This document shows positions 1 to 64,000 of a stretch of 64,000 nucleotides of DNA, in pieces. The position numbers and the translations under genes are program-made. The notes under the pieces are model-generated. The model did not search any database. It had not been told where the DNA came from and saw only the letters and a program-made list of their open reading frames with translations. Source of the DNA: Niebla homalea (Eukaryota; Ascomycota; Lecanoromycetes; Lecanorales; Ramalinaceae); contig JAHGAU010000016.1 of NCBI GenBank assembly GCA_019925105.1, forward strand, positions 620,001-684,000, in the 5' to 3' direction. Each line of letters starts with the position of its first letter. The first letter of the stretch is position 1.

Positions 1-1484
1 GTGATCCAGAGACTCAAACGCTCCTGCCCCTAATGGAGGGAGACCTTGCCCAAACCTTGATGGCATGCATTGAAGGTAACCTGGATTGCGTTGATGTCCG
101 ATGCAAAGGCGCCGCAACTTCTGTCACTGTCGTTGCTGCATCTGGGGGCTACCCCGGCTCTTATGAAACAGGAAGGTATATAGAGATCGACCCGAGTGCG
201 CCTCAAGGTCCAGATGACTATATTTTCCATGCTGGAACGATACTCGACAGCAGAGAAGTTAAGCTCAAGACATCAGGAGGTCGAGTTCTCGCCACCACTT
301 CCGTTGCTCCCACTCTCGCAGAAGCTTTGACTCGAGCGTATAAGACTATGAGCGGGATCACCTGGCCTGGCATGCATGTGAGAAGTGATATCGCGCACCG
401 TGCTCGAAAGTATGAGGCCAACGATGTTACGTATGCTTCAGCCGGTGTTTCCATTGACAACGGCAATGCATTAGTTGAGCAGATCAAAGGCCCAATTAGA
501 TCCACTGCCCGACCTGGAGCCCTTGCTCTGCTTGGTGGCTTTGGAGGCAGCTTCAGCCTCCGCGATGCCGGTTACGCTGGACCAACCTTAGTGTCTGGGA
601 CGGATGGAGTTGGCACCAAACTCAAGATCGCAAAGCGAACAGGCAAGCACAACACCATCGGCATAGACCTCGTGGCGATGTGTGTGAACGATATCGCCGT
701 CACTGGTGCGGAGGTACTGTGGTTTCTGGACACATACAGCTGCAATAGCCTTGACGTTGACATATGTGCACAAGTCATTGAGGGTATAGTAAACGGCTGT
801 AGGCAAGCAAATTGCGCCCTGATAGGCGGTGAGACAGCTGAAATGGGAGATACGTACAAGCCAGCGGAATACGACTTAGTGGGCAGCAGCACAGGAGCAA
901 TAGCCGAAGGAAGAAAGGAGCTTCCGGATAAAGATTCTATGCGCCACGGAGACGTACTGTTAGGACTGGCCTCCAGCGGATGTCATAGTAATGGATTCAG
1001 CCTGATTCAGAAGATCCTTGAGAGCAACAACATCGACTACTCGATACCAGCGCCATGGGAGGACTCTAATGTATCAGTTGGGGAAAGCTTGTTGACCCCT
1101 ACCCGTGTTTATGTCAAATCAACATTTGCTGCCTCACAGATGGGCTTCATCAAGGGTATGGCCCACATCACGGGTGGTGGCCTTATCGAAAATGTACCAA
1201 GAATGCTTCCCCAACATCTTGCTGCGGAGATGGATGCGACAAAATGGGAAACCCCAAAGGTGATGAAGTGGCTTAAGAAGCATGGGCCTGTGGCCGATGG
1301 AGAGTTCGGTCGGGTTTTCAACACAGGGTTGGGCATGGTTGTCGTTGTGGCGAAGGAGGATGTGCAAGGGGCAACGCAATGTCTGGAGAAGAATGGTGAG
1401 ATCGTCTGGCAAGTTGGGAAGCTGGCGAGCAGGAGCACGGAAAGTGCTGGATGTGTTGTTCACAATATGCATACTTGGACATGA
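1..1484 (+). CDS. ADE5,7: Bifunctional GAR synthetase / AIR synthetase, 3' part (5' truncated by window edge)
   Basis: The open frame enters from the left edge (first whole codon at base 3) and stops at 1482-1484, so the protein start is missing. The visible part begins in the C-terminal lobe of phosphoribosylamine-glycine ligase (DPETQTLLPLMEGDLAQ). It then runs through a complete AIR synthetase (PurM-like) domain, recognisable from YASAGVSIDNGNALVEQIK, TDGVGTKLKIA, DLVAMCVNDI, LIGGETAEM and AHITGGGLIENVPRM. In fungi these two activities are fused. They carry out the GAR-forming and AIR-forming steps of de novo purine synthesis in the cytosol. No intron is needed in the visible part. Function is assigned from the family; the missing N-terminal ATP-grasp portion is presumed to lie outside the window. 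Confidence 0.95.
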   Translation, partial: DPETQTLLPLMEGDLAQTLMACIEGNLDCVDVRCKGAATSVTVVAASGGYPGSYETGRYIEIDPSAPQGPDDYIFHAGTILDSREVKLKTSGGRVLATTSVAPTLAEALTRAYKTMSGITWPGMHVRSDIAHRARKYEANDVTYASAGVSIDNGNALVEQIKGPIRSTARPGALALLGGFGGSFSLRDAGYAGPTLVSGTDGVGTKLKIAKRTGKHNTIGIDLVAMCVNDIAVTGAEVLWFLDTYSCNSLDVDICAQVIEGIVNGCRQANCALIGGETAEMGDTYKPAEYDLVGSSTGAIAEGRKELPDKDSMRHGDVLLGLASSGCHSNGFSLIQKILESNNIDYSIPAPWEDSNVSVGESLLTPTRVYVKSTFAASQMGFIKGMAHITGGGLIENVPRMLPQHLAAEMDATKWETPKVMKWLKKHGPVADGEFGRVFNTGLGMVVVVAKEDVQGATQCLEKNGEIVWQVGKLASRSTESAGCVVHNMHTWT

Positions 1485-1884
1485 TGTTGGCGGAGTTGGG
1501 CATTTGCTCAGGCACGATCAAGATCTTGGAGGAATGGAGAAGGATTCAGGGATTGAATGGATATGGCAATGATACCCAGGGAGGCGTCTGCGGATTTGAC
1601 GATGTAAATTCCAAGAAATGCAAAGCTTGATCTAGAAGAGATGGTGTTTTTACAATCTTGATATTCAATTACTCCAATGTAATTGACAGCCTAAAAGAGG
1701 AAACCATGAAGTCATATCTCAATTCGCCCAAAAGGGTTTGGCGGCATAGCTGGCATCACCCCGACTGACCCGACATTTAGTCGCAGCTTCCCCAAAGTTT
1801 CCCCTCTCGAGGTGAAGTTCCTTTTCAACCTGCTGTCGGCTTGATTGTCCATGTTAAATTGCTCGAATCAACCACTGCAGTATC
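1485..1884. other. Intergenic: purine gene to MVP1
   Basis: About 400 bases without a supportable gene. It should hold the terminator of the purine gene and the promoter/5' leader of MVP1. I see no TATA box or tRNA. Confidence 0.5.
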
Positions 1885-4249
1885 ATGTCTCTTTTCGGAA
1901 GCAGTCCAGACGATCCCAGTCCAGCAGCAAAGGCCAGCTCGCAGCAGAAGAGCTCCCTATTTGCGGATGAAGCTCCAAAGGCGAAAGCATCTGGTGGCCT
2001 GTTCAACGACGAGACTGCTAATGGAGATTCGCCGTGGGACATGCCCTCCTCTAAGCGAACCTCGAAGGGGGACCCTGCAAAGACGCTGCTACCTTCTGCT
2101 GATGTGCCAGAAAGCTACATTGATGCGTATGACATTCTCAGTGCTTCGGAAGGAGGCAACGTGAGCCTCAATGCTGCCAGAAAGATGGTCGGTGGAAGTA
2201 ATGTAGCTCCACAAGACGCCGAGCAGATTCTCAGCCTGGTCAGTGGAGGTCAGAGGAATCCCAACCTTGGACGAAATGAGTTCAACCTCCTCCTTGCTCT
2301 TATGGGGCTTGCCGAAGAGGGAGATGAGCTATCTCTGGATACGGTGGACGAAAGGCGAAAGAGTGAATAACTTTCCTCTCCGGGTTTGGTCGGAAGTCAG
2401 AAGCTGATGCGAACGTTACCAGGTCTACCGGAGCCGTTACTACCGTACATCAATCAATTGCGGATAGCAAAGGCTACGGAGGATGCTCAACCCAACCCAG
2501 CACAACCGAGTCAAAGTACTCCTTCAAACAGTCCCGGCAAATCCCGTCGGCTACGCAAAGACTCGCTGGAAAATTTGGACGCAGATCCCTGGGCAAATAC
2601 TGCTGCGGTGAAGAGCCAGACAAACCCTGTGCAAAACGATGCTACTCCAGGCGCAGACGCAATCACTGCTATGAAGCCTGCACGATCTGCTATGGTCGAG
2701 ACCGCACGTACGACAAGCACATTCACGACGAATACCGAAAGCCCAACCCTGAACAACTCGCTGTCAGAATCCAATGGCGGACTTGGCTCAGGGCCAGAAG
2801 CTGGAGCAGGCTGGGGCACTTACGGCTCATCGGGCATATCACAAGGCGGACTGGGTGGCGGTGGTTTTGGCTCATCAGGAGAAGGAGAAGGTAACCAGCC
2901 TGGCGGACACCTAGGGCGATCACTTGGTGGTGGGCGCGTGATCAACAGGGGCGGAGAAGAGATGGTCACGGTTACCTTACTTCCAGAAAAAGAAGGGATG
3001 TTCCTGTTTCAGCATCATAATTATGAGGTGAAGAGCACCAGGAGGGGGAGTGTGGTAGTGAGACGGTACAGTGATTTCGTGTGGCTGCTTGACTGCCTAC
3101 AAAGGAGGTACCCATTCCGACAGCTACCGTTACTCCCTCCGAAAAGGGTTGCCGGTGAATAAGCCCGTCTATTTGAGCGGCAGACTTGTGGCTAATGCTT
3201 TCGCAGTCAACGGAAGACATCTTTCTGCCGACACTTCGTTCGTCGAAAAGCGGAGGAGAGGTTTAGTTCGGTTCGTCAATGCGCTCGTGCGCCACCCAGT
3301 CCTCGGTCAAGAACAACTTGTTGTAATGTTTCTGACCGTCCCTACTGTGAGACACGTACCCTCGAGATTGTGTTCACCAAAGCTCATGATTAGCATCAGG
3401 AACTCGCAGTATGGCGGAAGCAGGCGACCATTTCTGTGCAAGAGGAATTCATGGGGAAAAGCTTGCCACCGGAACTAGAGGATTCGCTGCCCAAAAATCT
3501 CTCTGATACCTTTGATACTGTGCGCTCAGGGTCAAGACAGTCAGCGGAGCACTACATAGGACTTTGCAATCTCCTAGAGCGGTTGATCAAACGCAATCAG
3601 GGCATGGCTGCTGACTACCTTCGCTTTAGTCAAGCTTTGACAAATCTGACCGAGGCGTCTCAAGATACCTATGCCACGGACATAAACGATGTCCCCTTAC
3701 TTAACGAAGGCATTGGCTCGACAGCAAAGCATCTGTCCATCAGCCAGAATCTACTTGAGGACGAGGCACGAGCATGGGATGAGGGAGTCCTGGAGGATTT
3801 CAAGAAACAACGTGACATTCTCGTTGGTGTCCGGGATATGTTTGACCGGCGAGATCGGTATGCAAGAGACAACATCCCACAGCTCGAGCGCCGGATAGAG
3901 GTGAATGAGAACAGGCTTCGAGGCATGATGGCTGGGGCCGGAGGAAAGCCTGGAGAGCAAGAGAAGCTCGAGATGGCGGTAAAAGCGGTACAATGATCTT
4001 ACCCAATTGGAAATGAGAGAACCACTAACGTTCGCATAGGACAAGCAGTCAATCATTGATCAGCATGCGAGAGGTGTATTCATCATAGAGTGTATTCGTG
4101 ACGAGCTGGTCTATTTTCAACAATCGCAATATCACATCAGTCGGCTGCATCAGGATTGGAGCCAAGAAAGGGTCAAGTATGTAGAGTTGCAGGCGGACAA
4201 TTGGAGGAGGCTCACTGAAGAGGTCGAGCATATGCCCATAGGGGACTGA
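1885..4249 (+). CDS. MVP1: Sorting nexin Mvp1 (PX-BAR, SNX8-like), five exons
   Basis: Five exons are proposed: 1885-2362, 2423-3154, 3207-3346, 3400-3987 and 4040-4249, giving about 715 residues. All junctions keep frame and have GT-AG borders, e.g. donor GTGAAT and acceptor TTACCAG at the first. The fourth exon could instead end at 3978 (donor GTAAAA), losing three residues. The N-terminus has an EH-like/low-complexity region (SYIDAYDILSASEGG), then a Ser/Gly-rich linker, then a PX domain (RRYSDFVWLLDCLQRRYPFR, PPKR, FLTVPTEL). The C-terminus is a BAR-like helical region ending in SRLHQDWSQERVKYVELQADNW, which is diagnostic of Mvp1. The family binds PI3P on endosomes and acts in retrograde sorting and membrane scission. 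Gene identity is strong; the exact fourth donor is uncertain. Confidence 0.9.
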
Positions 4250-5262
4250 AGGTGTAAGGAACTGTCTATACAGCGCTCGTCATGATGGATTCTTGGAGCC
4301 ATTGAAATACCCATGTACAGATTTAGGCATGCCGAAACTTAGTCTTTTCAGCGCTAGACGGATGATGAAAGCTTGTAGGGATAGGGCTTCTCGGTATTCG
4401 AAGTATTGAACCTCACGCTCACATCGCACCAACTTGATCTGCGACACTGAGCGAATTCCTACCATGAATCTGGAGGGCGGAAGCTTTTGATACTGTGCTA
4501 GCTTAGGCGGCCCCCAATGATGAAGAATCTTACGAGGTCTTTCATGCTTCACACGCCAAAGCGACGCTTTCAGTCTTGGGGCCTGTTTCAGGTACTTTCA
4601 TACGCGCAACCAGACCCAGACAGACCTCAGTTCCAGATGAGTACCATTACTGCCTCATGTCCTTTTTAAAGTGGCTGTCGTTTGGTCGCGCAATGAACAT
4701 TGACACAGGGAAGCAGACCGTATTATTATTGTGCACGAGTGGATCATTGGCTGTGCACTTGACCTTTTTTGCAAGCTGACCGACTAGCCGCCCTTTTCCC
4801 CCGATTATGCCGTGTATCTCGACTTTCGCATCTCTAGCTGTGGCGCGTATGAGGATGAATCCCATTGTATGCGCCATCTGTCTCGAAATAGCTTACTTTG
4901 AAACATCATAGCGGGGACGAGCTCATCGTTGCTACTGTCAAGTCGTTGCTAATGGAAAGCTGTATCTCCGCACTATGGTGTGCGCATGTAAGTCGAATTC
5001 AAGTGTTACCCCGGGTTCATTATATCTCGTCGTTGTCGTGCCTTGCTCTATGCGTCGAAGTAGTTGTGTTTTCTGTCCATGATAAGAAAGATGTTCTACA
5101 TGCTCCCTTGAGGATCACAAAGGCCTCTTTGTACCTACTCTCTGGCTAGTCGTCCATTGTTAAAGAGAACTTGAGTTTACCTGAGCACATCGCAATATCA
5201 ATCTCCTCATCGTCACATCCTCACATCCAAACCTGCTTGTGGCCATATAAGGCTCCGGGAAC
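4250..5262. other. Intergenic: MVP1 to GT69 gene
   Basis: About 1 kb of unique-looking sequence. The short open frames on both strands resemble nothing I recognise. It presumably contains the MVP1 terminator and the promoter of the following mannosyltransferase gene. Confidence 0.5.
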
Positions 5263-6576
5263 ATGTTGCTGGATCAGGGCCCCTTGATCAAGGGTATCAG
5301 AATCGTGCTGATATTTGTTGGCGGCTTGACTGTATGGAATGAAAGTTTAAGATCTGCTGGCGGTAGCAATGTTGCCTTTCAAGATTTCAATCGTTCGGTC
5401 AAGAAAGCCAACGAATCAAATATGGCGATGGCTGTCACTTACGCTCAAGAGATCATGGCAACAGATGCATTCAACCACCTGGGCTGTCGTGAGCCAGATC
5501 TAGATCGGTACGGCTATCTACGAAAGGAGATAGCGGTCAATCCTTCGCATCAACGTGACTTCACAGTCACGCAAAGGAAATACTTTTTCGCTCTTGACCT
5601 CACGCAGTGCGTTGACCGCATCCGACCGCTTATGGGCGCCATCATGCAGAGCATGCGGATATTGGGACCGGAGAATTGCGCTCTTTCTATTGTGGAAGGT
5701 CGATCTACCGATGGGACATACGAGGTCCTGAGGACTTTGCGTGCGGAGGTGGAGGCAATAGGAGCCTCGTATTATCTAGGTACCAACGAAGCAAAGCCTC
5801 AGGAAGGCAATGAAGGTAAAAAGCAGCGCGTTGCCACTCTCTCTGCCCTGCGCAACCAAGCACTCGCTCCCTTGATCGATTCGCCGACTCACTACACATC
5901 GGACACCACCATCCTCTTTCTCAACGACGTCGCCCCCTGCGCAGAAGACATTCTTGAGCTCCTCCACCAACGCCTGGTCCAGAAGGCAGACATGACTTGC
6001 GCCATGGACTGGACCTATGTAGGCCCCCACCCAAGCTTCTACGACGTTTGGGTCGGCCGCAGCATGACAGGGGACACATTCTTCGATCTCCCCCCATCAG
6101 GCAGCTACGACATGCACTGGAATCTGTTCTGGAACGATCGTCAGGCTCAGAACGGACTCTATGCCCACCGACCCTTCCAAGTGTTCTCGTGCTGGAACGG
6201 AGCCGTTGCCCTCAGCGCAGAGCCCTTTGTCCAAAGGGGATTGAGATTCCGTGGATCGCGGCCGGGGGAGTGCGTTCAAGGGGAGCCGCAGATCCTGGCC
6301 AAAGATATGTGGAAGATGGGGTATGGCAAGATTGCGGTGGTCCCCAGCGTGAACCTGGCGTACGATCTGGAGTCTGCGCAGAAGGTCAAGGAGGCGAAGG
6401 GGTATGTGTCAGATTGGGTCCGCGAGGACACGAGTGATGATGACTCGGAACGGATTCAATGGGGATCGAAGCCGCCGACGAAGGTCAAATGTATGCCAAC
6501 GCCGAAAGATCAGTCGTGGCTGCCGTGGGATGAGTCTTTGGGAGGGAGTGAATGGGGTAAAGGAGATTTGAGGTGA
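5263..6576 (+). CDS. GT69-family alpha-1,3-mannosyltransferase (CAP59/CMT1-like)
   Basis: Single exon, 437 residues. Residues about 10-25 (IRIVLIFVGGLTVW) form a hydrophobic N-terminal segment consistent with a type II signal anchor and Golgi lumenal orientation. The catalytic part contains the family hallmarks: SIVEGRSTDGTYEVLR near residue 145 (equivalent to the E-S-x-S-x-D-G-T motif), ATLSALRNQAL, ILFLNDVAPCAEDILELL with an acidic NDV motif, MDWTYVGPHPSFYDVWVGRSM, and the downstream FSCWNGAVALSAEPF. The family was defined by cryptococcal capsule mannosyltransferases. In ascomycetes its members are assumed to mannosylate glycans or glycolipids, so the acceptor here is unknown. The start was chosen because the signal anchor follows directly. 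The lower-complexity acidic C-terminal tail is variable in the family. Confidence 0.85.
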   Translation: MLLDQGPLIKGIRIVLIFVGGLTVWNESLRSAGGSNVAFQDFNRSVKKANESNMAMAVTYAQEIMATDAFNHLGCREPDLDRYGYLRKEIAVNPSHQRDFTVTQRKYFFALDLTQCVDRIRPLMGAIMQSMRILGPENCALSIVEGRSTDGTYEVLRTLRAEVEAIGASYYLGTNEAKPQEGNEGKKQRVATLSALRNQALAPLIDSPTHYTSDTTILFLNDVAPCAEDILELLHQRLVQKADMTCAMDWTYVGPHPSFYDVWVGRSMTGDTFFDLPPSGSYDMHWNLFWNDRQAQNGLYAHRPFQVFSCWNGAVALSAEPFVQRGLRFRGSRPGECVQGEPQILAKDMWKMGYGKIAVVPSVNLAYDLESAQKVKEAKGYVSDWVREDTSDDDSERIQWGSKPPTKVKCMPTPKDQSWLPWDESLGGSEWGKGDLR

Positions 6577-6993
6577 GCCATGGTGTGATTTACTTGTACA
6601 TACAGCGCATACAGAACATGGCATATGTCTGGACGCAAAGAAATTGTATGCAACAATTTCCTATCATTACTCTCCCACTGTTGGGAACTCTCTTGAGCAA
6701 TGATATCAAACATCAATGCCATGAGTGATGAGGGTCGATCAAGAACCGAGATTTATCCGAGCGGCCTGTTAAATCATTCTAGACCAGGTATGGCTAGCCT
6801 GTGGAGCTAGGTGCAGATGACTTGGCATCAAAAGTCGACCTTTAAGCTTTACCGTCATTCAACGTCAAGTGGTGATGACAGGAATGAGCCACAAATGTTG
6901 ATGTGACAAATTTGTGAGTATCACTTTTCAATCAAGATCTGATCCAGTAAATAGAAATACCTTAGATTTCGGTCCATGCTCAGTCATCTCAAA
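6577..6993. other. Intergenic: GT69 gene to DCN1
   Basis: About 420 bases with no open frame that looks like a gene. It probably holds the 3' end of the mannosyltransferase transcript and the DCN1 promoter. Confidence 0.5.
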
Positions 6994-8652
6994 ATGCCTT
7001 CAGCACATACGCCCTCACAGAAGGCAGCAATTTCACAATTCGTCGGTTTCACGCAGGTGAAGGACAGTGTCGCCGCAAAGGTAAACTCACCCTTGCGATA
7101 ATAGCTATTCAGGTCAATCATGCTGGTAGCAAGAAACGAGCATTTTCATGTCAGCTAGTACAGGAATTAAAGCTGACTGTGACTGCTCGATCTAGCAATT
7201 GAAGAGCCATGGATGGAACGTCGAGCAAGCAGTCGATGCGTAAGTATTTTGGACCTCTTCTTGTTTCAATTCACTCGACCTTGGACTGCCAACGTATCAA
7301 ATCAGTAAGATTGCCATCGAGGCTGTGGCTCTTCCAAATCCGTATTCAATCTCGTGTCCAATCAGTGCCGCCGTAACCAATCAAACTTTCCATGTGCTCA
7401 CCAGTAATAATGATCGGAGATTACTCGAAGATTGTCGAAGTGGATAGATAAGGCGGCATGAGGATGGTCCTAGTGCGCCTACGCGTCGAGTTTTCCGTCA
7501 CAAGTCCGTGGTGCTGCTCTATCCATAACACACCTTTCTCCTGCCGTCCGCTTTGCAAACGCAAAACATGTCCCAGGATTTTCCTGACTCTTTCTATGTC
7601 AAGGCCTGTCTTCTCATACGGAGATCCAGTCTTGACGTAACCCAATATTCCGGCTGGCAAGACCTCCCCCTAGGCTTGCAAACCTGGTTACTCGGAGAAC
7701 GTGTCCCACTACTTCACAAACGCCGTTCCAAATCTCCTGCCCATCGTCGTGTATCTCGTAACTGGAGAATCATCCGGCCTGTCTCGAAGAGACCTGTTGT
7801 TTTCGCTACACGTCGTTCTTGATCATGGGTCAGAAATGCACTAAGCTGCGCGCGAAATTCTCTAGGTATTTCCAGAGCAATTCTTCATCATCTGGCGGAG
7901 CATCAAATGCATCCACTTCGCCACTAAACAAGCTGTTCGACAAATACAAAGGTAATTACACCTTCATGGACATCTAGGCAGTTGCTGACAGATCCGCTAG
8001 ACACTGCAGATGAGCCAGACAAGATTGGCGTTGCAGGCTCCATGGTGTACTTGGAAGATCTAGGAGTCAAACTCGACGAACCCGTGCTCCTTTCACTGCT
8101 TACGGAAATGGGTTCACCAACCATGGGAGAATTTGTGCGAGCCCCCTTTGTCGAAGGATGGACCAGACTTCGGTAAGCAATCAAACACAGTCACACGCTC
8201 CATGGATTCAAGCTAACGCAGACAGCGCTGATACACTCACAAAACAAAAAGCCCACATCCCATCTCTACGCCGCGCTTTGAGTGAAAACCCAGATGTTTT
8301 CAAGAGGACCTACAAGACGACTTTCTTGCTTGCCCGTTCCGCCGGTGCCAAAGTCGTTCCGCTCGAAACTGCCATTGAATACTGGCGTTTACTCTTGTCC
8401 GCTCCTGCTCTGGATTGGTCTACTGATACCACACCCTGGCTTTCATGGTGGATTGAATATCTTGAAACGAAATGGAAGAAGAGCGTGAGCAAGGACATGT
8501 GGGACCAGACTGGCGTTTTTGTCTTGAAATCGCTCGAGGACGAGAGCATGGGCTGGTGGAGCGAGGAGGGCAGTTGGCCCGGAGTCATTGACGAGTTTGT
8601 GGCCTATGTGAAGGCCAAGAGGGAGGAGGGAGCGAAGATGGACACAGAATAG
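6994..8652 (+). CDS. DCN1: Dcn1, cullin neddylation co-E3 ligase, five exons
   Basis: Exons 6994-7080, 7196-7239, 7866-7951, 8001-8172 and 8226-8652 join in frame to 271 residues. The N-terminus is a UBA-like domain (QKAAISQFVGFTQVKDSVAAK, then LKSHGWNVEQAVDAYFQ). The rest is the PONY/DUF298 domain: LNKLFDKYKD, GVAGSMVYLEDLGVKLDE, FVRAPFVEGWTRLR, VFKRTYKTTFLLAR, ALDWSTDTTPWLSWWIEYLE, and the end GSWPGVIDEFVAYVK. Dcn1 binds Ubc12 and the cullin WHB region and promotes Nedd8 transfer. An in-frame ATG 18 bases upstream (6976) is an alternative start; I chose the second because MPSAHTPSQKAA matches family N-termini. Intron 2 (7240-7865) is 626 nt, far longer than any other in the window. Direct neighbour of an F-box gene. 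Confidence 0.88.
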
Positions 8653-8872
8653 GCAGTGAGTGAGCGACATGGTGTAAGATAGATAGTAGCAAGAGCAAGC
8701 AAAGGATGCAGAGGCGCAATCGTGTTTAAATTTCTTCGTTCATGTTGAAAATGGGGCTGCTAAGTGCAAAATATCGTTCCTAGCCTTATTGTTTATGATT
8801 GCGATATATGCTAATTTCCTATCCCGGATCGCACAAGAGCTCACACGCTCAGAGCTTGTTGATGCCATCAGG

Positions 8873-11518
8873 ATGAGCGACGCCAACGATCTCTCGCCTA
8901 CGGGCATTACTGACCTGCGTAAGTTATACTCATACCTTAATCAACTTATACAGGATGAAGCTAACGGTTCTATAGCGGCAGATATACTCTACAACATCTC
9001 CTCCTACCTCACAGCCGCTGACTTCCTCAGCCTCACGAATTGCTCAGTATTCAGCCTCACTGTGACCATATACGCTATATCTGTGCTCACGTTTGATAGC
9101 GTGCCTTCTTCCAGTATCGTCACGATCCAGAATACTGGAATAGCCTCACCAGGAGGACGTTTCGCCTGGCCCCCCAGCCAATGCTCCAGGCCAACCAGGG
9201 GTTTGGCCTCTACAAGAAGCTGCGAACGCAGCTGAAGCTGTATGCTTGGGGAAACCTCAAGCTGAAGACCGTGGAGAATGGTATATCTGAACGTTTTCAT
9301 TCAATTTCCCCCCTCCCTTTCCATTATGTCGTAAATATATATCAGAGGAATATAAATATCAGAGATCTTGAGCTAGCAGGCTTGGAACGGGTACTGGTAA
9401 GATGGATACACCCCTTTTTGTGGGACAGGTATGCTAACAGAGCGCGAGTACTGTGCAGTTATTCTTAGAATATCTCATAAACGCGACTGCTTTTGGAGCT
9501 CTTGCAATCACAACTTCATCTTGAAAGTATTCTAACGTTCTTACAGCCGATTTCGGGCCTACGACGAGCTTCTTGAGCATTCCACAACAGCCAATATTGG
9601 CTGATAATGTCGGCATCATCTCCGACGTCCAATGCGGGTGAGTGAACCCTCCGGATCCAAATGGAAAACGAGATCAGCTCTGAAGAGTCACGGTAGGGAT
9701 CATTGTATAGTGATTCTTAACTCAATTGGACAGCTTTTTATCCTGGGTAAGCCTTCGTAACCCCCCCTGATTCAGTCTTCAGATCCTTTGTAAAGGTGAT
9801 CATTTTGGGTTAAACCCTTTAGGAATTTTTTGATCCAAGGCTGTTAAGGGTCATATCGCAGGAATCTATATGTTAGCTGATAATATATCTATGATAGGCT
9901 CGTTTGGTGGAAGACAATCGCGAGCTGCAACCTCACCACGCCAATTGGGCTTTAGTCCACCAAGCTTGAGTCCCACGACGAAAGATAAGTACAATCCAAG
10001 GACAGCAATACAGCAATATTCAATAGGTCGTAGCAGTGTTTTGGGCCTGGCGGACAATGGGGAGCTGTGGTCATGGACAATCGCTAAGAGAGCTGTGAAC
10101 ATCTGTCTTTTCAGCGCCATCGACTTTATTAATTTCTTGACCTTGAAAATCAGAACAGGTATGCTAGCGTGGTAAGTAATTGCCACATAAGCGCAGGTAG
10201 TAACTTATATCTAGGGCGCAACTACCACGTCATACACCAGAAGGATATCGGGCTCGTTTACTGGCCAGTTGATCTATACAGTACTCGGATGTCCATGTAC
10301 GGAGAAATGCCATTTTGGGTGGTGGTCTACCCTGAGATTGTGCCTCAAACGTCCTATCGTCGGAGGACAGAACAGTCTCACAGTGATCATCATCATGATC
10401 CGTCTGTAGGTGAGGTAATTCACTACATAGTGTTGGAGGACCACGTAGTCTTCACGACCCACCTTCACAAGATCTATATCTGCTGTATCACCCCTCAAGC
10501 CGGGGAATCCCCCATCAGAACACATTTGGGGGAATCTGCAAGTTATCCGACCCATCTTGTCGATCTTACGCCGTTCTTCGCTTCAGCAACAACTTCTCCC
10601 CTGGAGGTCCAAGATCTGCAAGGTTCAGATGATAGAATGGCACTCCTCACAACAGCGAGTGAGCTACTCACAGCCGACATCCACCAACTCTCGACCTACA
10701 TCACAGCCTCCGAACGGGGCCTCTCACCAGCGTCTCGGCGACGTCCACACCATTTTCCTGCCCCCCAGTCCGGCACAATCACCAGCCTCGCTTTCGGCCA
10801 AAACCACTGGCACACCCTCCACTCCGACGGCACAGTCGCATCACTCGGACAGGACCCGTCCGGTCGAGGTTGCCTAGGCCTAGGCGGACCCGCCATCGCC
10901 CCCTTCCGCGGGGTCCAAAACAACACAGGAAGCCCGTACATGTCCGGACCAGCGCCTCGGGTCTGGGAAGACGCAAAGACGGTCTGGTTCGACGCGCTGC
11001 AGCACAGATGGGTGAGCGACCTGGTCAACCGGAGCCGGAGCCACAAGTCTAGCGCTGGTGCCAATGCTCGAGCGATGATGATCGAGGACGGACATGTCGA
11101 GGCTCGGGGCGCCATGGGCGATTGGCTCGAGAGGGAGGGTCGCAAGTGGCAAGACGGTATCCCTGCCACCACGACTGAGGATGGCAGTGTGGACCTGGGG
11201 GCATACTTCGCGGTCAAGATCGCTGCAGGGGGGCTGCACAGCGCAGCGCTGGTCCTGGTGGATGAAGAAGCGGCCGAGATGGTGAGGCAGAAGCATGTGT
11301 TTCGTAAAGACGAGCATGGCAAAGGAAAGGGGATTGTGGGATCCGCTCACAAAATCACCCACGGAATGTTCAGTCTGGGGAGTAGAGTGCTGGGCTTGAA
11401 GGGGCGGAACAAGATAAGCAAGAGGCGTTACGTCTGGCGGGAAAGGGGCGATGTGCTGCCCAGACTGAAGATGGAGAGCGGCCAGGTAATGCCAGGGGAC
11501 GAGGAAGTCGCCAACTAG
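8873..11518 (+). CDS. F-box / RCC1-like protein, SAF1-type (SCF-associated factor), multi-exon
   Basis: Supported exons: 8873-8918, 8976-9046, 9100-9280, 9547-9637, then 9862 to about 10170 and a last exon from about 10206 to 11518. Splicing between 9638 and 9861 is unresolved, because no combination I tried keeps frame cleanly. The N-terminus is an F-box (LPADILYNISSYLTAADFLSLTNC...AFFQYRHDPEYWNSL). It is followed by RCC1-repeat-like blades: LKLYAWGNLKL, IQQYSIGRSSVLGLADNGELWSW, SGTITSLAFGQNHWHTLHSDG, and AVKIAAGGLHSAALV. Yeast Saf1 and its mould homologues share this F-box plus beta-propeller layout and act as SCF substrate receptors. The substrate here is unknown. The poorly resolved middle could mean missed small exons or partial decay. 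Confidence 0.7.
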
Positions 11519-14500
11519 GAGCCGTACCCCCGGCTATTGTTTTTTCTTACCCAGAACGTACCGCACGTAGACAGTAATGCCATTCGAAACGTATCCCCAA
11601 CAGAGAGAAGACATTTAAACTTGACGAGAGAAAAACGTGACACCACCGAACGAGCAGGTCTCAACACGAACAAAAAGAGAGATATCCGTGCGAGTAAACC
11701 TATCAACTTTGTTACCAGCATTCTCTCGATCTTTCCCCTCTCCATTCAGATAGTATAATGAACTGTTGTCGAAAGCATTTTGCTCATCATTCACCCCTAA
11801 GTATCTCAACGGGTAGTAGCCTCGCATCCTTTCTCGCCCAATATTACAAGACCAAGGAAACCACGCACGCCAACCAACTTCCAAAAAAAAAAGGGGGGGG
11901 AAGTAGCGAATATCGGATGAAATATGATGAAGAGAAAAGGTTACGGCATGGCCTCACAAGCTTCATAATCCAAGCCTCTCCCCTTCCCCACAACTGTGAG
12001 GCCAATTTTCAGGAGGGAATTCAAGTCAAGCTTCTAGGTAGTAAGTCTCGGGGCACCGGCTTGACTGATGCAATAAATAATTGGTGGAATCTTCCTCGCC
12101 CCAAGCGAGGGCAACCGAGATCTGATAAAAGGCCTGATCAGATGGGAATAGGGCGGAAGCGCACATCGGTGTTGATGCCTGACGTCTTGAGAGAGAGGTG
12201 ATCATGTGGCTGGGATTGGATGCAGGGTCTGCTCTTCAGTAGAGGCACACGGACCATATGACAGGAGCGCTAAAACAGTCGTGAAACGTTCAGGAATGAC
12301 TCCAGGAAAAAGGGAAGGAAAGTACCCGGTGGGCCCAAGTCTGAAGAGATAGGACTGTGGAAATCACAATAATTTGCGGGGTTTCCGAGAGATAATGGAA
12401 ATGCAAAAAATAGGGGCCGCATAATGTAGGGCCTGCCTGCAGTGGGCGAGACGGACTCCGTTGGAGGAATTCTGCCGACATGGGGAGGAGCGAGTGTATG
12501 ATTAGCTGCGCCAATACACGAATGCGTACGACCCAAAGGCCCGGACAGGGAGAAGACCTAAACCGAAAGTTTTGCTTTTGGATGTATGTCCGATGAAACT
12601 GATCTATACCGAGTTGTCGAAAATCCAACCTGATTTTCTAGGACGATTGCCTTCTCTCTTGCGCCGGTGGAACATTAACCTGCATTCGATCAATGCAAGG
12701 CAAGATGATGCACAGGCCACTGATGAACCATACGAACAGATTTCCCCCCAATTCTTTCGCCTCTGCCACCCCACCCAAAATGTCCTTGGATCCATCTCGA
12801 TGTTTGCTAAAAGCTATCTGATCCTGTCGGACTGCCTTGCTGTGAAGGTGACCGCACAATTGCAGGTCACTCCTGACGTACCCTTTTGGAAAGAGCTTGT
12901 CTTCGCCTCCGTGCGTGCGGACTTTCCTGATGCTGCTTGTGTGGCGCTCAAGTAGAGGAGGCGCCCACACTTGCGTGCAATTTGATCGGATTGGTGCGCA
13001 GGCCGGAAGTGTGGCGGGAAGTTGACGGGTGAGACGGCTATTGACATTGGGTGCAGTTTCCAGGGAGCAGGATATATCTCTGATGGGGCGATCTCGGGCA
13101 TCTACCATTGGGATTGCCGTCTATTGTGATACGGACGAAATGCACCGACGGCTGACTGCAACTCGAGTGCACGTAGTACAGCTTCTCATAATCACACATG
13201 TTGCCAGGCGGAAGTAGGGTGGTGTTGTGAGTCAAATGATATGTCCGAGAGCTCGGGTGCGTGTCTATATACCGTCAGCACTGTCTCAAGGTCGGCATAT
13301 GGGGCGCTAACGAACATGTATGTATTTTGGTACTTGTAGTGATGGTGACAATCCGTTGGGGTTCAGGTTCTGGGGATAAGACAGAGCGCGTGACGGTCGG
13401 TTTTATACCTCGTGGCAGGAAGACCAGGACCCAGAAATTTAATGAGAGTAAAGACTGAAGCGATCAGTGTAAAAGACGATGCCGCTCGCGGAAATTTAAA
13501 AGAAGCAGCAGTGGGCCATTCGAGAGGACGACATGGCGTAAGGGTGAAGCTGGGTAGGCTGGCATTGTATCCGCGCAGGCCCAGCAGCCGGAAAACATCC
13601 TAGCACGAAAGACAATCTAGCATTGGCGTGGAGTATAACGGCTCAGTAATTTGCGATGATTGTATGTAGCACGGTAGCAGGGAGGGAAATGGGTGAGCGG
13701 TGTGGAGAGGTCAAAGCAATAATGCAAAGAATGCGAGAAGCTTGGACCCATCACGTGGAAAAGAGAAAGAGGGTGACTAAACGCCCAAACCTACAGAACT
13801 TGGACCATTCAAAAGGCCAGCAGGCCGGAGCAGTGGCAAATGACGGCCGAGGAAGTATTGAATTGGTGCGCAAAGAAGAGTAAGAGCACATCATTTTTCC
13901 AAAAATGGGAAATGTGCAAGATGATGCAAAGGCACAGAGGAACGGAAGGGTTATGCTTCCGTAGGGTGTCAAGCTTGAAGAGTGGGGGGTAAGCTTGGCC
14001 CACGAGGCACATTGGAGGACCGGCACTTGTTTTGATAACCGCAGATTGGTGACGAGCTGACACGGAGTGATGGAAGACAAGTCAGCCATGGGCCATGGGC
14101 CATAGCCTCGTGTATTGCTCGGCGGGACGGCGGCTGAGGGACGCGTGTCAGCCCTGGAGATTCTCGGGAGCCGAGAGTGTGTGCCTTTCTTTGCTGGTGG
14201 ATGATTGTAGCTCAAAGAGGACATTGCTTTGAGGTACCTCCAAGAGAAGAAGGAGGTCATGGAGTGTGAAGATTGCCATTTGCAGCAAGTCATGACAATT
14301 GCATGCAGGGGTTCAACTTTGATCTGGGGAGACTGTCAGACCTGCTTCTTCCCGCAGTCGAAGATCCACTGGCTTCGAAAAGAAAAGTCGGTCCACCGGG
14401 TCAAAAGACGGTCAATAGACGTAGGTAGCCATTCTAATGAACTCTGTGAATATTCTTAATCGAATTGAGGAAGATGGTCAAACCGCGGGCCGTTACCTCG

Positions 14501-15157
14501 TGCATCTCAGCCCTCAGGGGCTTCTGCCTTCTGGAGTTAAAGTTTGTTTTGGCCTGTTAGTCTGTTAGAACTTAGAAGAAGCTGGTCACGGCTCGTACGT
14601 GTGGTCGCATGTCGCATAACCAAAAGGTCTTAGCGCTTGCTCCACATTCAAGTACCCTGGACTTGACGAGAACCCCCCTATCAGGGGCAAGAGTTCGAAT
14701 TTGGAGGAGGGACCAGAATGATGAGAAAAGTCACAGTGACTTACCGAAGCCTCAGGGGTACTTGCGGCTCCAAAGATGGCGAAAGGTTCCCAAACGGTCG
14801 TCCTACTGGTCCCACCAGTTGTGCGTTCGGCCGACGTTGAATGATCGAATCTGAAGCCCAAAGGCTCTCGCCGAGCGCTAAGCCTAACGAGCCTAGCCAT
14901 GGCTTAGTAAGGCTGAATGGCAAGGCCAAGTTTTGTTTGTTCCCCAAACAACGGTCTGTCGAGATCATCCAGAATTCAGACATTCCAAGATGCTCTTTGA
15001 CATTTGACTGTCAAACTCTCTCACTCCGACTATTGTGGCTTGGTCCCACTCCATACCCACCATACCCACCATACACACTTGCACTCGAATCACAATCCGG
15101 CGGACCTACGCAGTCACTGTGAAGGAAGAAAAGCAACGCATTGCGTAAACGATCAAC
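11519..15157. other. Gene-poor stretch, 3.6 kb
   Basis: No open frame here resembles a protein I know, on either strand, and none shows convincing exon joins. It contains scattered homopolymers (A run followed by G run near 11883-11900) and ordinary AT/GC content by eye. A tRNA-like B-box pentamer string (agttcgaat at about 14690) is present without a pairing acceptor stem. The right end should be the CHS7 promoter and leader. A non-coding transcript cannot be excluded. Confidence 0.5.
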
Positions 15158-16289
15158 ATGGGCTTTGGGGATTTTCAAACAATATGCAGCAAAAATCTGT
15201 TGCCTCTGTGCTCCCTGGTAGGGCCTCCATCGGCTATATCGGGCAGCCCAGCAAGCATCCAAGCCAGCTGTTATGCTCGAAGCGTTGAGCTTGCCAATAC
15301 CATCATCTTCGAAGCTGCTACCGACTTCATGCACATATTAGCCCTTGGCATGGCGGCTATCATGGTCCTTCACGTCAGATCGAAGTTCACTGCTGTCGGT
15401 AAGACGCTACCGCCCCATGCTGCCCATCTCGGCGAGCCATTTTTGACCAAGTTTGGGGTTTCTAAAAATAGGTCGCAAAGAGATCACCACTTTCTTCTAC
15501 ATCTACATGATGCTGACCATGACGTCGCTCATCCTGGACTCGGGAGTCTCCCCCCCGGGGTCCGGATCATTTGCCTATCTGGCGGCCATCCAGAATGGCT
15601 TTACCTCAGCCTTGTGCACCTGCCTGTTGATCAATGGCTTCGTTGGCTTCCAGCTGTACGAGGATGGCACCAGGCAATCAGTCTGGCTTATCAGAGGATG
15701 CTCGGCCGGCATGTTCCTCATCTCAGGAGCAGTGTCCATCTTGACCTTCAAGGGTCGAGCCGGACTGGGACCGCAAAACACAGTTGGCCTCTTCGTGGTG
15801 CTATACTTGCTCAATGCCATCTGTTTACTTATTTACGTGGTCATGCAAGTCATCTTGGTAGCCAATACACTTCAGGACCGATGGCCATTAGGGGACATTG
15901 CATTCGGGGTGTTCTTCTTCGTGGTCGGGCAAGTCATTCTGTACGTGTTCAGTGACAGCCTCTGCAACGGTGTTAGCCACTACCTGGATGGACTGTTCTT
16001 TGCAACGATCTGCAACCTGCTTGCCGTCATGATGGTTTACAAAGTAAGCTGATCAAGACCTATGGTGGGAATATTCTGCTAATGTGGAGGCGCACAGTAT
16101 TGGGATTCCATCACCAAAGAAGACCTCGAATTCAGTGTGGGTACCAAGCAAGGTAACTGGGAGGTCAAGGAGCTGCTGCCTGAAGAGGATCGTAGAGGCA
16201 CCGTCTACCATGATAGCGTTTCGGAATATCCAGGCAGCCTATTACAACAAGGCACACCTCGCAACTCGCATTACGGCGGTCATCGTTAG
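15158..16289 (+). CDS. CHS7: Chs7, chitin synthase export chaperone, three exons
   Basis: Exons 15158-15398, 15472-16043 and 16098-16289 join to 334 residues; the stop is TAG at 16287. The start [10 protein letters not shown] is typical of the family. Seven hydrophobic segments are visible from about residue 45 to 265 (e.g. [88 protein letters not shown]). Signature strings are [31 protein letters not shown] and [16 protein letters not shown]. Chs7 is an ER membrane protein needed for exit of a chitin synthase (Chs3 class) from the ER. The second intron splits the last membrane segment from the cytosolic tail (donor GTAAGC, acceptor CACAG). Identity is firm. Confidence 0.95.
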
Positions 16290-16708
16290 TTTGGGGGGGG
16301 GGGTAAGGCATGACTCATGAGAGGATATCTGTCAATATGTACATAGCCTGTGTCCGGGATCGAATCTGTGAGATCGAACCAAGTGTGAAATCGGGCGTTT
16401 TTCATTGGTGGAATGGCATAGCGACGGCATTGGGATCGGAGCAGGTCTAATGGTCTATACCTTAATGAAGGACAAGTAATGTCTGAGCAATGAGAGTTTG
16501 AACGACAAGTAAATGTCTGAGCAATAAGACTTTGACAGAAAATCAACTCAATCCTGTCACGTGCACTCAGCCAAATACTAAGGTAATGAATAATATGGTG
16601 CCTTCCCAGCCTTGGTGCTAAAAGTGTGTCATTGAACGTTATTCTATGCAGGCCCTATCCCGTTTGTAACCGTGCACGTTCTTGACGTGGGGAAATTAAA
16701 CCATCAGC
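16290..16708. other. Intergenic: CHS7 to Zn2Cys6 gene
   Basis: About 420 bases. It contains two imperfect copies of a 20-odd-base string (gacaagtaa-tgtctgagcaat at about 16470 and 16504) and a G run (16293-16302). No gene is visible. Confidence 0.5.
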
Positions 16709-19700
16709 ATGGAGGCCCAGCACCATTTCGAGCAGCATACTGCTGAGCATAGGCCTTCTGCACCCCCCTTTTCGGGTGCAATAGTAAACTCTCCCTACCA
16801 GCCATCCTTGCCGGACGTAGGGCCAGGCAATGCAACCGCAGTCGGTGGAGAGAAACATCATAAGCGTGGTTACCAAGCCTGTATCCCCTGCCGAAAGCGC
16901 AAGGTCAGATGCGATCTTGGGCCACTCGATGAGCCCCATGATCCCCCGTGCGCCAGGTGAATTTGATTGGAACACCATCAGGATTCAGGAAGCCTTCTGA
17001 CACGCTCTAGGTGCAAGCGAGAAGTAAAGGAATGCTTCTTCTCGGCAACAAGGAGGAAGAGGAAGAACGAGGATGATGGCGGTGAAGATACGGTAGAGGA
17101 CGACCTTGACGCTACCGCTCGTTTGGCTAGGAGAAAGAGCGCAAGGACTCAGGCCTCTGTTGAACGCGACCATGGTCACTCAAGGGACATCAGACCGACT
17201 TCACCCTTCCCCTCCCAGTCCTCCCTTGATGCCTACGGCCAGTCCTCCCCTTCTCGTTCTCATCCCGGGAACCCAAGTCCGCGTCCGTCGACCGTCGATG
17301 CGGCTCAAGAGCAGCAGGAAGTCTACAACGAGCGGGCCAGCACTCTCTTCCAAAGCCCCATCAATACACCCGGAGATGCCCTACATCTGTTGCTCCAGGC
17401 CTCCGGTCAGAGTGAGGCCTTGGAGAATAGCACTTCTACAAAGTCAGCCGTGGTCGCCAAAGCTGCCCAGGCGACCGCATCACCAAGTCATCCAGCTAGA
17501 CGGGAGTCAAGATCCACACGTCGTACAAGCCAGTCTGACAGGACAGCCCTTGCCATCACCGCTCAGGGACATGACTCTTCGAGTCCTTCCCGAGAACTCC
17601 TCAACATCTGGGCACGCTTGCGGTTTGTCAGAGCTGGTTGGTTTACGGCCAGAGAGGCCATGGCCTACATTGACTAGTAAGGAGCCGCCACTGTTCAACC
17701 TGGGTGACTATGCTTACTTTACAAGCTACTACAGATATCTTGCGCCTTTGACTCCGGTATCTCATCCCGACCTTCGCACGCTCGAATCCAATCCCGGCAT
17801 CCTGAGCGAGGAACCTGTGCTCACCGTGACCCTCCTCACCATCTCGTCCCGCTATATGCACCTCACAGGCGCGGGCAGTCAGACACGATCAATGATGGTG
17901 CATGAGCGGCTATGGAAATACTTGCAAAACATGATGACAAGAATGTTCTGGGGCCAAGAACAATTTGGAGGTGGCTTTTGTGGTGCTGGCGCCCGCAAGC
18001 GACCCACGAAAGGCACCGAGAAGGGAAGACTGCGTACAGTTGGGACAGTCGAGAGGTATGTGCAACAAACGCCATTGCCCGAAGATTCCGTATTGATGTG
18101 AAAGCAAGTCTCTTGCTCTTGTCGGATTTCCATCCTCGGAGCATGCATTTCCCCCCCAACGATGACGACGAAGACATTCTTGCCCCTGATGATAACACCT
18201 TGAGAGGCCTCTCATCGGCAGAGGAAGCGAATCTAGCTTTGAGCACAGATTCGACTTTTGCTGGATGGACGGAACCAGCTGTTCGCTCAGATCGCATGAC
18301 CTGGAGCTTGATAGCCTTCGCTCATGCCTTGGCTTTTGAGCTTGGCATATTCGGCACGTTTGCGGATGGCCTCAACATTGTCGATGGTCGAGTCAAGCGC
18401 CCGGGGGGGCCTTTGATGCATCACAAGCGAGCTGACAGGCTGGAACGCCTCCTGTACATCTATATGACCCAGGCCTGTGGTAGATTCGGCTTCCCCAGCA
18501 TGTACCCCGATCACCTTACCAACTACAACCTTCAGGCAATGACCCCAGGCTTTGCCTCAGGTAGGCTCTCGAATATGGACAATGCAGGCTTGTGCTGATC
18601 GTAAATAGTGGACTCTACAATGCTCGAAAATCAGAGTCCAGGAGACAAAGTACAAGATGCATGGGTCGAATTGACCGCCATAAATAAGAACTGCAACGAC
18701 ACCTTGTTCAAGTCCAAGGATTTTATAGAGAATCTCATCAGGACAGGCGACTACGTTAACAAGCTACAGCAGCCGCTTGCCCAGCTCAACGCATGGCGAG
18801 ATCGTCTTCACAGAGCCAAGAGCAAGTTATCCGATGAGTATTCCTATCTTGGGTTGACTGACAGCAGATAGTGGATAAACGCCCGAAGATCTTACTTTCA
18901 ATCGAAGTGGAATACTTTCGTTAGTGCTCCCTCTACAGTATAGTCCGTCTTGTTAAACGTTGCCAGGACTCTACATGAATGGCATTGCCCTTCAAGCAGT
19001 CATTGATACCGTCATCACGAGGGCTGGGGCCAATGCACAGGCGACTAGTCCACGATCGCCAGACTCTACCACTTCCTCGAGCTTTTCCAATATGCAACAT
19101 CAGAACGAGTCTTACGTTAGAGAAGTTGTCGACGCCTCCAGGACTATCCTTCGGCATGTGGTTCATGATCTTCTTCCCAATGACTTTCTCAAACATGCTC
19201 CAGTCCGCGCGTACTTTCGAATCGTGTCGGGTGCTATGTTTTTATTGAAGGTCTGTGCTATCCATTCTTCCCTCACCGTCCCCCCGTTGACCATTGCGCC
19301 GCACAGACCTTTGCTCTCGGGGCCAAGAGGACCGAGGTGAACACTTCGCTGGGACTATTGGACCGCACGATTGACGCCTTCCGCACGAGCGTGGTCGACG
19401 ACGTCCATCTCTGCCTCCGAATTGCCGATCTCCTCGAGAACCTGACCTCCAGCATCCGCCAAAAGTTCATCCCCTGGACTGCACAGCATAGCTATAGTCC
19501 CCAAAGGGCCACGAAAGACCCTACCCTATATCCAGCCAATTCCACCCCAGGACATCTCCAGCAGCCAGCCCCCCAAGGCATTCGCTACGTCCGACAAATG
19601 AGTCAGGCCGATCAACCCGGCCAGATCCCAGCCTACCTCGGCGCCCCAGACAGCGACATCACCGTCATCCCGCCTCCTCGCGGCATGTACAACACCACCA

Positions 19701-20059
19701 CCTTCAACATGACCAATTTCCCAGTGGGCCCACTGCAGCAGTCGCAACCATTCTATCCGAGTCCCACACAGCAGCAGGCTGCTGACCCCTACTCTCAAAT
19801 GAACGCCGCCGCCGCCGCCGCCGCCGCTTCAGCAGGGCCCGATCCCAATTACATCCGAGCGGGACCCGAAGACGATTGGATGACCATCGACCTCAACCCG
19901 CTGATGAACAACGAGGGCATGGTGACGGGCATCGAGGACGATTGGTTCGGCAACGGATTCGGACCCGATACGTATAACAACCTGGAGGTGCTGGGGAAGC
20001 TGGTCAATGAAGGGTCGCCGTGGGGTCCGCATCAAGGTGGTGGCGATCTGGGGTTCTGA
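16709..20059 (+). CDS. Zn(II)2Cys6 transcription factor with fungal-specific TF domain, about eight exons (Aro80-like cluster)
   Basis: Exons: 16709-16956, 17011-17676, 17726-18055, 18109-18560, 18609 to about 18834, about 18870-18919, 18967-19250 and 19307-20059. All junctions keep frame except the fifth/sixth, which I could not settle. The binuclear cluster spans the first intron: C-x2-C-x6-C-x12-C-x2-C-x6-C ([11 protein letters not shown], then [11 protein letters not shown]). The long spacer with [12 protein letters not shown] resembles Aro80-type regulators of aromatic amino-acid catabolism. The middle region ([62 protein letters not shown]) is a fungal TF domain. The C-terminus has an alanine run, acidic aromatic stretches ([16 protein letters not shown]) and may activate transcription. 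The target pathway is inferred only. Confidence 0.82.
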
Positions 20060-20101
20060 TGGACGGATGGACGGACGGACGGATGAATGGATGGATGGAT
20101 G
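20060..20101. repeat. GGAC/GGAT tetranucleotide repeat
   Basis: Directly after the stop of the Zn2Cys6 gene, about ten units of ggac or ggat run in tandem. It is a simple microsatellite, probably within the 3' UTR. Confidence 0.85.
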
Positions 20102-20587
20102 TGGAGGGGCGCGTGCTTTATTATACCCCTGAGCGTGCGTTTGGGCCTTGCATTATGAGTTTATGATCATACGTGATGTGATTGACGATTGGGTGAACTT
20201 CGCTCGAGAGGAACGCGATATGAGGACACCTTGATTTAACGATAATGTGTGTTGAGGAGGGCTGGGGAAGCTCGGGCTATCTGTACGAGACCATTTTGTG
20301 TATCTGATTGGAATGCCAAGGGGAAAGGGGTGGGTGGATAGCAAAAGCAGGATCGTCTTCAAACGGATTGAATACATATACGAGTGCCGAGTGGGGGTAA
20401 CGCTCCGATTACTCCATGACATAGACCTGAACATGTGCGTGAGCCACCATGTCTGTTTTGCATGAACGAATTGTGTGGAGTAACATGCTATCTCAACCAA
20501 GTCTGTCCCTCTAGCAATAACCCTTTTCCCCCAGTGCACGTACACAAAACGCCACGCTCAACACACGGGCTTTGAAGCAAAAGTAAT
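20102..20587. other. Intergenic: convergent 3' ends of Zn2Cys6 gene and FZO1
   Basis: About 490 bases between two convergent genes. No gene is seen; it presumably holds both polyadenylation regions. Confidence 0.5.
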
Positions 20588-23575
20588 CTAATCAAACCAT
20601 GACCCCACTCTCATACCCCCCGCCAACCCCGGCGCCCCGCCCTCCAGATCCACGTCCTCCACCTTCCTCCTCCCTTCCCCGGTCTCCCTGACCAGATTGC
20701 CGAAATATTTCCTCGCCACCTCGCTCTCCCTCTTCACCTTCCTCCTCTCCTCCCTCTGCTCCCCCAGATCGCGGACGCTGGCTTGAAGACCGGAGCGCAG
20801 GGTTTCGGCGGGGAACCGGAGAATCTTGCGGACCTCGTGGGAGATGCGGAGGGAGTTGCGGTGGGTGTAGTCTGTGGAGGCGAGGGTGGCGGAGATACGG
20901 CGAGAGAGACGCGGGGGAAGGGTGTGCGGGATGGAGTGGAGGAGATAGGCTGATGTGAGCAGGGCTGTGGGCAGGTTGTCAGTGAGTGCTGGAAATTGGC
21001 TTGGAAGGGGTTCTCGTTGAAGAGAGGAAAAGCGAAAGTGTAGGGGAGGGGAAAGAGGAAAAGGTGGAAGGGGGGGGAGGGGAGGGGGATTATAGAACAT
21101 ACCACTAATGACGAGACCGGGTAATATCATCTTCCTCACATTCTGTGGGCCCATCACACGCATAGCACCCAAGGCGCCATCAACCCAGCCGAAGCCGCCC
21201 ATCATTCGTGTGCCCAAGACGCTGGCTACCGTGAGCGCCATGCCCGTTCCAGCCATTTTCTCCTGACGATTCCAGAGCCCGCTGACGTCGAAGAAGTCGG
21301 CGAGCTCAATGTCGAAGTCGACCTCCCTCGCCAGAGCATCCCGACGGCCGCGGAACATCTTGTCGGAATTAAAAGTGAGGTCAGCGTAGTCGTTACCAAG
21401 ATGTAACAGCCCAAGAGACTTGATAGTGTTGACACTGCCGATGGTCTTGTGTTTGGCTTGCGACTCGCACATCGTTACAGCTGAGGAGATCTGATCAAGC
21501 ATGGCTATCTTAATGTCTTCAGCGTACTGATATGCGTTCATCAGGCCAGAGTAGGGCACTTTGAGATCGGTTTCGGCGACTTGGGAGATGGCATTGGTGA
21601 CAATGGTGCGAGTATTTCTGTAGATCTCCGAGCAAGTGTCTTCTATAGTCTTATCGACGTCGTCACTGACCTCTGTGCGCGCTTGCTTGGACTTTTCGAA
21701 TGCTGGCTCGATCTCCTCGAGCTCACCGACAACACGCTCGAGCTCTGCTTGGGCTACATCACGATTCACGATAGCAAGATAATTCAGGTCGGCCAGCATG
21801 TTCAGCAGATAGGTTCTCGCAGGAGCAAGCTTTGAGCGAGCACGTTTCTCGAGAACGAAACGGCGAAGAGAGCTCTCAAGCTTCTCGAAGTCCTGGATCT
21901 TCTCCTTATCCTTCCCTTTCCCTTTGTCGGGAGGAGAGCCTGGCTCACCATGTTTGCCTGTCACCTCGTCGTCTTCGTCATCTGGCTGTGGGAAGTCGTT
22001 CGAAGGGCCAGAGCTACTGCCACTACCACCGCTGCCCCCTCCATCGCCCCCACCACGTGGTGGTCCCGTCGGTGGGGCCGTGGGTATTGCATTACTTGAG
22101 ACGAAATGAACGAGCTCTGAGGACTCCTTGAAAGTCCTTTCGCTGAGATGTCCAATTTGCCCCAGTATCATGCGCTCGCAACGCTCTTTGTCCCGAATAT
22201 TATCGAATCCATTGACCACCATGAAGATGTAGGCCTTTTCTTCAGCGGCCTTCCATAGAAACTGCCTAGCAGAAAGGGTGAAGTGGTTTGCTGCAGAAAC
22301 CACAAAGACGACTACATCGATTTCCTCTTGTCGAGCGAAATTTGCTGTGGTCTTGACGGAATCGGCATTCAAGCCAGGGGCATCAATGATGGATATGTCA
22401 ACAACGCCATTGTTCAGTAACGACTCATCGATCGCTCGTGTGTCTTTCACATAGACTTTGCATTGACTATACTTCTCGTCATCCGTGACCACGGTCTCCA
22501 GCTCATACAGCGGATAGACATCATATGTCCTCTCGTCGTTGCGGTCGTACGTGACGTGCTTGGGTATGGCATGTGCTTCCTCTAAATTACCATTCTCTTT
22601 GGCATCCAAGACCTCGCAGAATATGCTGGTACACGGTTGCTGGTCTTCGGGCAGGATCTTTCTCCGTAGCAGGGCATTGCAGAATGTCGACTTTCCGGAG
22701 TTGAGATCTCCGGTAACGAGCACCTTACTAGACATGTCTTCTATCCGATCTCTCAGCAAGAATAGGTGCTTGATGCTCTGATTGATCTTCCCATCCAACA
22801 AGGCTGCTATTGACTCTTTTTTCATTGAATGTGCGATTTCGGCTTGGGTAAACCCTTGAACGTTCATGTTTAGCTTGAGGACAGAAAAGTCTTGCGCAGA
22901 CTGAGGAGTGATGAGACGTTCTGGCTCTCTTGGCTCCTCCAGCTCTTTTAGCATCCTCTGCTCCGCGGCTGAGCTCGACTCTGCTGAAGAACCTTCACCC
23001 AAGGATGTCGCCGCTCGCTTCAGTGCATCGGGTCGGAAAGACTTATTGTCGATCTGACGCTGAGCAGCACCTGAGTTGCCGCCGGAAGATTGCGTATGTG
23101 TCATTCCAGGTCTAGGGTCTGGTCTGGCAGGTTGGGGCTCCCTCACAGAGGGATATTGAGCTGGCCAGGTGGCATTCATCTGCTGCAAGGCTTTAAGAGT
23201 CTCGACGGTTCTCGTGATTTGCCTGCCCAGCGCGGCCCGGTTCTGGTTGTAGTACAGCTGGTGGACATGGCTTGCCATGACTCTCCTCCCATTCTCGCCG
23301 CCCTGCCCTTCGAATACGTCCCCTGGGATATATCGATCTTCAGTCATTCCAGGATTCCAGTGTTTGGTCCCATCGTTGATATAACCGTCACTAATACTGC
23401 CTCCATAGCCCGAGTCGTGGTCGAGACTTGACATCAAGGCAGCGGCCGAAGCTGAAGTCGAGCCTTGCCCCACCGTCATATATTCGGGTCGTAATGGTCG
23501 TTCTGAATGGTGATCAACGGGGCGATTCTGCGATGGCTCAGCCGAGCCATCTCGAGATTGGTATTTCTGGCTCAT
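20588..23575 (-). CDS. FZO1: Fzo1, mitofusin-type dynamin GTPase of the outer mitochondrial membrane, two exons
   Basis: Exons on the - strand are 23575-21103 and 20964-20588, separated by an intron 21102-20965 (donor GTATGT, acceptor CACAG). The product is 949 residues. The GTPase domain has the P-loop GDLNSGKST near residue 290, the DAPG switch (SIIDAPGLNAD) and VVNGFDN as the G4 equivalent. An N-terminal extension with NQNRAALGRQITRTVETL and a Gly/Ser- and acidic linker follow the family pattern. Near the C-terminus lies the membrane hairpin (GGFGWVDGALGAM..., MILPGLVIS joined to ALLTSAYLLHSI) and a final coiled coil. It mediates tethering and fusion of outer membranes. The intron length (138) is a multiple of three without a stop, so an unspliced frame stays open; family comparison favours splicing. 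An in-frame TTG precedes the ATG; ATG is chosen. Confidence 0.92.
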   Translation of the reverse strand: MSQKYQSRDGSAEPSQNRPVDHHSERPLRPEYMTVGQGSTSASAAALMSSLDHDSGYGGSISDGYINDGTKHWNPGMTEDRYIPGDVFEGQGGENGRRVMASHVHQLYYNQNRAALGRQITRTVETLKALQQMNATWPAQYPSVREPQPARPDPRPGMTHTQSSGGNSGAAQRQIDNKSFRPDALKRAATSLGEGSSAESSSAAEQRMLKELEEPREPERLITPQSAQDFSVLKLNMNVQGFTQAEIAHSMKKESIAALLDGKINQSIKHLFLLRDRIEDMSSKVLVTGDLNSGKSTFCNALLRRKILPEDQQPCTSIFCEVLDAKENGNLEEAHAIPKHVTYDRNDERTYDVYPLYELETVVTDDEKYSQCKVYVKDTRAIDESLLNNGVVDISIIDAPGLNADSVKTTANFARQEEIDVVVFVVSAANHFTLSARQFLWKAAEEKAYIFMVVNGFDNIRDKERCERMILGQIGHLSERTFKESSELVHFVSSNAIPTAPPTGPPRGGGDGGGSGGSGSSSGPSNDFPQPDDEDDEVTGKHGEPGSPPDKGKGKDKEKIQDFEKLESSLRRFVLEKRARSKLAPARTYLLNMLADLNYLAIVNRDVAQAELERVVGELEEIEPAFEKSKQARTEVSDDVDKTIEDTCSEIYRNTRTIVTNAISQVAETDLKVPYSGLMNAYQYAEDIKIAMLDQISSAVTMCESQAKHKTIGSVNTIKSLGLLHLGNDYADLTFNSDKMFRGRRDALAREVDFDIELADFFDVSGLWNRQEKMAGTGMALTVASVLGTRMMGGFGWVDGALGAMRVMGPQNVRKMILPGLVISGMFYNPPPLPPLPPFPLSPPLHFRFSSLQREPLPSQFPALTDNLPTALLTSAYLLHSIPHTLPPRLSRRISATLASTDYTHRNSLRISHEVRKILRFPAETLRSGLQASVRDLGEQREERRKVKRESEVARKYFGNLVRETGEGRRKVEDVDLEGGAPGLAGGMRVGSWFD

Positions 23576-23950
23576 CGCCAAGCGTTGTTAACAGGATCGA
23601 ATTTAGTGTTATTAGGTCATTTGAGGTGTCGATGACATTGAATATCATTGAGGATGAAACCCTAAACAATCTTTCAAGAAATCGCCTCTCCCGGGAGTCT
23701 TGGCATTTGAGCTCCGCCGTCATCCCGCATTCCGGCTACAGTGTGGAGGGGGAGAAGGGGGGGGGAAATAGCTTCAAATAACACTCCAGGCAGCTCTTGA
23801 GCTGGCTACTTCATACCTTTCTGGTTCTGTCTACAAAACAAGCTCCGGAGAACTTGTGTTACGCTGCTGTGATATCTGCCCCTCAGCTTTCTCAGAGAGA
23901 TCGAACCCTACGCTTATCCAAGCAGTACTCAACGATCGTTACCATACAAC
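23576..23950. other. Divergent promoter region between FZO1 and VPS2
   Basis: About 375 bases between two divergently transcribed genes. A G run lies near 23758-23765. No further gene is seen; both promoters must be here. Confidence 0.5.
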
Positions 23951-24939
23951 ATGAATGTGAATAAGCAACTATTGCTTTGCATTCTCACTTTGAAGCTAAT
24001 ACTGGCTGCCAGGTCATAGAATGGGCTTTTGGGAAGCGGTCAATCTTTCCCTACAACTTTCCCCTGCTACAAGCTCAGCATCCAAAGGGAGAACCAAATG
24101 CTGATTGTGTATTTAAATTAGGATGACACCTCAAGAGCGCCTCCGGAAGCACCAGCGCGCTCTAGAAAAGACACAGCGCGAGCTAGACCGAGAACGCGTC
24201 AAGCTTGAGAACCAGGAGAAGAAGCTGGTGCAGGACATCAAGAAGAGCGCTAAGAATGGCAACATGGGGGCGTGCAAGATCCAGGCCAAAGATTTGGTGA
24301 GAACGAGGAGGTATGAAGTCTCCCCCATGGTCTCTCCTTCATTACCTGTCCATGCTTCTTGTTGCTTGGGATGGAGAGGTTGTTGAACATGTTCATGCTG
24401 TTTCCAGATACATACAAAAGTTCTACGCCATGCGGACACAATTACAAGCCATATCCCTGCGGATACAGACAGTACGGTCGAACGAGCAGATGATGCAATC
24501 TATGAAAGGTGCCACTTCGCTGCTAGGGTCCATGAACCGATCTATGAATCTACCGGCTCTGCAGAGAATCGCGATGGAGTTCGAGAAGGAGAATGATATC
24601 ATGGATCAGAGGCAAGAAATGATGGATGATGCCATCGATGATGTGACGGGTGTGGAGGATGAGGAGGAAGGCGAGGAAGTGGTCAAGGAGGTGTTGGATG
24701 AGATAGGGGTGGATCTGGGACAGGCGGTATGTCTCACCGGACATCTGCCGTCATTGGGATTCCGGTATGCTGACTTTTCGATCCACCAGATGGGTGAGAC
24801 GCCTTCAGGTGTACAAAAGGCTGCGGTCGCCGATGGGAGAGTAGCAGAAGCCATCGGTGCTGGTGGTGTAGGCGGAGGGGGCGGTGCTGGAGGTCTGGAC
24901 GACGATCTACAAGCCCGGCTAGACGGGTTGCGACGGTAG
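23951..24939 (+). CDS. VPS2: Vps2/Did4 (CHMP2), ESCRT-III subunit, five exons with a two-codon first coding exon
   Basis: Exons 23951-23956 (ATG AAT only), 24013-24038, 24122-24310, 24408-24726 and 24790-24939 give 229 residues. The joined N-terminus reads MNVIEWAFGKRMTPQERLRK, which matches the family start. Without the first two small exons the protein would begin at a nested Met and lose the amphipathic N-terminal segment. The core is the Snf7-like helical hairpin: RELDRERVKLENQEKKLVQDIKK, GACKIQAKDLVRTRRYIQKFYAM, MKGATSLLGSMNRSMNLPALQRI. An acidic segment and the C-terminal MIM1-like helix (DDDLQARLDGLRR) bind the Vps4 ATPase in this family. It acts on endosomes in multivesicular body formation. 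Confidence 0.92.
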
Positions 24940-25224
24940 CAGTAGCGATTCATCCATTTTATGATTACACCAAAGGTATGAAGCGTCTCTCCTGTCCGAC
25001 CTTTGCTTGCATCACCCCGGATCCGATCTGGTCTTGTTTTCACAGACATGTGAGACGTTTGGAGCAGCTTTGCAAAAGGACATGACCATTGCGAAATATT
25101 GTTCTGGAGGGGTCCGCCAGGCGAACGTACATTCGTTCGTCTACGAACCAAGTGCTCCTGACCTCTTCTAGCTTCACATAGTTAAGCCAATCCTCTATTC
25201 ATTCGCTACTGAGTTCGCAAAGCC

Positions 25225-25356
25225 ATGGCGAGTGATCCAACCCGTCAAAGCGAGGAATCAAGGGCCTGTCGAGAACCTGCCAAATTCATATGCTTCGAAG
25301 ACGAAGTCTTGCTTAGAATTTTTGCGGTTATGACAAGAATGGACATTCGGAAATAG
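25225..25356 (+). other. Short ORF resembling the start of an F-box (doubtful, possibly a gene relic)
   Basis: A 43-codon frame from ATG 25225 to TAG 25354. Its second half reads FEDEVLLRIFAVMTRMDIRK, close in pattern to the opening of an F-box helix (LPDEVLLRIF...). Nothing after the stop continues the domain in any frame that I can read. It could be a decayed F-box gene or chance. Neighbouring genes are unrelated. Confidence 0.25.
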
Positions 25357-25833
25357 ATATCCGGAAAAGGAGATGCTAGAATTTTCGGAGTCATTGTCGC
25401 GTGTGAGAGTACATCAAGAGGCATACACCCCCTTCGAAACATCGAAATGCCGCAGGGTTTTCGGTAGGCAGATTGTCCCAATGAGTTGGTGGAGTATCCG
25501 CGCGAGGCAATCCAATTGACATGGCTGCAAGCAGGAAAGCGACGAGAAGTGATGAGCAGTATTCAACAGGATCTGACGTCCACTGAAAGAAAGCAGAAGG
25601 TTAATCACTAAACCGTCTCATAGCCGGTGATACATTTGTCATGTACTCCGTATCGGTGTAACCGATCGAATATATCGAGAGGACGTGTCTGCACGTCACC
25701 AACCTCGGATGACAGATGCCATTTCCGAGTTGTGCCATCCAATCGTGTCATTCCGAAAGTGCAACTTGAGATGAGTGATTTGTAGAAGTATTTCGACAAT
25801 GGTACAAGCTTGAAGAAACGTCAAACTCGGGGC

Positions 25834-25861
25834 GTAAGGTACAGATTGTAAGGTACAGATT
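25834..25861. repeat. 14-bp direct repeat, two copies
   Basis: The string gtaaggtacagatt occurs twice in immediate tandem. No function is evident. Confidence 0.8.
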
Positions 25862-28388
25862 CATGTTGTGCAGTAGGCACGAAAACCACCTGAAGTACAT
25901 GTGTTGCCGCACTCACACATAATGACTTTCGGTCGAGAATGATAAGTATGCAGCCTTGCTTCACTTGCTTACGTCGATTTTCGTGACGTGGGATCATAGA
26001 TCCGAAGATCAAGCTTTCAACTCGTGCTTACGCCTCAGTTCCGACACCATCCTGCGGCAAAATGCATCTTGCTCTTGGCCCTCGAAGCTGTCTCCAAGAT
26101 GAGGATGCAAATAACAGTAGGGTAAGGTTCCTGGTGCAATGAGTCCGGAGGGCTTAAAGGACTACTGTGATTGCTCGCATATCGCCGAGACTGAGATCCT
26201 GCGTCGTAGGGATCACATGATGTCCCGCTCGACGGACATCAGGTTAGTTGCTTGCGAATGCCGCTGATTCTGGAGTAGAATGTGGCAAATCAAGCCGCAA
26301 TGATCAGCCCTGACGCATTAATTCCTTTTTCCCAGAGGATTTCGCCGGCATCATCATCAGTGGTATCCACAAGGCCGCGGCTGCAGCCTGCCTGTAAAAG
26401 AGTTCGATGACGAGGAAAGGCTAGAAGCGCCGATACATTGTGAGGGACGATCCTTACAGTCTGCACGTTGGTGCCAAGTAAAGAAACATCGTCCGGTGTC
26501 TGGGTTTAGGTGATGGCCAAAGCAGCCGCAATGCATTTGAAGCAGGGTTCACCCGAAGAAGTAAGCCCAATGGACTATCACTTCTCACCAATGCTGTACT
26601 CTTGATAAGGTCACAGAGTGCATGGGGCTGGAAAAGCGCGCAACATGCGAAGGGTCACAGAGTAAGAGTGAGCCGTCGTTGCCTTGCCACTCATTCTGGT
26701 TGTCGAAGAGGAGAGACACTGGGGGTGGTAGGGGTGTTGGGGTGGTGGAACTCAATGTAAAGCCATAACGGCGCTCTAAAAATTGTCATCGGACCACCAA
26801 GGATTCTATACCACACGGTGATCGTGGCAAGGCATGCAGGAGACCTCACTGCAGATACTTGGCAGCTCGGCAGCGATGACTACGGCATCAAAAGTTCAAG
26901 ACTGCAGCGCGGAGTCACCAAGTGATGATGTTGCGACTCGTGTTGCCAGTCCCATAAAGGAAAGTCGAAAGTCACGTAGTGGTTGTCATGGATGTGGTGC
27001 TGGTGCCGGTGCTGCTGGCAAAATATGGCAAACGTTATTAAGTTCATCTTGTATGGTTGTACCATGTCTTTTCGAGGCCGTTGGTGGGGTTGGTGGCCAA
27101 TTGTGGCTCTGTAATTTGGGTCATGCCTACTATTCGTTCAGCTATTCTACGACAGGCCATGCGCTGGACCAAGGTTGGAATCGCCGGCGCCGCAGGATTT
27201 GCGGTCTCTAGCTGGAGGGGTCGAGTACCATAAGACTACGCTTACACCTCCTTAGATAAACACCGGCATGTGACTGATCGTCACTGCTCAAGCAACGCAC
27301 CATGCTCGATGTCTTGACTCTGGATGCAATTGGCATATCTTGGTGCCTGTGCTGCGGCACGACGATCTCGTTTCTGATATGGTGAATTGGTGGGCGAAGT
27401 GCACTGTCTGTCGGCTGTCACTCTCCGATTCGTTTTCTTCCCGCAGCGTCAACCGCCCAGCGTGCTTTCTATCCATTATCCAAAGGCCTCCACTACTGGA
27501 AAGGTTGTCATTCCCGTCAACGATCGGAAGTTTCTGGCAAAGCGGCAGGCTGGGGAAGAGTGTGATGCAGCATCAATTTGCTTAACCACATAAAGCTTGG
27601 TTGTTTTTGGCTGGGCGCTCGCCTCGGCAATAAAGGAATGATGATTAATCGGTGGGAGGTGGTACAGTCGTAGAAAGAGACGGCTAGTTGTGAGACGAAG
27701 CGGATGCCTCTTACTCTTCCTTTGCGGCAGCACCAATAGCCACGGACAGGACCACAAAGAGGGCACAGGTATCCAGCCGAAGACTCCCTTTTAGACTCGG
27801 TTAACCAAACATACCGCATGCAGACAGAATACAACATGATACCGTTTCGCAAGTGGCAGGTGCGGCTTGAGAGTTCAGAGTTGGGGGATGATGACTGTAT
27901 CGCTGCATGAGAATTTGTTAATGCCCGCTTGTCTCAGTAGCGCTGGTCCATGAGATGATGATTGATGCGGTCGTCGGTGAACAGCTTGGATCACGACGGC
28001 CACTCACCACCCAGGCAGGCACCCAGGCGCAAGCGGCGCCAACGCGAAGGATGGTGGGTGATGCGTAGCATGCCGTCGTGTTGTCCAAGTACCTTACCTT
28101 ACTTATGAAACTAGTCGCGGTACAGAGTAGTCCCAGCTCTAGGCAGCGAAAAAGGAGGGGCACCGGTAAGCGTGGGAAGTTGGTAAAGCCGTAAAGAGGT
28201 ATCTCCTTTTTTTGCGCCCATTTCCTGCAAGCGGCCTAAATCTCTCAGTCTTCAAGCACTGACTGTCGAGTGTTTTTGCACCGTCTGCTGCTGCTTCATG
28301 CAGAAGACTTCCCTTGTGTTGGCCGATCGTCATGAATCGGTCCAAAGGGGGGATGTCAGCACTCAGCAGTCGCAGGCCGCAGCGATAC

Positions 28389-28420
28389 GTGAGACCGTGA
28401 GACCGTGAGACCGTGAGACC
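28389..28420. repeat. 8-bp tandem repeat gtgagacc, four copies
   Basis: Four exact units in tandem, followed by a partial fifth. It lies in the gene-poor stretch and is a simple repeat. Confidence 0.9.
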
Positions 28421-29122
28421 GTGACCATGTGAAATTTGAAATTCGGTTGGTGCTTGCCGTTCCCATCAAGATCTAGATCTGCGTGACTTAGAGATGATGC
28501 TCGGCCCAATTGTCTCTAGTCCATGATTATAAGCACCCATTCGACAGCCATTCGACAGCCACCAGCTGCAAAAGTAAACTCATTATTCGTATGCGTTGCT
28601 TCGGGCCCACATCGTACAAGTAGTAGTAATCCACATCATTTGGGCGCTACCAATTCAACCGGACCGGCCTTTTTTTTGCATTTGGGCCAAATAATAATAA
28701 TGTCTTTGCTGCAAAGCCAAGCGCAACGCCTCCTTTTCCTTCTACTAACTAAATCATACCTGATACCTCCGATCCGATTCACGAGTCTGACACGGCAATC
28801 ACTAGCAAGGTCGGAAGGCAAGAGATTGCTTTCGCGTCTTGCTCCACCTCCACCCTACCACCTCCTGTTTTCATTCATCCCTGTGGCTTGGACATGGGCC
28901 ACAGGCTATGGAGGCAAATGCGGAATGTAGCATGCACATCAACGATTGAGTTCTTTTTTCTTGTCTTTGCCTTTTTGACGCGGACGCAGGGCGGCAGCTT
29001 ACAGGCGGCCTCTGGGACGATTCTAGCATGTCCCATCTCCACTTCCGAACGTCTTAGGTTTGTGGGACAAGAGGATCGTGTACGGAGGTGACTTATCTGT
29101 GTGAGAGATATGCATCATCAGC

Positions 29123-29139
29123 AAAAAAAAAAAAAAAAA
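29123..29139. repeat. Poly-A run of 17
   Basis: Uninterrupted A17. It may be a promoter dA:dT element or simply a homopolymer. There are no target-site duplications that would point to a retro-insertion. Confidence 0.8.
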
Positions 29140-30930
29140 GGAGAGAATTCACGACCTTACCGTATGCAGCACTAGGCGGTTCATTCGGTGTTACGGTGGT
29201 CGACTGGTCGGTGGAGGCAACGCGGAACGCTGGGAATCTGGGTTTCGCATCATCACCGCTTAATTGCCTTGATTTATCTTTAGTGGGTCATTGGCCTTTA
29301 GTCTCCTGCTCTGTTGGTCTGTTCCCAGCAAGCAAGCAGGCGGCCCAGCCTCCACCTGGGCCAAGGATTGAAGGAAGGGGAAACAAACAGATACAAGCCA
29401 GCCAAGGGTTTGGTTACCTGGGCTCGCTAGTCGAATGTCCCCCTTGTCCGGGCTCATCCTACTACACCTTTTTTCTGGTGTCTGCTGCACTACCTGGTCA
29501 ACTCACCTGCTTGGCCGTCGTTCCCAGTCAATCAGACTCCCGCTCCTAAAGGGAGCTTTTAGGAGCTTTCTTCTTATTCGGCGGCACACCACACGGTGAC
29601 GCTGCGTTCAGCCGGCCAGCAGCAAGTAGCAAGTAGCAGCCCATCACTGTTGCCCCGATTTATAATTGGATCTGATCTGATACATGCCTAACCGGCCTCC
29701 TTGCCTTTGTGCGCACGAATTCACCAATTCACATGCACTAAGAATCAAGCCGTGGATGTGTGCTTGTGTGGCTTCTAGCCTTCCTAGCCTTCCGAGCAGG
29801 GAGAAAGCGAGAAAGCGAAGAAAGCGAGCAAGCGTACCTCCTCCTCCGCCGGACGCCAGTCTCGCCCCCATCACTTTTTTAATCTTTGAATTTTTCCATT
29901 CGCTGCATGAAAAGGTCAGGCAGCTGAGGCAGATCTCCCCCATTGGTCTGGCACTAATTATTAAGCGCTTTCCACCCACTTGGCCACTTGGCCTTGACCG
30001 TCTTCTTCCCCCTCGTTGCCTTTTCGCGTCCTTGTTCCCTCCAGCTCTGATGACCTAAACGCCTGTGATCCGGCTAGAAGTCATCCCTGGTGTCTGATAT
30101 CAGAACTCAACACACTTTGACTTACGAGTCACGGATCACGACTGAGCTACGCATCATCTGAACCACGCTATTAATTCTCCTACGCTTTCCGCAGCCTCGC
30201 TAATCCGGCTGGAGTCCTGTACTACTACTACCGTGCTTTGCTGCTACTGCCAGTCTGCCACTACTATCATCAAAAGCTTCGTGTCATTAAATGAATGACT
30301 AGTTTCCCGTTTCCATCTCCGTCATGTTTGACACCTTGTCATCCCTTTGAGAGTCTTTGACCAATTTGCCATCATCATCCTTGCCGCGACTCATGTTACG
30401 TCTCCTTGCCCTTCACTGTTCGCTTCCATTCTCCGAGCCTCCGGGATATGCACTTTGATTAAGCCCCCCTCCTTGGTCCTCGCTATGTTACCCACTTCAC
30501 TTGGATTGTGAACGCTGCCTCATCCGTCACTAGCTTGCATTCTGGGCCTACTCAGCAACAACAACAATCATAAACAAAGCCACCTCCCTCTGCCCTCCTC
30601 CTTCCCATCTTTCCTCACTCCTTTCAGTCTTACCCGTCTTCGCACCTTCCCTTCCAGAAAAAAGAGATCAAACCGTCAGTGCCGAGTTGACCGCCGCCTG
30701 CCACAAGTTGAACATTGTGAACGTCTATCCGGGTGACGTGCTACAAGGAATTGAAGAGATCCTATGGTCGTCAGAGACCATGCTGGTTGGACAAGAAAAG
30801 GGACAAATCACGTGAGGAAGGGGCTCAATGTCTTTCGTGGAGCAAAACGTTGAGGTCATCCCCCGTCTTCCGTTTGAAGAAGTACGGCACAAAATCGGTC
30901 TAGTGGGACCACCATTTGGAAACGAGATCG

Positions 30931-33169
30931 ATGCCGCACAACTCTTCCATGCTACCCCTCATCATCTCATCCGACCCGGACGCCGATTACTCTCTTCCTT
31001 CGATAGGATTACTCGGATTGGAAGCTGGAGGTCAATGTTGCTGGGCATCACCCAGTGACAGACCCAAGATTACATCACGGCTGGACTGGGCCAGTGAGCT
31101 GCAGGAGTCGTTCATCAAGCAAATCAGCTTGAAGACTGCTCGCAAGATGCACGAGCTGGGTAATGACCTGCCTCGTCCTCGCTATGTACAGGATCACAAT
31201 GACCATCGAGGGGTAGCGTCAATGGTGGAAACAGGCGCTTCTGGCTATGAGAATTACTGCAAAACAGATGTCAGCCATACGAGCAGCATCCACGGCCGCA
31301 ACGATAGCAAGGCGGAGCCCTTCTATAAGGCCTATGCCTCTGCGAAACAAAGGAAGAGTCCCGCTACCAAGACAGAGCAGCCGCGGCAACAGCCAGCTGC
31401 TACACAGGAGTCATGCAACGATGATGCTATTGCCCCTCATCTACAGATCCCCACAACCGTGAACAACAGCGGCCGCAGCTTAGCAGAACTTGCCGCACAG
31501 GTACTGTTTTCTCCAACCAGAGGAGATCCAATGTTCTCGATGTGCTGACATGTCATAGATCACCTGCCTCTTCTGGTTCGAGAGCCTTTCTGACAGGATG
31601 CTCTTGGTGGACGACCTGGGCTGGCCTTTACCTGAATGGCGATATCCCTTTGTTCCTGATGCAACTCCTACGACCGGCTTCTTGAAATGGGTGACAACAA
31701 TACTTTCCATGACTCAGGTTTCCCAGAACGTGGTGCTCCTAGCACTGCTCTTTATTCACCGTCTCAAGAAGCTCAATCCGGCCGTGAAAGGCAAGACGGG
31801 AAGCGAATACCGCCTATTGACCATTGCGTTGATGCTAGGAAACAAGTGTAAGCTCTTGAGACCAATCTGCCTAGGTGTCAAAGCTCACGTCTGGCCAGTT
31901 CTGGATGATAATACGTACACGAACAAGACCTGGGCAGATGTTTCTGGCATCTCCGTATCCGAGATCCACGTCATGGAAGTCGAGTTCTTGAGCAATATGC
32001 GATACACTCTGTACGCATCCAAGAAAGAGTGGGCTGAGTGGCACGTCAAGCTCGCAAGATTCTCCATTTACTATTCCGAGACTCCTGAGGTCACTTCGGC
32101 TCCATCCTTTCCCGGCATTTCACCCCCAGGAAGACCACGATGGCCGAAGACTCCTGACTGGATCCCACCACCGCCGAACCCTCCCCAGGTGTATCACTCG
32201 ACACTGCAGTCACCGCACCCACTCTCGATGCCTTCTCCATCGCAATCTACGACTTCCACAGCCGCTGCATACGCTCCTCCATCCATCACAATCTCGAGGA
32301 ACCAGAGCCCAGAGGAGGGGAACCTTGAGCCACAAACCCCTTATCCACTTTCCATGGCGCCCCCTCTCTACCCTACGACCTCTATAGCCCCTGCATACGT
32401 GCCCTCCAACGTGCCCTTGATCTCAGGCTCGAGGAAACGGAGCCTAGAGGACGGTAGCTTTGAGCGACCCTCGAAAAAGATGGCTAGTCAAAGCTCCGAG
32501 AGCTCGAGCACACTGTCAAACTCAAGCCTACCAGCTTCGATCCATAACGGACCGGCCGTGACTGGAATCTCTACGGCTCCCGCGATGAGTTTTCACTCCC
32601 CTTGGCGACTCCCCCCTCCAAACATCCCGAATGGCGGAGCCATTGGAGCTCACCCTACGCCTGGACATCCGGGACCACATCAATCATCCGAACGGGCAAT
32701 GAAAATGGTGTGTCCGTCTCAAAACAGGCCAACACGACCGGCGCAGCAGTTGCCATCGCTCCAGATGGCAAACCCCTACTTGGCTACTTCGGTCAACCCT
32801 CAGGGCTTTTCCGGTCCACAACTGAGCCTCTCTACGTATATGTCCCTTGGCCAAAACCCTTCTCCGACGTCGTACAACTACCCACACTTCCAGATCCCGG
32901 ACGGCCTCTCTCCATCCGGATGGGCAGGACCCCGCAACTCGCCTTACAAACCAGTACGCGGTGTCAACACTCTTCTGGTGGCACCTCCCTCGGCTGCCAT
33001 TCAGCAGGCCCCGGAGCAACTCTCGTACGAACAGATGCGCTACCAGCCCTTGGGTAGACCCAACAGCGAACGTCGAACTGGAGTCCTTCCTCTTCTCCCG
33101 TTCAATACCTGGTCCGACAGTGCTCGACCAATGGCTCCGCATCTCCCACCACCACCTATCTCCTCATGA
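30931..33169 (+). CDS. Cyclin of the Clg1/Pho85-partner type, three exons
   Basis: Exons 30931-31500, 31559-31847 and 31899-33169 give 709 residues. A second Met is at 30949. The cyclin box lies at about residues 195-350: [73 protein letters not shown], and VMEVEFLSNMRYTLYASKKEW. The rest is a long Pro/Ser/Thr-rich tail. In this family the partner is a Pho85-like CDK and the cyclin controls nutrient or morphogenetic responses. Intron 2 (31848-31898) is only 51 nt and a multiple of three without a stop, so the unspliced frame is open. Splicing restores the conserved [15 protein letters not shown] long CT-rich leader precedes the ATG. Which Pho85 cyclin subgroup is meant is an inference. Confidence 0.82.
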
Positions 33170-33713
33170 TTCACGACCTTGTCCGAGAAAGTTCTCTGCA
33201 GCTTTGCTCCTGGCTTCTCCTGGCCTTTGGAGGTTGTACCACGCGTATTATCTCATCACGGCGGACATCTTCAATGTCTGTTATTGCTCTTGCATAGCGG
33301 CGGCTATTACGACTACTTAGCATTTTGCGGACTTGCATACAGCCTCCATAGCCTGCGGTGCTTCTGGCTTCGGTGTTTTCGGCTCACGAGCTTTGGAGCT
33401 CGGGAATGTTAGCTTACTGTGCTCAAAGGGGAAAACGGGCCAAAATCTTGCTTCTTTTCAACCTTCTATGTATAAGAAAGACCACAACATGTACATAGGC
33501 TGATTCAAAAACATATCATATCAGTAACAAGACCCAACATTTGCCCTTGCATTGCTATCCTACACCCTCCGCCCGGGGGGAAAGCAGTGGTAAACTAGCG
33601 TTGGGTGGCGCCTTTTGTGGCGTCAATATAAAATGAGGCGCAGTCATTCCTCTCGCTAGACCCACTCACAAGGAGTCAGGTATCATACTCGATCATGCAA
33701 ATCTGGGTGCATT
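33170..33713. other. Intergenic: cyclin gene to hydrolase gene
   Basis: About 540 bases with no supportable gene. It includes the cyclin terminator and the promoter of the hydrolase. Confidence 0.5.
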
Positions 33714-35315
33714 ATGCACAAAATCCTACTATTGTGCTTCATTCATGGCTTCAAGGTGAGAAAGCAGTGTTCATTCATGTCCACTGGAAGAAGGAGAGCT
33801 TTTAACTCATTCCCCGCAGGGTGGAGATGATACCTTTGCAACCTATCCCGAGGACCTGCGCGCACTTGTCAGCCATGCTCTACCTAATGTCTCTGTCAGG
33901 TCGGTGACCTATCCGAAATTCGAGACTCGAGGGGATCTCAATGAGTGTTGTGGGAGGTTCCGAGAATGGTCAGTGGAATCACCGTTATCAAAATACATCC
34001 AGGCTGTTTTGCCCTTTGTCAAGGGCCTGACCTGTACTGAAGAAGCAAAAACGAATGTAGGCTCCAAAACAAAGTCATCGACCTCGAAGTAGCCGCCTCC
34101 ACCCCCTCCCCCACCATCGACCCTTCAGTCCACACCATCCTCATCGGCCATTCAATGGGTGGCATCGTGGCCGCTGAAACCCTCCTCGCTATAACCTCTG
34201 AATCTCCCATTCCCTCCTCTTCATCCCCGGGGTCTTCCACCCTCGACAGCAGTGCAGACCCTCTCCCGTCAACAGCAGCCCACTCCGACCCCGCCACAGC
34301 GCCGGACAATAACCACTCTAGCTTTATGTTCCCTTACATCTCAGGGATCCTCGCCTTCGACACCCCCTATCTCGGTATCTGCCCCGGGGTGATCGCTCAC
34401 GGGGCAGAGACGCACTACAAAACCGCCAGCACATACTACAACACCCTCAGCGACGTGGCCGGCGTCTTCGGCTGGGGTTCGTCGTCGGCGGCGGCGTCCT
34501 CGAAGAGCGCGCCCGGCTCCCCCAACCCGGCCAAGCATGACGAGAAAATGGCTTCTTCGCAACAAGGAGCCGAGGCCATGACCGCATCCATGACCGCATC
34601 GTCCCAGGACGCGGCCGCGACGCCGACGTGGCAACGGTGGGGGAAATACGCCATGTTCGCCGGTGCGGCTGGCGCTGTTGCCGCGGGCGGGGCGGCCGCC
34701 TACCTCAAGAAAGATCGAATTTCCGAGGGCTGGACGTGGATGGGTAGTCATCTCGAATTCGTCGGGTGTCTCGCCAAGGGGGAGGAGCTGAAGTCGCGGC
34801 TGGATCGCATCATTGCGCTGGCTGAGGAGCGGGGGATCGGGTTCGCAGATCTGGTGACGGTGCTGGGCAAGTCCGCTTCTGCCACCACGGGGAGTGGGAA
34901 GCCGCCCACGCAGCTCGTGGGGGGGTTTGTGGAGATTGGAGGGGATACTAGCCGCGATCGAACGCTTGCTGCGAGCCAGAGGACGTTCTGTACCATCCCC
35001 CGGGGTGAGAAGAGTCGCCGGTATTTCGAGCCATCACGCAATGATGTTGCCAAGGATGAGACGGAAGCACATATGACTATGTTCGAGCGGAAGTCGAATA
35101 GTGGGTATTTTGTCTTGGCGGACAGGGCGAAGTCTTTGGTATCTGAGTGGGTGGAGCCGAGCGAATGGTACCAGAGCAGCGAGCCGTTCCCCAAGGAGGA
35201 AGAAGAGACCTTTGAAGAAGGCCTGATGATGGATGTGGACCTTGGTGAAGGTGAACCCGAAGACACAAAGGCCTGGGCGGGCGAGGAGCCTGTGCTTGTG
35301 GACAGAACGCCTTGA
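33714..35315 (+). CDS. Alpha/beta-hydrolase (serine esterase/lipase-like), three exons
   Basis: Exons 33714-33755, 33820-33968 and 34061-35315 join to 481 residues. The first exon codes only 14 residues (MHKILLLCFIHGFK) and carries the oxyanion-type HGF motif; the next begins GGDDTFATYPEDLR. Exon 3 contains the nucleophile elbow HTILIGHSMGGIVAAETLL, with Ser as the presumed catalytic residue, and ILAFDTPYLGICP. A hydrophobic alanine/glycine stretch (AMFAGAAGAVAAGGAAAYL) near residue 250 may be a membrane segment. The layout matches a widespread fungal family of DUF676-like hydrolases of unknown substrate. The C-terminal third is acidic (KEEEETFEEG) and variable. I cannot name the substrate. 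The repeat island starts immediately downstream. Confidence 0.8.
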
Positions 35316-35762
35316 GATGACGATGATGACGATGGGGCTGCTCTGCCGTCAAGTCACTAAACAGGCTCCTAACACTCAGATTGGCGTTTTACAAGGTGAG
35401 TTGACAAACGAATGATACCCCCAATGACGAGCATAGACAAACCCAAAGTTAACGCATTCTACCCACATGTTCCTTGGTCTCGAATACAGCATGAGTGCAT
35501 TATCATCTATTATGTGTCATGCTTGCGGGAATGCTACACGCCAATTGCCTCCATCCAGACCAAGCACCGCTGTACTACTGCCATCTATGCCAGCCAGCTG
35601 ATACGAGCCGCTGCAAATACGCCAACCAAGTCCCCCCCCATGGGTGACTCTGTCCTAACGTGAGTCTCCGATCTCATCATGCAGTATCTCGCCGTTAAAG
35701 CTTGCGGACTGCCCTAGGAGGCGTTCAAATGACAAGCAAACTGTTCCTGTTAATCTTTCTTC

Positions 35763-37416
35763 CTAGCGTAATGTCAGCTACTGATCATCTTCCATGTACT
35801 TCCAAGATGTGACTCTCCCTGTGCTACTCCCCGATCAAGCCCTAAGAGACCTCCCACTTACAAACACCCTTGGGTCACCTCTACTCCCCTGGCCTCAGGG
35901 AGTGCCATCAGCTGACTCGCAAGCGGCCTCTCCAGCCCGCCCACCTTCGAGGCTCTCCTCCCTCCCAGCCGCCCATAGGAGAGACTCGAAGAAGGGCGGG
36001 TTGAAGAGGCCGGCCTGCAAGTGAGCTGGTGGCACCCCTGAGGTAGGGCGAGTAGGAGCCGGCCCACCCTATCCTCAAATGTCAGTCATCATCGAGCTCA
36101 AAGCACGGGTGGATGGCGTCTTACCTCCCCGACCCCCGGCTCACGCCCTAAGAGACCTCCAACTTACAAACACCTTGGTGGCTCCTCCCTCTACTCACCG
36201 ACGCCTCAAGAGTGGCGGTCAGCCAGTTACAAGCGGCTCTCTTCAACCCAGGCTAGTCTCAAGGCTCTCCACCCTCCCACCCGCCCTAGGAGAGTCTTGA
36301 GGGTAGCGTGGGTTGAGGAGGGTCGCTTGCAACGGACTGACCGTCACAATGAGGACGTGGGTAAGTAGAGGGTGCTGGGGAGATCCCGCCCGCCACCCTA
36401 TCCATGATCTTCAGTACGAAACACCTGGTAGTGGAGATGAATTTGCTCACCACCCCAGCCCCGTGATCAAACCCTAAGAGACCTCCTACTTACAAATATC
36501 TTGGTGGCCCTCCCTCTACTCCCCCGCGCTCCAAGAGTGCCAGCAGCGACTCGCAAACGAGACTGTTCATGCACCCACCCTCGACACTCTCCACCCTCCC
36601 AGCCGCCCATAGGAGAGTCTTGAGGGTGGTGTGGATGATGAATGTCGTTTGCTGGTGGCTCGCTGACACTCTCAAGGCGCGGGGAGGTACAGGGTACTGG
36701 AGGAACCCGCCCGCCACCCTGTGGATGTGTCAGCTTTGAAGCATGGTCAAAATGGAAGTGACTGAAGCTGACGTACCCTCCAGACCTGACGATCAAGCCA
36801 TAAGAGACCTCCCACTTACAAACACCTTGGTGGCCCTCCCTCTTCCACCCACAAACCAAGATTGGGACCAGCCACTTGCAGGCAGCCTCTTCAACCAAGG
36901 CTCCCCACCCTCTCCACCCTCCCCGCCTCCCATAGGAGAGGAGCGGAGCGTAGGTTAAGGAGACTGCTTGCAAGGTGCTGGTGGCAATCTTGGAATGTAG
37001 GCAGTAGAGGGTACTGGAGGCGCCCGCCCGCCACCCTGTTCACTCGTCAGCTATGATGGACGTCAAGTGGAAGTAAGACCGGCTTACCCTCCAGACCCGA
37101 GTCCTGGACGATCTTGTTCACATGTTCACATGTCAGCTTTGATGCGTGTCGAGGTAGAAAGCAGGCTGCTTGCCATTGCAGATCTCGATGCGAGCACTGA
37201 TCGACCCTGTTCACAATGTTGGCAAGTTAGCTCTGATGCAAGTCGACTTAGGAATCAGGCTGCTTACCATCCAACTCCCGACCCAAGCCACCGACTCCAT
37301 CCTGTTTACAAGTTAGCTTGGACATTAGTGAAGGTAGACGACAGACTGCTCACCATGCCAATGCCCGCTCCGAGCCCCGGACGACCCCGTACGCCCTGCG
37401 CCCCAGGCATCACCAT
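35763..37416 (-). other. Tandem exon-intron array on the - strand (putative spliced transcript, function unknown)
   Basis: Eight intron-like segments follow each other in one orientation: 37353-37302, 37267-37207, 37173-37113, 37087-37036, 36776-36719, 36450-36398, 36124-36069 and 35861-35763. Donors are GTGAGC, GTAAGC, GCAAGC, GTAAGC, GTACGT, GTGAGC, GTAAGA and GTAAGT. Most have a branch-like AGCTAAC, AGCTGAC or GACTGAC close to a YAG acceptor. Exon-like parts are 34, 33, 25, then about 259, 268 and 273 bases. An ATG at 37416 opens a Gly/Arg-rich frame (MVMPGAQGVRGRPGLGAGIGM) that runs through the first four junctions in phase and stops in the first long exon. Frames differ between later copies. 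It may be a non-coding RNA gene, a fast-evolving small protein gene, or a relic. No homologue is recognised. Confidence 0.5.
35820..37090. repeat. Long tandem repeat, four copies of about 306-326 bp
   Basis: The best-conserved core (taagagacctcc) occurs at 35843, 36149, 36475 and 36801. Each copy also carries acttacaaa, a ctcccatagg-like block and, in the last three, the string cccgcccgccaccct. Copies are clearly diverged and differ by small indels. To the right the array passes into shorter modules of about 90 bp (37.04-37.36 kb) that share only the intron-like part. Confidence 0.85.
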
Positions 37417-37664
37417 TGCAAGACCAACTCACTGACTGACCGACTCCTGACTCTTGCGCAAATGGGAAGTGAAGGTGAAGGTGCACTGGAAGGGGAGCTG
37501 GAAGGGGAGTGGAGTGAGGTGAGCATGGGAAGGGGAGTGGAGTGCGCAAGGGGAGGTGGAAGGGGGAGGTGTAGGAGGGGGGAGGCGAGTCGAGAGTCGG
37601 TAAGTTAGTGAGCTGTCTTGCAATGATGGTGCCCAAGGTGCAGGGTTAGTAGGAGGCCCGACCT

Positions 37665-37722
37665 AAAGAGAAAAGAAAAGAAAAGAAGAGCAGAAGAGGT
37701 GGGGGAAGAGGGTATTTATGCA
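37665..37722 (-). promoter_or_regulatory. Possible promoter of the - strand array: TATA-like element and CT-rich tract
   Basis: Read on the - strand, cataaatac (37721-37713) is followed about 30 bases later by a long CT tract (opposite gagaaaagaaaagaaaag, about 37667-37690). It then leads to the ATG at 37416. This is the usual arrangement of fungal core promoters, but it is only suggestive. Confidence 0.3.
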
Positions 37723-38791
37723 CTTGGGCAATGCAGCGTGATCCACCGAACATCAACAGAGGCGTTGGTAAAAGATGAGTTTTCCTGGGTATGTGGAGGC
37801 GAGGAAAAGTCAATTGGCCCGATTTGGTGTATCTTGAGGCTTTTTTTCGGAAAAAGGATAAAACATCGTTTGTTGATTGTTTGGTTATATACTGTTCTGC
37901 TATTCGTTCCTGAGAATGACATATATCGAGAGGTTTCCGCCATGCCGCTAACGCCTCGTTCCACATCTAGTAACTTCTATCAAGTTTCAAAGTCTAGCTT
38001 CTCTGCTGCTCTCTCTTCTCGATACATCGTGTATCTTCTCAGTCTGTTGATTAAAGACGTCCTGAGATTCTCTTCCGGCTACTATCAGATACGTTACTAT
38101 CCTGTCCAATCAAATCCTAAGCTCAGCTACAATTATCTGAGAAAGACATCTGCAAAGTGGCATCGCAATTTCTCGTCTACTTCTTTACATTTCTCCGCTC
38201 ATGACCAACATTCAAAGAAGACCATTATGGCGTTACACCTACCCTCTCGCTGGGTACCACACTCTCACATGGGGGATCTAGCCTTTCAGCCACGCTCTGA
38301 GATATGCATAGATCTCCATGACAACACTTCCGGTCTATCTTTCAACTCATCTATACTTCAGAGAGGCCATTGTGGCGTCTCCTCCGTCATTCAAGTCTAA
38401 TAAGATCACTCAGCTGAGGCGCCAACGCCTCCCTCCACACCCAACCAATGCCTAGAATGAGGAGGCCTAGCCCCTCTTACGACAGAGCAGTGTATCGGCG
38501 TTCCCATGTCAACAATCTCTGTATAGTCGTTGGACCTGGATCGTGGCGTCGCCCGTTGAATCTCATTCGCGTTCCTACATCCACATGGCTACCAAAAGTC
38601 AATTGTGAGAGCACTCCCAGCCTCCCCTTTCTACGCCACGAGAACCACGTCAACAATATCCACCAAACTTTGTCCTCTCACCGAGGACTGCGATCCTCAG
38701 TTTTGTCTACTTAAAGGGCCGCTTCCCCCCCCCCTCTTTACTGCTTTCTCTCCACGCGTTGCTTTCCTGATTTTCTGTACCATCTCCTTCT
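37723..38791. other. Spacer between the two divergent arrays
   Basis: About 1 kb of non-repetitive sequence. A 233-codon + strand frame (37699-38400) has no recognisable domain and no flanking exon logic, so I treat it as chance. If both arrays are transcribed, this is their shared upstream region. Confidence 0.4.
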
Positions 38792-39016
38792 GCTAAGAAC
38801 TTCCTTCTGTTGTCTCTTCTCTTCCTCTTTCCTTTAGCTAAGAATTTCCTTCTGTCTTCTCTTCCCTTCCTCTTTCCTTCTGCGAATAATTTTCTTCTGT
38901 TGTCTCTTCTCGTCCTCTTTCCTTCAGCTAAGAATTTCCTTCTGTTGTCTCTTCTTTTCTCCTTTCCTTCAGCTAAGAATTTCTTTCTGTCTTCCCTTCC
39001 CTTCCTCTTTCCTTCC
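38792..39016 (+). repeat. 45-bp minisatellite, five copies
   Basis: The marker gctaag or gcgaat recurs at 38792, 38837, 38882, 38927 and 38972, an exact 45-base period. Being 15 codons long, it keeps a frame open on the + strand (repeats like AKNFLLSSLPFLFPS). The unit is strongly pyrimidine-biased on the + strand. Confidence 0.9.
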
Positions 39017-40690
39017 TGCGGTCATGTCATCTTTGCTTTCTACCTTCTCTCCATCCCACTGCCATGCTCCCAGTGTTCCCCTTCTTCCCTCCCACAGCCA
39101 TGCTCCCAGTGCTCCCTTCCTCCCACTGCCATGCTACCACTTGCGTGCGTGCGTGCGTGCATTCGTTGGCTTCCTCTCGCTTTCCTCTTTCCTTCTCTTT
39201 TACTTCTCTTCCTTCTTTTCTCTTCTATCTCTCTTTTTCTTTCGTTCCTTTTCTCCTTTTCCTTTTCCCCACTGTCATGCTCCCACTGCTTCCCTTCCTC
39301 CCTCCCACAGCCATGCTCCCAGTGCTTCCCTTCCTCCCTCCCACAGCCATGCTCCCCTTCCTCCCTCCCACTGCCATGCTCCCCTTCCTCCCTCCCACAG
39401 CCATGCTCCCAGTGCTCCCTCCCTCCCACTGCCATGCTATCACTTGCGTGCGTGCGTGCGTGCGTGCGTTGGCTTTCTTTCTCTTCCTACCTTGTTTTTC
39501 CTTCCTTTCTTCTCCTTCTTTCCTTTCCTCTCTCCCTTTTCCTTTCTTCCTTCCCTTTCCCCACAGCCATGCTCCCAGTGCTCCCCTTCCTTCCTCCCTC
39601 CCACAGCCATGCTCCCAGTGCTCCCCTTCCTTCCTCCCTCCCACAGCCATGCTCCCAGTGCTTCCCTTCCTCCCTTCCACAGCCATGCTCCCAGTGCTCC
39701 CCTTCCTTCCTCCCTTCCACAGCCATGCTCCCGGTGCTCCCCTTCCTCCCTCCCACTGCCATGCTACCACTTGCGTGCATGCGTGCGTGCGTTGGTTCGT
39801 TTCGCTTCCTTTCTTCTCTCTGTTTTCCTCCTTCCTTCCCTTCCTTTTCTCCACAGCCATGCTCCCAGTGCTCCCCTTCCCTCTCTTCTATAGCCATGGC
39901 CCCTGTGCACTCTCCTACCTGCGTGCGTGCGTGCGTGCGTGGTTGGTCTTTTTCTGTTTTCTTCTTCTTCTTTGCCTTCATCTCCTTCTTTCCTCTTCTC
40001 TCTCTCCTTTCCTCCCTTCCTTCCATTCCCCTTCTCCACAGCCATGCTCCCAGTGCTCCCCTTCCCTCTCTTCCATAGCCATGGCCCCTGTGCACTCTCT
40101 TACCTGCGTGCGTGCATGCGTGCGTGCATGCGTGCGTGATTGGTCCTTTTCTTTTTCCTTCTTTTTCTTTGCCTTCATCTCCCTCTTCCTTTTCCTCTCC
40201 CTCCCTTCCTCCCTTCCTTCCCTTCCCCTTCTCCACAGCCATGCTCCCAGTGCTCCCCTTCCCTCTCTTCCATAGCCATGGCCCCTGTGCACTCTCCTAC
40301 CTGCGTGCGTGCGTGCGTGCGTGGTTGGTCTTTTTTCCTTCTTCTTTTTCTTTGCCTTCATCTCCTTCTTTCCTTTCCTCTCTCACCTTTCCTTCCTTCC
40401 TTTCCCTTTCCCCACAGCCATGCTCCCAGTGCTCCCCTTCCCTCTCTCCCATAGCCATGGCCCAAGTGCACTCTCCTACCTGCGTGCGTGCATGCGTGCC
40501 TGATTGGTCCTTTTCTTTCTTTTCTTCTTTTCCCTCCTTTCCTTTCCTTTCTTCTTTTCCTTCTTTTCCTCTGTCTTTCCTTCCTTCCTCCCTCCCTTCC
40601 TTCCTTCCCTCTTCCCTCTCCCTTCCCTCCCTTCCCTTCCTCCCGCCCTCTTTCTCCCTCCCACAGCCATGCTCCCATTGCTTCCACCCA
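39017..40690. repeat. Nested polypyrimidine minisatellite with (TGCG)n blocks
   Basis: The + strand is almost purely C/T apart from recurring islands. A short unit containing ccacagccatgctcccagtg repeats about every 35-45 bases in places. Blocks ending in runs of tgcg recur at a larger scale, for example ccacag starts at 39851, 40036, 40233 and 40412 (periods 185, 197, 179). All three + frames and at least two - frames stay open over hundreds of bases simply because of composition. No protein is claimed. Confidence 0.9.
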
Positions 40691-41009
40691 TCCCATCCTT
40701 GCCCATCTCTTTCCCCGTCTCTCTTTTCCTCTCCTTTTCCCCTCCCAAACAACTCTCCCAGCTAATCCACATACATACTCACCTATGTACGTATGTACTT
40801 AGCTGCTAACTTGGGCTAATGTATGCGTTGCAGTTGGGATGGGTGGTTATCTGGGGGCGAGTGGGGAATGAGGATGAACGGGCATTCGGGATGGTTGTGG
40901 ATCTGGGACGGAGGGTGATTTGGCATCAATGGGCACTTGGCACGGGGAGGGACACAATCCGCGAGGGGCCGCAAGGAACAAGGGGGGGCAATTGGGCGGG
41001 GGCAGGGGT

Positions 41010-41340
41010 GGCTGCCGGTCAGTACATCCTCCATTCCTTGTGCACTGAGATGGATGCTAACTGAGCCTATGCTTTTCTGGCCATAGGCGGGTGGTTGTGG
41101 CGAAGGGGGGAAGGATGGCTCGGTGGGAGGAATGGCGGAAGGAGCCATGGGGATAGAGGGGGCAGATGTGGCTGCCGGTCAGTACATCCTCCATTCCTTG
41201 TGCACTGAGATGGATGCTAACTTAGCCTATGCTTTTCTGGCCATAGGCGCGGTGGTTGTGGCGAAGGGGGGAAGGATGGCTCGGTGGGAGGAATGGCGGA
41301 AGGAGCCATGGGGATAGAGCGGGGGCAGATGTAGCTGCCG
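41010..41340. repeat. About 160-bp tandem repeat, two near-identical copies
   Basis: The segment gctgccggtcagtacatcc through ggagccatggggatagag is duplicated with very few differences (starts 41011 and 41171). The second copy has one extra base after gcg and two extra before gggggcag. The near identity suggests a recent duplication of one exon plus one intron. Confidence 0.92.
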
Positions 41341-41471
41341 GTCAGTATCTCCCTCTCAAATTCCGATGGTTGGGCGTGGGCTGACTTGTCGTCCTATCGG
41401 GACTTACATGGGATGATTCAATAAACGGAAGGAGTCTTGGGGCGATCAGAATAGGAGGCAAGCAGGCTGTT

Positions 41472-41485
41472 GGGGGGGGGGGGGG
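41472..41485. repeat. Poly-G run of 14
   Basis: G14 inside the + strand array; its length is likely uncertain in assembly. Confidence 0.8.
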
Positions 41486-41982
41486 TCCGTAGATGCGGCC
41501 GGTCAGTATTCCTCGTCAGCCTGGTCACATGAACGGTGCTGACATCAGGTCAAGGCGAGCAGGGCAAGGGCATGGCAGTATCAGGGGAGACTTCAAGGTC
41601 AGTGCGCTCTTTGGCCGCTGAATTGGGAGAAATGCGCTGACTTCTTATCCTCTTCGCGTTTCAGTATCAGGTCGATCCATGAGTGAGGTGTCTTGAGGAC
41701 AATTTCAAAGATGGGTGGGCTGAGATGAAAGCCGGTTGCGGATTCCTCTCGAAGACGTGAGATATTGAAGATTGAGGACGGGGTTGAGAATCAAAAAGCA
41801 TGGGTGAACAGACTGGCATGAGGTATGAGATGACGATGTATGGTCTCACATCCACAAAGCTATTACTCTGGGGATGTCGTTACCGTGATACAGTATCTGC
41901 TGTTGTTGTGCGTATGCTTCGTCCGTAGATCCAAGCTCATCATTGAACAAAGTATTCGTACAAATTGTGGACAGCCCCTTGG

Positions 41983-44706
41983 TCACGTACTAGCAACAGC
42001 CTGTCTCGTTCGTCTACTGATCCCCAGTCCTTCTCCTGCGTCTCCTGCCCCTCCTCCTCCATCGACCTCCCTCTTGCCCGCCATCCGTTCACCGAGAGCG
42101 ACAGCCTTCTTGGGCGTCTTCCCAGTCGGAACCGCCGGTTTCCCTTCCATCTTTCTTGCAACCCTCTCCCGGGCCACCTTTACGTCCGGATCCTCATAGC
42201 CTAGCTGGGTCATCTGTAGCTTCTCCTCCTTGTCTTGTTGCTGTTTCCGCATCTCCTCCACATGTTCGGCATCATACACGACACCGCTAAGGGTGGTGTC
42301 ATCCTTTGATTTTGTCCTGGAGAGGGGAAAAGAGGAAGAAAGGGGTGTCCCCACACCGTCAGTATTGAGCGAACCCACACTACTGGCACGGGACAAGCTG
42401 TTGTTGTGGTCATTGTTGTGAGCCGACAGGTTGGAAGTGGCGCGACCAAGAAGTTGACGTCTGCGGCGGCGGGGAGAGGACGCTTGCTCAGCTTTGGGGT
42501 CCCCAGCTTTTGATCTGGGTCTATTCGAGAATTTGCTCTTATGAATAGCGAGGAGCTCGGACACGGACGGCTCAAGGTTCTCGCCTTCTTGGTTTCCCGA
42601 CTCATTGGTATTGGATGGCTGTGGGCCACGAGGGGAAAAGGGGGTTGATTCTTTGGATGCTATGGATGTACTGATGTCATTCTTCATGACCTGTGGCAAT
42701 TTCGGAGGGGAAGAATTAGGAGTGATCTGTTGCAATGGAGGCGGTCGAGCAGGCTTGCTGCTAGCCTGAGGAGGAGTATCTGAAGAATTGTCTGCCGTTG
42801 TAAGATTAGGAAGACTAGCACCGTCCAGGTTGGCACCATCCAAGCTATTCAATGGTGGGCTCTCTTCCTCCGGGAAGATGTTCAGCCCAGGCTTTATCCC
42901 TCTACTGAGATGCTGTGATTTGCCATCTTGTCTCTCTTTGTCAGGCCCAGGAGGCTGCTTCGGGCGAGACATGTCGGGATCTTTTCGAATTCTCAATTGC
43001 GGGCCTGACGCTGATGCACTTTTCTGCTCCGGCAGTGCTTCCTTGTGTACATCATTCGGCTTTGGTGCACCACTACTAGATGCAGGCCTTTGAGACGGAC
43101 ACACTCTTTGCAAGAGATAAGGTTCTAGCGGCGGGCTCGTTCCAAAGCGCAAAGAGTCCCACAACCAGTCGAGCTTGAGTACAGGCTTCTCCCACAATTT
43201 TGCGTGTTGCAATTTCTCGGCCGTGGGATTGGCGGAGCTTAACAGAAAGCTGGTTTCAGGATCAAAATTCTCCACGTACTTCCCTCCCATCATATTTATC
43301 ATCTTCGACATGTGGCCAAGGTCTAGATGGTGAACGCCCGTCGAAGCGATTCTCATATTCTCAAAGCCTGGCACAGGTATGACGGCCAGTGGCTGGCTGG
43401 TAACATGCGCGGTCGGCTCGTGGTATACCTTACCTAGGATACACCGTTCGATCCACAGCTCCGTTACCAGGGTGTAGCGGAAAGAAGCATTGAGATCATC
43501 TTTCACTCGGCCTGCACTCATCGTGTGTGGCACAATAACGAAAATCTCTTCCACTGGCTCTAATAAAGGCAGATTCTCCACAATTGCGCCTCCCCTTGAG
43601 CGCAGGTGACCCTTTACTACGGGCGACTGCTGCTGATTGAAGCCATGTAAGAGGAAAGATCGTCCATAGAAAAGCTCATGGCTCCCTGGGGTTTTCTTTT
43701 GAGGCTTGCCCTCACCCAACGGCTCTGTCCTTCCAAGGTCATCTCTGGGTGCGTTCAAAGGTTGCTGCCTCTCATCTCGTAGATGCCGTGGCCCCTCTTC
43801 AGACTGATCATCCCATACACCATGCTCCGATCTCGGCTCAGCCTTGACGTCTTGTACGGCTATTTCTCCCCATATCCCACTGTTATGGGTCTCCAGTCTC
43901 GCACTCGCCGTTCGTCTCAACCTTCTGGAGCGTTCAACACTGGGCACTTTATCTGTTTTGCGTTTCCCCAAAGACGATGTTGATGTTGTCCTTTGTATCC
44001 AAGCCCCTTGACCTCGCCTCTCAGCAGGAATTGTCGGATGGTACTTGGTTTCTTCTAAGATCATGCCTCGCTCGAGACTTTGCTCCATCCACTCGACTGT
44101 CACCACCTTGATGTTCCACTTTTCGGCAAATTCAAACTTGGCGCCTGTTGGTTCTTTCGCGATCAAGTGAGTCTCGTCCTTGGTAAGATTCGGCTTGTAG
44201 GTGGCTCCATTGGCAGCAATCTTGCTCTCAAGATCTTTGCGGTGGCTCACTGCAATATGCATCAGTAAAGAATAACAAGGAAGCTTTGATCAGCTTACAA
44301 TCTACGAAACCGGTCAGACATATGTTCAGCCCATGGAAAGTTGGCAACCTATGTTGCTCTTCTAAAGTTGAGATGTCTGTTTCGCCTGCTGCCATCCATG
44401 ATTGTCGGACAGCCTCGATCCAGCTTGGCAGGACACACTTGATGTCAGATCTTTCCCTCGCTACGAATTTGTATTTTGGTGTGTCTGGATTGCCAACAAT
44501 CAAGTGGGTGACATCGGAAGTAAGATCATATTTGTGTACTGCTCCCATCTGCTCTGCACATTCCGCTATGTGTGTCTGTAAGACAGCATTAGCGTTCAAC
44601 ACGCAAGTCACATGCTTTCGGTGCAAAAACGAACTCTCTGCTCTGGAGGAATGGAGGTGCAGCATAAGATGGCGCCTTGGAGGGGTCGGTGGGTGTGGTC
44701 ATCCAT
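41983..44706 (-). CDS. rad4: Four-BRCT scaffold protein, Rad4/Cut5 (TopBP1/Dpb11) type, three exons
   Basis: Exons on the - strand are 44706-44635, 44575-44299 and 44249-41983, giving 871 residues. Exon 1 encodes MDDHTHRPLQGAILCCTSIPPEQR, the beginning of BRCT1. Exon 2 continues with GAVHKYDLTSDVTHLIVG and the second domain's start (LPTFHGLNICLTGFVD). BRCT2 follows with THLIAKEPTGAKFEFAEKWNIKVVTVEWM. BRCT3 and BRCT4 lie at about residues 309-500 (FYGRSFLLHGFN, WIERCIL, FENMRIASTGVHHLDL, KLDWLWDSLRFG). The C-terminal part is Ser/Pro-rich with a basic patch (RRRRRQLLG). Homologues link CDK-phosphorylated Sld3-type factors to replication initiation and activate the ATR-type checkpoint. The first donor (GTTCGT) is unusual but the join restores the conserved sequence. 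Confidence 0.83.
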
Positions 44707-46686
44707 GACAGCGTTCAGACCTCATGGGCTAGTACTCTAGAGAAGCGTTTCGGATGCCGCCATACTCATTGCGACGTTTTATTGACGCAACGTGGGACTA
44801 TTGGGAGGGTGAGAGATGAAACATCTACTTGACTACATCTCATCTCAGCGACTCAGCCCCAGCATTGTGGTGATTGCGGAGATCGCGTCAAATCGCGCTA
44901 AGCGCGGACGGCACGTGACTTGCAGACATTCGCACAAGGCAGTGAGATTGTACTCGGATGATAACATGTTTGCATGGCACTCATGCTTGTGGGTTAATTC
45001 AATGAATCTGATAGAGAATAAACAAGTCCTGGCCTGCCTGTGAGTCACGATACCATTCCTCTTCCAAAAAAAGATTATGTGGCAAGCCCCCCAGCACGAT
45101 GAAGAAAGAGATTCAGCAGAGATTAACGGTTGCATTATTGAAGCGTCCGACAAAATATGAGTTAGTTGTGCTCAATAATTTAGAGTACCGGATTGCTCGG
45201 AAGGCTCCTGCATGTACCTCTGGGCACAGGGAATAACAATACATCATGTATGACATAGTCACATAGACCCTCAAGACCCTAGTGACCATCCATTCGGTGG
45301 ACGGGTCCTCGAAAGTTCCACTGCTCTTTGATGTTCTGACGCGTGGCCTAGTAGAGACGCTGCCTGCTAGTAATTGTATCGCATGCATCGATGTATGAGC
45401 AGATAGTAGGAGCCACAATAATCGTGACCATTGACCCTGCAGGTTGAAGGCGCAGGCCCAGTCATCGGGAACCATCATCCTTTACTAGAACGCCGTCAAA
45501 TAGCTCGATTGTTGGGAGTGAATGTTTGATCAGCATTGATCAAACATTCATGATCCAGCATGTTGCAGACCCTTTCTAGTATTTGTACGTGTTTGACGGG
45601 GGTTTTGTGCCTGAAGGGTAGAGAGGACTGATAGTCTTAATGGATGCCTCGGAAGAAAGGCTTTCGGTTAGTTAACTTGGTCGAGTAACGGCTTTGAGGA
45701 AATAGGTAGTTCTAGTTCCCGCGCAATGCCGCAAGGTAGTGAACCCACCAGAAGACCAAAAGACCCAGAATCGAAATGGAAATCTAAAACACTGACTAAG
45801 TGCGCGCTTAGTGGTCAGTCAGGTGATTGACGCAAATCTGGTCGGATGTGATGACTGGGCTGTGTATCGATTGGCTCATCGTAGATGTAACTTTGCATCA
45901 TGCATTGACAAGATCCATTGCCAATGCCGACTGCTCCTCCTCTCCGTTGAAGAACGGATATGCGGTATCGGGCAAGGCGATGCCTTCTTCACTGTCTTCA
46001 AATACCAGAATTATACTTAAAGCCCGATCGCGTACCTCCCTTCTATTCATTGAGCCGACACCAATGCCTCTGACGTGGCTGATCCTGGGTCTCGAGCCAT
46101 CCGTGTAACCAAGTAACGCCTCGTGCTTATTCCCTCTAAATGAAAGTTGGCACAGCTCTGCCCTCGTGCATGCCAAGGCAGCCATTTTTTTCCGTTTAGA
46201 ATAAGAGGTACGCGGACTGTTGCATGCGCCCGAGTGATTTCATACACAACCTTCATATCCTCTCTCTTCGTCGTGAATCATTTGGTGGGGTTGAAGCTCG
46301 AGAGGTTTTGCTAAGCGGTTCCGACGTTGCGCAGATCTGACACCTCCGCCGAAATCTTCACCTTCGCTGGATGCAGCCGCTGCGGTTGGAAAGAGCGATT
46401 AAAAGAGCAATTGCCTCGTTTCATTGACAGAGTCTGGGGTCGGTGAGTCTCTCTACAGATATCATTTAAGTCCCGGATTTTCGCCGGTGGACCCTTCCAA
46501 AAAAAAAACAAATATCCACAGATCCACTTCGAATGCACCTGCATTTTGCATAGCCTGTCTTGTGGATGCACTGTATCTTACAGGGATTGCACATTGCCCG
46601 CAATGCCTCTCAAGACGTCGTGCAATCCTGCGGTCCCTTTGAATGAGGGAGAGTCCCTGAGGCCCTGGCTGACGCAGAGTCTCACC
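44707..46686. other. Divergent intergenic region, rad4 to arrestin gene
   Basis: About 2 kb without a convincing gene. It contains a perfect inverted repeat (45519-45550, listed separately). It must hold the promoters of rad4 (left) and the arrestin gene (right). Confidence 0.5.
45519..45550. repeat. Perfect inverted repeat, 13-bp arms with 6-base loop
   Basis: Left arm tgaatgtttgatc, spacer agcatt, right arm gatcaaacattca; all 13 positions pair. It lies alone in intergenic DNA. It may form a hairpin in RNA or be a dimeric protein-binding site. Confidence 0.85.
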
Positions 46687-46806
46687 ATGACAGGCCCCAA
46701 AGATCTGAAGGCAGACAAAAGCGAGGCGGATCCCTTTGCAACACAGCAATCTTCTCCCAATTCGTCACCCAAGTCCTCGAACGGTGTCAAGCCTGACGCC
46801 AACTAA
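46687..46806 (+). CDS. Possible upstream ORF of the arrestin gene, 39 codons
   Basis: ATG at 46687 and TAA at 46804 encode a Ser/Lys-rich 39-residue peptide (MTGPKDLKADKSEADPFATQ...). It ends about 125 bases before the arrestin ATG and is not in frame with it. It may be a regulatory uORF if the transcript starts upstream; the alternative is chance. Confidence 0.3.
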   Translation: MTGPKDLKADKSEADPFATQQSSPNSSPKSSNGVKPDAN

Positions 46807-46930
46807 AGCCGAGGTCAACACACAGCTCGATCTTCCCAGATCCTCTTCGACTATAACCAAAAGTTGCTGGACCGCAAGAAAGTAGATCGGGTCACGAATC
46901 GGGCGGCCTGATTATCATCTATCCAATAAC

Positions 46931-49064
46931 ATGGCAGGCATGTCGGGCAGGGCGAATGGAAGATCGAGACCAGGCTCCGCTGTAGGCGGGCCTATCAGCG
47001 GAATGGTACACAGACCCGCTCTTGCAGAGATTGTACGGACAGCGTCTCAGAATTCGGCGGGAAGCAGCAACGGCAGCAACGAAGCTCCCACTCCGGCTGC
47101 CGGAGAAGAAAGACCGATCGCGTCCGGGAATGGTGTCACTCTAACGGTCGCTTTGGCAGAGCCGGTCTTGTTTCTTCAAGGATTTGATCAGTCAGAGGCG
47201 GCGAACCAAAACACGACTATGCTCAGGGGCAGCTTTCATTTGCGAGTCTCCAAAAGTGCCAAGATAAAAGCCATCTCCTTGTCCTTCAGAGGCCGCGCCG
47301 AAACAGAGTGGCCAGAGGGAATTCCTCCCAAAAAGACCGAGTTCCGAGATCGAGACAGCATCATCAACCACACGTGGCCATTTTTCAATGCACAATTCCA
47401 AACAGCAGAGTACGGCTCAGGAGCCGATATCGTCCAGCCCCTAAAAGGCCCTTCAACCACAACGACTGAGCTAGGCGTCACCGACGCCACTACGGATCGG
47501 CCGCGACGAACGACCATGAAGGGTTTGAGCGCCAAGGAGCAACGAAGACTGTCTCTTCAGAACAATCAGTCCCGCAGTCTCGGCAAAGGAGACACAAGCA
47601 ACAATGGCCCCACGGTGGCACAAAAAGGCTATCGATTGTTTACTCCAGGCGACTACATCTACAACTTTGAGCTGCCAATTGACTCGAGGCTACCTGAGAG
47701 CATCGCTGTCGAGCTCGGCTGCGTCAAGTATGAGTTGGAAGCCGTTGTGGAACGAGCCGGGGCATTCAGGGCAAACCTGTGCGGTTCCAAAGAGGTCACC
47801 CTGATCCGGGCGCCTTCGGAAGGTTCACTCGAACAGGTCGAGCCAATCGCAATATCACGGAACTGGGAAGATCAATTGCACTACGACATCGTCATCTCCG
47901 GCAAATCATTTCCTCTAGGATCTCAAGTGCCCATCGCCTTCAAATTGACGCCTCTGGCTAAAGTGCAATGTCACAGAATCAAAGTATTCGTGACGGAGAA
48001 CATACAATACTACACGAGCAACAAACGCGTTCATCGGCTCGAACCCACTCGAAGGCTGCAGCTTTTCGAAAAACGAGCCGACTCGCAAAGCCAGAGCGCG
48101 TACCCTGGAAGTCAGATACGCATTACTGCTGGTGGCGGGGTGGCCTGGGACGCCAGGCTAGCTGCTGCGCAAGGGGAGGAAGATGTTCCAAGAGATATGA
48201 TGAACCTGCTAGGCAATCTTGATGCAGGTGACGAGGTGGGTCCGACCGAGATGGAATTCAACGTCCAGTTGCCGAGCTGTCACCAAATGAAGGAGCGGGA
48301 AAGATCGCAGCGTCTGCACTTTGATACTACATATGGAGGCATTCAAGTTCATCACTGGATCAAGGCAAGTTTATCTCTGGGGTGAATTGAAGACCAGACT
48401 AATCGTCTTACAGATTGTGATGAGATTGTCCAAACCTGATGTCCAGGATCCAAGTAAACGAAGGCATTTTGAGATCTCGATCGACTCTCCCTTCCACATC
48501 CTCTCCTGTCGAGCTACGCAAGCCAACATTGCTCTCCCGGCGTATACATCACCCGAATCGACCACACTGCTCACGGAACATTCCGCTTGTGGATGCCCTG
48601 GTGCGCCTCGACGACGTAACTCGCCGTCATCTCTTCTGCCTACCCTCAAAACCCTCCGGACCGAAGGTAGCAACCTGTCTTCGTCAAGCCTAGATGCGCC
48701 CTCGCCATCCGGAATCCAAAGACCACAGGCGGCGCATATCCATGACCCTAACGCGGGCCCCAGCAGGCCGATACACCTGCTCAGAAACCCGTCTTTCAAT
48801 CCACCGCCGTTCAGCGCTGAGGAGCCTCCACCGCCACTTATGACACCACCGCCGAACTACGATACTCTTGTAGGGGGCGACATGAACGGGCTGGCTGATT
48901 ACTTCTCGCGGCTGGCAGATGAGGTTGGAGAACGCGAAGACAGCCGCGGCACCTTATCACCAGGAGCGCGAATGGAGCTACCATTGACCCCTGGTGGCCG
49001 GGTCAATAGAAGCATGGACGAAAGAAGGACATGGATTCCATTGGGTCAGACAATGGCTCAGTGA
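46931..49064 (+). CDS. Alpha-arrestin (ART family) ubiquitin-ligase adaptor, two exons with a GC-AG intron
   Basis: Exons 46931-48364 and 48414-49064 give 694 residues. Arrestin N domain, residues about 70-250: VALAEPVLFLQGFDQ, MLRGSFHLRVSKSAKIKAISLSFRG, ETEWPEGIPPKKTEF, HTWPFFNAQ. Then FTPGDYIYNFELPIDSRLPESI, and the arrestin C domain: YDIVISGKSFPLGSQVPIAFKLTPL, VFVTENIQYY, GIQVHHWIK joined to IVMRLSK. The tail is Ser/Pro-rich and contains PPPNYDTLVGG, a PPxY motif of the kind that binds WW domains of Rsp5/Nedd4-type HECT ligases. Such adaptors direct ubiquitin-dependent endocytosis of nutrient permeases and often respond to carbon or nitrogen signals. The intron starts with GCAAGT rather than GT and ends TTACAG, with a good branch (GACTAAT). 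The subgroup within the ART family is not settled. Confidence 0.85.
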
Positions 49065-50420
49065 AGTATTGTATTAGCATGTATATGGTAATGACGACAT
49101 GATGGAAATGGACATGACTTTAGATTTGTATATATGGGATGGATGGTATTGCGCGAGCGGCAGCATTAGGAGCGCTGATACGGGGTGGATATACACCGGT
49201 CTTAGGAGCATGGCTACACATTGCAATGGTCCTTGAAATGGTACCTATCCAGCTTACTTCCTACAAAATTGATCATTTTCGAGATGATAGACAGGTCCCT
49301 GGTCCTTAACTGAAACAATAACACCCCCTTACCAATAACTGTAACAGAGCAACCAAATTTACCACTTAGACATTACATTTTTTCATGGAGGTCATGCCAT
49401 ACTGAAGCATTGGACTGCCCCTTTTGAATCAATTGGATACTTATGGTGGCATTCTAGAATTTTTCTTGGTGTGAAAGCCCCAGTCGTGTAGGCCGGCTTG
49501 GCCGGCATTGAAAATGAAGCAAGAGCCTTGCTTCCAAGATTGTACCACAATCATTGCTTTACAGATCTACTTCATATTGATAATTCCAGATAAGGATGCC
49601 TCGAAGGACTTGTGTGTGTGATTTGAGATCAACCTATGGAGCTATTGGTCTCCCATGCCCAAATATCATAAAACCATCAATTATCCATGGAAGGACAGTG
49701 CCTCTAGTTTATTAGATCTGGCGCCCGAGGGGCTAATGACGAAGGATGATGCCAAGCTTCGGTTGGTGCTGTTTCGGCCAAATCATGTCGCGAGCCCGAG
49801 TTGCCCAAGGAGGACAAGCAGGAGTAGCCCCACGCATATCAGATCATCAGGGACGTTTAGTTGCAGGACGGGGATGGTAGGATCATTACCAGCTTCAGAC
49901 CTCGCAAACACACAAGCTTTTGTTGCTTGGTGCCCCTGAAGAGCGGAAGTACGGCTGTCTACAAAATAAGTAGCTCACGAACTTGGCCCGAGTGAGCTGC
50001 AAGCAAAGACCCTGAACCAGCCTGGTGGTCAGGTGGGTCGGTCCCTTTGACGTACATCCATCCACGGGAAAGCAGTTTTGTTTCTGCATCTGGTGGGACC
50101 GGTCAAGTCGAACGGAGATTTGCAATTGCTGATTGAGGAAAGGAAAGAAACAGAAGGCAATCCAATTGCAATCACGCGAACATTCACCAAAACTTACCCC
50201 TCATTGCCCGTAACACTTCTCATAAATTCCACTTCCAACTTCCACCACGACAGATACAACCCAACCTGATATATCCGGCATCGGCAACTTGATCAGAAGA
50301 ACAGCAGGGTTCTTTAGGAACTCGTAGTACAACCGGATATTTCTTCCAATTGCATCCGTCATCCTGGCGGGCAATAAACGAAGGAGTCTCTCCGTCCAAG
50401 GAGGTGGTCTCTTGAACAAA
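49065..50420. other. Intergenic: arrestin gene to PP2C gene
   Basis: About 1.35 kb with no supportable gene. A short + frame at 49655-49939 has no recognisable content. The right part should be the PP2C promoter and leader. Confidence 0.5.
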
Positions 50421-52314
50421 ATGTTTGGCGGTGGCTCAGGAAGTCCCACCAAAGATAATCATGAGACCACACTTGCTTCGCATCCAGCCTCGGTGCAACC
50501 AAGGTCAGCGTCACATACAGGCGTTGGGAGCATTCCCAATGGCTTTGATCTGCAAGCTGTCGAAGAAGATGCCCCATCTTCCGCAGCAAGAAGTCAAAGC
50601 ATGGTGAACCCAAACTTGCCGATGGATAAGCAACAAGGAGAAAAGAAGCGTAGAAGCAGTGGTCTAGCTAAAGCTGGCGCGCTCTTCGCCAATGCCAAAA
50701 ATTCCTTGCATCTCTCTGGAAACCCGACTTCAAGTTCTTCAGATGGTCAGCACAACCCTCGCGTCCCTGAACAGTCTGCCATGCAGAAGTTGGGAAAGGT
50801 CGATCCGGCCTTGAGTGTTCCACAAGGCATGTTGAACAATTCTGCTGGGGATTCGAAACCCGGGCCAAGATCTACTTTCCGCGTGGGTGTGACTGAAGAC
50901 AAGAACAAGAAATGCCGTCGAACAATGGAAGACACGCATGCCTATCTCTACAACTTTCTCAGTACGCCGGCTCCCAATGTAACCTCGGACAAAGATTCCA
51001 CGTCAAGCGGCCAGAAATCGGAATCGTCCAAGGAAAGTTCCTTGAAATCGGCCACGTCCCATGAATACCAAATCAACGAGACCGACAATGGCTACTTTGC
51101 CATTTTTGATGGACATGCCGGTACTTTTGCTGCAGATTGGTGCGGGAAGAAGCTGCACATCATTCTGGAGGAGATGATTCGGAAAAAGCCAAATACCCCT
51201 ATTCCCGAACTCCTCGACCAGACATTCACTAGCGCCGACCATCAGCTCGACAATCTGCCCGTGAAAAACAGTGGATGCACTGCCATCTGTGCGGTGCTCC
51301 GCTGGGAGGATAGAATACCGAATCCGCAATCTGCAACAGGATCGACGGCCATTGCACCGGCCGCTGCAGCAGCCATCAAAGAAGCGTCAGATTCTTCATC
51401 AGGACGAGAAAAGAAGGCCGATGATCAGAACTCAACTCCATCAAGCAGAGCCTCGGTGGCAGGGTTTGCCTCCTCGTCCCCGATGCCCAAGTTACAGAAC
51501 TCGGCTACTCGCCAGCGCGTTTTGTACACAGCTAACGTTGGAGATGCACGTATCGTCCTCTGCCGTAACGGAAAGGCTCTCCGTCTGTCATATGATCACA
51601 AGGGCAGTGATGAGAACGAGGGCAAGAGGATATCCAATGCCGGCGGCTTGATCTTGAACAACCGTGTCAACGGGGTTTTGGCTGTGACACGCGCACTGGG
51701 AGATTCATACATGAAGGACCTTGTGACTGGTCATCCTTACACCACCGAGACTGTCATCCAGCCAGACATTGACGAATTCATGATCTTGGCTTGCGATGGT
51801 GTAAGTACTGAAGTCCCCACCTTAGTGAAGAGATGACTGACACGTGGAAACCAAGCTGTGGGATGTGTGCTCCGATCAAGAAGCCGTCGACCTGGTTCGT
51901 GAAACTCAAGATGTCCAGATCGCCTCGAAAATGCTGGTCGAACACGCCTTGTCTCGCTTCAGCACGGACAACCTGTCTGTCATGATCGTCCGCTTTGACG
52001 GCAAGGCCGTGCAGCAAAATCTCGCCAAACCCGCAGCTCAGATCGGGGTTGAAGGCGACCCACCATCAAGCAAGAAGGGCGGAATCAGCGAAGCAGAACA
52101 CTTGGTAGGTGAAGCAACAAAGGGTATAGGATCTCCTCTTCGCAGCGAGGACGAGCTTGCAGTGAAGGAGTCGGCCAAGCAAGGAGCAGTGTCCGAGATA
52201 CGTGAGGAGCAAGACCAGGATCCAGGGCCGGAAGTCGATGCAGAAGGCTTGAAGAAGCTGCCATACGTGAACACGGCAGCATTGCAAAACCTGAAAAATC
52301 CCAAGGGCGAGTGA
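50421..52314 (+). CDS. PP2C-type protein phosphatase, Ptc1-like, two exons
   Basis: Exons 50421-51800 and 51856-52314 give 612 residues. An N-terminal Ser-rich extension of about 150 residues precedes the catalytic domain. Motifs in order: [45 protein letters not shown] (metal-binding DGH), [70 protein letters not shown] joined across the intron to [14 protein letters not shown], and [26 protein letters not shown] points to the Ptc1 subgroup, which dephosphorylates MAP kinases of the HOG and cell-wall pathways. A loop between [11 protein letters not shown] and the NVGDAR strand is enlarged by a Ser/Ala-rich insert, and the acidic C-terminal tail is long. ATG is used; an in-frame TTG lies nine bases upstream. 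Confidence 0.9.
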
Positions 52315-52921
52315 ATGTGGCGATCCGGAGAAGGTGGTGTTATGGAACTGAGGAGTTTCAGCGACTGTTGCTTTTTCAGTTGCGCGTACGGAGTTGCTTG
52401 TGCAGGGGAGACGACCAAGAATTTCAATGATCAGTGAGGGAAGCATCTCTGCTATGGTGTGAGAGCATGCTGGCATGAGCCGCTCTGAGCCGCTTTTTTC
52501 TACAACAAAACACTCTAGCTAAGTTCGCAAAACAGGCGTTTCAGCAAGGGCGGCATCCTCGAGAGCGTGGACATTGAGCTGTATCATCAGCTTACCTTTT
52601 ATGCTATGTAATCTAGCACTTTTCGCTACAACAACAATAATTCGTTGCAAGACTTTCCAGCGTCCATCATTCTTCGAGGGTTCATAGATTCATTATGACG
52701 GTCCACTTGATATCACCTTCTAGTCTGCCATGTCATATAGCAAGCACATGTGCACTTAGCACGTAGCATCGTCATTGCGATCCAGGATGTCCTTATCGAT
52801 ATAAAGTGGATCTCCACGACACACCGAGGCACGTAGCATTATTATTCACACCCCAATTCCCCCTTTTGATATCAGCGATCGCCCCACTCCTGAATAAAAT
52901 CCATCCCATCCCACCTTCACC
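52315..52921. other. Intergenic: PP2C gene to HEM3
   Basis: About 600 bases with no gene seen. It carries the PP2C terminator and the HEM3 promoter; the stretch just before the HEM3 ATG is C-rich. Confidence 0.5.
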
Positions 52922-54174
52922 ATGGCCGCCCCCCCTCCCTCCACCACTGCAGACCCCGAATCCCAACACCACCACCACCACCACCACCCCCCCGGCACCA
53001 CCCTCCGCATCGGCACCCGCTCCTCCGCCCTCGCCCTCGCACAAGTCTCCCTCTTCACCTCCCTCCTCCCGTCCTCGACGCCCACCTCCACCCACCCCTT
53101 CTCCACCCAACTGGGCGACACCAACAAGACCACCTCGCTGCACACGCTCGCCTCGACGGGCAAATCCCTCTGGACCGAGGACCTGGAGGCCGAGCTGCTG
53201 GCGGGCCGGGTGGACGTGCTGGTCCACAGCCTCAAGGACGTGCCGACGAAATTGTTGTCGGGGCCCGGCCGGGGTGACGGAGGGGGAGGGGGTGGGGAAG
53301 GGAGTTGCAAGGTCCGGGCGTACCCGCCGCGGGGTGAGAAGAGGGATTGTGTGCTCCTGGCGGGGAGGCATAGACGTGGTGCTGGTGGGGTGGGTGGGGC
53401 GCTGGCATCACAATCGCAACCGCAACCAGGAGGAGGGGGGCAAGGGGGTGGATCATCATCATCATCATCATTGGGAGGCCTCCGGGATCTGCCCGCGCCG
53501 GCGAGGGTGGGCACCTCCAGCGTGAGGCGCGCGGCGATGCTGCGGCGGAGCTTGCCCGGCGTGGAGATTGTGGACTGCCGCGGCAATGTGGGCACCCGGA
53601 TCCGGAAGCTGGATCGGCCGACCGAGCAGGAGCGGAGGGAGTTGGGGTATGATGCGCTGGTGCTGGCGGGGGCTGGGGTGCAGAGGTTGGGGCTCGGGGA
53701 TCGGATTGATGGGTGGCTCGGTTGGGAGGATGGGATCGGGCATGCGGTCGGGCAGGGGGCGGTCGGGGTGGAGTGGCGGGAGGGGGATGAGTGGGTGGAG
53801 GGGATGTTGCAGGCTTTGGAGGATGGCGAGGAGGGCGCTGAGAGGAGGAGGGTTCGGTGGGAGGGGGAGGCGGAGAGGGCGTTGTTGAGGGTGTTGGAGG
53901 GGGGGTGTAGTGTTCCTGTGGGGGTGGATTGTCGGTGGGAAGAGTATGATGGGGGAGGTCGGGGGAGCTGATGATGGTCCTGAGGGGGATGGTGGTGAGC
54001 GTGGATGGGAAGAAGTGTGTGGAAGGGGAGAAGAGGAAGCTGGTAAGAGGCGATGCCGATGCAGAGGAATGTGGGATGCAGTGTGCACAAGAGTTGGTGG
54101 AGAAGGGAGCAGAAGAGATTTTGAAGGAGATTGAGCTGAATAGGAGCATGTTGAGGGGGCAAGACAATGCTTGA
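52922..54174 (+). CDS. HEM3: Porphobilinogen deaminase (hydroxymethylbilane synthase), frame broken near 53961
   Basis: The frame from ATG 52922 runs to TGA 53969. The rest of the protein continues in the next frame to TGA 54172. Motifs: LRIGTRSSALALAQV, KSLWTEDLEAELLAGRVDVLVHSLKDVPTKL, ARVGTSSVRRAAMLRRS, VDCRGNVGTRIRKLD, YDALVLAGAGVQRLG, and EGGCSVPVGV with the cysteine that carries the dipyrromethane cofactor. After the break come LRGMVVSVDGKKCVEGE and ELVEKGAEEILKEI, the family's C-terminal domain. One extra G in the G5 run at 53961-53965 would join the two frames. An intron 53932-53996 would also keep frame but would delete conserved residues. The enzyme polymerises four porphobilinogens in heme synthesis. 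A seven-His run near the N-terminus and a very G-rich coding strand are unusual. Confidence 0.85.
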
Positions 54175-54475
54175 GCATGAAGATAAGGTGGTTGCTTGGA
54201 CCAGCCAATCTGAAATCCATGGACTGAAGCGATGTGTGGGCTGAATACGGAAGTCATCACGCTGAGGCTATGTACATATTACCAGGGAGCCATTCAGCTA
54301 GAAACACTTGCCGCAGACCACGGGAAGAAATCTAAGTGGAGCAAGAAGACCGTCACAACGACCACATAGAATGCTCTGTGCTTGCCCAAGATTGATTGGC
54401 AGTTGACAAGACCTTCACACCACGGAACCAAAAATGGTTCACGGCTCTAACCGACACGCAGATCCAAGACTGGCT

Positions 54476-56280
54476 TTACTCCCTGCTAACGTCCCTGCCA
54501 AACAGCTTGGCCTTTAGCCAATCCACGCAAACCAAGATACGATTCCTCGTGCTAAAGCACATGCTGAGATACGCGCTCCTCCAGAACAGGTATGTCATGG
54601 TTCCTCCGCTTGCAAAGTTGCCACTCAGCCAGCTAACGTCCGCAACAGCTTTCTCACTGCCGATATAAGCTAGACTGCCCTGATGTGAGTATTCGAACGG
54701 CCCAATCTGCTTGACACGCCGCAATTGCTTTTGGAGGGCTTTGATGGTGTCGAAGACCGCTGTGCGATCGTCGCCCGAGACCTTGGCTTGCTGCTCCGAG
54801 AGACTCGAAAGCTCTTTGTTGATTGTGTCTGTCTTGGCCATCGAGTTGAAGAGGCGGGCAAGGAATGCACCCTCTTGGCTGGCTACCTGGGCGGTTGGTG
54901 CATAATTGGCAATGGCGCAGTCGCCTACAGCCCAGATGTTTTCGGTGCCGTTGACGACGAGGTATTCATTGACTGCCAGCCCTCGACGAGAGTCCTTTTG
55001 TGCTGGGATCTGGGACATTAGGTCTTTGACCACCGGGCGCAAGGCATTGCCCGTCGCCCAGACGAGGAGGCCATAAGGAAGAACCTCGAGCTCTTTCGAG
55101 CCGTCTGGCTTGGTATACTCGGCTTCGATGGTCTTGTCGGTGACTTTCTTGACCATGGTCTTGGTGCGGATGGAGATGGATTCCTCCTTGAATGTGGACT
55201 CGGTGTAGTCGATCAATTGCTTGGAGAACATGGGTAGGACATTGGGCAGAGCTTCAACAAGAGTGACATGGAAGTTGTCAATAATGTCTGGCACCCATTT
55301 CCTCAGGTCCTGCTCAAAGAAATCCTGAAGCTCGCCGGCGAATTCAACCCCGGTAGGACCTCCGCCAACAACCACCATATGCAGCAAACGTTTGCGTTCC
55401 TCCGGTGTTTGATCCTTGAAGCTTGCGGTTTCAACGCAGTCCATGATTCGTTTCCGTATAGCCTGAGCATCGCCTACTTCTTTGAGGAAGCAGGAATGTT
55501 CACGCACGCCTGGGATGCCGAATGTTGCATTCTCAGCGCCAACGCCAACGACGAGCATGTCAAAGGGTACCTCGGTGCTGAAAGTGTCGCCTTTGATTTC
55601 AGAATCATCGTTGATGTACACGACCTTCTTCTCGTAGTCGATCTTAGTGGCCTCGGCTTCATAATATTTGACGGATGCTTCCTTGTGGCGGAGGATGTTA
55701 CGGACCGGCTCCATTATGGATCGATGCTCTATTGTGCCTGTCGTACATGATGGTAACAGTGGGGTGAAAAGGAAGAAATTCCGTGGAGAGATGACGACTA
55801 CGTTATATTGACTGGTGTCCAGCTTCTTGAGAAGGGAGACGGAGCCCCAGCCGGTGCCTGCGGCATTGTCAATGGTCGCATCAATTATCTCTGATAGATC
55901 ATCGTACCTAGAATGACCAAAGTCTTCTTTGTTGGGTCCGGCGCATCCTGTTCTGACGGCGTTCGGAGAAGATAGATATTATATGCTAGATAACCAGCTC
56001 CGCCTATCGCAGACAGATATGTCAACCTCCACGTCCATCTGAAGAAGCTTCTTATTCTTCTTTTAGGCTTTGGCTGTATAGCATCAGCATATGAGCGTTT
56101 GAAGGCTCCTTGGATCGTAGATGGCGGAATTAATGGTTTGGCAGCCGCACGTGCCGGCTGCAGGAAGGTTGATTTGCGGACGCACGAGAGGGAACGGCGG
56201 GATGTAGCATAGGGAGAAGCCTGAGCTGGAGGAGCTGTAGCAAATTTCTTCAATGGCCTGAAAACGCCCCTCGACGCCAT
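54476..56280 (-). CDS. External alternative NADH:ubiquinone oxidoreductase (NDE type), two exons
   Basis: Exons on the - strand are 56280-55908 and 55857-54476, giving 584 residues. The N-terminus is basic and Ser/Arg-rich (MASRGVFRPLKKFATAPP...RRSLSCVRKS), typical of a mitochondrial presequence. A membrane segment follows (WRLTYLSAIGGAGYLAYNIYLL). The FAD-binding fold KKTLVILG is joined across the intron to GTGWGSVSLLKKLDTSQYNVVVISPRNFFLFTPLLPSCTTGT. The NADH-binding fold is MVVVGGGPTGVEFAGEL. Further motifs are GLLVWATGN, NIWAVGDCAI and the C-terminal FWRSAYLSMCFSTRNRILVCVDWLKAKLFGRDVSRE. The membrane segment ahead of the catalytic domain favours the external, inner-membrane-facing-out type (NDE1) over NDI1. 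It feeds cytosolic NADH electrons to ubiquinone without proton pumping. Confidence 0.92.
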
Positions 56281-56931
56281 TTGGAGGCGATATAGAGGTG
56301 TAGAAGGAAGTTGTACATACCATACTGTAGCTATCATGTACCGAAATCTTTCTGATATCGGAGATTTTTTGCTAGCCTAACTTGGCATGGCGCTAACCGG
56401 TTCATATCACGTCTCCTTTTGACTGTTTATGAAGCTAGAATGAAAGGCGTCGAGATCTATTCTCATCGATGCTTCTTCATCCTGATGAAGTGTCTTCAGA
56501 CCTTTTCAAGAGCTTCATAAGTTGTGAAATGGCGCAGAATTAGTTCTCACACCATCAACGCCTGGCAAAGAAAGTTTGTCTTGGGAGCTACACAGAAACA
56601 TGGAAGTCAATTGATTCTTGGGTCTTCATGCTGCATGTCTTGTCGTAACTCGCTTTGATCACAGATATTGTGCCTGAGCTATTGGCAATTTCCACGTCTT
56701 GCTCTTCCTGCGCACGGGTCAAGCTTGGATGAAGTACCTACTGATTCGCCGAAATACTTACTGGCGCTCTCCCTCGCTTTCTCAATCTTTCCTGCTGTTC
56801 CCATTCCTGTACCCAATAACAGATCAAAGAATTGGTTTGCTACTAAATCAAGCCGAGGCTTTACCCCACTCCGGCCTCTGTGACCGCTATTCTCCGTCTG
56901 CTCCCAGCAGGATAAAAAGAGAGATTTGAAA
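56281..56931. other. Divergent intergenic region, NADH dehydrogenase to SHB17-like gene
   Basis: About 650 bases between divergent genes with no supportable gene. It must contain both promoters. Confidence 0.5.
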
Positions 56932-57821
56932 ATGGCCGACAAAGATGCAGGCACACCCCGAGTTTACCTAGCCCGGCACGGTATCTCCGTCCCTAATGAC
57001 AATTCAGGACCTACAGATACTAAAGTTACCACAGGCGAAACCGAATGGACCATCAACGGCCGCTACACCGGGACCACCGAGCTCTCCCTTACCCCCAACG
57101 GCCGCAGCCAGGTCCTCTCTTCCGGCAAATTGCTCTTGGGTACAGGCAAATTGATCGATCCCGCAAAGCTGGCCCATGTGTTCATCAGCCCACGGCAGAG
57201 GGCGCAGGAGACGTTCGATTTGTTGTTTGATGGCGAGGATGGAGTCGAGGTCCTTGGCAGAAATGCGAGGGAAGGGGCTCTGAAGGGGAAAGTGACGACT
57301 ACGGGGGCCTTATCGGAGTGGGATTACGGGAATTATGAAGGAATGGTGACGAAAGAGATCAGGGAGCTAAGGGCAACGAGGGGCCTGGATAAAAATGGGA
57401 AGTGGGATATTTGGAGGGATGGATGTGAGGGGGGGGAGTCGCCGCAGCAAGTCACGGAGAGGCTGGATAAGCTGATACAGACGATACATGAGATTCAGGG
57501 GCCGTGTATGCATGGTGAAAAGCCAGCGGATGTGGTATTGGTAAGCTATCGAGTCGAGTGTTTTGCCAGAGGAGGATAGCTAAAGCGAGGTCGAAGGTCG
57601 CACATGGGCATCTGCTCAGAGCATTCGCGAAACGTTGGCTCAACTACCCGATGGAGTTCCCTTTGTCGATGATGATGGAGCCGGGTGGGATAGGCATATT
57701 GAGGTAGGCTCCTTCAAAAGCGTTCCTCCAGGGGATTGTAAAGAGGCTAAGGAGCATTTGCAGCTACCAGCACCACAATATCGAGGAGCCGGCGTTCTTG
57801 TTGGGGATAGGGTTCAAATAG
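56932..57821 (+). CDS. SHB17: Histidine phosphatase, sedoheptulose-1,7-bisphosphatase (Shb17)-like, three exons
   Basis: Exons 56932-57540, 57597-57703 and 57764-57821 give 257 residues. The phosphohistidine motif is VYLARHGISV near residue 15, followed by ETEWTINGRYTGTTELSLTPNG. Further family strings are FISPRQRAQETFDLLF, SEWDYGNYEGMVTKEIRELRATRGLDKNGKWDIWRDGCEGGES, VAHGHLLRAFAKRW (second catalytic His) and GGIGILSYQHHNIEEPAFLLG. The block IWRDGCE.GE with GGIG.LSY.HHN is characteristic of Shb17. That enzyme feeds the riboneogenic branch of the pentose phosphate pathway by hydrolysing sedoheptulose 1,7-bisphosphate. The ATG at 56932 is preferred over an in-frame TTG six bases earlier. The small last exon is only 18 codons plus stop. 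Substrate is inferred from family. Confidence 0.85.
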
Positions 57822-58083
57822 CTCGATCTCGTAACCCATTTCTCGAATACGTCTGAAGGCGTCTGAAGGACTTCACCCGAAGGTGCCCGAATTTGGGTGT
57901 CATCTAGCAAGGGCTTGGAATGAAGCGGACCGGTATGTACAAAAGTATTCATCGCTGAAGCTGGGAGTTTTGATGCAAAGTCGCACTGCCTTCTGGGTAT
58001 TTTCCGTCGTCAATATTGCGTTTCATCTGGAAGGTACGTTGTTGAGTCGTTCCTCATGGTCGTATTGTGCTCGAAATCCCAAG

Positions 58084-61000
58084 TCATGCCGCTTGGCTCT
58101 TGACCTCATTCTCCATATTCATCAGCATTGCTTTATGCTCCTTCTGCAACCATTCCCAGTAGCTCTTCCAGTTTTGGGATTGAACGCTGGAGCCGGCCCC
58201 TGCGGCAGCTGGGAAGGCGTTGTACAGCCGGACCGTCACCTTCAACGCGGATTTGCCCTCTTCGGCAGCCTTTTCAACCTCCTGTTTGACAGAGCTCTCC
58301 TTGGGTTTGAAGTTGAGGATAACGCGGAATTTTTCAGCGATTTGATCGAGGCGCCGCTGGACCTCGTCGAGATCTAAGGTGATAAATTTCGTGAGCATGA
58401 GGTTACAGAGCATCTTGATCTCGTGTTCATCCTCAAGCCCAGCGATCGCCCTGTCGAAAAGGTCATTGTGATTCATACGTGGATACGCATTCTCCATTAG
58501 TGAGAAGAGGGTCTCATAGGCGCTCTGCACAATCAAAGTCAGCATGTTTGAGTCATGTGGGAGCGCTCAACCGACTCACCTTGCGAAGTTCAAGGCCATC
58601 ATCGACCTTATGCCTGAAAGGCCCCATCTGGACCTCACGTATCAGATCTTGATCGATCCTAGAATCCTTCATTACAAGTGGTAGAAGAGTGCCCAGCTGA
58701 GGGAAGACCACGTCTGATTTGTGTTGAATGGCAGCGTTCAAAGTCCCGAGGGCCAGACGGCGATTGTCAATGTGAGGATCGTTCAACATCAATGAGAGCA
58801 TTTGTACCAAGACTGGCCTCAAAACCTCATCGAAGGTCTCGTCACTGTCCGCGAATGTGAAGCGTGTTGCCTGTATGGCCATGCCTCGCACGGCAGGGTT
58901 TCGATCCTTCAAATATCCCTATGAAGCGCGCATCAGTATGATTCTCAGAGGAAGGCCGGAAATCGACAAGGTACCTGTAGCAAGGGTAGAAATTTGGTCG
59001 GCTCAATGATCGTTATACGGCCGATACATTCCGCGGCAAGTGCTTTGTTGTCCTCAATTTGCGATGCCGCAAGTAAGTTCTCCCAGATCTGTTGCGTGTA
59101 CGGCGAGATGTCGGAGCGAGCGTTACCAGCGTTCTGCAGGATCTCTTTGATCGAAAACAGAGACAGGTACTGCAGGTTACCAGCTTTGCCAGTGAAAGAT
59201 AAAATGACAGGCAGATACGCCTTGATATTGCCAGCCCCTGCACGTCCGAGAGCAATTGCTGCCGTGCGAGGCACTGCCTCCGGCGTGGAGTTGAAATGGC
59301 CACTGAAGATTTGTGGCTGTAGTGGAGAGGACGTTCCCAGTCGGAAGCCGGCCTCTCCCATTATCGACAGGGCTAAACACTGGCGTTGATAGTCTTTAGA
59401 AGACCTTAACTCCCCTTCAAAGTCCGAAATACTAACACCAACCGAAGGTCCACCAGAGACAAGCAATGCCCCTATGGCTTTCCCAACAACGGCCGGATCG
59501 CCTGAGACCCCAACCTCTTGCAAAAATGCCGTCATCAGGGGTTGGCCAACGCCTTGCTCTCCAACGCATTGCGTCAGGTGCAAGAAGGCATCAAATGCCT
59601 TGCTACCCATTGGTGAGAGAACAACTTCACATAAAGCCTTGTTAAGCTGTGCTTCAGCCACCTGATGGGGGAAGGCGACGACGAGCTTGCTGTAGATAAA
59701 CATTGCAACACCCAAAAGGCTTAAGTCACGCGAGCTGATGAGAGGTAATAGCAATTGAGCGAGGTCATGGACCGCCTGTAGATCTAATTTTGTAAGAGCA
59801 ATCTTGTTATAGGCAAGGCTTCTGAGTGCTGCAAGGCTTGAGGTTCGAAGATTACGGTCTGCCTTGCGTAGTTGATTGCCCAGCTCGAGTGTTACATCCT
59901 TGGTCCATTGGGCTGGTAGGTCCTCTTGGTCGACTGCTGAGACAAAGACAATCTCGATAGCTTTGACAGCAGACAGGCGGGTTGTTTCGTTCTTTAAGCG
60001 TTCTTGAAGGACCTCAAGGGAATGGTTACGTTTGTCCTTTGCCAGAAGCTTCATGTTCTTGGCGCCTGACGTCCGAGCCAAAAGGACGCCAAGCGCATGG
60101 ATGGCTTTTTGTCGTAGCTCGAGGTCTGCCTCAGTGGATTTTGCTTTCGAAAAAACAACGTCGTAGATGTCTTTGAGGAACTCAGTGCGCTGCTGCTCTG
60201 TACCCGCCGATCGTGGAGGCGTGATTGCTTTGGTGATACTCTCAATCGTGAGCAGAGCCTCGCCCGATAATTTATAGTAATGGTCTTTTGCAGCTGCTGT
60301 CACGCTTGAGACAATGCGCTTGATATATGGGGCGAGTATTCGTGACGAGTGATGATCACAGATCGCGGCGAGCAGCTGGAGCGCCCCCACTCGCATGATG
60401 CCACCAGTGGCGGCTGCTGCCCCAGCGACAGTAGTGGAAGCTGATCCGTTTGGTAGGTTGGAAATATTTTGGATCACGTCCACAAGTGGCTCTAAGATAC
60501 GGTTGAGGCTGTCTGATAGGCCGCCATGTTGAACAAGCACTACCTCACGCAGAAGAGAGATGGCAGTCTGCTTTGTTGGTACCGATGGCAATTTGAGAAG
60601 GTCAGAGATCCCTCTGACAATGCTAGGACTTAGGCGGCTCAGATCAGCACGAGGTCCAGACACGGGAGAAGGTGAGGTAGCTGGAGAATTCAAGCCTAGA
60701 CTGGATGAGAATGCCACCGCCGATCCTAGATCCGCAGTATTGCTGTCGACTCTTCGCCTCTTTCGGGACGGTCGAGCTTGGGTTGGGTCGAGCTCAGTCT
60801 CGAACATGTTACCTGTTCCTAAGGCGCTGCCCTCACCGGTCTTTCGCACTAGCAGAGCTAATGTGGTGAGGATCTCAAGTCGCACATTTTCCTCACGTTC
60901 CTTGAAACGCCTGACCAAGACTGGTGCGATTTTGTCGTAAAGAGTGCCATTCTCGAGCAGGTCCCCGTTACTCCTTGTGGAGATGATGGCATACAAAGCT

Positions 61001-62286
61001 TTAGCGGCGCACCGACGAAGCTTCCAGCTTGAATCTTCGTCGTCACTGAATGCGCCCTCCTGCTCAAAGTCTTCCTCCTCATCAATTGCGTCTTCATCCT
61101 CGTCCTCCGGTTGATCCTCGTCCTCTTCGCCCTCGGCGAGATTGGGGTCGTATGTAACATATCTGAGGGCGGAATCCAGAGCACCCTCAGTAAAAAAACG
61201 CATACCGGTGCTGCAACAGGATAGGAAGCCTTCCAAGGCAACGAGGGCCGCCTCCCGAACTTCCTCCAAATCCGGATCGGCTTCCCCGTCCTCCGCCCTC
61301 ACTGCCATCGCTTGTTCGTATTCTTGCTCACTCAAGGCATTCAGCACAAAGGGAACCAAATGACCTAAGAAGGGTTCAAGTCGTTGTGGCACAGAACGGG
61401 AGAGGGATCCTGCCATTGAGAGCAACAGGCGGCGCTTGTTGGAATCCAGCTCGGGTGCTTGAAAAGCTTCAGCCAGCTGGGTCACAAAGGATTTCAGGAG
61501 TGCATCTCCCATGTGGATTGAGAGGAGGGACATGGCTACGACGGCCTTCTTCTTTACTATGGATCCTGTACGGTCATCATCCAGGATCTGCAAGATTGTC
61601 TTCTGCAAGGCCTGCTTTTCGGCGTCCTTCAGCATGGGACCAAACACTCGGATGATCTCCACGAGAACGTCGACCGCGTCTCCATTGACCCCGCTCTCGG
61701 CCCCGAGGTCTAGCATTCCAGGAGGAGGGGCTGGCAGATTGTCAATGCCAGTGGGCAGTACGAGATAGCCTAGTAGCCGGGGTATCAGGACCCTGCTGAT
61801 GGCGGAGTACGCATCGGTTGTCTTCTGGGATGGCGGCAGACCCGGCAAAGGTGGCGGGAACGAGGTGATGAAGGTTCGCAACGCAGTGGTCGGAATCGAT
61901 GTATCCACCGAGTGTGTAGTTTTGATATTAGAAACGCGATGGATGAATGGGGGCAGAATGTCAGCTGGAAGCTTCAGCACCAGGGCACCGACACTGAAAG
62001 AGGCATGAGCATTTCCAAGCTTGCAATATCAACTTGCTCAACATGCTTACCATCTAATGGCCTGGTTTTGAACCTCGCCATTCTGGTCGTCCAGAGTTTG
62101 AATGAGGCCATCGATGATTTTTGCGGAGCTGTGATAGTCACCAGAAAGAAAAGTTTGAGCACCCGCGTTCAAGAGACTGTAGAGGTCATTCAAAGACATG
62201 TAACGAAAGTCTGCATCTGCGTCGTTCAGCTTTGGGAGAAGGGCTAGACATTGTTGAGGTGTTGGAGCTGCGGTTGGAGGCGCCAT
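58084..62286 (-). CDS. CAND1: CAND1/TIP120, cullin-associated NEDD8-dissociated protein, four exons
   Basis: Exons on the - strand are 62286-62051, 61993-58975, 58918-58580 and 58524-58084, giving 1344 residues, a little longer than animal CAND1. It is a HEAT-repeat solenoid throughout. Near the start is DADFRYMSLNDLYSLL...EVQNQAIRCVGALVLKLP. In the middle is an acidic loop (EDEDQPEDEDEDAIDEEEDFE) followed by WKLRRCAAKALYAIISTRS. The C-terminal part has GYLKDRNPAVRGMAIQATRFTFAD and GPFRHKVDDGLELRKSAYETLFSLMENAYPRMN, which are strongly typical of TIP120. CAND1 binds un-neddylated Cul1-Rbx1 and exchanges Skp1/F-box modules. All splice borders are canonical and in frame. DCN1, its functional opposite on cullin, lies 50 kb away in the same window. 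Confidence 0.95.
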
Positions 62287-62824
62287 GGTGAATGCACGCA
62301 GTATTTAGAAGGAGAGAGTTCGAAAAGTCAAGGGTGATCACGATAGAATCATGGCGACTCGAAAAATGACGAGCTTTACAAGGGAATCCCAAACACCAAA
62401 CGATGACAGTGCTTCAATTTGTAGGTAGCAACACCCTCTAAATCACTTCAAAGTGGATCTTCTTCAGCCACACTTGAGAGGTACCCCGCTGCGTGACTTC
62501 AGCTAGCTCAGTGATTGTTGATCAAGTTGGATGTTACGTCCTGGCATGAGCTTCATTACGGAATACAGCCGTTTCCCCAAGCGCGTCATAATATGATACC
62601 TTAGGTTTTACAAGGTTGTTAATCGCTATCACTTAGCAAAGGACTAGCTTCAGGGCTGCAAGCGGTATTTCTTATTTTCTCTTGGAGCTGGCGGAAGCTA
62701 CTTCCATACGCTTTTGCTTCTTCAGTTGAGTTACTTCCAAGTTGCGTATGAGTCTTGTGCTTGTGTTGTCAGGAACTGGTAGCCAAGCAAAATAGGTCTT
62801 CACCGGACCCGCAATTGTGTTGCA
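62287..62824. other. Divergent intergenic region, CAND1 to mitochondrial protein gene
   Basis: About 540 bases between divergent genes, with no gene seen. It must contain both promoters. Confidence 0.5.
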
Positions 62825-63859
62825 ATGGCCTTTCCTCCCATCTCAGCAAGATGGGCGTCCTGCTTCTTCAAACAGTCAATCCGAGCCACAAGAGCTCCCA
62901 TTGCTAGACGCAGCGCACAGCAAATACAAAGAAGATCTTATGCGAGTGAAGGAGGAGGGCCACACGATTCCCATAAACGTGGTAGCGACCTGCCTTGGTA
63001 AGCTCGGCCAAGTGCTTGATTGACCAATCAGTGTGAAACGCCTTGATCCTTCTCAACATGAATGATTGCAAGTCTGGGCATCTACGGCCAGTGACAACTG
63101 AATAGATGGCATGTCTAATCTGTAGCAATAGGGCAATCACATCAGTCGTTGTGACTTTACCTTGTTTATGGTACCTGGTACAACCTCAATTACACGCCAA
63201 GGAGCATGGTGGACATGGCCACGAGGAGCACAGCGAGCATAGTGAAGAATCTCATGAGGGATCAGAGGAAGGGGGAGGTGCTGCTGAGGAGAGCGAGCCT
63301 GAGGAGAAAGCGCAAGAGGATGAAGAGTCTCAGAACGCGGGCGCTGATGGGCAACAACAAGAAGAGCAAGACGAACAAGGTGGGGACCAAAGTGCAGATG
63401 ACTCCGATTCAAGTGGCGGACCAGGCCAGGATACACCAGAGACTTCGGAAGATGAAGGTTCAGATGATGAATCCAGTGAAGGCGGGAAGGTTACCAGGAA
63501 CAACAATACCGTCGTGACATATCCAGATGCCAAAGGCGGAATCAAAAAGAGACATCAAAGTAACAACGCAAAAGTGTTGGGGAAGGCAGATAGCGAAGAG
63601 CAAGATCCAGAGAATGAGGACATGGTGAGAGATTTGGTCCTCACTTGGCAAGATATTCTAATCATGAGCATAGGGTGCGTCTTCTAAGAGTGCCGGTGAT
63701 CGGACGACACAATCAGGCAAACAAGAGGGCCTCTCGAATACAGACACCAAGCATTCGGTCGACATCACGAATGATCCAGACAAGAGCAAGAAAGCAGAGG
63801 GAGTGCCGGAAACTGCCAAATTAAAGGGCACCGTAGATCCTTATCGACCAGCACGATGA
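62825..63859 (+). CDS. Predicted mitochondrial single-pass membrane protein of unknown function, three exons
   Basis: Exons 62825-62997, 63132-63624 and 63674-63859 give 283 residues. The N-terminus (MAFPPISARWASCFFKQSIRA...RRSAQQIQRRSYAS) is rich in Arg and Ser, lacks acids and ends in RRSYAS: a good matrix-targeting presequence. A single hydrophobic segment follows across the first junction (SDLPWAITSVVVTLPCLWYLV). Then comes a His-rich, very acidic Ser/Glu region (HGHEEHSEHSEESHEGSEEG...) and a conserved-looking tail, KQEGLSNTDTKHSVDITNDP...GTVDPYRPAR. I recall proteins with this layout and tail in many moulds, without an assigned function. The first acceptor could be 63125 or 63131; the second restores DLPWA. 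Its divergent neighbour is CAND1. Confidence 0.72.
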
Positions 63860-64000
63860 GTGACACTAGAGAAGCTGCTTTGGACTGATGGGTTGAAAGA
63901 AAATCAAGAAGCGGATACATTCTGCAGCAGATAACCATAATTCGATCATATGATGGACACTGTGCTTTACAAGGAAGATATTGTTCCATTTCAGATGCAT
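63860..64000. other. Right edge, non-coding
   Basis: About 140 bases after the last stop, with no gene visible before the window ends. Confidence 0.4.

Follow-up and report, generated by a model that had tools for sequence, protein, structure and literature searches.

On the minus strand of a stretch of the Niebla homalea genome we find an array of exon-intron modules in which each long exon is predicted to fold mostly into a single long hairpin, and the reading that we favour, with a probability of about 0.42, is that of a spliced noncoding tandem multi-hairpin RNA gene, its hairpins most likely being substrates of Dicer. The sequence itself shows the repeated modules with their splice motifs, the co-varying arms of the predicted hairpins, and a paralogous second locus on contig C38 that has homologous promoter and motif; transcription, splicing, dicing and any target are inferred. 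The array lies in a window of 64,000 nt (bases 620001–684000 of contig C16), and the genome searched consists of 50.6 Mb in 52 contigs. The original prediction of an exon-intron module array on one strand is supported by the sequence, but it overlooked the hairpin exons, the co-evolution of their arms, a second donor and the second locus. According to the reading favoured here, the locus would have grown by tandem duplication of an exon-intron module, and a TATA promoter near 37.71 kb would drive its minus-strand transcription, with the short introns spliced out to leave one RNA carrying five serial hairpins. These would be hpRNA-like Dicer substrates whose fast-changing arms would give different small RNAs, while the loop and a 29-nt donor motif would be held constant as the arms change.

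The eight one-strand intron-like segments that had been predicted at 35763–37416 (minus strand) are all found in place, although the eighth is without a good adjacent donor (GTAGCA):

37302–37353, minus strand: intron-like segment 1, GTGAGC..AGCTAAC..CAG
37207–37267, minus strand: intron-like segment 2, GTAAGC..AGCTAAC..CAG
37113–37173, minus strand: intron-like segment 3, GC donor and AAG acceptor
37036–37087, minus strand: intron-like segment 4, GTAAGC..AGCTGAC..CAG
36719–36776, minus strand: intron-like segment 5, GTACGT..AGCTGAC..CAG; 101 nt with the alternative donor GTAAGT
36398–36450, minus strand: intron-like segment 6; 96 nt with the alternative donor
36069–36124, minus strand: intron-like segment 7, GTAAGA..GACTGAC..TAG; 99 nt with the alternative donor
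35763–35827, minus strand: intron-like segment 8, adjacent donor degraded (GTAGCA); 99 nt from the upstream GTAAGT

Segments 1 to 8 measure 52, 61, 61, 52, 58, 53, 56 and 65 nt, and the parts between them 34, 33, 25, 259, 268, 273 and 241 nt. Their adjacent donors are, in order, GTGAGC, GTAAGC, GCAAGC, GTAAGC, GTACGT, GTGAGC, GTAAGA and GTAGCA, the acceptors are CAG (four), TAG (three) and AAG (one), and a branch-like AGCTRAC, GACTGAC or TACTGAA has its A 12–21 nt from the segment end. Donor, branch and acceptor stand in register in seven of the eight segments with the adjacent donor (one of them GC), and in all eight if the upstream GTAAGT serves segment 8. A strict pattern of all three elements recovers six of the eight on the minus strand of the array (6 and 8 are missed) and none on its plus strand, whereas 13 sampled loci of normal GC give a background of 0.42 per 1654 nt; of 2000 Markov shuffles none reached six matches, and elsewhere in the same loci and the rest of the window the pattern peaks at four per 1.65-kb window. 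Because the segments are paralogous copies they do not represent eight independent events, and a fair test has to ask whether the splice motifs have survived divergence better than the remaining sequence. It had been suggested that they persist above the general divergence and that rates inside and outside the motifs should be compared across copies, and the comparison bears this out: over segments 1–7 (I1–I7), the 16 motif columns have a mean identity of 0.73 compared with 0.46 in 36 others (Mann-Whitney p 7e-5, with columns as units and segment 8, whose donor is GTAGCA, left out). Pairwise identity over all eight segments is 0.67 for the donor, 0.78 for the branch (somewhat favoured by choosing the best match in each segment) and 0.77 for the acceptor, against 0.59 for the gap-optimised interior.

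The earlier account of the long exons was incomplete in that it passed over their main feature, the predicted long hairpin into which most of each one folds. The hairpin exons are as follows:

37354–37680, minus strand: exon 1 (5' end inferred), hairpin with arms 37587–37656 and 37385–37453 and a long pyrimidine-rich loop (fold z -5.14; aligned arms)
36777–37035, minus strand: hairpin exon E5, 259 nt (fold z -5.67, MFE -136.2)
36451–36718, minus strand: hairpin exon E6, 268 nt (fold z -4.96)
36125–36397, minus strand: hairpin exon E7, 273 nt (fold z -5.23)
35828–36068, minus strand: hairpin exon E8, 241 nt, the stablest of the four (fold z -6.82, MFE -147.6)
36910–36940, minus strand: conserved hairpin loop of E5 (equivalents at 36587–36617, 36265–36294 and 35953–35983)

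No shuffle was as stable as the native fold for E5–E8 (0 of 200) or exon 1 (0 of 100), and the predicted stems of E5–E8 are about 80 bp long. A long foldback of the kind that marks hpRNAs, tens of base pairs in length, is thus predicted in E5–E8 and exon 1, and the shared promoter suggests the transcript that would hold them. In a hairpin scan of 204 kb of GC-normal sequence (the window, the C38 stretch L021 and the 13 sampled loci), E5–E8 score 78–102 and their sole equal is a MITE-like repeat (score 90) at L039:6831–7004, a lone inverted repeat with 42-nt arms that are 90% complementary. Exon 1 scores just 56 because its loop exceeds the 110-nt reach of the scan. Scores of 70–86 occur in the AT-rich stretches, seven of the 20 sampled, so that in AT-rich sequence the score by itself says little; these 10-kb stretches (L027, L028, L034, L037, L038, L040 and L042; GC 0.20–0.36) have the composition that repeat-induced point mutation, their probable cause, would leave behind. 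The alignment of exon 1 with E5 scores 47, above all 200 shuffles (maximum 41), whereas those with E6–E8 do not exceed all of their shuffles, and no clear kinship links the hairpin of exon 1 with the other four. A consensus fold pairs the exon head GGTGGC with GCCACC just 5' of a GTAAGT donor in E5–E7, with which the hairpin would fill the GTAAGT-ended exon almost exactly; this outer pairing is absent from the single-sequence minimum-energy folds of the same three exons.

The different parts of the hairpin exons have changed to very different extents, in an unusual pattern. Identity across copies is 0.96 in the exon head, 0.93 in the loop with its closing stem and 0.91 in the donor motif, compared with 0.58 and 0.65 in the two arms and 0.47 in the exon tail. 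MicroRNA genes tend to the opposite pattern, with conserved arms and freer loops. The loop pattern, with up to three mismatches, recovers three of the four copies and nothing else in the genome, the E7 copy having been read directly off the sequence. The arms, for all their divergence, change together. A tree of the eight arms groups the 5' and 3' arms of the same hairpin in four of four cases (support 0.79–0.96), and the identity of own pairs (0.744, against a derangement mean of 0.640) ranks first of 24 pairings. Matches in pair cells number 225 of 308, where column shuffling gives 201.8 +/- 4.9 and none of 20,000 shuffles reaches 225, and among private changes ten are identical in both arms, three affect both arms with different letters and 15 affect one arm. 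RNAalifold finds change on both sides in 15 of 76 consensus pairs, with a slightly unfavourable covariation term (+1.56). As judged from the sequence, these comparisons show that pairing of the arms is maintained across copies while the arms diverge.

What maintains it is a separate matter, since template switching during replication can create and maintain stems and yield the same double changes (PMC8794818), so the co-variation shows that pairing is maintained and not why. If the minus-strand RNA is where pairing is kept, mispairs of the G-U type should be commoner than those of the A-C type. They exceed them by 26 to 17 in E5–E8 (p 0.22) and by 27 to 21 in a separate alignment that includes exon 1 (p 0.47); neither excess is significant, which gives no clear sign of selection on the RNA of one strand. 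Folding energy favours the minus strand in four of five hairpins (in exon 1 by 1.2 kcal/mol only), and E7 favours the plus strand.

A second donor, TTT/GTAAGT, lies upstream of the listed one in all four long units, at 43 nt in E5–E7 and 34 nt in E8. It is better conserved than the listed adjacent donors and is identical in five of five copies of the surrounding motif, those of the four long units and of C38. Taken as the intron start, it would give lengths of 101, 96, 99 and 99 nt in the four long units, as against 104 nt at C38, and longer introns of 96–101 nt are therefore a possible alternative in the array. With up to three mismatches allowed, the 29-nt motif GTGTTTGTAAGTNNNNGGTCTCTTANGGC has five matches in the genome, one in each long unit (0, 0, 0 and 3 mismatches) and one at C38:172833–172861; the C38 copy has no mismatch at the 24 fixed letters, for which about 4e-7 would be expected. 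Searches for the exact motif in viral and prokaryote collections, as distinct from fungal ones, gave 0 matches. The copies in the array are:

36798–36822, minus strand: conserved motif TTTGTAAGTNGGAGGTCTCTTANGG, E5 copy
36472–36496, minus strand: conserved motif, E6 copy
36146–36170, minus strand: conserved motif, E7 copy
35840–35864, minus strand: conserved motif, E8 copy

The C38 locus resembles the array in more than the motif. On the same strand, about 1.4 kb upstream of the C38 motif, is a TATA-box stretch that aligns with its counterpart upstream of the array:

37670–37750, minus strand: putative core promoter, TATA-like CATAAATACC (37711–37720) followed by a CT-rich start region (alignment with C38)

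The 70 nt at 37676–37745 score 58 against the equivalent place upstream of the C38 motif, a stretch chosen by eye ahead of scoring; the controls stay below this, with a best of 41 among 79,400 windows from 20 other sampled loci and maxima of 38 for the rest of L021 and 37 for the rest of the window, and none of 2000 shuffles reached the alignment score. When the promoter of the array was used as a DNA query against the whole genome, it recovered only itself, so the tool failed to pick up the C38 copy. The C38 motif is followed by AGCTGAC and TTGCAG at a distance similar to that in the array; no second donor was seen there by eye, and a hairpin of the array type is absent. Downstream of the C38 TATA box (L021:5000–6200), degenerate CTTCTTCATACTTC-like repeats rich in pyrimidines extend over about 1.2 kb; the loop of exon 1 in the array is also pyrimidine-rich, and shorter. 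The promoter, motif order and strand that the two loci have in common argue for real minus-strand transcription at both, and the likeness to C38 supports a minus-strand transcription unit at the array. Since the C38 paralogue has no hairpin, the motif can exist independently of one, and by this comparison it is likely to be the ancestral working part.

The array is flanked by a plus-strand open frame that ends at 35315 and by CT-rich minisatellites (38.8–40.7 kb). The latter form a dense block at 38785–40662, with a 197-nt unit present about 3.9 times and a 40-nt unit five times, which begins upstream of the promoter of the array, at a distance of about 1 kb; a 160-nt tandem duplication with 95% matches lies at 40997–41347. 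Farther along the window, an NADH dehydrogenase frame (54476–55978) has a top-scoring match of 92% over 100%, the highest identity among the 120 matches listed being to Ramalina farinacea (97% over 82%), and many of its other top named matches are lichen fungi. By this one protein the fungus is probably a Ramalina or a near relative.

No Rfam family reaches its gathering score in the window; at a low threshold, 35500–37900 gives 21 matches on both strands, mostly to miRNA precursor families and all below gathering, and the C38 stretch gives three weak snoRNA matches, none at gathering. A host gene for C/D snoRNAs was considered and rejected, as a C box and a D box separated by 40 nt or more are absent from all eight short introns and, among the five long introns, present only in that of C38, with a mismatched C box. 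A telomerase-like RNA was likewise set aside, there being a single CTAACCCT at 37649 in exon 1 and a single TTAGGGT at 36477, and no match to any of the longer template-like words or the Sm-like words tried. A mobile inverted-repeat element was rejected because genome searches gave no dispersed copies: the whole array and its exons, used as queries, found the array itself only. At E<=10 the arms match nothing in the genome beyond the array, with one candidate region scored per search and with 21-nt sites bound to escape.

As for coding potential, no open frame passes through all units. Five of the seven inner exons are not multiples of three with the listed donors; with GTAAGT donors the hairpin exons become 216, 225, 230 and 207 nt, three of the four multiples of three. 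Whichever donor is used, stops interrupt all three frames of E7, and each frame of the three splice forms tested holds 11 to 21 stops. The listed donors give a longest spliced open stretch of 211 aa (exon 1 to E6), GTAAGT in every unit gives 137 aa and the best of 16 donor mixes 247 aa, while the longest open stretches of 1000 Markov sequences have a 95th percentile of 206 aa and a maximum of 319. The values of 211 and 247 aa are thus at or slightly above that percentile, which disfavours coding. There is also an unspliced open frame of 190 aa, for which a comparison with 170 candidates gave no relative at E<=1.

The genome has candidate genes for the machinery that the favoured reading calls for. 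A Piwi domain, indicating Argonaute, is found at two places, two open frames carry twin RNase III domains (Dicer-like), and matches to RNA-dependent RNA polymerase (RdRP) lie on four contigs, one of them decayed; the fragment at C27:854454–854999, with nine stop codons, is probably a decayed copy. Given Argonaute, Dicer-like and RdRP genes, dicing would be the expected fate of long hairpins. A more specific form of the idea, which we consider rather doubtful, is a fungal array of silencing cassettes, each a hairpin exon with its intron, in which the loop and donor motif would stay fixed while the paired arms diversify; splicing would join different long hairpins in a single RNA, and dicing of this RNA would give a changing set of small RNAs.

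The main rival to RNA selection as the source of the co-varying arms is correction by template switching. On this explanation, somewhat unlikely yet the nearest competitor, the hairpins would be DNA palindromes kept matched during replication within a transcribed but otherwise functionless array, and co-variation would be an effect of mutation. Template switching has the capacity to make and maintain stems and to produce double changes (PMC8794818), and both the non-significant G-U excess and the lack of an arm target (at E<=10, where 21-nt sites would escape) agree with it. It leaves unexplained, however, why the loop, exon head and motif stand at 91–96% when the arms stand at 58–65%, why motif and promoter are common to C38, and why splice motifs are retained.

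The fixed motif might instead be the point of the locus. The array would then specify a structured lncRNA that is spliced and that works through the 29-nt motif, the GTAAGT donor in it and the downstream intron, as a host or regulatory RNA or a 3' end made by the spliceosome, with the hairpins as passengers. Apart from the promoter and a branch-acceptor, nothing but the motif was found in common with the hairpin-less C38 locus, the GTAAGT of the motif is kept in five of five copies, and Neurospora crassa has spliced noncoding snoRNA host genes (described in PMC2780460); but C/D box pairs are lacking in all eight short introns and present in one of five long ones, with the mismatched C box, no Rfam family reaches gathering in the window, and passengers would have no need of co-varying arms. 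We regard this explanation as distinctly improbable. Least probable is that the array is a repeat gene for a protein, decayed or unusual in kind, or that its splice-like motifs arose by chance in a tandem repeat rich in GC. The 190-aa unspliced frame, the spliced stretch of 211 aa (247 aa in one donor mix) and the three of four hairpin exons that are multiples of three with GTAAGT donors could be cited for a coding origin, but none of 170 candidates is related to the 190-aa frame at E<=1, stops interrupt every frame of E7, and the longest open stretches of Markov sequences have their 95th percentile at 206 aa and a maximum of 319, while chance motifs must account for six matches to the intron pattern where 0.42 are expected.

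For the favoured reading of a multi-hairpin RNA gene, the closest working analogue is the Drosophila tandem hpRNA cluster, a class of which we do not claim the array to be a member. Clusters such as hp-CG4068 similarly consist of tandem hairpins on one transcript with fast change in copy number, and most of the novel hpRNA loci of D. simulans have spliced primary RNAs (PMC10317233). In Drosophila, siRNAs and Dicer dependence have been demonstrated, whereas for the array they would be predictions; it also differs in giving each long hairpin its own exon, in having loops more conserved than arms and in that the searches with its arms found no target. The fungal mi/milRNA hairpin loci resemble it as hairpins of a fungus whose genome carries RNAi genes. 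In the main text of an eLife survey of 41 species and 1727 reported fungal loci, the words 'tandem' and 'cluster' appear 0 times, hairpins lying wholly inside introns are called very rare, and natural induction of RNAi by long hairpin RNAs in organisms is said still to need exploration (PMC9757828). The array differs from these loci in its five hairpins, four of them with long-exon stems of about 80 bp. It shares with introner-like elements the presence of several related introns in one fungal genome; those, however, are invasive introns multiplied over genes (PMC4457414), whereas the array has arisen from in-place duplication of entire exon-intron units, and queries with the array and its exons gave no dispersed copies. 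The N. crassa snoRNA host genes (UHG-like) are comparable as spliced noncoding host transcripts (PMC2780460), but the short introns of the array have no C/D box pairs and its structure sits in the exons. Among the matches listed in a search of the open-licence literature, no array of this kind is described.

If the array is transcribed and diced, it would be a natural source of long hairpin RNA in a fungus, and one that keeps its pairing while its sequence diversifies. Its four paralogous stems, lying side by side, make it a clean test case for compensatory evolution versus template switching.
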